Assembly: GCA_009937525.1 (NCBI GenBank)
Contig: JAACFE010000016.1
Location: forward strand, 1-34,114
DNA length: 34,114 nucleotides
Reading direction: 5' to 3'
Source: Gammaproteobacteria bacterium
Lineage (GTDB): Bacteria > Pseudomonadota > Gammaproteobacteria > Steroidobacterales > Woeseiaceae
Under the pieces are notes generated by a model. The model was not told where the DNA came from and searched no databases. It saw only the letters and a program-made list of their open reading frames with translations. The position numbers and the translations under genes are program-made. Shown in pieces: positions 1-34,114 of the stretch (position 1 is its first letter; each line of letters starts with the position of its first letter).

Positions 1-2
1 CC

Positions 3-749
3 GGAATTCGCGAGATACTCGTAATCTCGACCCCTCAGGATACGCCGCGCTTCGAAAGCCTGCTCGGCGACGGCTCGCAATTTGGACTCGATATCTCCTA
101 TGCCGTGCAGGATGCCCCGGAAGGCCTGGCCCAGGCGTTCATCATAGGGGAGGACTTCATCAACGGTGAACCCTGTTCATTGATCCTGGGCGACAACATC
201 TTCTACGGATCCGATCTCCAGCCGAAACTGCAACGTGCCGCTGCCCGTACCTCGGGCGCAACGATTTTCGCCTATGCGGTCAGTGACCCGAAGCGCTATG
301 GCGTTGTCGAGATCGATGCGGAGGAACGTGCTGTTTCGCTCGAGGAGAAACCGGCCAACCCGAGATCCCGGTACGCGGTTACGGGGCTGTATTTCTATGA
401 CGCCGCTGTCTGCGGGCTCGCGAGGACACTCGAGCCCTCCGCCCGCGGCGAACTGGAAATTACGGACCTTAACCGGATCTACCTGGAGCGCGGCGAGCTC
501 TCCGTGGAAGTGCTGGGCCGCGGCACGGCGTGGCTGGATACCGGTACGCAAAGTTCGCTGCTGGCGGCCTCGAATTTCGTGGAAACGATTGAAGAACGGC
601 AGGGATTCAAAGTCTGTTGCCCCGAGGAAATTGCCTACTACATGGGCTACATCAGTGACGCGGAGCTTCAAAAACTGGCTGAGCCGCTGGCAAGCAGCGG
701 CTACGGCGATTACCTGCTCGGCCTGCTGCGCGAAAAACAGTCGCGGTAA
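3..749 (+). CDS. rmlA: Glucose-1-phosphate thymidylyltransferase, 5'-truncated by window edge
   Basis: RmlA joins dTTP and glucose-1-phosphate to make dTDP-glucose, the first step of dTDP-L-rhamnose and related dTDP-sugar synthesis in the cytoplasm. The reading frame is open from base 3 and shows 248 residues, beginning with [17 protein letters not shown], which in E. coli RmlA lies about 45 residues from the N terminus, so the nucleotide-binding GGSGTRL loop lies outside the window. Visible family signatures are [52 protein letters not shown] and AWLDTGT. The TAA stop is five bases before the next gene, an aminotransferase, which suggests co-transcription in a nucleotide-sugar operon. The family assignment is very secure; only the N terminus is missing. 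Confidence 0.96.
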
Positions 750-754
750 ACGAC

Positions 755-1924
755 ATGGCTGACGAACAACAAGATCCTTTTATCATCTTCGGCGCTCCGG
801 ACATTCGGGACGACGAGGTTGCGGAAGTCGCGGATGTGCTGCATTCAGGCTGGCTCGGCACCGGCCCTCGCGTAGCCAGGTTCGAGTCCGACTTCGCGCA
901 GTACAAGGGGGTGGGCCCCAACCAGGTAGCAGCCGTTAATTCCTGTACGGCGGGTCTGCACGTGAGCATGATTGCCGCAGGACTCGGGCCAGGTGACGAG
1001 GTCCTGACGACGGCAATGACGTTTTGCGCGACGGCCAATGCAATCATTCATGCCGGGGCGACGCCGGTTCCCGTGGACATCGATCCTCTATCTCAAAACA
1101 TCAATGTGGAGCTAATTCGCGACCGGATTACGGACCGTACGCGCGCCATCGTGCCGGTGCATTTCGCGGGTCGTCCCTGCGATATGGACGGTATCCTTGC
1201 ACTTGCCGAAGAGCATGGACTCGTTGTTATCGAAGACTGCGCGCATGCTATCGAGACACAATGGAAAGGGCGGGCCGCAGGCACCTTCGGTGAATTCGGC
1301 TGCTTCAGTTTCTACGTGACCAAGAACATCACCACGGGTGAGGGTGGCATGGTGCTCGCGAAATCAGAAGCAGACATAGAGCGCATCAAGGTACTGGCGC
1401 TGCATGGCATGACCAAGGACGCATGGCATCGATTCGGAGACGAGGGCTACAAGCACTACCAGGTCGTGGAAGCCGGGTTCAAGTACAACATGATGGACTT
1501 ACAGGCCGCGATTGGTATCCACCAATTGAGGCGAATCGAAGACTGTTGGAACAGGAGGGAGCAGGTCTGGAAACAGTATCAGCGTGAATTCGCAACGCTG
1601 CCGGTGGCTTGCCCTGCAGATCCAGAGCTCCATACACGCCACGCGTATCATCTGTATACACTTGCACTCGATGCTGACGTATGCGGTATCGGACGAGACG
1701 ACTTTATCGCTGAAATGAGCAAGGCGGGCGTCGGCGTCGGCGTGCATTACCTGAGTCTTGCATCACATCCCCACTATCAGCAGCGGTTCGGATGGCGGCC
1801 GGGCGATTATCCGGTGGCGCAAACAATCGGTGAGCGAACAGTGAGCCTGCCCTTGTCCGCCAAACTTACGGATATTGAAATAGAACGAATTCTAGAGACA
1901 ACCCATCGTGTGCTCACAGCGTGA
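755..1924 (+). CDS. DegT/DnrJ/EryC1 (ArnB-like) sugar aminotransferase
   Basis: This is a 389-residue PLP-dependent aminotransferase of the DegT/DnrJ/EryC1 family, which transfers an amino group to a keto-sugar nucleotide. The N-terminal SGWLGTGPRVARFE, the central VIEDCAHAIETQWKG and the lysine in FYVTKNITTGEGG (about Lys190, expected to form the Schiff base with PLP) are all present. Length and domain order are normal for the family and resemble ArnB and related 4-keto-sugar aminotransferases. It starts five bases after rmlA, so its substrate may be a dTDP-4-keto-6-deoxy sugar, but that is inferred from the neighbour only; a UDP-sugar substrate is equally possible. No clear Shine-Dalgarno sequence precedes the ATG. 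Confidence 0.9.
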   Translation: MADEQQDPFIIFGAPDIRDDEVAEVADVLHSGWLGTGPRVARFESDFAQYKGVGPNQVAAVNSCTAGLHVSMIAAGLGPGDEVLTTAMTFCATANAIIHAGATPVPVDIDPLSQNINVELIRDRITDRTRAIVPVHFAGRPCDMDGILALAEEHGLVVIEDCAHAIETQWKGRAAGTFGEFGCFSFYVTKNITTGEGGMVLAKSEADIERIKVLALHGMTKDAWHRFGDEGYKHYQVVEAGFKYNMMDLQAAIGIHQLRRIEDCWNRREQVWKQYQREFATLPVACPADPELHTRHAYHLYTLALDADVCGIGRDDFIAEMSKAGVGVGVHYLSLASHPHYQQRFGWRPGDYPVAQTIGERTVSLPLSAKLTDIEIERILETTHRVLTA

Positions 1925-1942
1925 CATCAGTGTGACATTGCG

Positions 1943-2914
1943 ATGCCTCCGGGTTTGACGAGGATTTCCCAAAAGAAGTGGCTTGTCGCTGCCGCTAAGA
2001 CGCTGCTGACCGTCATCTTCCTGTGTATCGCGGGCTATTACGTTTGGCTAAAGCAGGACGAATTTCTCGAGCTTGGCTGGCCCTCGCCGGTTGCCGTATT
2101 GCTTGTGGCTGCTGCGTTCGTCGTCAACGTGGCACTCGTATCCGTCTACAACTTTATTACGGCACGCAGACTCGGTGCACCGTTAACGCTGAGCGAGTCG
2201 TTCATGTTGTCCGCGGTCGTCGCCGCCGGAAATTTTGTATTGCCGGTAAAGGCCGGCACCGGGTTGCGAGCGCTGTACATGAAACGAGTTCATAACTTCC
2301 CGATCAGCTATTTTGCGAGCGGTGCGGTGATTTTTTTCATGGTGACCGTCTTTTCAATGTCGCTCGCTGCCGTATGTCTGTTGTTTGCGATATATCTGAA
2401 GCTTGGATATTTCAGGGTCGACCTGTCAATCCTGTTTCCGTTTGTGATGATTGCATCATTCGTCGGTATCATGACTTTACGCTGGACGCAAGAGCACCAG
2501 CCCGGTGATGATCAGTCCTGGTTTGGCTCATTCCGGGAAAGTCTGTTCACCATTTTGGGAGATCGAAACCTGGTGCTCTCTGCGCTGCTGATTGTCCTGA
2601 CGATCTTCATGGCTGCATCGCTGGCCTGGTCGGTCGCACTACGCGAGTTCGCGCCGGAAATTTCCGTTCTGGAAGCCGTGCTTCTTGCGGCATCCCAGAT
2701 AATCGCAGGCTTTGTCACGCTGACTCCCGGTGCTACAGGGTTCCAGGAACTGGTCGCGCTCTACGTCGGAAAAGACTTCGCGGCAACAACCACTGAAATA
2801 TTTGCAGTCCTGCTGTGGGTGCGGGCTGTCAGGGTCGCAATTGCTATTACGGTGGCTATTCCCGCTGTGTTCGTGTTAAGGCACAAGCTTCGTCATGCGG
2901 ACTGCGCTGAATGA
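1943..2914 (+). CDS. UPF0104 / lysylphosphatidylglycerol-synthase-TM-like membrane protein
   Basis: This 323-residue protein is almost entirely hydrophobic, with about eight predicted transmembrane helices (first at roughly residues 12-33, then 45-68, 85-105, 120-145, 155-172, 205-228, 240-265, 285-312). The motif region AGNFVLPVKAGTGLRALYMKR and the late GFVTLTPGATGFQELVALY are typical of the integral membrane domain shared by UPF0104 proteins and the flippase part of MprF. Members next to polysaccharide genes are often supposed to move or modify lipid-linked intermediates, but no reaction can be assigned here. It follows the aminotransferase by 18 bases. Base composition falls inside this gene: the 60-base blocks at 2281 and 2341 contain only 26 and 28 G or C, against about 43 in a block of clpB. 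Confidence 0.8.
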   Translation: MPPGLTRISQKKWLVAAAKTLLTVIFLCIAGYYVWLKQDEFLELGWPSPVAVLLVAAAFVVNVALVSVYNFITARRLGAPLTLSESFMLSAVVAAGNFVLPVKAGTGLRALYMKRVHNFPISYFASGAVIFFMVTVFSMSLAAVCLLFAIYLKLGYFRVDLSILFPFVMIASFVGIMTLRWTQEHQPGDDQSWFGSFRESLFTILGDRNLVLSALLIVLTIFMAASLAWSVALREFAPEISVLEAVLLAASQIIAGFVTLTPGATGFQELVALYVGKDFAATTTEIFAVLLWVRAVRVAIAITVAIPAVFVLRHKLRHADCAE

Positions 2915-2978
2915 CCGGACGCAGGTGAAAGAAGCTAATAATCGGACCGTTCTCTGGCGATGTTTCTTTATGCCGAGC

Positions 2979-3007
2979 GATTCGAGAATTCTCTCAAGAC
3001 ACGAATC
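2979..3007. terminator. Inverted repeat between convergent genes
   Basis: GATTCG (2979-2984) pairs perfectly with CGAATC (3002-3007), and the loop contains the 10-base palindrome GAGAATTCTC (2984-2993). The structure lies at the meeting point of the plus-strand glycan trio and the minus-strand glycan set and overlaps the stop codon of the minus-strand GNAT gene. It has no strong U tract, so intrinsic termination is only a possibility. The rest of the 79-base gap shows nothing else. Confidence 0.3.
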
Positions 3008-3932
3008 GGCGCAAGCGCTCGGCAAGGTTGAAGAGCCAGTAAGCGTTTGACACCGGAACCGTGTACGTCTTGATCGTGCGCGTTTCAGCTCCCCACTTTT
3101 CCTTGTAGCGGACCAGCGTCGGTTGGTCGGGCGGCGACGCCATACAGTTGAACAGGGACAGGCCATTCGATCTTGCCTGGGTAATGGCTTGAGCAAGAAT
3201 GAGATCCGAGGGGCTCAGCTTTCGCGAGGCGAGGGTGGCGCCACCATGGAGGTAGAAGGCCGCGTCTCCGTGGTTTACTACAACGGCAAAGCCAATGACT
3301 TCGTCGGCCAATTCGGCTATGAAGCATTGAACTGCTGAATTCTCTGCGGCCAGTCCGAGGACCGCCGAAAAATAATTGCAGTTGTATCGCAGTGAGCCGC
3401 CATGGTGTTTCACGGTCGATTCATAGATATCGTAAAACAAAGGACCGAGTGAAGTATCGGTCGTCTGCCGAACGACGACGTCCGATTTTCCTGCTTTTCG
3501 AAGGTCCCGCCGCAAGTTCTTCGAGACCCCCATGAGATCCCACTGCTGGAGAGCAGTGATCGCCGTCTCCGGGTTCGATACAAAGTTGATCCCCAGATCT
3601 TCGTTGTCGGCGAATTCGCTTACAGGTATGCGTATGCAGGTCAAGCCATACAATCGTCGACTTTCCTCCAGCTGCGAGACAATAGCGGCGGGCAGCCCGC
3701 GTTCAAAGGCAATGCTCCCCGCAGGGAATCCGAGATAACCCACGGAAAAAGGCCCGGCTTTGAATACTGTAATAGCGCCGCCGCTCTGCCCGTTCCAGGC
3801 ATACAGTGTGCGAGCACCAAAGCTGCTCGCAAGGATCTGCTGCCAGGCGGCCGAGCCAAAAACGGCATTCGACCGCTGGCAGAAAGATTCCCAGCCGGGC
3901 GGAGCGGATTCGAGAAACTGATACTCGCTCAC
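2994..3932 (-). CDS. FemAB-like / GNAT-fold acyl- or aminoacyltransferase
   Basis: This is a 312-residue soluble protein of the GNAT superfamily in the FemAB-like branch found in exopolysaccharide clusters. The pattern KNLRRDLRKAGKS, followed by the FYDIYESTVKHHGG segment and then CFIAELADEVIGFAVVVNHGDAAFYLHGG and the SPSDLILAQAI helix, is characteristic of the C-terminal acyltransferase domain of this group. The donor and acceptor are unknown; sugar N-acylation after the nearby aminotransferase would fit but is inference. Its ATG overlaps the stop of the upstream GT4 gene by four bases (ATGA), which indicates translational coupling. It is the last gene of the minus-strand set. Confidence 0.78.
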   Translation of the reverse strand: MSEYQFLESAPPGWESFCQRSNAVFGSAAWQQILASSFGARTLYAWNGQSGGAITVFKAGPFSVGYLGFPAGSIAFERGLPAAIVSQLEESRRLYGLTCIRIPVSEFADNEDLGINFVSNPETAITALQQWDLMGVSKNLRRDLRKAGKSDVVVRQTTDTSLGPLFYDIYESTVKHHGGSLRYNCNYFSAVLGLAAENSAVQCFIAELADEVIGFAVVVNHGDAAFYLHGGATLASRKLSPSDLILAQAITQARSNGLSLFNCMASPPDQPTLVRYKEKWGAETRTIKTYTVPVSNAYWLFNLAERLRRFVS

Positions 3933-5068
3933 GCCTTTGCAACTCCGATGTCACCAAGAAAGCGACCAACAATTGCCGCAAGGTCAAATTCAACCCGCGC
4001 ACGCCGAATACCGTCTGCAAATCCAGCGGCGTCCATTCGCAGGGCCCGCTGAATTGCCTCCCGCAGCGCACTCTCGCTGGCTGCATCGGCGAGTACGCCG
4101 TATTCAAATCGTTCATGCAGCGATTCCAGATCACCGACCGGGGTCGCGACGACGGGAGTGCCAAGCTGCATCGCATCGGAGAAGATTACCGGTATGCTTT
4201 CGATGCGAGACGGCACTATAAGGTAGTCCGCCCATCCGATCAGGGACGCGGCTTCGTTCTTGTCCAGGTATCCTCCGATCCGAACGGGCCGACCTCCACC
4301 AGTGAGCGCTTTTTCGGCCGCATACATTTCACTCGCCAGCGGTCCACCGCCGTATATGCGAACCTCTTCGATCCGGTCCCAGTCCTCATCGTTGAGGCCC
4401 TGTAATGCGTGCATCAGGAGGTCGCTTCCCTTGTTCGTGTGCCAGCGGCCGAGGAAGGCGAGCTTATACGGTGGCCGGCTGGCCGGTCCCGACTGCCTCA
4501 ATGCGGGCAATGTCCTGGTACTGGGCAGGAATGCGCACGGCTTGTTGCTGATTCGCTCAACGTCTTTGCAAAGTTCGAGACCGTCCGCGTACCGATGGCT
4601 GGCGGATACCAACACGCGCTTCAGTACGTTGCGCACTCCAGGCAATCGGCCAAGCGACCAAATGTCGCTGCCCAGCGCCCACGTACTGTAGGGTATACCT
4701 AGTCGTCCTGCTTCAACCTCAGCCCACCAGCCGCTCGGTAAAACCCACAGGGCGAACACGTGGTCCGGCTTGTCTTCGCGGATGCAGGTGCGCAATGCCT
4801 CGCGTCCGGCACGCAGGGTCTCGAATAACGCCGGCCATTGCCACGGCAGGTGCGGCTTCAGCAATGACAAAGGCAATCGCGGTACCGAGAAGCGTCGAAT
4901 TTTCAGGTTGCCGTCACCGCTTATGGAACTAACGCTACTAGCCGCGACGACGCTGACAGGCAGGGATTTCGACAATTCGATCGCAAAGTCTTCGACGAAG
5001 CTTCCGGCAGCCTCGTTTCCGGGTTGCCCGTCCGGGTACGACGTCGTAATGATCGCAACGCCGGGCAT
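3929..5068 (-). CDS. GT4 family glycosyltransferase
   Basis: This 379-residue protein has the GT-B fold layout of family GT4: an N-terminal acceptor half opening with VAIITTSYPDGQPGNEAAG, and a C-terminal nucleotide-sugar half with KLAFLGRWHTNKGSDLLMHAL and VPSRIESIPVIFSDAMQLGTPVV. In the EX7E motif the second acidic residue is Asp (E-SIPVIFS-D), a conservative change. It would add a sugar to a lipid-linked or nascent glycan at the inner face of the inner membrane. It directly follows the methyltransferase with no gap and overlaps the GNAT gene by four bases. Acceptor and donor sugar cannot be read from the sequence. Confidence 0.9.
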   Translation of the reverse strand: MPGVAIITTSYPDGQPGNEAAGSFVEDFAIELSKSLPVSVVAASSVSSISGDGNLKIRRFSVPRLPLSLLKPHLPWQWPALFETLRAGREALRTCIREDKPDHVFALWVLPSGWWAEVEAGRLGIPYSTWALGSDIWSLGRLPGVRNVLKRVLVSASHRYADGLELCKDVERISNKPCAFLPSTRTLPALRQSGPASRPPYKLAFLGRWHTNKGSDLLMHALQGLNDEDWDRIEEVRIYGGGPLASEMYAAEKALTGGGRPVRIGGYLDKNEAASLIGWADYLIVPSRIESIPVIFSDAMQLGTPVVATPVGDLESLHERFEYGVLADAASESALREAIQRALRMDAAGFADGIRRARVEFDLAAIVGRFLGDIGVAKA

Positions 5069-5791
5069 TCAGTTCTTGATCCAGATCACACGATAGGTGT
5101 GCGGCATCATGTCGTCTTGTCGACTCAGCCTGGCCAGAAGCCAGGCGGAACAATTGACGGTGAAGACTAGAAAGGGAAGAACAAGGACGCTCAGCGCCAG
5201 CGGATTCCTGCCCTTCAGCCAGTTGATGATCATCTTGCTCAGCGCGATGTTGCCATTCAGTGCCGCCGTTTCGATCGGATGTCCGATGGCGATTTCGTCA
5301 TTGACCGAAAAACCATGCCTCGCGGCAGCACGCCGCAGGCCGTGTCGCGTCCAGCGATGAAAATCCAGTGGTTCGTCGTGAAGCGGGTACAGGAATGGCA
5401 CCTGCAGTGTCAGGCTGCCACCGGGTCTTAGTATGCGGTGAAGCTCTGCGAGACTCGTGTCTGGTTCCGGGATGTGCTCGATCACATCCAGGAGCAGGGC
5501 GTGGTCGATCGAGTTGTCGGCAAATGGGAGAGCCTGCGCATCGCCGAAAACATCGGGGCGGGTCTTGTACCAATCCGTCGCCGTGGCATAGTAGTCGAGA
5601 CCAATATACGAAGCTCCCGACGGCAGAAATGCTTTGGGCTTGCCCTCGGCACACCCTACATCGAGAACAGTACCGTGCAGTTGTGCACACGAGGCCTCGA
5701 GATTCGGTCTTTCATCTTTGAGAGCGAACCATTGAGGATGAAACGGAGTCTGTCGCAGCCCATCGACCAGTTTCTTGAGCCGAACCATCAT
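5069..5791 (-). CDS. Class I SAM-dependent methyltransferase with C-terminal hydrophobic segment
   Basis: The protein has 240 residues. SAM-binding motif I is visible as TVLDVGCAEGKPKAF, followed by the acidic IGLDYY, then ALPFADNSIDHALLLDVIEHI and LRPGGSLTLQVPFLYPLHDE, the standard Methyltransf_11/23 order. An unusual feature is a hydrophobic stretch near the C terminus (about residues 195-215, LSVLVLPFLVFTVNCSAWLL), which could anchor the enzyme at the membrane. Its position between GT2 and GT4 genes suggests that it methylates a sugar or lipid-linked glycan, but this is inference. The stop codon is immediately followed by the GT4 start. Confidence 0.87.
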   Translation of the reverse strand: MMVRLKKLVDGLRQTPFHPQWFALKDERPNLEASCAQLHGTVLDVGCAEGKPKAFLPSGASYIGLDYYATATDWYKTRPDVFGDAQALPFADNSIDHALLLDVIEHIPEPDTSLAELHRILRPGGSLTLQVPFLYPLHDEPLDFHRWTRHGLRRAAARHGFSVNDEIAIGHPIETAALNGNIALSKMIINWLKGRNPLALSVLVLPFLVFTVNCSAWLLARLSRQDDMMPHTYRVIWIKN

Positions 5792-5804
5792 CGAAGAAGC
5801 GTGT

Positions 5805-6674
5805 TCAGGACCGCGTGAAAGTCAGTGCCGTAATCTGCTCGGATATCAGCCCGATCAGGAAGATTATCACCGAAGCGCTGAGTATCAGCATGCTCATGTT
5901 CGTGAACCGCCCCATTGTGAAATAGGTGTACGCGTAATAGCTCAGGCCGCTGACAAAGAACAAACCGCTAATCGGCAGAAACACTTTTAGCGGCGCATAG
6001 AGTGTGGCGATCTTGAAGATGATCGCAAGAAACCTCACGCCGTCCCGAATCGGCCGGATATGGCTCGTGCCGGTTCGTTTCTCCGCCTTGATCGGCATAA
6101 ACGTAACCGGGTAACCGGAGCGCAGGAAGGCCATCGTAATCGTCGTCGGATACGAAAATCCGTTCGGCAGCAGGTAGAGAAACTTCTTGAACAGCTCCGC
6201 GCGCACGGCGCGGAAACCGGACGTCAGATCGAGGACGCGGTGTCCGCTGATCATCGAGGCGAACACGTTGTAGAGGCCATTGGCGGCCAGGCGCCCGATG
6301 CCGGCGTGCGAGCCGGAATCCCGCGCACCGATCGCCATGTCGTAACCCCCGTCGAGTTTCGCGATCAGGGACGGGATATCTTCGGCCTTGTGTTGACCAT
6401 CGCCGTCCATCATTACGAAGATGTCGCCGCCTGCCGCCCGGGCACCGCTCTTTATCGCTGCACCGTTTCCCAGTGATACGGGATGGCTGACGACGCGCGC
6501 TCCCGATTCCTTCGCGAGTTTCGCCGTGTCGTCCGTGGACCCGTCGTCGACAACGAGGATTTCCGCGTCCTCGTAGACGGCCCGGACTGAGGATACGACG
6601 TCACCGATCACGGCACCCTCGTTCTTGGCCGGGATGATAATCGACAATCTCACGGTGCCTCGGGTTGCGGTCAT
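5805..6674 (-). CDS. GT2 glycosyltransferase (DPM1-like) with two C-terminal membrane helices
   Basis: I start this gene at 6674 (MTATRGTVRLSIIIPAKNEG, 289 residues) rather than at the upstream ATG at 6731, because 6731 would overlap the preceding gene by 53 bases while 6674 leaves a four-base gap and has a GGAG ribosome-binding site nine bases upstream. The catalytic core is of the dolichyl/undecaprenyl-phosphate sugar synthase type: SIIIPAKNEG, VVDDGSTD (about 43-48), the metal-binding MMDGDGQH (Asp90 and Asp92) and LTSGFRAVRAELFKKFL. Two hydrophobic segments near residues 228-248 and 255-280 match ArnC/GtrB-like architecture. It probably loads a sugar onto a polyprenyl phosphate for use by a periplasmic GT-C enzyme such as the product of the next gene upstream. 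Confidence 0.9.
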   Translation of the reverse strand: MTATRGTVRLSIIIPAKNEGAVIGDVVSSVRAVYEDAEILVVDDGSTDDTAKLAKESGARVVSHPVSLGNGAAIKSGARAAGGDIFVMMDGDGQHKAEDIPSLIAKLDGGYDMAIGARDSGSHAGIGRLAANGLYNVFASMISGHRVLDLTSGFRAVRAELFKKFLYLLPNGFSYPTTITMAFLRSGYPVTFMPIKAEKRTGTSHIRPIRDGVRFLAIIFKIATLYAPLKVFLPISGLFFVSGLSYYAYTYFTMGRFTNMSMLILSASVIIFLIGLISEQITALTFTRS

Positions 6675-6678
6675 GCGG

Positions 6679-8631
6679 CTAGTCTCCGGTATCTGGGGCG
6701 ACGCGGTTTTCGTAGAGTTTTTCAGCTTCATTCACGTATAGCAGTAATTCATCAAGATTTCTCAGACTGTTGTATCGTCGCAGCGGCCGAGGCGACAGAC
6801 TGTCGCGAGCGTCGTCGATGAAACTGCGGGCCTCATCGAATCGGCGAGCTTCGACCAGCGTCGTTACCGTCATCATGTTGAGATCATCACTCGGACCGAT
6901 GTCAACTGCGCGCGCAAGATGGTCCAGTGTCTCTTCCGTGTCCCCCGACGTCCTCGCAATCCGCGCCATAAGCATGTGGTGGAACCGATTGTAGCGGATG
7001 CTCATGTTATATCTCGGGTTTTCCATGAGCGCAGCGGCGAGATCCGCGACCGTGGTCGGCCGCACGGAATCGCATTGCGTGCCGATGGAGCTCGTCAGGA
7101 GCTGATCCAGCATGTCACCGACAGTGAATGAGAAAGCAGCAGAGGGCAGGCTGGATTCAAGGTATTCGACGAGGTCCGAGTGATCTTCTCGTGGTGCCAT
7201 CATGCAATAGAGGTTGAGTTCCGGAATGCGTATATACGCATGGTCGGGATTCCGGCCGGCAAACCCGCGCAAGGTGGCGATAGCGGGATCCGGACCGACT
7301 GTCGCCAACAGCCGGGACGCCAGGGTGGTTGCCGCCCGCACCGAGGTCGGGTCCTGCTTATGCCAGAATGTCGCAGCCTGGAGTGGATTACCCCATAAAG
7401 ACGTCACGCCAAACAGGATGCCGGCATTGATGACGGCATAGGCCGCCAGGGCGACCCGAGATATCAAGCGTAGACGTCCCGGCACCTGCAGCGCGAGATA
7501 GCACAGGGCGAAGATCGGTCCGATGATGGGCAGGTAATTCCGGTGTTCGAAGTAGAGCTCGAGCGGAACCGTCGTCGATTCCAGCAGGTGTCCCGCAAGA
7601 AACCAGAGCACGGCGAATGCCGCGACCGGATACCGTTGCCGCCAGCGCACCGCAGCAGCGAAGGCGAGGATCCAGGCGATCACAGCGGCTACGGTCAGCG
7701 GGTCGGATAATGGCGCGTCAGCCCTGCGCGATTCGTGAAAGGGGCCCAGTTCTGCGCCCGGGGCGTAGAACGCATTGAGCAGGTATTCCCAGAGTATGCG
7801 TGCCTCGCCGAACAGCCGGTCCGCCGCCGCGAAGCCGCGACGAGCGACCAGGTCGTCGGAGTAGGGTGCCTGGGTAACGAGGTAAGCAACAATTAGCAAG
7901 GTCGGTGTCGCCAGAAAGAGGCCGCGCCAGGTATTCCACTGTACGGGCGACAAACTCCGTGGCGGCCCGAGCAGCACGACTTCGATCACCAGGACGAATG
8001 TCGGCAGCAATACGCCATTTTCCTTCGTAAGGAGCGCGAACAGCGTGCACACCACGAGCGCAAGCGTCATACCGGCCAGCGCGACGCGCGGTTGCTCGGC
8101 AACGTGGCGGCGTGCAGCCATGTAGCCCGCCAGGCCGCAGAGCACGAAAGTGGCGCTGAGAGTCGTCATGCGCTGCACGATCAGCAGCGAGGAAGACGCG
8201 AGCAGCGGCATCAATAGCCAGACGGCAGTGGTGCTGACGGCAAGGATCAGGGCGTCCTTACGGTCGGGAACAACCGTTCGGGCCACCTGGCCTGAAAACA
8301 GGAATACCAGGAGGCCGTTGATCAGGTGAATGAGGATGTTCGCCCTGATGAAGGGTGTTGCATCCGTTCCCCAGGCGGATGCCTGCGGCAAGAAGCTCGC
8401 CAGGGCGAGCGGCCGGCCGAGCGGCCCGGCGTCGCCGCTGAGAACGAAGTGCAACGCCGAGCGCAGCTCAGTTACCGACGCCAGGCCCGCGAGGTTGGAA
8501 TGGTCGTCCAGCAGGAACGTGCCGCCAAGGGCGGGCCGATAGACCAGCCAGCCGACGGCGAGAAGGGAGATTACTGCGAGCCACGGCCAGAGGACGACCC
8601 AACGCGAGCGCGCGCCTGGCCGGCTATCCAT
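6679..8631 (-). CDS. GT-C-type polytopic membrane protein with C-terminal TPR-like domain
   Basis: This 650-residue protein has about ten hydrophobic segments in residues 12-430, then a soluble C-terminal region of about 200 residues with helical, TPR-like repeats (for example around DTEETLDHLARAVDIGPSDD). Between the first two helices it carries LLDDHSNL (Asp42 and Asp43), the place where GT-C transferases using polyprenyl-phosphate sugars keep catalytic acidic residues, and later YFEHRNYLPIIGP, a motif I associate with TMTC/PMT-like bacterial proteins. It therefore looks like a periplasm-facing glycosyltransferase that uses the lipid-linked sugar made by the adjacent GT2. It lies 30 bases downstream of pilR, so the acceptor could be a pilus or other surface protein; this is inference and no substrate is proven. 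Confidence 0.72.
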   Translation of the reverse strand: MDSRPGARSRWVVLWPWLAVISLLAVGWLVYRPALGGTFLLDDHSNLAGLASVTELRSALHFVLSGDAGPLGRPLALASFLPQASAWGTDATPFIRANILIHLINGLLVFLFSGQVARTVVPDRKDALILAVSTTAVWLLMPLLASSSLLIVQRMTTLSATFVLCGLAGYMAARRHVAEQPRVALAGMTLALVVCTLFALLTKENGVLLPTFVLVIEVVLLGPPRSLSPVQWNTWRGLFLATPTLLIVAYLVTQAPYSDDLVARRGFAAADRLFGEARILWEYLLNAFYAPGAELGPFHESRRADAPLSDPLTVAAVIAWILAFAAAVRWRQRYPVAAFAVLWFLAGHLLESTTVPLELYFEHRNYLPIIGPIFALCYLALQVPGRLRLISRVALAAYAVINAGILFGVTSLWGNPLQAATFWHKQDPTSVRAATTLASRLLATVGPDPAIATLRGFAGRNPDHAYIRIPELNLYCMMAPREDHSDLVEYLESSLPSAAFSFTVGDMLDQLLTSSIGTQCDSVRPTTVADLAAALMENPRYNMSIRYNRFHHMLMARIARTSGDTEETLDHLARAVDIGPSDDLNMMTVTTLVEARRFDEARSFIDDARDSLSPRPLRRYNSLRNLDELLLYVNEAEKLYENRVAPDTGD

Positions 8632-8661
8632 CGAGCGCCATGGCCGGTGACTGGCCGAGAT

Positions 8662-9966
8662 TCATTCAATCCCCAGCTTCTCGATGCGATAGCGCAGCTG
8701 CCGCAACGAAAGCCCGAGCAGCTTGGCGGCAGCAGTCTTGTTGTACCGAGTCTTCTTCAACGCCCGGACGATGGCCTGCCGCTGCACATCCTCCACCTGG
8801 TTGCCGAGGTTTCCTGTGCCGGATATGGGCGTGATCGTTTCGTCCGCGACCGGCTTGAGGTTGAGGTCGGCTTCGCCGATACAGCCGCCCGAGCACAGCG
8901 TCACCGTGCGCTCGAGCATGTTCTCGAGTTCTCTGACGTTGCCCGGGAACGGATAGTTCAGCAGGGCGGTGCAGGCATCCTCATTCAGACTGGCATTCGG
9001 ATCGAGCCGCTTGAGTATGTGCTTCGCAAGCAGAATGACGTCGTCGCCACGCTCACGCAGCGCCGGCACTTTTAGCTCGATGACGTTGATACGGTAATAA
9101 AGGTCTTCGCGAAACTCGCCCTTCGCCACCATGTCGGAAAGGGAGCGGTGCGTCGCAGACAGGATTCTCGCGTTGGCCTGCTCTTCCCTGGAGGATCCGA
9201 CCGGGCGAACCGTCTTCTCCTGGATGACCCGCAGCAGCTTGACCTGCATCGGGAGCGGCAGGTCGGCAATCTCGTCGAGAAACAGGGTGCCCCCATCGGC
9301 GCTCTGAACCAGCCCGGTCTTGTCCCTGACGGCGCCGGTAAAACTGCCCTTGCGATGGCCGAAGAACTCGCTCTCCATCAGCTCCGCCGGTATGGCGCCG
9401 CAGTTGACCGGGACGAACGGTCCTTCGGCTCTCGGGCCCGTCTCGTGGATCAGCCGTGCGACGAGTTCCTTCCCCGTCCCGGATTCGCCCGAGATGTGGA
9501 CGGGCGCCTGGGAACGGGCGACCTTGTCGATCATGTCCCGAAGTGAGCTCATTGCCGGGGAATTGCCGAGCAGTTTCGACTGTCCGCCGACGTGCTCATC
9601 GTCCACCTTGAGCGCGTTCTCGATGATGTTCCTAAGATGGTTGAGATCCAGTGGCTTCGATATGAAGTCGAACGCACCGAGCTTCAGGGCCTGCACGGCG
9701 GTTTCGATATTGCCGTGCGCCGTAATGACGGCCACCGGTACGCCCGGCGCGTGCACCTGCATCCACTCGACGAGTTCCAGGCCGTCGCCGTCCGGGAGCC
9801 GCATGTCCGTGAGGCACAGGTCGAACTCCTGCGAGCCGAGCAGGTTCTTGGCGCCGCCGACGTCACCGGCAGACTCTGTCTCGATGTCCATGCGCCCGAG
9901 CGTCAGCGAGAGCAACTCGCAGATATCGGGTTCATCGTCGATGACGAGTGCGCGTGGCTGGCTCAT
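8662..9966 (-). CDS. pilR: Type IV pilus response regulator, sigma54-dependent activator
   Basis: PilR is the NtrC-family regulator that activates sigma54-dependent pilin transcription when phosphorylated by PilS. The receiver domain carries Asp54 (LTDMRLPDG) and Lys104; the AAA+ domain has Walker A GESGTGKE (about 160-167), the sigma54-contact loop GSFTGA (207-212; Ser in place of Ala, as in other PilR proteins) and Walker B TLFLDEI; a Fis-type helix-turn-helix lies in the last 35 residues (NKTAAAKLLGLSLRQLRYRI). I choose the ATG at 9966 (434 residues), with AGGA six bases upstream, over a TTG at 9972. The gene follows pilS by two bases. All catalytic motifs are intact. Confidence 0.94.
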   Translation of the reverse strand: MSQPRALVIDDEPDICELLSLTLGRMDIETESAGDVGGAKNLLGSQEFDLCLTDMRLPDGDGLELVEWMQVHAPGVPVAVITAHGNIETAVQALKLGAFDFISKPLDLNHLRNIIENALKVDDEHVGGQSKLLGNSPAMSSLRDMIDKVARSQAPVHISGESGTGKELVARLIHETGPRAEGPFVPVNCGAIPAELMESEFFGHRKGSFTGAVRDKTGLVQSADGGTLFLDEIADLPLPMQVKLLRVIQEKTVRPVGSSREEQANARILSATHRSLSDMVAKGEFREDLYYRINVIELKVPALRERGDDVILLAKHILKRLDPNASLNEDACTALLNYPFPGNVRELENMLERTVTLCSGGCIGEADLNLKPVADETITPISGTGNLGNQVEDVQRQAIVRALKKTRYNKTAAAKLLGLSLRQLRYRIEKLGIE

Positions 9967-9968
9967 GG

Positions 9969-11681
9969 TCAATCCTGCTTGCCCCAGCGGTCCGGATCGG
10001 AGAATACGATACGAAAGATACTGCCCCCGCCCGGGCGGTCAAGGTACAGCAGCGTGGCACGGTTGAGTTCACAGAGTTCCCTGGAGATATAGAGGCCGAG
10101 TCCCGTCCCGCCCGAGCGCGCCGTGAAGAACGGTTCGAAAATTTGCTCGGCGGTCGTCGCGTCGACGCCGAGACCGTGGTCGCGCACCTCGAGATACGGC
10201 CGCCCCTGCGCCTCGACCACGCCGGCATGCAGTTCGACGAGTATCCCGCCGGTCTCGGACGCGTACTTCACCGCATTGTCGCAGAGGTTCCAGAGCACCT
10301 GCCGCAGATGACTCTTGTCCATGCGTACTTCGAGATTGCCGGGCACGTCCTCGATGGCAAGCTCGCCCTCCTGCAGTTCGAGGGTGCGCGTGAACTCCTG
10401 CGCGAAATCCTCCAGCCAGGGCCTGATGTGGAATCGTTCCGGCGCGCTGGACTCCCTCCGGGACAGCTGCAGCACGTTGTCGATGATGTGGCTGACGCGA
10501 CCGGAATGGGTGCGGATGATATCGGTGAGGCGTCGGTCGTCGTCGGTGAGTCCGTCCGCTTCGCCGAGCAGCTGCGCCGCATGGCTCATTGCGCCGACCG
10601 GGTTGCGGATCTCGTGCGCGATGCTGGCGCTCAGGCGCCCGAGCGATGCCAGTTTCGACTGCTGCACGCGCGCGTTGAAGATGCTGGTGTCCTCGAGAAA
10701 AATCAGCAGCGGGCCATACCGATCGCCGCCTTTGCCGAGCGGGGCGAGGTGAGCGGTGATCCGGGCGCTGGTGTCCTCGTTGACCAGTGTAAATTCCGGG
10801 TGCGACGACAGCGCGTGGTCCTTGCGCCAGCGGCCCACGTAGTCGGCCAGCGGCTCGGAGGCCTCGCGGAGCGGCCGGGATCGGAACAGCTCGGTCGTGC
10901 CGAGCAGCCTCGCGGCCGACGCGTTATTGAGGCGGATCTGGTTGTTGGCGTCCACGACGACGATGCTTTCGCGCAGATGCTGCACGATGTACTCATTCAG
11001 CTCGGAGAGGTTCTGCAGGTCGACGCCACGCTGGCGCGCGAGCGCTTCACTCTCCTGTATGCGGCGAGCGAGCGGTCGCACCGCCAGGGAGATCGAGAAG
11101 ATGATGGCCGAGAGTACTCCGGCCGCCGGGTAGTTGACCGAGGTTGCCGCCCCGGTGAACTGCGCGAATACCTGCTCGCCGAGAATTGCAAACGTTGCCG
11201 TTGCGCCGACGATCGCCGGGATCTGGCCGGGCAGTACGAGGCTGCCCGCACCGACGAATACGATAAGCAGCCCGCCGAGCCCGCTGCTGATGCCGCCGCT
11301 GGTGTGCATCAGCGCTACGACGAGGACGATATCGATGAGTAGCTGGATCGCTGCCTGCACGCCGGCCCGGGCCCAGCGCTGCCGCAACGACGTCGCGAAA
11401 ATGATGGCGAACAGGAGGTAGATCGTCGCCGAGGTCGCAAACGGTATCGGGTAGCGATCGCCGAAGATGCGCGGCTCGCCGCCCATGAAGAACAGACCCA
11501 GCAGGAGGGCGGCCACCAGCAGGCGGAACACGTTCAGCGTGATGAGGACCCGCCAGGAAAGATCGGGCTCCTCGACGGCCTTCTGCAGCAGCGCCTCCCG
11601 GCTAATGCGTATCGTCTGTTTTCCTGTCGTTGCGGTGCTGGCCTGATCCATGGGCGGATTATCGCGGATTTGAACCCTCAT
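9969..11681 (-). CDS. pilS: Type IV pilus sensor histidine kinase
   Basis: This 570-residue membrane kinase has six hydrophobic segments between about residues 48 and 202, a PAS domain (about 228-335), a dimerisation/phosphoacceptor domain with His356 in SIAHEIRNPVGAMS, and an HATPase domain with the N box WNLCDNAVKYA, DHGLGVD and GGTGLGLYISREL. PilS in Pseudomonas senses pilin in the inner membrane and controls PilR. The start is uncertain: 11681 has AAGG only two bases upstream, while a second in-frame ATG at 11651 has no evident ribosome-binding site; both precede the first helix. The gene is divergent from sucC, with an inverted repeat in the shared upstream region. Confidence 0.93.
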   Translation of the reverse strand: MRVQIRDNPPMDQASTATTGKQTIRISREALLQKAVEEPDLSWRVLITLNVFRLLVAALLLGLFFMGGEPRIFGDRYPIPFATSATIYLLFAIIFATSLRQRWARAGVQAAIQLLIDIVLVVALMHTSGGISSGLGGLLIVFVGAGSLVLPGQIPAIVGATATFAILGEQVFAQFTGAATSVNYPAAGVLSAIIFSISLAVRPLARRIQESEALARQRGVDLQNLSELNEYIVQHLRESIVVVDANNQIRLNNASAARLLGTTELFRSRPLREASEPLADYVGRWRKDHALSSHPEFTLVNEDTSARITAHLAPLGKGGDRYGPLLIFLEDTSIFNARVQQSKLASLGRLSASIAHEIRNPVGAMSHAAQLLGEADGLTDDDRRLTDIIRTHSGRVSHIIDNVLQLSRRESSAPERFHIRPWLEDFAQEFTRTLELQEGELAIEDVPGNLEVRMDKSHLRQVLWNLCDNAVKYASETGGILVELHAGVVEAQGRPYLEVRDHGLGVDATTAEQIFEPFFTARSGGTGLGLYISRELCELNRATLLYLDRPGGGSIFRIVFSDPDRWGKQD

Positions 11682-11692
11682 TGCCTTGCACA

Positions 11693-11718
11693 GGTCACGT
11701 TGCTTTGCGTCCGTGACC
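11693..11718. promoter_or_regulatory. Inverted repeat GGTCACG-N12-CGTGACC between pilS and sucC
   Basis: A perfect 7+7 inverted repeat with a 12-base spacer (arms 11693-11699 and 11712-11718) lies in the short region between the divergent pilS and sucC starts, 52 bases upstream of sucC. Its symmetry and position suit a dimeric repressor or activator; in RNA it would also form a hairpin in either leader. I could not recognise a convincing -35/-10 pair nearby, and no known regulator motif is claimed. Confidence 0.45.
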
Positions 11719-11769
11719 GGATTCCTACAGAATACGCCGGCCTGTTAAAACAACAATACCGACGGTCCA

Positions 11770-12930
11770 ATGAACCTACACGAATACCAATCCAAGCGAT
11801 TGTTTGCCGATTACGGCATACCCGTGCCGCGTGGCATTCCCGCCGAAACGGCGGACGCAGCGGTCGCCGCGGCAGAGGAACTCGGCGGCGATCTCTGGGT
11901 CGTCAAGGCCCAGGTGCACGCCGGCGGCCGCGGCAAGGCCGGCGGCGTCAAGCTGGCTCGCAGCACAGACGAAGTGCGTGAGCACGCCGAAGCGATGCTC
12001 GGCATACAGCTGGTCACACATCAGTCCGGGCCCGAAGGACTGCCCGTCAACGTCGTCTACGTCGAAGAGGGCTCCGACATCGATCGCGAGCTGTACCTGT
12101 CGATGCTCGTCGATCGCGAGGTCAGCCGCGTCGCGTTCATCGCGTCGGCGGCGGGCGGCATGGACATCGAGCAGGTTGCCGAGGAGACGCCGGAGAAGAT
12201 ATTCACGGTTGCAATCGCACCCGACGCCGGCCTGCAGGATTACCAGGCGCGGCAACTCGCGTTCGGGCTCGGGCTGGACAAGAAGCAGATGCGGCAGTTC
12301 GGCAACCTGGTGAAGCGCCTGTACGCGCTCTACCAGGAATGCGACGCCAGCCTCGTCGAGATCAACCCGCTGATCACGACCGGTGCGGGCGACGTCCTGG
12401 CGCTGGATGCCAAGATCAATATCGAGGGCAACGCGCTGTATCGCCAGCCCGAAATCGTGAAGATGCGGGATATCTCGCAGGAAGACGCGCATGAGCGCGA
12501 GGCGGCCGAGCATGACCTCAGCTATGTCTCGCTCGACGGCAACATTGCGTGCATGGTGAACGGCGCGGGCCTGGCCATGGCGACGATGGACATTATCAAG
12601 CTGCACGGCGGCACGCCGGCGAACTTCCTCGACGTCGGCGGCGGCGCAACCGCCGAGCGCGTGACGGAGGCCTTCAAGCTCATACTCTCGAACGAGAACG
12701 TCGCGGCGATACTCGTCAATATCTTCGGCGGTATCGTGCGCTGCGACCTGATCGCAGAGGGCATCGTCGTCGCGGTGAAGGAAGTCGGCGTCAAGGTTCC
12801 CGTCGTCGTCCGCCTCGAGGGCACCAATGTCGACACGGGCAAGGAACTGCTCAAGCACAGCGGCCTCGACATCATCACAGCAAACGACCTGGCGGATGCG
12901 GCCAAGAAGGCCGTGGCCGCCACAGGCTGA
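11770..12930 (+). CDS. sucC: Succinyl-CoA synthetase (ADP-forming) beta subunit
   Basis: With SucD this enzyme interconverts succinyl-CoA and succinate with nucleotide phosphorylation in the citric acid cycle. The 386-residue product has normal length and starts [20 protein letters not shown]. The ATP-grasp domain shows [18 protein letters not shown] and [10 protein letters not shown]; the CoA-ligase domain shows [25 protein letters not shown] and [11 protein letters not shown]. The gene is followed by sucD after 11 bases. No clear Shine-Dalgarno sequence is visible before the ATG. It sits apart from the rest of the citric acid cycle genes, between pilSR and nadE. Confidence 0.97.
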
Positions 12931-12941
12931 CGGAAAGAACA

Positions 12942-13814
12942 ATGAGCATTCTGGTCAACAAAGACAGCAAGATCATCTGCCAGGGCATCACTGGCAACCA
13001 GGGACAGTTCCACACGGAACAGTGCATTGCCTACGGCACCCGGGTCGTGGCCGGCGTGACGCCGGGCCGCGGCGGCGAGGAGAGTCTGGGCGTGCCGGTG
13101 TTCAATACCATGCGTGAAGCCGTCGCCGAGACCGGCGCTGACGTCAGCATGATCTATGTGCCCGCACCGTTTGCGGCCGACGCGATCCTGGAGGCGGCGG
13201 ATTCCGGCGTGAAGCTGGTCGTGTGCATCACCGAGGGCATACCGGTGAATGACATGGTCAAGGTCAAGTCCGCGATGAGGGACTTCGAGTGCCGGCTGAT
13301 CGGCCCGAATTGTCCCGGCATCATCACGCCCGAAGAGTGCAAGATCGGCATCATGCCGGGCTTCATTCACAAGAAGGGGCGCATCGGCATTGTCTCTCGG
13401 TCCGGCACGCTTACTTACGAAGCGGTGTACCAGACCACCCAGAACGGCCTCGGGCAGAGTACCTGCATCGGCATCGGCGGCGACCCGGTGCGCGGCATGA
13501 ATTTCATCGACTGTCTGGAACTCTTCGAGGCGGACCCGGAGACGGATGGCGTCCTGATGGTCGGCGAGATCGGTGGTTCCGACGAGGAGGCTGCGGCCGA
13601 CTACATCAAGTCCAGTGTTTCCAAGCCGGTCGTCGCATACATTGCGGGCGTCACCGCACCGCCGGGCAAGCGGATGGGACATGCCGGGGCGATCATCGCC
13701 GGCGGCAAGGGTACAGCCGATGCCAAGTTCGAGGCGCTCGATGCGGCCGGCGTGGCGACAGTCCGCTCACCCGCAGAACTCGGTAGTAAGATGCAGGAGA
13801 TCCTTGGCGCGTAG
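12942..13814 (+). CDS. sucD: Succinyl-CoA synthetase alpha subunit
   Basis: The product is 290 residues, starting [20 protein letters not shown]. It binds CoA in the N-terminal Rossmann domain (GVTPGRGG) and carries the phosphohistidine in KRMGHAGAI (His247). [17 protein letters not shown] and [14 protein letters not shown] are intact. The reading frame stays open 131 codons further upstream inside sucC, but that extension is an overlap artefact: the native N terminus and GAAAG upstream of the ATG fix the start at 12942. It forms an operon with sucC, and nadE follows after 18 bases. Confidence 0.97.
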
Positions 13815-13832
13815 TACTGCTCGAGGGCAGGA

Positions 13833-15464
13833 ATGAACAACACGGTCATCGTCGCGCTTGCGCAGCTCGATCTCGTCGTCGGCGACGTGAAGGGCAATAC
13901 CGCGCGAATTATCGAAACGGCCGGGAAAGCCCGCGACGAACTGCATGCTGACCTGGTCGTATTCCCGGAACTGAGTATCTGCGGCTACCCGCCGGAGGAT
14001 CTGCTGTTTCACGCGGGTCTGCGGCATGCCGTCGAGCGCTCGCTCGAGGAAATCCGCGAGAGCGTCAAAGGCATCGCCGTGCTCGTCGGCTTCCCCGAGT
14101 ACCAGGGAGACGACATCTTCAACAGCTGTGCGGTAATTTCCGATGGCGAGTATCTGTGCCATTACCGCAAGCGCTGCTTGCCGAACTACGCGGTTTTCGA
14201 CGAAGCGCGGTACTTCACGGCTGGCAAATCGGCGGCCGTGTTCAAGCTGAACGGCATCCGCATCGGCCTCAATATCTGCGAGGATATCTGGCGACAGGCG
14301 CCGATCTCGGCGAGCAGGGCAGCGGGGGCCGAGGTCGTCGTCGCAATCAACGGCTCGCCGTACCAGACGCGCAGCCAGGCGAACCGCGAACGCGAGGCCG
14401 CAGCGCGCGCTGACGAAGCCGGCGTTCCTATCGTGTACCTGAATATGGTCGGGGGGCAGGACGAACTGGTATTCGATGGCGGATCCTTCGCGATGGCTGC
14501 CGACGGCTCGATCCGGTTTCGTGCGCCGCCCTTCGAGGAGGGCCTCTATCGCGTGGTTCTCAGAGGCTCCGGCAGCCGGGTCGAACCGGAGCAGGCCGAG
14601 GTTAGCGAACCGCTGTCGCTCGAAGCGAGCGTCTATCGCGCACTCGTCACAGGTACGCGGGACTATGTGCGCAAGCACGGATTCCCCGGGGTCATCATCG
14701 GCCTGTCCGGTGGTATCGATTCGGCACTCGTGACCGCGATCGCCTGCGATGCCATTGGCGCCGACAAGGTCAGGACGGTCATGATGCCATTCCGCTACAC
14801 CAGCACGATCAGCCAGGAAGACGCTGCGGAGCAGGCCGAGATCATGGGGTTTCGTTACGACGTCGTGCCGATCGCGCCGATCTACGACGCCACCGTGCAG
14901 CAACTCGGACCGATCTTCGCCGGCCGCGAAGCGGACGTCACGGAGGAGAACATCCAGGCGAGGTGCCGCGGCATGATCCTGATGGCGATATCCAACAAGA
15001 CCGGCCGCATGCTCCTGACGACCGGCAACAAGAGCGAAATGGCGGTCGGCTACGCAACGCTGTATGGCGACATGGCGGGCGGATTCGCGCCCATCAAGGA
15101 CTGCAGTAAGACGCTTGTCTATCGGCTCGCCCGTTTCCGCAACACGCTGGGCGACGCTATCCCCGAGCGTGCGATAAGCCGGGAACCGTCGGCGGAACTC
15201 CGGCCGCGGCAAAAGGACAGTGACTCGCTCCCCGATTACGCAATCCTCGACCCGATACTCGAGGCTTTCATCGAGAAAGACATGTCGGTGGACGAGATCA
15301 CCGGACTCGGCTTCGATCGGGAGGTCGTCGTGCGCGTCCTGCAGTTGGTCAAGCACAACGAGTACAAACGGCGCCAGGCGCCGCCCGGCATACGTATCAG
15401 CAGCCGCGCTTTCGGCCGGGACTGGCGCTATCCGATTACGTCCTGGTACCGGTTTCCGGGCTAG
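13833..15464 (+). CDS. nadE: Glutamine-dependent NAD+ synthetase
   Basis: This 543-residue enzyme amidates nicotinic acid adenine dinucleotide to NAD+, using ammonia released from glutamine. The N-terminal nitrilase-like amidase has the Glu-Lys-Cys triad at Glu46 (FPELSICGYPPEDLL), Lys113 (HYRKRCLPNY) and Cys149 (LNICEDIW). The C-terminal synthetase has the PP-loop SGGIDSA (292-298) and TTGNKSEMAVGY. GAGG lies six bases before the ATG. It is transcribed with sucCD and its TAG stop overlaps that of the convergent bamD in a shared CTAG. The two-domain form makes it independent of free ammonia. Confidence 0.96.
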   Translation: MNNTVIVALAQLDLVVGDVKGNTARIIETAGKARDELHADLVVFPELSICGYPPEDLLFHAGLRHAVERSLEEIRESVKGIAVLVGFPEYQGDDIFNSCAVISDGEYLCHYRKRCLPNYAVFDEARYFTAGKSAAVFKLNGIRIGLNICEDIWRQAPISASRAAGAEVVVAINGSPYQTRSQANREREAAARADEAGVPIVYLNMVGGQDELVFDGGSFAMAADGSIRFRAPPFEEGLYRVVLRGSGSRVEPEQAEVSEPLSLEASVYRALVTGTRDYVRKHGFPGVIIGLSGGIDSALVTAIACDAIGADKVRTVMMPFRYTSTISQEDAAEQAEIMGFRYDVVPIAPIYDATVQQLGPIFAGREADVTEENIQARCRGMILMAISNKTGRMLLTTGNKSEMAVGYATLYGDMAGGFAPIKDCSKTLVYRLARFRNTLGDAIPERAISREPSAELRPRQKDSDSLPDYAILDPILEAFIEKDMSVDEITGLGFDREVVVRVLQLVKHNEYKRRQAPPGIRISSRAFGRDWRYPITSWYRFPG

Positions 15465-15476
15465 GAGCCCGGGAAA
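15453..15476. terminator. Hairpin spanning the shared stop codons of nadE and bamD
   Basis: TTTCCGGGCT (15453-15462) and AGCCCGGGAAA (15466-15476) form an inverted repeat with one unpaired base and a three-base AGG loop. The CTAG at 15461-15464 contains both stop codons, TAG on each strand. The T-rich and A-rich arm ends let the transcript of either strand end in a run of U or nearly so, as expected for a compact bidirectional terminator. Confidence 0.5.
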
Positions 15477-16240
15477 TTCAGCTCGAGGACGCGGCGCGCA
15501 TCGGCGGCGAGGTCGTTCATGCCGAGTTCCTCGTACGCTGCAATCATGATACGCAGCGACTCCGCGTTGCCCTCGGCCCCGTTGTATGCCTCGAGCGCGT
15601 TCTTGGCGCGGTTCACCGCCGCAACGTAGGCACCGCGACGCAGATAATAGTCGGCCACCCAGTTCTCGTAGGCGGCCAGGCGGTTCTTCAGATACACGAT
15701 GCGCTGTCGGGCGTCAGGCGCGTATTCGCTCGCCGGATATCGTTCGACCAGCCGGCGAAATGACTGGTATGCCTGTTCGACATCCTTCGGAGGCCGCTTG
15801 TTGGTGTCCTTGCGGAACCAGCGCTCGAGAATGCCGGGCTCGTCGTCAAAATAGGCGAGGCCCTTGATATAGAGGGCGTAATCCACGCGCGGGTGTATCG
15901 GGTTTTCGCGCATGAACGTGTCGGCCGCTTCGACGGCGAGTTCGGGCGCACCGCTCTTGTAATAGGCGTACATCAGGTCGAGCTGGACCTGGCGCGCTAT
16001 GTCGCTGAACGGGTAACGGGCCTGGATCGCTTCAAGTATCTGGATGCCGCGCTGGTAATTGCCGCTCTGAATCGACTTCTGCGCCTGTTCGTAAGCGTCC
16101 TGCAGATCCTGCACGGCATCGTAGACTTCGTCATTGCCGGCACAGGCGGACAGCAGGGCGAAGGCCGTGAGCAAAATCGCCTGATGCGCCCACCTCTGCA
16201 GGCGCCCGGGGGATCGCGGCGGGTTGAGGAAGTCGATCAT
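15461..16240 (-). CDS. bamD: Outer membrane assembly lipoprotein BamD
   Basis: BamD is an essential lipoprotein of the BAM complex that folds beta-barrel proteins into the outer membrane. From the ATG at 16240 it has 259 residues: a signal peptide with a lipobox ending LLSAC (Cys33), then five TPR-like repeats, with signatures NYQRGIQILEAIQARYPFSD, MYAYYKSGAPELAVEAADTF, DYALYIKGLAYFD and RYPASEYAPDARQRIVYLKN. An in-frame ATG at 16321 would extend the protein by 27 residues but would run into divergent rluD and put an implausible segment before the signal peptide. A TATACT sequence on the minus strand (16269-16274) could be its -10 box. Confidence 0.95.
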   Translation of the reverse strand: MIDFLNPPRSPGRLQRWAHQAILLTAFALLSACAGNDEVYDAVQDLQDAYEQAQKSIQSGNYQRGIQILEAIQARYPFSDIARQVQLDLMYAYYKSGAPELAVEAADTFMRENPIHPRVDYALYIKGLAYFDDEPGILERWFRKDTNKRPPKDVEQAYQSFRRLVERYPASEYAPDARQRIVYLKNRLAAYENWVADYYLRRGAYVAAVNRAKNALEAYNGAEGNAESLRIMIAAYEELGMNDLAADARRVLELNFPGS

Positions 16241-16280
16241 ATCCAAGGGGGGCCGAACCAAATCGGCGAGTATACCGTAA

Positions 16281-16290
16281 ACTCCGGAGT
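16281..16290 (+). promoter_or_regulatory. Shine-Dalgarno of rluD inside a palindrome
   Basis: ACTCCGGAGT is a perfect 10-base palindrome whose GGAG (16286-16289) is six bases from the rluD ATG. It fixes the rluD start. Self-pairing might mask the site, but a 10-base palindrome without a loop is a weak hairpin. Confidence 0.4.
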
Positions 16291-16295
16291 CGACG

Positions 16296-17249
16296 ATGAC
16301 TGAAGAACGCACCCAGCACACTGCACGGATACCCGATGAGCTCGCCGGTCAGAGATTGGACCAGGCGCTGGCCCGGATGTTTCCCGACTATTCGCGCAGC
16401 CGACTCAAGAGCTGGCTGCTCGACGGCTCGGTGCTCATCGATGGTGCCGCCCGGCGCCCCCGCGATCCCGTGCAGGGTGGCGAGAGCGTCGTCCTGAACG
16501 TCACCGCCGATGTCGCCGTACGCGCCGAGCCCGAGCCCATGGCACTCGATGTCGTTTTCGAGGACGATGATCTGCTGGTGGTGAACAAGCCCGCCGGGCT
16601 GGTAGTGCATCCGGGCGCCGGGAACGCAAGCGGCACGCTCATGAACGGCTTGCTTGCGCATGCGCCGCAGCTGGAAACGCTGCCGCGGGCCGGCATCGTT
16701 CACAGGCTCGACAAGGACACGAGTGGCCTGATGCTCGTTGCGAAATCGCTGCCAGCTCATACGGCGCTGGTCCGGGAGCTTGCCGAGCGTGCGATATCCC
16801 GGCAGTACCTCGCGATCTGCAACGGGGTGCTGACCGGCGGCGGCACCATCGACGCGCCCATCGAGCGCCACCCGGTCGATCGCACCCGGATGGCCGTACG
16901 CGATGGCGGCAGGTCCGCGGTAACGCACTACACGGTGGTCGAGCGATTCCGCGCGCACACCCTGGTCAGGGTCGTCCTGGAAACCGGCCGTACTCATCAG
17001 ATTCGCGTGCACTTCGCGTATCGCCGCCATCCGCTGGTCGGCGATCCGGTCTACGGGGGACGGCTCGCCCTGCCGGCCGGGGCGTCAGAGGCGCTTCGGG
17101 AGGTCTTGCGAACGTTCCGGCGCCAGGCGCTGCATGCTGCACGACTTGAACTCAAACACCCCGTCAGCGGCGAGGCACTGGCTTTCGACGTGCCGCCACC
17201 CCTGGATTTCCTGGCGCTGCTGAGAAACTTGCGCGAGGACGTCGGATGA
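16296..17249 (+). CDS. rluD: 23S rRNA pseudouridine(1911/1915/1917) synthase
   Basis: RluD isomerises three uridines in helix 69 of 23S rRNA. The 317-residue product has an N-terminal S4 RNA-binding domain (RLDQALARMFPDYSRSRLKSW) and the RluA-family catalytic domain: VNKPAGLVVHPG, HRLDKDTSGL with catalytic Asp139, and GRTHQIRVHF. The order bamD(minus)-rluD-pgeF is conserved in many gammaproteobacteria, including E. coli. Its TGA overlaps the pgeF ATG (ATGA at 17246-17249). Confidence 0.96.
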   Translation: MTEERTQHTARIPDELAGQRLDQALARMFPDYSRSRLKSWLLDGSVLIDGAARRPRDPVQGGESVVLNVTADVAVRAEPEPMALDVVFEDDDLLVVNKPAGLVVHPGAGNASGTLMNGLLAHAPQLETLPRAGIVHRLDKDTSGLMLVAKSLPAHTALVRELAERAISRQYLAICNGVLTGGGTIDAPIERHPVDRTRMAVRDGGRSAVTHYTVVERFRAHTLVRVVLETGRTHQIRVHFAYRRHPLVGDPVYGGRLALPAGASEALREVLRTFRRQALHAARLELKHPVSGEALAFDVPPPLDFLALLRNLREDVG

Positions 17250-17986
17250 ACACGGAGTGGATCGAGGCCGACTGGCCTGTGTCGACCGGCATCGTCGCGG
17301 GCACCACCACCCGCCGCGGCGGCGTCAGCGACGGAAAGTTCCGCTCCATGAATCTCGGCGCCCACGTCGGGGACGAACGGGAACGGGTGGCCGAGAACCG
17401 GCGGCGCTTCGTCGCGGGCTGCGGCCTGGCGGCGGAGCCGGACTGGCTCGTGCAGGTCCACGGCACCGCCGTTCGCATCGCGGGCGCTGCAGACCCTGTC
17501 GAAGCGGATGCTGCAATCGCGCGAGGGAACGGCGGCATCGTGGCCGTCCTGACGGCAGACTGCCTGCCGATACTCCTTTGTGCAGACAACGGCGATGAGA
17601 TCGCCGCCATTCACGCGGGCTGGCGGGGACTGGCCGCGGGCGTGGTGGCCGCCACCGTAACGCGCATGGATACGCCGCCGGAACGGCTCCTTGCCTGGCT
17701 CGGCCCGGCGATCTCGCAAGCCGCGTTCGAAGTCGGCGACGAGGTGCGGGCGGCATTCGTCGCCGGCGACCCGGGAGCCGAGGCCGGCTTCGTGGCCAAT
17801 GAACGCGGCCGCTGGCAGGCCGACCTTTACCTGCTCGCCCGGCGAAAACTCGACGCGGTGGGCGTCGGCGCGGTATACGGGGGCGGCCTGTGTACCTTCG
17901 GTGACGCCGAGCGCTTCTTCTCGTACCGGCGTGACGGCCAGTGCGGCCGAATGGCCACGTTTATCCACCGCCTGCCACACCTGTAG
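17246..17986 (+). CDS. pgeF: Peptidoglycan editing factor / polyphenol oxidase family protein (YfiH)
   Basis: This 246-residue protein is of the DUF152/Cu-oxidase_4 family. Members have been linked to removal of misincorporated residues from peptidoglycan precursors and to purine nucleoside phosphorylase or adenosine deaminase activity. The metal-binding set His72 (VQVHGT), Cys106 (TADCLP) and His123 (IHAGWRG) is intact, as is GGLCTFGDAERFFSYRRDG. It overlaps rluD by four bases. The last codons, CTG-TAG, lie within the first unit of the tandem repeat at 17980-18055, so the stop codon itself belongs to the repeat. Confidence 0.93.
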   Translation: MNTEWIEADWPVSTGIVAGTTTRRGGVSDGKFRSMNLGAHVGDERERVAENRRRFVAGCGLAAEPDWLVQVHGTAVRIAGAADPVEADAAIARGNGGIVAVLTADCLPILLCADNGDEIAAIHAGWRGLAAGVVAATVTRMDTPPERLLAWLGPAISQAAFEVGDEVRAAFVAGDPGAEAGFVANERGRWQADLYLLARRKLDAVGVGAVYGGGLCTFGDAERFFSYRRDGQCGRMATFIHRLPHL

Positions 17987-18055
17987 GAGCGTGCCTTACC
18001 TGTAGGAGCGTGCCTTACCTGTAGGAGCGTGCCTTACCTGTAGGAGCGTGCCTTT
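17980..18055. repeat. Four tandem copies of a 19-base half-element
   Basis: CCTGTAGGAGCGTGCCTTA is repeated at 17980, 17999, 18018 and 18037; the first three copies are identical and the fourth ends in T. The first copy contains the pgeF stop codon. Each unit is the left half of the palindromic element described at 18040-18102; only the last copy continues into the right half of its hairpin. There are no unique spacers, so it is not a CRISPR. Confidence 0.95.
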
Positions 18056-18102
18056 GGCGCGCGATCGAATGCCGCCGGTCGCGGGTCGAGAACCGCTCCT
18101 AC
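18040..18102. repeat. 63-base composite palindromic element, copy 1
   Basis: Bounded by GTAGGAGC (18040) and GCTCCTAC (ending 18102). The left hairpin is GCGTGCC/GGCGCGC-like and the right hairpin is built on GGTCGAGAACC, joined by about ten bases. It lies between pgeF and the clpB heat-shock promoter. It resembles the GTAGGAGC-type REP sequences known from Pseudomonas and Xanthomonas relatives. Confidence 0.85.
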
Positions 18103-18165
18103 AGTCGTCGAAGAATGCCCCGGTAACCGGTTGCGGTCCGAGAACTGTCCAGATACCTCGCAGCG

Positions 18166-18193
18166 CTTGAAATCGGGGATGCCGACGTCATTT
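18166..18193 (+). promoter_or_regulatory. Sigma32-type heat-shock promoter of clpB
   Basis: CTTGAAA (18166-18172), a 13-base spacer and CGTCATTT (18186-18193). The -35 is a full match to the sigma32 consensus CTTGAAA; the -10 matches CCCCATnT at five of seven fixed positions. It is 30 bases from the clpB ATG, giving a short leader that contains GAGGGA (18211-18216). This fits the heat-shock control known for clpB. Confidence 0.72.
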
Positions 18194-18222
18194 CCGGGAG
18201 AGTTGATTTCGAGGGACGTCAC

Positions 18223-20802
18223 ATGCGTCTGGACAAACTCACCAGCAAGTTTCAAATGGCCCTGGCGGATGCGCAGTCACTGGCGGTCGGCCAGGACCAC
18301 CAGTTCATCGAGCCCGCCCACGTCATGGTTGCGCTCCTGGACCAGCAGGGCGGCAGTGTGCGCGGACTGTTGACCAAGGCGGGCGGAAACGTAAACCTGC
18401 TGCGCTCCCAGCTCGGCGATGCGATCGACCGGGTGCCAAGGGTCGAGGGTGCGGGCGGCGATGTTCATTTCAGCAATGATCTCGGCAAGCTTTTCAACAT
18501 CACCGACAAGCTTGCTCAGAAGCGCGACGATCAGTACATCTCCAGCGAACTCTTCGTGCTGGCCGCCCTCGACGACAGCTCCCCGCTGAAGGGCATCTTC
18601 GAGCAGGCCGGCATGGTCCGCGGTGCGGTCGAAAAAGCGATCGACGATCTGCGTGGCGGGCAACAGGTCGACGATCCGAACGCGGAAGACACCCGCCAGG
18701 CGCTCGAGCGCTACACGATCGACCTGACGGAGCGCGCCGAACAGGGCAAGCTCGACCCGATCATCGGCCGCGACGAGGAGATCAGGCGCACGATCCAGAT
18801 CCTGCAGCGCCGCACCAAGAACAATCCCGTGCTGATCGGGGAGCCCGGCGTGGGCAAGACCGCGATCGTCGAGGGACTCGCGCAACGCATCGTCAACAAC
18901 GAGGTGCCGGAGGGGCTGCGGGGCAAGCGCATCCTTTCGCTGGACATGGGCGCACTGATTGCGGGCGCGAAGTTTCGTGGCGAATTCGAAGAGCGCCTGA
19001 AGGCCGTTCTCAACGACCTCGCCAAGCAGGAAGGCCAGATCATCCTGTTTATCGACGAGCTTCACACGATGGTGGGCGCCGGCAAGGCCGAAGGCTCGAT
19101 GGACGCCGGCAACATGCTCAAGCCGGCGCTCGCGCGCGGCGAGCTCCATTGCGTAGGCGCCACGACGCTCGACGAATATCGCAAGTACGTCGAGAAGGAT
19201 GCGGCGCTGGAGCGCCGCTTCCAGCAGGTGCTCGTTGACGAGCCGACGGTCGAGGACACCATTGCGATACTGCGCGGCCTCAAGGAACGCTACGAGATCC
19301 ACCACGGGGTCGAGATTACCGACCCGGCGATTGTTGCCGCGGCAACGCTCTCGCATCGCTACATCAGCGGCCGCAAGCTGCCGGACAAGGCGATCGACCT
19401 CGTTGACGAGGCGGCTTCGCGGATCCGCATCGAGATCGATTCGAAGCCCGAGAGCATGGACCGGCTCGAGCGCCGCATCATCCAGCTCAAAATCGAGCGC
19501 GAAGCTTTGAAGAAGGAATCGGACGACGCCTCGAAGAAGCGACTCGAGGACCTCGAATCACAGCTCGCCGAGCTGGAGCGCGAGTATTCGGACCTCGAGG
19601 AAATCTGGAAATCCGAGAAGGCCGCGATGCAGGGCACGGCGCACATCAAGGAGGAGCTCGAGCGGGCGCGCCTCGAGCTCGAAACCGCGCACCGCGCCAA
19701 CGACCTGGCGCGCATGTCTGAGCTGCAGTACGGCCGGATTCCCGAACTCGAGAAACAGCTCGCCGAAGCGGCGAGCGCGGAGCAACGTGAGACGACGTTG
19801 CTGCGCAACAACGTGACCGAAGAGGAAGTTGCGGAGATCGTTTCGAAATGGACCGGTATACCGGTTGCCAAGATGCTCGAAGGCGAAAAGGAAAAGCTGC
19901 TGCAGATGGAGTCTGTCGTGCAGGAGCGGGTCGTCGGCCAGGAAGAGGCGGTGACGGCAGTTGCCAATGCGATCCGCCGCTCCCGTGCCGGACTCTCGGA
20001 TCCGCGCCGTCCGATCGGCTCCTTCCTGTTCCTGGGCCCGACCGGTGTTGGCAAGACCGAACTCACCAAGGCGCTTGCCAGTTTCCTGTTCGACACCGAC
20101 GACGCGATGGTGCGGCTCGACATGTCGGAGTTCATGGAAAAACACTCGGTCGCGCGCCTGATCGGCGCACCACCGGGCTACGTCGGCTATGAGGAGGGCG
20201 GATATCTCACGGAGGCCGTGCGGCGGCGTCCTTACTCGGTGATCCTGTTCGACGAAATAGAGAAGGCGCACCCGGACGTTTTTAATGTGCTGCTGCAGGT
20301 GCTCGACGACGGGCGCCTGACGGACGGGCAGGGCCGGACCGTCGATTTTCGCAATACCGTCATCGTCATGACGTCCAACCTCGGATCGCAGATGATCCAG
20401 GAGATGGCCGGCGAGGAACACTACGATGCGATGAAGCAGGCGGTGATGGACGTCGTCGGGCAGCACTTCCGGCCCGAATTCATCAATCGCGTGGACGACG
20501 TGGTCGTATTCCACCCGCTCAGCCGGGAACACATCCGCAAGATCGTCGACATTCAGCTCGGCCACCTGCACGATCGGCTCGCGGACCGCGATATGCGTCT
20601 CCACCTGTCCGAAGCGGCGCGCGACAAGCTTGCCGAAGCGGGCTTCGATCCCGTGTACGGAGCAAGGCCGCTGAAGCGGGCGATCCAGCAGCAGGTGGAA
20701 AATCCGCTGGCGCAGGAAATCCTGCAGGGTAAGTTCAAACCGGGCGACGTCATCGAGGTTGGCGTCGATCGGGACCGGCTCGATTTCCAGAACGCCGCGT
20801 GA
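18223..20802 (+). CDS. clpB: ATP-dependent disaggregase ClpB
   Basis: ClpB is a hexameric Hsp100 chaperone that pulls polypeptides from aggregates together with DnaK. The 859-residue product begins [20 protein letters not shown] and contains the Clp N-domain repeats (1-145), the first AAA+ module with Walker A GEPGVGKT (206-213) and Walker [21 protein letters not shown], the long coiled-coil middle domain (about 400-525) that distinguishes ClpB from ClpA/ClpC, and the second AAA+ module with GPTGVGKTE (605-613) and [21 protein letters not shown] lies six bases before the ATG. It is preceded by a sigma32-like promoter and followed by palindromic elements. Complete and ordinary. Confidence 0.98.
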
Positions 20803-20827
20803 GTCGCGCACCGAGGCGCGCTCCTGC
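20803..20827. repeat. Solo palindromic half of the GCTCCTAC family
   Basis: Starting directly after the clpB stop codon, the sequence CGCGCACCGAGGCGCGCTCCTGC forms a hairpin (GCGC/GCGC around ACCGAG) and ends in a one-base variant of GCTCCTAC. It matches the right half of the element at 30763-30787 at nearly every position. It may serve as the 3' end structure of the clpB message. Confidence 0.7.
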
Positions 20828-20848
20828 GGATCTTTTTCGGCCTGAACC

Positions 20849-20911
20849 GCGGGAGCGCTTCCTGAAGCGTGAAGAACGTTAAATGGGTCGCGGTTCGAGA
20901 ACCGCTCCTAC
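20849..20911. repeat. 63-base composite palindromic element, copy 2
   Basis: The left boundary is a degenerate GCGGGAGC (20849-20856) followed by a hairpin GCTTCCTGAAGC; the right half, GTCGCGGTTCGAGAACCGC then TCCTAC, is a perfect copy of the right-half hairpin seen at 24868-24892. The total length from boundary to boundary is again 63 bases. TATAAT (20912-20917) directly abuts the right end and might be a -10 box for fmdB, but no -35 is visible at the right distance. Confidence 0.78.
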
Positions 20912-20944
20912 TATAATTCCTGAATTCCATGGAGACTTTGCGCA

Positions 20945-21262
20945 ATGCCAATCTACGGATACGTTTGCAGGAACTGCGAGCACACGCTCGACGCCTTGCA
21001 AAAAATCTCGGACGATCCGCTGGTTGACTGTCCGCAATGCGGCGAGCCCCAGCTCAGGCGCCAGCTCTCGGCGCCGCGCTTTCGCCTGAAGGGCACCGGC
21101 TGGTACGAGACCGATTTCAAGAAGGACAAGCAGCGTAACGTGCACGGCGAAAAGGAACCGGCCAGTAAGGAGGGCGCAAAGGGGGACGACAAGCCGGCGG
21201 CGAAGACGTCGGACAAGGCTGACACCAAGCCAGCTGCCGACAAAAAGTCGGACGTCGGGTAA
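20945..21262 (+). CDS. FmdB-family zinc-ribbon protein
   Basis: This is a 105-residue protein with an N-terminal zinc ribbon of the FmdB/CxxC_CxxC_SSSS type: Cys8 and Cys11 (VCRNCEH), Cys29 and Cys32 (CPQCGEP), followed by LRRQLSAPRFRLKGTGWYETD. The remaining 50 residues are lysine-rich, low-complexity and probably disordered (KPAAKTSDKADTKPAADKKS). The function is unknown; FmdB was named as a putative regulator of formamidase in another bacterium. GGAG lies about ten bases upstream of the ATG. It is followed after nine bases by a DUF502 gene and then aspS, a common gammaproteobacterial order. Confidence 0.88.
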   Translation: MPIYGYVCRNCEHTLDALQKISDDPLVDCPQCGEPQLRRQLSAPRFRLKGTGWYETDFKKDKQRNVHGEKEPASKEGAKGDDKPAAKTSDKADTKPAADKKSDVG

Positions 21263-21271
21263 TCTCGGCTT

Positions 21272-21931
21272 ATGAAAGCCCTGCGTCGCTACATCGTTGC
21301 CGGGATCCTGGTCTGGCTGCCGCTGGGGCTGACCATCGTGTTGCTGCGGTTTGCGGTGCGGCTGATGGATCGATCCTTGCTGTTGCTGCCCCCGCAATAC
21401 CGGCCGGAGGCCATCCTCGGGATCCACATTCCCGGCCTCGGCGCCATTCTGACGGTGATTCTCCTGCTGATCACCGGCGTGCTCGCCGCCAATTTCGTGG
21501 GGCGCGCTTTCGTCGGCGGCTGGGAATCGCTGATGGACCGTATCCCGGTCGTGCGTTCGATTTATTCCGCGGCCAAGAATTTTGCCGAGATCGTGTTCTC
21601 GGACTCCAGCAATGCGTTCAAGCGGGTGTTGCTGATCGAGTATCCACGCAAAGGCATTTACAGCCTCGCCTTCCAGACTTCCGCGGAACTCGGCGAAGTG
21701 CAGGGCAGGACCGGCGAAGACGTGACCTGCTGTTTCGTGCCGACCACGCCGAACCCGACCTCGGGCTTCATCATCATCGTGCCCAAGAAGGACGTCACGG
21801 TGCTCGATATGGAGGTGGACGAGGCGCTGAAAATGATTATTTCCCTTGGGGTCGTGGTGCCGCCCTGGCGCAATGACAAGACGCCCGAATTGCCGCTGAA
21901 CCAGCCCGCGGGATCCGGCGAGGGGACCTGA
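21272..21931 (+). CDS. DUF502 family inner membrane protein
   Basis: This 219-residue protein of unknown function belongs to the DUF502 family. It has two N-terminal transmembrane helices (about residues 8-30 and 50-72), followed by a conserved soluble domain: [53 protein letters not shown] and the [12 protein letters not shown] helix near the end. It is nine bases downstream of fmdB, so both are probably on one transcript. Nothing in the sequence shows a catalytic site. Confidence 0.9.
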
Positions 21932-21951
21932 TCCCGGTTGCGCCGCCCGCC

Positions 21952-21980
21952 TTGCGCGGCCGTCGCACAAGCCGTACCAT
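21952..21980 (+). promoter_or_regulatory. Possible sigma70 promoter for aspS
   Basis: TTGCGC (21952-21957), 17 bases, TACCAT (21975-21980), 30 bases before the aspS ATG. The spacing is ideal, but only three of six and four of six bases match consensus. The 79-base gap shows no other clear signal. Confidence 0.3.
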
Positions 21981-22010
21981 TCCGCCTCTTTTTTCAGGGC
22001 CATCAATACC

Positions 22011-23783
22011 ATGCGCAGCCACTATTGCGGACAAGTCGACCAGTCCATGATCGGCAAACAGGTGTCGGTGTGCGGCTGGGTGCACCGCCGTCGCGACCAC
22101 GGCGGCGTGATATTCGTCGATCTGCGTGATCGAGAGGGGCTGCTGCAGGTCGTTTTCGACCCGGACCGGGCTGAAATCTTCGCCGAGGCTGAGCGGATCC
22201 GCGGCGAATTCGTGCTGGCGGTCAAGGGCAAGGTCCGGGAGCGGCCGGAAGGCACGATCAATCCCAACATGGCGACCGGCCACGTCGAGGTGCTGGCTCA
22301 CGAGCTGGAGGTCCTCAACCGCGCCGAGACGCCGCCGTTTCATCACGACGAACAGGCCAACGAAGAGCTGCGTCTCAAGTATCGCTATCTCGACCTGCGG
22401 CGCGAGGACATGCTGGGCAACCTGCGCCTGCGCCACCGTGTAACTCGCGCCATGCGTGATTACCTCGATGACGCGGGCTTCGTCGATGTCGAAACGCCGA
22501 TGCTCACGCGCGCGACGCCGGAAGGTGCGCGCGACTATATCGTCCCCAGCCGCACGCACCCCGGCAAGTTCTTCGCGCTGCCGCAATCGCCGCAGCTCTT
22601 CAAGCAGCTCCTGATGATGTCGGGGCTGGATCGCTACTACCAGATCGTGCGTTGTTTCCGCGACGAGGACCTGCGCGCCGACCGGCAACCGGAGTTCACA
22701 CAGCTCGATATAGAGATGAGCTTCGTCAACGAGGAGATCGTTACGGGGGAGATGGAGTCGCTGGTGCGGCACGTATTCAGGACCGTGCTCGATGTCGACC
22801 TGCCCGATCCGTTTCCCCGCATGAGCTACGCGGAGGCCATGCAGCGTTTTGGGTCCGACAAGCCCGATCTGCGAATCGACCTCGAGCTGATCGAAGTCGC
22901 GGATCTCCTGGACGATGTCGAGTTCAAGGTCTTTGCCGGGCCGGCAAAGGACCCCGAAGGACGCGTTGCTGCGCTGTGCCTGCCGGGAGGCGCGGAGCTG
23001 AGCCGCAAGGAACTCGACGACTACGCGGAGTTCGTTGGCCGATACGACGCGAAAGGTCTCGCCTACATCAAGGTCAACGATGCTGCGACGGGACGCGAGG
23101 GTCTGCAGTCGCCGATACTCAAGTTCCTGCCCGACGCCGCGGTGAGCGGTATCCTGGAACGCACCGCCGCCGCGTCCGGCGACGTGATCTTCTTCGGTGC
23201 CGACAAGGCCAGGATCGTCAACGAGGCACTGGGTGCCTTGCGCGTGAAGCTGGGCGAGGACCGCGGTCTCATCAAGGAGGGCTGGGCGCCGCTATGGGTG
23301 GTGGACTTCCCGATGTTCGAGAGGGCTTCCCAGTCCGCGCGCTGGACCGCGCTGCACCATCCGTTCACCGCACCGGCCGTCAACGATGCCGATGCGCTGC
23401 GGGCAGATCCGGGCAACGCGCTGTCACGTGCCTACGACATGGTACTGAATGGCTCCGAGGTGGGTGGTGGCTCGATTCGTATTCACGACCAGGACATGCA
23501 GTCGGCCGTCTTCGAGCTGCTCGATATCAGCCAGGAAGAAGCCGAGGAAAAATTCGGTTTCCTGCTCCGGGCACTGCAATACGGGGCGCCGCCCCACGGC
23601 GGTATTGCGTTCGGGCTGGATCGGGTCGTCATGCTGATGGCCGGGGCCGAGAGCATTCGCGACGTGATTGCCTTCCCGAAAACGCAGACCGCGCACGATC
23701 CGCTCACCAACGCGCCGGGCACCGTTTCTGCGGAACAGCTCAAGGAAGTCGGTATCCGCCTGCGCACGCCGCGTGCCGACTGA
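22011..23783 (+). CDS. aspS: Aspartyl-tRNA synthetase, probably non-discriminating (Asp/Asn)
   Basis: AspRS charges tRNA with aspartate. The 590-residue class II bacterial enzyme has an N-terminal OB anticodon-binding domain ([15 protein letters not shown]), class II motif 2 ([21 protein letters not shown]), a GAD insertion domain in the middle and motif 3 ([14 protein letters not shown]). Residues His30 and Gly81 correspond to His31 and Gly82 of the Pseudomonas aeruginosa enzyme, which is non-discriminating, whereas E. coli has Leu30. The protein may therefore also make Asp-tRNA(Asn) for conversion by GatCAB. Its 3' end overlaps nudB by 11 bases. Confidence 0.97.
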
Positions 23784-24210
23784 CTATCGGCGGCCCGAAT
23801 CCGTTCTCGTCGTCATCTACAGCGACGACGGCCGGGCCCTGATGCTGCGCCGCCGGCCGCCGTTCGCGTTCTGGCAGTCGGTAACCGGCAGCCTCCTGCC
23901 CGGAGAGACGCACGAGCAGGCTGCGCGCCGGGAACTCATGGAAGAGACCGGGCTCGAATCTCAGGGCAGGCTCGAATACGCCGGGGTCAGCCGCCAGTTC
24001 GCCATCGATCCACGCTGGCGCAAGCGTTTCGCTCCGGGCGTCGTCGAGAATGTCGAATTCGAATGGCATTATCGACTGCCGGCGGTCGCGGACATCGCGC
24101 TGGAGCGCGACGAACATTCGGCGTATCGCTGGCTACCGATTGCCGAGGCCTCTGAAGCCGCATGGTCGTGGACGAATCGGGACGCGTTGTGGAATCTGGC
24201 ACTGACATGA
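23773..24210 (+). CDS. nudB: Dihydroneopterin triphosphate diphosphatase (Nudix)
   Basis: NudB removes pyrophosphate from dihydroneopterin triphosphate in folate synthesis. I start it at the GTG at 23773, overlapping the aspS end by 11 bases, because the translated N terminus [20 protein letters not shown] aligns with known NudB proteins; upstream ATG codons in this frame lie deep within aspS. The 145-residue product has [12 protein letters not shown] and a perfect Nudix box, G-x5-E-x7-REL-x-EE-x-GL (residues 39-61). The aspS-nudB pair is common in gammaproteobacteria. Coupled translation with aspS is likely from the overlap. Confidence 0.9.
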
Positions 24211-24860
24211 ATTCGATCGATACGGTCGTATGCACGCACGGCCTCTGGGCACACGGTACGGGGATGTACCTGATCAAGCGGCACCTCGAGCGCGAGTACG
24301 GCATGAAAGCCTTCATTTTCAACTACCCGTCGGTCACCAGGACGCTCGACGAAAACGCCGGTCGACTGGCTCGCTTCATCGAGGACAACGGTATCGAGCA
24401 GGCGCACATGGTCGGCCATAGTCTGGGCGGCCTGGTCATCCTGCGGATGCTGGCGAATCGTTACTCCGAGGTTCCGGGCCGCGTCGTTTGCGTCGGCTCG
24501 CCGCTGCGCGGATCGCGCGCTGCCACTATCCTCAATGCAAAAAGCTGGGGCGAGCATCTGCTCGGTGCCGCGGTCCCCCAGGGGACCATTCACGGCAGCG
24601 CCAACGAGTGGGCGAGCGAGGTGACCCGGCGTCGCGACATCGGCTCCATCGCCGGATCCGTCCCGATCGGCGTCGGTCACGTCGCTGGCCCGTTCGGGGA
24701 GCCGAACGACGGCACCGTAGCGGTCGCCGAGACGCATCTCGATGGCGCAAAGGATCACATCGTCGTTCCCACGACCCACACGGGCATGCTGATATCGCGC
24801 AACGTTGCGGAGCAGATCGGGGCGTTCCTGCGCCGCGGTGAGTTCCTGCGGGAACCGTAG
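24207..24860 (+). CDS. Alpha/beta hydrolase (lipase/PGAP1-like)
   Basis: This 217-residue hydrolase has the nucleophile elbow GHSLGG (Ser72), Asp168 (PNDGTV) and His191 (TTHTGM), a complete catalytic triad, and the oxyanion-hole segment CTHGLW. It has no signal peptide, so it is probably cytoplasmic; the substrate is unknown, with a lipid or ester most likely. The ATG at 24207 overlaps the nudB stop (ATGA); an ATG at 24162 in the same frame would add 15 residues inside nudB and is less likely. Its TAG stop is part of GTAGG at 24857-24861, the apparent left end of the palindromic element that follows. Confidence 0.87.
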   Translation: MNSIDTVVCTHGLWAHGTGMYLIKRHLEREYGMKAFIFNYPSVTRTLDENAGRLARFIEDNGIEQAHMVGHSLGGLVILRMLANRYSEVPGRVVCVGSPLRGSRAATILNAKSWGEHLLGAAVPQGTIHGSANEWASEVTRRRDIGSIAGSVPIGVGHVAGPFGEPNDGTVAVAETHLDGAKDHIVVPTTHTGMLISRNVAEQIGAFLRRGEFLREP

Positions 24861-24892
24861 GCCCGCGATCGCGGTTCGAGAACCGCTCCTAC
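24857..24892. repeat. 36-base deletion form of the palindromic element between convergent hydrolase and mutS
   Basis: It begins GTAGG (24857), continues as CGCGATCGCGG and the hairpin GCGGTTCGAGAACCGC, and ends GCTCCTAC (24892). Compared with the 63-base copies, it lacks most of the left hairpin. The left-end TAG stops the hydrolase on the plus strand and the right-end CTA (TAG in reverse) stops mutS on the minus strand. The 7-base stem could act as a terminator for both. Confidence 0.78.
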
Positions 24893-27441
24893 AGATCTTT
24901 CAGCTTGTACAGCGCCTCGAGCGCCTGCCGGGGTGTCATCGAATCCGGGTCCAGCTCTTCCAGCGCATCGCGCAGTTCGTCGGCTCGTGGTTCTGCTGCG
25001 GGTCCCAGCGGCAGCTGGGCCTGCGGGCTCTGAGTCAGCGCCTGCTGGTGAGACTCCAGTGCCGCAAGATAGTCCCGGGCGCGCTGCACGACGTGCCCGG
25101 GCACGCCGGCGAGTGCCGCGACCTGGAGGCCGTAGCTCTGGTTCGCAGGGCCGGGCTTGACGGCATGCAGGAACACCAGCCGGCCCTCGTGTTCGGTGGC
25201 ATCGAGATGCACGTTGCGGCAGGCCGGCAGCTCGTCGGCCAGCGCGGTGAGTTCGAAGTAATGCGTCGCGAACAGCGTGAAGGCGCGGGCTTTCTCGCCC
25301 ATGTAGTGCGCCGCGGCCCACGCCAGCGACAGGCCGTCGAAGGTGCTGGTGCCGCGCCCGATCTCGTCCATCAGCACCAGGCTCTGTGCAGTGGCGTTAT
25401 TCAGGATCGTCGCTGTCTCCGTCATCTCGACCATGAAGGTCGACCGTCCGCCCGCGATGTCGTCGGAGGCGCCGATGCGCGTGAAGATCCGGTCGAGCGG
25501 CCCGATGCGCAGCGAATCCGCCGGCACGAAACTGCCGATGTGGGCGAGTATTGCGATGAGCGCGGTCTGCCGCATGTACGTCGACTTGCCGCCCATGTTG
25601 GGGCCGGTAATGACGATCAGCCGCTGCTCGTCGGTCAGCGCCAGGTCGTTGGCAACGAACGGCGTATCGATCACCTGTTCGACCACCAGGTGCCGACCGC
25701 CCCGGATCTCGATGCACGGCTCCTCGGCAAGCTCCGGCTTGCTGAGGCGCAGGCTATCGGCACGCTCGGCGAAGCACAGGAGCACGTCCAGTTCGGCGAC
25801 GGCGAACGCGGATTGCTGCAACCCGGGAAGCGTTTCGTGCAGGAGTTCCAGTAATCGCTCGTAGAGATACTTTTCTCGCGCAAGCGCGCGTTCCCGGGCG
25901 CTCAGGACCTTGTCCTCGAACGTCTTCAGCTCCGGCGTGATGTATCGCTCGGCCGCTTTCAGGGTCTGCCGGCGAACGTAATCGTCGGGCGCCTTGTCCG
26001 CCTGGCCCTTGCTGATTTCTATGTAATAGCCATGCACGCGGTTGTAGCCGAGTTTCAGCGTTGGGATGCCGGTGCGTTGCTTTTCGCGTGCCTCGAGATC
26101 CAGCAGGAATTGGTCGGCGTTGTCCGCGATGGCGCGCAGTTCATCCAGTTCGTCGTCGTAACTGTCTGCGATGACGCCGCCGTCACGGATCAGCATCGGT
26201 GGATTGTCGATGATCGCATCGGCGAGCAACTGCTGCTCACGATGATGCGGGTCGATCTGCTCACGCAGGGCATGGAGTCGCGGTGACTGGATGCTCGAAA
26301 GCTGTTTACGCAACGCCGGCAGGCGGGACAGCGCCTCGCACAACTGGCGCAGGTCACGCGGCCTCGCCGAGCGCAGTGCGACGCGCGCCAGGATGCGCTC
26401 GATATCCCCGATGCCGTGCAGCAGCGGCTGCAGGACGTCGTTGGCGCCGCCGGTGATCATGGCGTCCACGGCCTGGAAGCGTCCCTTCAGCACGGCGGGA
26501 TCTCGCAACGGCCTCTGAATCCAGCGGCGCAGCAGCCGGCTGCCCATGGGGCTCTGGCAGCGATCCATCACGCCCGCCAGCGTGTGCTGGTCATGTCCGC
26601 TGAGCGACGCGTGGAGCTCCAGGTTGCGCCGTGTGGGCCCATCCATAATGACGGCGTCTTCGCGGCGTTCCACCGTGATCGCCTGCAGGTGCGGCAGGGA
26701 GGCTTTCTGGGTATCGCTGACGTATTGCAGCAATGCGCCGGCCGCCGCGACGCCGCGCGGAAACGCGTCGCAACCGAAACCCGACAGGTCGCGGGTGCCG
26801 AACTGCCTGCACAGGAGCCGGGTTGCGGCGTCGAGTTCGAAGTGCCAGGGTGGGCGATGCGTTATGCGCACGCCTTCGCCAATTCGACGCGCATCGACCT
26901 GGTCTTCGTCGACGATGAGCTCCGCAGGCCGAAGCCGCTCGAGTTCGCCGGCAATCGCTTCTCCGTCTGCCACCTCGGTGAGCCGGAATCGGCCGCCCGC
27001 AAGGTCCAGCCATGCGAGACCGATTCCTTCGTTGTCGGCAAACATCGCGGCGACCAGGTTGTCGCGGCTTTCGGACAACAACGCTTCGTCGGTGAGCGTA
27101 CCCGGCGTCACGATACGGGTGACCTTGCGCTCGACAGGACCCTTGCTCGTCGCCGGGTCTCCGATTTGTTCGCATATCGCCACTGACTCGCCTTTCTTCA
27201 CGAGCTTTGCGAGATAATTTTCGGCGGCGTGATAGGGCACCCCTGCCATCGGGATCGGGTTGCCCGCCGACTTGCCGCGTGACGTCAGGGTGATGTCCAG
27301 AAGCGCGGCAGCGCGCTTCGCATCGTCGTAAAAGAGCTCATAGAAGTCCCCCATGCGGTAGAAGACGAGCATATCCGGATGCTCGGCCTTGATCGCCAGG
27401 TACTGGCGCATCATCGGGGTGTGAACGGCGCTGATTTCCAT
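24889..27441 (-). CDS. mutS: DNA mismatch repair protein MutS
   Basis: MutS recognises mispairs and small loops and recruits MutL. The 850-residue protein has the mismatch-binding Phe33-x-Glu35 (MGDFYELF), connector, core and clamp domains, and an ABC-type ATPase with Walker [10 protein letters not shown] (about 612-620), TFMVEMTET and [14 protein letters not shown]. The C-terminal [20 protein letters not shown] matches the usual tetramerisation end, so nothing has been lost although its stop codon lies in the palindromic element. GAGAAG precedes the ATG. The start is only 16 bases from that of the divergent glycosyltransferase gene. Confidence 0.98.
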
Positions 27442-27457
27442 ATTATTCTTCTCGGCG

Positions 27458-28543
27458 ATGAAAATACTTCATGTCGAAACCGGGCGCCATCTTTACGGCG
27501 GGCCGCAACAGGTCATCTACCTCGTCAAGGCGCTGCGGGCCATGGGGCACGATAACCTGATCGTCTGCCCACCGGGATCCGGCATCGACAATGCGGCCCG
27601 GGAAGCGGCCATACCGGTCCGGAACCTGTTTTGCGCCGGCGATCTCGATCTGCCGTTCGCCTACCGGCTCGCACAATTCATCCGCCAATCGCAGCCGGAT
27701 ATCGTCCATTGCCACAGCCGTCGCGGCGCAGACGTGCTGGGCGGCCTTGCCGCGAGCTTTGCGGATGTGCCGGCGGTGGTGTCGAGACGGGTCGACAACA
27801 CGGAAATGCGCGTCGTGGCCGCGCTCCGCTACCGGCCGTTTCGTAAAGTCATCGCGATATCCGACGCCATCGCCCGCGTGCTGCGCGAGCACGGTGTCGA
27901 GGAAGAGCGGCTTGCCATCATCCGCAGCGCGGTCGATGTCGCGCGCTTCGAGCAGAGTGGAGACTGCGCTCGCTTTCGCGAGGAGTACGGTGTTCCGGAT
28001 GGCGCCCTGGTGATCGCGGCGGCCGGGCAGCTGATTCCGCGCAAGGGTCATCGCTACCTGCTGCAGGCGTCTGCCGAACTGGGAGCCGCGCGCGGCGAGT
28101 ACCGGGTTCTCATCTTTGGCGACGGCTATCTGCACAACCAGCTGCAGGCACAGGCGGAATCGCTCGGGATCGCGGACGTCGTCACCCTCGCCGGGTTCAG
28201 GGAAGATCTCGACGACCACGTCAACTGCTTCGACATCTTCGTGCACCCCGCGCTTGCCGAGGGACTTGGCGTGGCGGCTCTGAAAGCGGCGGCAGCCGGT
28301 GTTCCGGTCGTCGGCTTCGAAGCGGGCGGGCTCGTCGAGGCCGTGGAGCATGATCGGACCGGAATCCTGGTACCGCCGGAGGATGCCGGCGCGCTGCGCG
28401 ATGCGATCGCCACACTGATGGATGACGAGGCCTTGCGGCGCAGGCTCGGCCTGGCCGGCAAGAAAAGAATGCAGGAAGAGTTTTCGATCGCTACGATGGC
28501 GGAAGAACACGTAGCGCTATACGAGTCGGTGATCGATGCCTGA
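27458..28543 (+). CDS. GT4 family glycosyltransferase beside pncC
   Basis: This 361-residue GT-B fold protein opens [19 protein letters not shown] and has GT4 features: [37 protein letters not shown] and [29 protein letters not shown]. In the EX7E motif the second Glu is replaced by Lys (E-GLGVAAL-K), which may mark a subfamily. The acceptor is not known; a lipopolysaccharide core or other envelope glycan is a guess. Its stop overlaps the pncC start by eight bases. No Shine-Dalgarno sequence is visible, and any promoter must lie within mutS. Confidence 0.88.
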
Positions 28544-29039
28544 AGACCCCGTCATCAACGAACTGGCAACCACGCTCGTCGGGGAACTGAATCACAAGAA
28601 CAGGGCCGTGGCGACCGCGGAATCCTGCACCGGTGGCTGGATCGCCAAGGCGCTGACAGATGTACCGGGGAGTTCCGGCTGTTTCGGCTATGGCATCGTC
28701 AGCTACAGTAACGGCGCAAAGGAATCGATATTGGGTGTAAGGAACCGGACACTTGTCGAATACGGCGCCGTCAGCGAGCCGGTGGTGCGCGAAATGGCGG
28801 AGGGTGCACTGAGGCTCAGTGGCGCGAACATCGCCGTCGCAGTCAGCGGCGTGGCCGGACCGGATGGCGGCAGCGACGACAAACCCGTGGGCACGGTGTG
28901 GTTCGCATGGTCCATGCGGGGACCAGGCGGAATTGCGACAGACACCGACCTGCAGCGATTCGAAGGTAACCGGGAAAGCGTTCGTATGCAGACGGTCATA
29001 CATGGACTCAAGGGTATTCGCGGGCGGTTGCCGACATGA
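28536..29039 (+). CDS. pncC: Nicotinamide-nucleotide amidohydrolase (CinA C-terminal domain)
   Basis: PncC deamidates nicotinamide mononucleotide, recycling pyridine nucleotide to nicotinic acid mononucleotide. The 167-residue single-domain form shows the catalytic serine in TAESCTGGW (Ser30), Lys62 in YSNGAKESILGV and SGVAGPDGGSDDKPVGTVW. The N-terminal molybdopterin-like domain of full-length CinA is absent, as in E. coli PncC. It overlaps the GT4 gene by eight bases and thpR by four. In E. coli the orthologue also sits just upstream of recA. The product feeds the pathway completed by NadE elsewhere in the window. Confidence 0.94.
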   Translation: MPEDPVINELATTLVGELNHKNRAVATAESCTGGWIAKALTDVPGSSGCFGYGIVSYSNGAKESILGVRNRTLVEYGAVSEPVVREMAEGALRLSGANIAVAVSGVAGPDGGSDDKPVGTVWFAWSMRGPGGIATDTDLQRFEGNRESVRMQTVIHGLKGIRGRLPT

Positions 29040-29545
29040 GCAGGAAACGCATCTTCTTTGCGCTCTGGCCAGACGACCGGCAACGCGATCGCTTGCGCGA
29101 CGTCATCAGCCCCGTGGCGAAACTCGTCGAGGGTCAGCACGTCTACCGCGGTAACTGGCACGTGACAACCGTATTTATCGGCGAGTTTCCCGAGAGCAGG
29201 CTGGCGGAACTGCAGGCCCGGGCTGCACAGATCGCCTTCGAACCGTTTCGCCTGCGTTTCGACCGCGTCGAATTCTGGCCGCGGCCGAAAGTGGCGAGCC
29301 TCGTTGCCGCCATCGTGCCGCCCGAGCTTCAGCAACTCGTGGATGCGCAGAACACCGTGCTCGCGGACTTCGGCGTGAGCGTCGAAGACCGGGCGTACCG
29401 GCCGCACATCACGGTCGTGCGGCGGGCCCGCGCCTTCGAAACCCAGCGCCTCGCGCAGCCGGCCGTCGTCGAGTGGTCGGGCTTCGCACTGGTCGAATCG
29501 ATCTCGCAGCCGGGTGGTGCGATATACCGTCCGCTGAAACAATAG
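29036..29545 (+). CDS. thpR: RNA 2',3'-cyclic phosphodiesterase
   Basis: ThpR (LigT family) opens 2',3'-cyclic phosphates on RNA and can join tRNA halves in vitro through a 2',5' bond. The 169-residue product has two HxTx motifs, HVTT at His42 and HITV at His124, the catalytic pairs of the 2H phosphoesterases, and starts RKRIFFALWPDD as usual. Its ATG overlaps the pncC stop (ATGA), so GT4, pncC and thpR are translationally linked. A 125-base intergenic region separates it from recA. Confidence 0.93.
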   Translation: MSRKRIFFALWPDDRQRDRLRDVISPVAKLVEGQHVYRGNWHVTTVFIGEFPESRLAELQARAAQIAFEPFRLRFDRVEFWPRPKVASLVAAIVPPELQQLVDAQNTVLADFGVSVEDRAYRPHITVVRRARAFETQRLAQPAVVEWSGFALVESISQPGGAIYRPLKQ

Positions 29546-29569
29546 CTTCGGCGTGATACCTCGTTTCTA

Positions 29570-29608
29570 CCCAAAGTGTCCGGAATCGGAGGCTGCGCCA
29601 CTGTTGGG
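29570..29608 (+). terminator. Stem-loop between thpR and recA
   Basis: CCCAAAGTG (29570-29578) pairs with CACTGTTGGG (29599-29608) with one bulged base; the loop holds a smaller TCCG/CGGA pairing. It is followed by TTTCGGG, a poor U tract. It could end the thpR transcript, and its right arm overlaps the recA -35 region. Confidence 0.4.
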
Positions 29609-29638
29609 TTTCGGGCAGAATACTGTATATAATCACAT
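29604..29638 (+). promoter_or_regulatory. recA: recA promoter with imperfect LexA box
   Basis: TTGGGT (29604-29609), 18 bases, TATAAT (29628-29633). The -10 lies inside CTGT-ATATAATC-ACAT (29623-29638), which matches the gammaproteobacterial LexA consensus CTGT-N8-ACAG at seven of eight fixed bases. Overlap of operator and -10 box is the normal arrangement for an SOS-repressed promoter. Confidence 0.78.
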
Positions 29639-29670
29639 GCAATTTTTCACCGACGGGATGGCAGCAAAAA

Positions 29671-30717
29671 ATGGATGAAAACCGCAAGAAAGCACTCGCC
29701 CAGGCGCTGGGCCAGATTGAGAAGCAGTTCGGCAAAGGTTCCGTCATGCGTCTCGGTGACGGCAACATGATCGCCAACATCGAAGCGGTTTCCACGGGTT
29801 CGATAGGCCTGGACGTTGCGCTCGGCATCGGCGGTTTACCCAAAGGCAGGGTCGTCGAGATCTACGGTCCGGAGGCGTCCGGCAAGACCACGCTGACGCT
29901 GCAGGTGATTGCCGAAGCACAGAAGTTGGGCGGCACGGCGGCATTTGTCGACGCCGAACATGCGCTCGACCCACAGTATGCTGAGAAGCTCGGTGTCAAC
30001 GTCGACGAGTTGCTCGTGTCGCAGCCCGATACGGGTGAGCAGGCGCTCGAAATCACCGACATGCTGGTCCGGTCCGGCGCCGTCGACGTGATCGTCGTGG
30101 ACTCGGTCGCGGCGCTCACGCCGAAAGCAGAGATCGAGGGTGAGATGGGTGATTCGCACGTCGGCCTGCAGGCGCGGCTGATGTCGCAGGCACTCAGGAA
30201 GCTCACCGGTAACATCAAGCGCTCCAATGCGATGGTGGTCTTCATCAACCAGATCCGCATGAAGATCGGCGTGATGTTCGGTAGCCCCGAAACGACGACG
30301 GGCGGCAATGCGCTCAAGTTCTATTCCTCGGTGAGGCTCGACATACGCCGCATCGGCGCAATCAAGAAGGGTGACGAGGTGATTGGCAACCAGACCCGTG
30401 TCAAGGTGGTCAAGAACAAGGTCTCCCCGCCGTTCAAGATGGCGGAATTCGAGATCCTCTACGGCGAAGGCATATCGCGCGAAGGCGAGATCATCGAACT
30501 CGGCGTTCAGCACGGGCTCATCGACAAGGCCGGTTCCTGGTACAGCTACGGCAGCGATCGCATCGGCCAGGGCAAGGAAAACGTGCGCGAGTTCCTCAGG
30601 AGCAACCCGGACGTCGCGGCCGAGATCGAGCAGAAGATTCGTGAGAAGCTGTTGCCGCAGACCGTCAAGGCCCCGGCGTCGGACGACGAAGAGACCGTCG
30701 CGCAGGAAGCATCATGA
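29671..30717 (+). CDS. recA: Recombinase RecA
   Basis: RecA forms filaments on single-stranded DNA for strand exchange and triggers LexA self-cleavage. The 348-residue protein has Walker [10 protein letters not shown] (66-74), [29 protein letters not shown] (Walker B and loop L1) and [28 protein letters not shown] (loop L2 and hexamer signature). The C terminus is acidic, as expected. The gene has its own LexA-controlled promoter. It is followed by a 63-base palindromic element eight bases after the stop, then recX. Confidence 0.99.
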
Positions 30718-30724
30718 TCGTGTC

Positions 30725-30787
30725 GTAGGAGCGGTTCTCGAACCGCGATCGAGTCCGGACCAATCGCGCGCCGAGGCGCGCTCCTAC
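30725..30787. repeat. 63-base composite palindromic element, copy 3 (recA-recX)
   Basis: The left half, GTAGGAGCGGTTCTCGAACC followed by GCGATC, forms a near-perfect hairpin; the right half, ATCGCGCGCCGAGGCGCG then CTCCTAC, forms another. Ends are GTAGGAGC and GCTCCTAC, as in the other copies. It occupies most of the recA-recX gap, where E. coli has a hairpin that limits read-through into recX. Confidence 0.9.
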
Positions 30788-30811
30788 CGTCTGTCGGATC
30801 AGAATTCAGTC

Positions 30812-31264
30812 ATGCCTGACGATCGTACCGAAGCCCGCAAGAAAGCGATGGACCTGCTTGCGCGCCGCGAGCACGGGCGCGTCGAACTCGAGCGCAAGCT
30901 CATCGCCGCCGGCGTTGACGCAGCCGTCGCGGCCGCGGCGCTGCAGCAGCTGGTCGAAGAAGGACTGCAGAGCGATCGCCGTTTCGTCGAGACATTCGTG
31001 CAGTCGCGCATCGGCCAGGGCAAGGGACCGCTGCGCATTCACGCCGATCTCGGACAGCGCGGTATTGCTGCCGGCCTGATTGACGACGTCCTGGAGTCAG
31101 TCGGCGAGGACTGGTATGCGTTGGCACGGGACGCGCGCACGAAGAAATTCGGCCGATCGCTGCCGGCCGAGTTCAGGGACAAGGCGCGCCAGATGCGCTT
31201 CCTGCAATACCGGGGATTCGAGCCAGATCAGGTACAGGCCGCGGTTTCCTCTTTCGACGATTAG
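30812..31264 (+). CDS. recX: Regulatory protein RecX
   Basis: RecX caps and disassembles RecA filaments and limits RecA activity. The 150-residue product starts MPDDRTEARKKAMDLLARREHGRVEL and has the three-helix tandem repeats of the family, with LLARREHGRVELERKLIAAG, LVEEGLQSDRRFVETFVQSRIGQGKGPLRI and MRFLQYRGFEPDQVQAAV. The reading frame continues upstream into recA, but the RecX homology begins at the ATG at 30812. There is no strong Shine-Dalgarno sequence. The palindromic element between it and recA may lower its expression. Confidence 0.94.
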   Translation: MPDDRTEARKKAMDLLARREHGRVELERKLIAAGVDAAVAAAALQQLVEEGLQSDRRFVETFVQSRIGQGKGPLRIHADLGQRGIAAGLIDDVLESVGEDWYALARDARTKKFGRSLPAEFRDKARQMRFLQYRGFEPDQVQAAVSSFDD

Positions 31265-31286
31265 CGCTTAATCCGACCAGGCAAGT

Positions 31287-31302
31287 CCCGTACACTTACG
31301 GG
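31287..31302 (+). terminator. Short hairpin between recX and alaS
   Basis: CCCGTACACTTACGGG: a perfect six-base stem with a four-base CACT loop, followed by TTTGAAAA. It may end the recA-recX message or form part of the alaS leader. The stem is short and the T run weak. The remaining 73-base gap shows no clear promoter. Confidence 0.4.
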
Positions 31303-31337
31303 TTTGAAAAGCGCCGTCCGATCCCGATATCAACCCG

Positions 31338-33944
31338 ATGAAACGCCTAACCAGCAATGAGTTGCGCCAGGCCTTCCTGGACTTCTTCGCCGAGCGCGGC
31401 CACGAAGTGGTCGCGAGTTCGCCCCTCGTGCCGGGCAACGACCCGACCCTGCTTTTCACCAATGCGGGCATGGTGCAATTCAAGGACGTCTTTCTCGGCG
31501 TGGACAAGCGCAGCTATGACCGCGCGGTCACGTCGCAGCGTTGCGTGCGGGCCGGCGGCAAGCACAACGACCTCGAGAACGTCGGCTACACGGCCCGGCA
31601 TCACACGTTTTTCGAGATGCTCGGTAACTTCAGCTTCGGCGATTACTTCAAGCGCGAAGCTATCCAGTATGCATGGGACTTCCTTACGGGGACACTCGGA
31701 CTGCCGGCGGAAAGACTCTGGGTCACGGTGTTCAACGACGATGACGAAGCCGCGGACATCTGGCTCAAGGAGATGAAAATAGACCCCGAGCGCTTCACGC
31801 GCATGGGCGAGAAGGACAATTTCTGGGCGATGGGCGACACCGGCCCCTGTGGCCCGTGCAGCGAGATCTTCTACGACCATGGCCCGGGCGTTCCGGGCGG
31901 TCCGCCGGGTTCTCCGGATGAGGACGGCGATCGCTACGTCGAGATCTGGAACCTGGTATTCATGCAGTTCGACCGCGCGGCCGACGGCAGCATGAAGCCG
32001 TTGCCGAAACCGTCGGTCGATACCGGGATGGGGCTCGAGCGAATGGCGGCCGTCATGCAGGGCGTGCACAGCAATTACGAGATCGACCTGTTCGCCAAGC
32101 TCATCGACGCAACCGCGAAGACCGTCGGTGTCGAGAACGACGGTTCCAGTTCGCTGAACGTCATCGCGGATCACATACGCGCCTGCGCATTTCTGATTGC
32201 GGACGGCGTGCTTCCCGGCAACGAGGGGCGCGGTTACGTCCTGCGCAGAATCATCCGGCGGGCGATTCGCCACGGCAAGAAGCTCGGCACCGATGAACCG
32301 TTCTTCTACCGGCTCGTCGGGTCGCTGGCCGAGGAGATGGGCGAGGCGTATCCCGAACTCCTCAAGGCCAGTGCCCATGTCGAGAAAGTGCTGAAGAAAG
32401 AAGAGCTGCGCTTTGCCGAGACGCTCGATCAGGGCATGGAGATCCTGGAGACTGCCATCCGGGAACTCAGCGGCAAGCAGCTGCCGGGCGAGATCGTGTT
32501 CAAGCTGTACGATACCTATGGATTCCCGGTCGACCTGACGGCCGATATTGCCCGGGAGCGCGATCTCAGCATCGACGAGGCGGGCTTCGAGGCGGCGATG
32601 GCCGAGCAGCGGGACCGTGCCCGCGCGGCGAGCAGGTTTACGGCGGCCGCCGAGGGAACGATCAGGACCGATGCCGAGAGTGAGTTCGCCGGCTACGATG
32701 GTACGGAGGCGAGCGGCGAGGTCATTGCCCTCTACCGGGACGGTCAACAGGTGGATGTGCTGGCTGCCGGCGACGAGGGCGCGGTCGTGTTGTCTACGAC
32801 GCCGTTCTATGCGGAAAGCGGCGGGCAGATCGGGGACACCGGCATCCTTGCCGAAACCGGCAAGCTGTTCCAGGTCGTCGATACGCAGAAGAGCGGTAAC
32901 GCGATCGTCCACTATGGTGCTGTGGAAGAAGGCAGACTGGAAATCGGCGACGCGATTGACGGGATCGTCGACGAGGAGCGCCGCGAGGCCATCCGGTTGA
33001 ATCACTCGGCAACGCACCTCATGCACGCAGCGCTTCGCACAGTCCTGGGCGACCACGTTCAGCAAAAGGGCTCGCTCGTCGCGCCCGATCGCCTGCGCTT
33101 CGATTTCTCGCATTACGAAGGCGTTACGGCGGAGCAGATCGCCGAAATCGAAGAACTCGTCAACGACGAGATCCGCAAGAATATCGCTGCCGATACGCGC
33201 CTCATGAGCTATGACGATGCGATGCAGTCCGGCGCCATGGCGCTGTTCGGCGAAAAATACGGCGACGAGGTTCGCGTGCTGCGATTCGGGGATTTCTCGG
33301 TAGAACTCTGCGGCGGCACGCACGTCGATCGCACGGGTGACATCGGCGTCTTCAAGATCACGTCGGAAGGCGGTATCGCCTCGGGGATAAGGCGCATCGA
33401 GGCGGTGACCGGGAAGGGTGCCCTCGACTGGATCGACACTCGCGAGCGGACACTCGCGGACCTCGCGACGTTGCTGCGCAGCCAGCCCGACCAGGCGGCA
33501 ACGAAGGTCGAGCAGCTCCTGAAACGGAACAGGGAGCTCGAGAAGGAGCTGGCGGCCGCGAAACAGGCCCTCATCACGGGACAGGCGACGGACCACAGCG
33601 CAAACGTGAAGGAAATCAACGGCATCAAGGTGCTGGCCACGCGCATGGACGGCGCCGATGCGAAGACGCTGCGGGATGCCGTGGATCGCTTCAAGGACAA
33701 GCTGCGGAGCGCGGTTGTCGTCGTCGGTTCCGTCGACGGTGACAAAGTGCGGCTCGCGGCCGGGGTTACGAAAGACAATACCGACCGGATTCGCGCCGGC
33801 GACCTGATCAAACCGCTAGCGGAGCAGGTTGGCGGCAAAGGAGGAGGCCGGCCCGATTTCGCTCAGGCCGGGGGGAACAAGCCGGACGCGCTGGACGCGG
33901 CGCTCGGGTCGGTTCCGGATTGGGTTGCCGAGCAGCTGGCCTGA
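31338..33944 (+). CDS. alaS: Alanyl-tRNA synthetase
   Basis: AlaRS charges tRNA(Ala), recognising the G3:U70 pair, and edits mischarged Ser and Gly. The 868-residue protein has the class II catalytic core ([19 protein letters not shown] and [13 protein letters not shown]), the tRNA-binding helical domain, the editing domain with zinc ligands His556 and His560 (NHSATHLMH) plus Cys658 and His662 (CGGTHV), a coiled-coil linker (about 715-745) and the C-Ala domain ending in a glycine-rich [15 protein letters not shown]. Its length is typical. It sits in the classical recA-recX-alaS-csrA order. No ribosome-binding site is obvious before the ATG. Confidence 0.98.
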
Positions 33945-33949
33945 GTCGT

Positions 33950-33978
33950 TGTCCGGATCCGGACAGCCTTTGCAAAGG
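33950..33978. repeat. Two adjacent perfect palindromes downstream of alaS
   Basis: TGTCCGGATCCGGACA (33950-33965, 16 bases) and CCTTTGCAAAGG (33967-33978, 12 bases) are separated by a single base. Neither has a loop or a U tract, so a classical terminator is doubtful. They could be protein-binding sites upstream of csrA. Confidence 0.7.
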
Positions 33979-33981
33979 TTT

Positions 33982-34092
33982 CGCTTGTACCTGTGGGCAT
34001 ATGCGCCCAGAATCGGCTAATATTACAAGCGTTTAGGAAGTACGACGCGTACAAGAACGGGAAATAATCCCGCAAGGCAGGAGTAGGAAGCT
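33982..34092 (+). promoter_or_regulatory. Structured csrA upstream region and leader
   Basis: CGCTTGTA (33982-33989) and TACAAGCG (34024-34031) form a perfect 8-base inverted repeat enclosing GGGCATATGCGCCC. Downstream are two small hairpins, GTACG-ACG-CGTAC (34040-34052) and CGGGA-AATAA-TCCCG (34058-34072). GGA motifs occur at 34036-34038, 34060-34062 (in the second hairpin) and twice over the ribosome-binding site (CAGGAG and TAGGAAG before the ATG). GGA motifs of this kind are what CsrA binds, so self-regulation of translation is plausible. No good -35/-10 pair with normal spacing was found. Confidence 0.5.
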
Positions 34093-34114
34093 ATGCTGAT
34101 TCTGACGCGACGCG
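34093..34114 (+). CDS. csrA: Carbon storage regulator CsrA, first seven codons, cut by window end
   Basis: The window ends after MLILTRR, which is identical to the start of E. coli CsrA, a small dimeric RNA-binding regulator of translation. The position directly downstream of alaS is the standard one. AGGAAG (34085-34090) precedes the ATG by two bases and CAGGAG lies a few bases further upstream at a better distance. The rest of the gene is outside the window. Confidence 0.9.

Follow-up and report, generated by a model that had tools for sequence, protein, structure and literature searches.

The elements closest to the locus described here are the REPs of the GTAG super-family (Di Nocera et al., 2013; PMC3733652). 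According to the portion of that account available to us, these elements carry a GTAG tag beside a short stem-loop, form head-to-head dimers and clusters, and lend the TAG of the tag to flanking genes as a stop codon. The locus shares each of these features, so that stop codons supplied by the tag are already on record. The reiterated units reported for the super-family are singletons or dimers together with their flanks, unlike the half units found here, and the words 'half', 'truncated' and 'slippage' are absent from the main text of PMC3733652. Similarly, in the accessible text on the REPINs of Pseudomonas fluorescens SBW25, REP pairs behave as one unit and some lie with their flanks in ordered tandem arrays (PMC3116915), whereas the array described here repeats less than one REP, the hairpin being cut at its loop. 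BIME-2 arrays also place palindromic units in tandem; in contrast to our array, their units, as far as the available description goes, are BIME-1-like and contain complete REPs (PMC2817692). Finally, polymerases are able to slip on a single-stranded hairpin template, which resembles the process that we propose below, although the system in the part of that work open to us is an in vitro one with archaeal polymerases (PMC4134008). In the accessible parts of the open-access literature on REPs and slippage, we found no description of half-REP arrays.

The window, by which we mean the whole stretch of 34,114 nt that was analysed, belongs to contig C99, one of the 167 contigs of a 3.0 Mb assembly that is 95.6% complete. 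Tandem Repeats Finder reported a single array with a score of at least 50 in the window, at 17979-18054 on the plus strand, with a period of 19, 4.0 copies, 100% matches and the unit ACCTGTAGGAGCGTGCCTT. This four-unit array is real in the assembly, and it agrees with the four 19-base units of an earlier note made from the sequence alone. On rechecking, all four units are identical when the phase begins at 17979; the earlier note counted three because of its chosen phase, 17980-18055, in which unit 4 differs at the final base. The same note held that the left arm of a palindromic element had been tandemly amplified and that only the fourth unit completes the hairpin, and both statements are borne out: GTAGGAGCGTGCCTT occurs in four exact copies, at 17983, 18002, 18021 and 18040, and a right arm is present only after the copy at 18040 (GCGTGCC TTT GGCGCGC, one mismatch). 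When up to two mismatches are allowed, the window contains 5 matches to GTAGGAGCGTGCCTT; 100 shuffles average 0.08, and none of them reaches 5. Units 1-3 end within the hairpin loop, after the second T of TTT, and the 19-bp unit carries four flank bases, ACCT. Upstream of the array, GCCTGCC stands in the same 19-bp register as the GCGTGCC of the unit and matches it at 6 of 7 bases. The exact repeat runs for 4.0 units, and the first junction therefore has no exact microhomology. Recent slippage or unequal recombination had been suggested as the cause; such identical units are consistent with a recent expansion, and it is from their identity that we infer recency.

The array lies between two plus-strand genes, pgeF at 17246-17986 (TIGR00726, 171 bits against a cut-off of 141) and clpB at 18223-20802 (TIGR03346, 1474 bits against a cut-off of 1232). 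The open reading frame 17246-17986 ends in a TAG at 17984-17986 that is part of the GTAG of the first array unit, so that this unit supplies the pgeF stop codon. The earlier note had overlooked this stop codon, as it had the GTAG-type REP pair that follows the array and the repetition of half-elements elsewhere in the genus. The window holds a second instance of a stop codon supplied by a REP: mutS (TIGR01070), on the minus strand at 24889-27441, ends in the TAG of an GTAGGAGCG element at 24884-24893.

The fourth unit opens a complete left REP at 18040-18064 on the plus strand, with a GTAG tag, the stem GCGTGCC/GGCGCGC and the loop TTT. An inverted right REP follows at 18079-18102 on the minus strand, with the stem GCGGTTC/GACCCGC and the loop TC. 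The whole head-to-head pair spans 18038-18104, with outer arms CTGTAGGAGCG/CGCTCCTACAG. In both REPs an unpaired GTAG tag stands 5' of a short palindrome, as in GTAG-type REPs, and copies are dispersed through the genome in large number, although both stems fail a strict exact-pair test because each 7-bp stem has one mismatch. Two close REPs in inverse orientation are also the arrangement of a REPIN. However, a cognate RAYT gene was not detected in the genome of the organism (G000, 95.6% complete), in which the REP transposase family PF01797 has no match, and we therefore call the pair REPIN-like. Unlike in BIME-2 or a tandem REP cluster, the repeated unit contains no complete REP, ACCTGTAGGAGCGTGCCTT being without a right arm. 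The array is thus a half-REP repeat joined to an ordinary REPIN-like pair. The stretch 18036-18110, treated as single-stranded DNA, has a folding energy of -20.5 kcal/mol (z -2.70; 3 of 200 shuffles equally good). A single 19-bp unit does not fold (0 kcal/mol), and the 76-bp array alone folds no better than its own shuffles (z -0.25). No Rfam family reached its gathering score anywhere in the window.

The pair is one member of a large family. The pattern TGTAGGAGCG has 136 copies in the organism's own genome, and its reversed form has 18. Near many of the first 100 of these places, rather than over the whole genome, we collected 123 distinct GTAGGAGCG sites. An exact stem of at least 5 pairs is present at 101 of the 123, with the loop at offset 13 in 94 of those 101, and 58 of the 123 have an inverted partner 30-110 nt away. 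The base before GTAG is T at 98 of these sites, and CT precedes it at 68. The family therefore matches the GTAG super-family of REPs in a REPIN-like arrangement. Whole REP elements are also tandemly repeated in this genome, for example in contigs C67 (64 bp), C116 (73 bp) and C127 (65 bp).

Among 60 genomes searched, the organism's own included, 53 gave a pgeF match, and we compared the best 30 of these 53 loci. In 23 of the best 30, pgeF and clpB are adjacent, and in 4 of the 23 adjacent pairs a REP core lies between the two genes: the window, G003 (with a GTTG head), G032 and G025. The window's array is absent from the intergenic regions of the other three. G025 has a single REP pair and G003 a single GTTG-headed pair. 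G032 (L060) has a complete REP with a GTTG head on the clpB side and on the opposite strand, preceded by one 13-bp half unit that is likewise GTTG-headed; this half unit and REP adjoin a clpB promoter-like site. By eye, the pgeF frame of G032 and of G025 ends at the TAG of a GTAG, as in the window. Downstream of our array, CTTGAAA ... CGTCATTT at 18166-18193 on the plus strand is what we take to be a putative sigma-32-like clpB promoter, on a consensus that was applied with no control. The earlier note placed the array 'immediately upstream' of the clpB heat-shock promoter, which is overstated: 111 bases separate it from CTTGAAA (18166-18172), the REPIN-like pair lies in between, and a similar site is present in relatives that lack the array. 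Our own regular expression, built on the same consensus and run without a control, found a sigma-32-like site in 12 of the 23 intergenic regions, and 8 of these 12 regions lack a REP core. Because of the distance and the promoter-like site in array-free relatives, a role of the array in the clpB promoter was set aside.

Half units recur across the genus. In a collection holding one genome per species, we searched the 73 genomes of the genus for GTAGGAGC followed by a second GTAGGAGC within 31 bases, which gave 134 pairs in 28 genomes against 40 for the reversed pattern (summed by hand); this control is unmatched in base use, the single reversed 8-mer being commoner than GTAGGAGC in most genomes, and with 40 against 134 some of the wide-gap pairs may be due to chance. 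When the gap was limited to 13 and the pattern had to end in TGTAGGAGC, 45 matches were obtained, against 3 with the pattern reversed. In the wide search, 59 of the 134 first units have a complete hairpin and measure at least 23 bp. The other 75 do not, 12 of them being at least 21 bp and 63 being 11-19 bp long. Of these 63 truncated units, 47 measure 12-14 bp, where the loop of the next REP begins (at offset 12 in most of the rows compared and at 13 in the organism's own genome). The peak has a binomial p of 2e-16, or of 5e-8 for distinct strings (26 of 39), under a uniform null of 9-20 bp that was our own choice and with rows of one array that are not independent. By hand count, the truncated units are spread over 20 genomes, the organism's own and 19 other assemblies; G085 contributes 21 and G086 9, together 30, and without these two genomes 23 of 33 are 12-14 bp long. 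The window's three junctions are counted among the 63, at 19 bp and hence off the peak. Other multi-unit arrays also end in a full REP, with four 13-bp units in G086:C11 and three units each in G085:C132 and G085:C69. Two REPs of G086 (L198, L213) carry in their hairpin loops, between GGCTT and AGCCGCGA, one and the same 21-base stretch.

Exact GTAGGAGC undercounts such arrays, because others with GTTG, GCAG and GTGG heads are visible in the flanks. Over the class, at least 20 of 369 genomes have any GTAGGAGC pair, the organism's own and G095 of the same genus among them; by eye, most of the others among the matches listed are not half REPs, and G100, of another family, has among the matches listed several half units in which GTAGGAGCGGCTTT is followed by GTAGGAGC. 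The half and the copy that follows it do not carry the same four bases behind GTAGGAGC at 33 of the 74 half-unit junctions compared, some of which come from genomes that are not of this genus (G100, G355 and G230). Half units are also present in four genomes without a detected RAYT, G000, G025, G036 and G074 (96, 85, 76 and 82% complete, respectively), and half units may thus arise without a resident transposase. For the mirror case, tandem right halves with RGCCGCGA-type stems only, a hand sum over the 73 genomes gave 132 matches against 76 for the reversed pattern. The excess is largest in G085 (16 against 1), with 7 against 0 in G063. As the right-half matches outside G085 may or may not be REPs, a left/right asymmetry of half-unit repeats is at most suggested.

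The stop codon supplied to pgeF has counterparts at other half units. At 31 of 49 half-unit loci, the window itself included, the first GTAG ends an open frame of at least 60 codons, against a mean of 16.5 for the two remaining frames. The single GTAGs of these loci end an open frame in 30 of 111 cases against 13.5. However, single GTAGs of the organism's own genome end frames in 38 of 118 cases against 34, with no clear excess, and stop-codon enrichment as a general rule was therefore dropped. By eye, half-REPs occur at apparently the same gene ends in different species: L112 (G080) and L195 (G074) have frames ending in DLSRYIL, and L114 (G018) and L123 (G013) have similar YSKK tails before the TAG.

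We believe that the array probably, if only just, began with slippage or breakage at an extruded REP hairpin, followed by ordinary repeat expansion. The starting point would be a GTAG-type REP pair between pgeF and clpB whose tag overlaps the pgeF stop codon and whose left REP could fold into a hairpin as single-stranded DNA. In the course of replication or repair, synthesis may have halted in the loop of this hairpin and resumed at its foot, directly ahead of GTAG, which would leave a half-element 5' of an intact REP. The resulting 19-bp direct repeat could then have expanded to four units by ordinary slippage. A break in the loop together with a restart just before GTAG suggests a strand that stops at the hairpin tip and restarts at the base. 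The break point in the TTT loop, the dispersed family, the 12-14 bp peak, the narrow-gap matches, the other multi-unit arrays, the half units in genomes with no detected RAYT and the upstream GCCTGCC in register with the unit count in favour of this origin. On the other side are the window's own 19-bp unit, which with its ACCT flank is off the peak, and its first junction, which is free of exact microhomology. The junctions with differing bases count against pure duplication, because a simple duplication needs later mutation to produce them. Slippage would be expected to be roughly symmetrical, and the right-half result is counted against it, as are the control of the wide search and the mismatched stems of the window. 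Apart from the stop codon that the first gives to pgeF, the half units are probably functionless.

Junctions between REPs with different stems would be accounted for by RAYT (TnpA-REP) activity, with cleavage at a CT within or close to the loop of one REP and at the CT directly 5' of GTAG in another REP or a sister copy, and joining of the ends to give a left half and a full REP. TnpA-REP enzymes cut at CT and recognise GTAG-tagged hairpins, as reported in the accessible part of PMC8266576. The CT that precedes GTAG at more than half of the sites examined in the organism's own genome is consistent with such cutting. Furthermore, PF01797 is present in 39 of 61 genomes of the genus, the organism's own being included in the total, and its genes lie a few hundred bases from half-REP arrays in G084:C93 (L233) and G085:C100 (L234). 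A CT end is found in 30 of the 63 truncated units against 9 of the 59 complete ones; this excess is confounded, however, by the many left stems that have CT or CCT as their last bases, and 33 of the 63 end in something other than CT. PF01797 is also unmatched in the organism's own genome and in three less complete genomes with half units. We consider this route unlikely, though not negligible, and favour slippage or breakage at the hairpin tip because many stems supply the CT themselves and the four half-unit genomes have no detectable RAYT. The differing stems would also be explained if the half units arose by deletion and not duplication, with loss from the first loop to the second GTAG of head-to-tail tandem REPs and retention by selection of the half that carries the stop codon of a gene. 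Head-to-tail pairs with a complete first unit are common (59 of 134), and both the half-unit loci and their single GTAGs lie at open-frame ends more often than in the comparison frames. In contrast, a deletion leaves unexplained the four identical units, ACCT flank included, in the window, and single GTAGs of the organism's own genome have no clear excess of stop codons; we regard this origin as doubtful. Insertion of a REP into the loop of another was rejected, since the expected downstream right half was not seen by eye in the flanks inspected.

It is highly improbable that the four units are a graph loop of the metagenome assembly. The assembly is fragmented, and REPs lie at the ends of contigs C67, C97 and C115 and at the starts of C118, which begins in one, and C55, which begins within ten bases of one, so that REPs look like assembly break points. 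However, the array, at 76 bp, is shorter than a usual short read, and a further 19 assemblies of the genus contain truncated units. Faced with such loops, assemblers are more prone to break or collapse them than to expand them. We give hardly any credence to the idea that the array works as a variable-number switch for clpB or for the pgeF mRNA. Ribosomes in E. coli can be stalled by a REP that lies no more than 15 nt from a stop codon, according to the available text of PMC12306157, and the extra units move the hairpin away from the pgeF stop codon, from 2 bases between stop and stem with a single unit to 59. The single unit does not fold, though, and the sigma-32-like site is both distant from the array and present in relatives that have none.

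A broader reading, possible but held only tentatively, is that the tip of the GTAG-REP hairpin is a recurrent break point and that half-REPs, linked at the loop to the foot of a second REP, are a general class of rearrangement across many species, made not by random slippage but by an enzyme-like, two-ended reaction (RAYT cleavage, or a hairpin-tip nuclease followed by joining) and often preserved through the stop codon that the half gives to a gene. For the pgeF-clpB locus alone the consequence is small: a longer pgeF 3' end and a stop codon supplied by a repeat. What is worth following is the general footprint, in which half-REPs are severed at the tip of the hairpin. Bacterial genomes commonly contain REPs and REPINs, and half-REP junctions at the hairpin loop could serve as a sequence footprint that tells polymerase slippage, cutting at the tip and RAYT cleavage apart.
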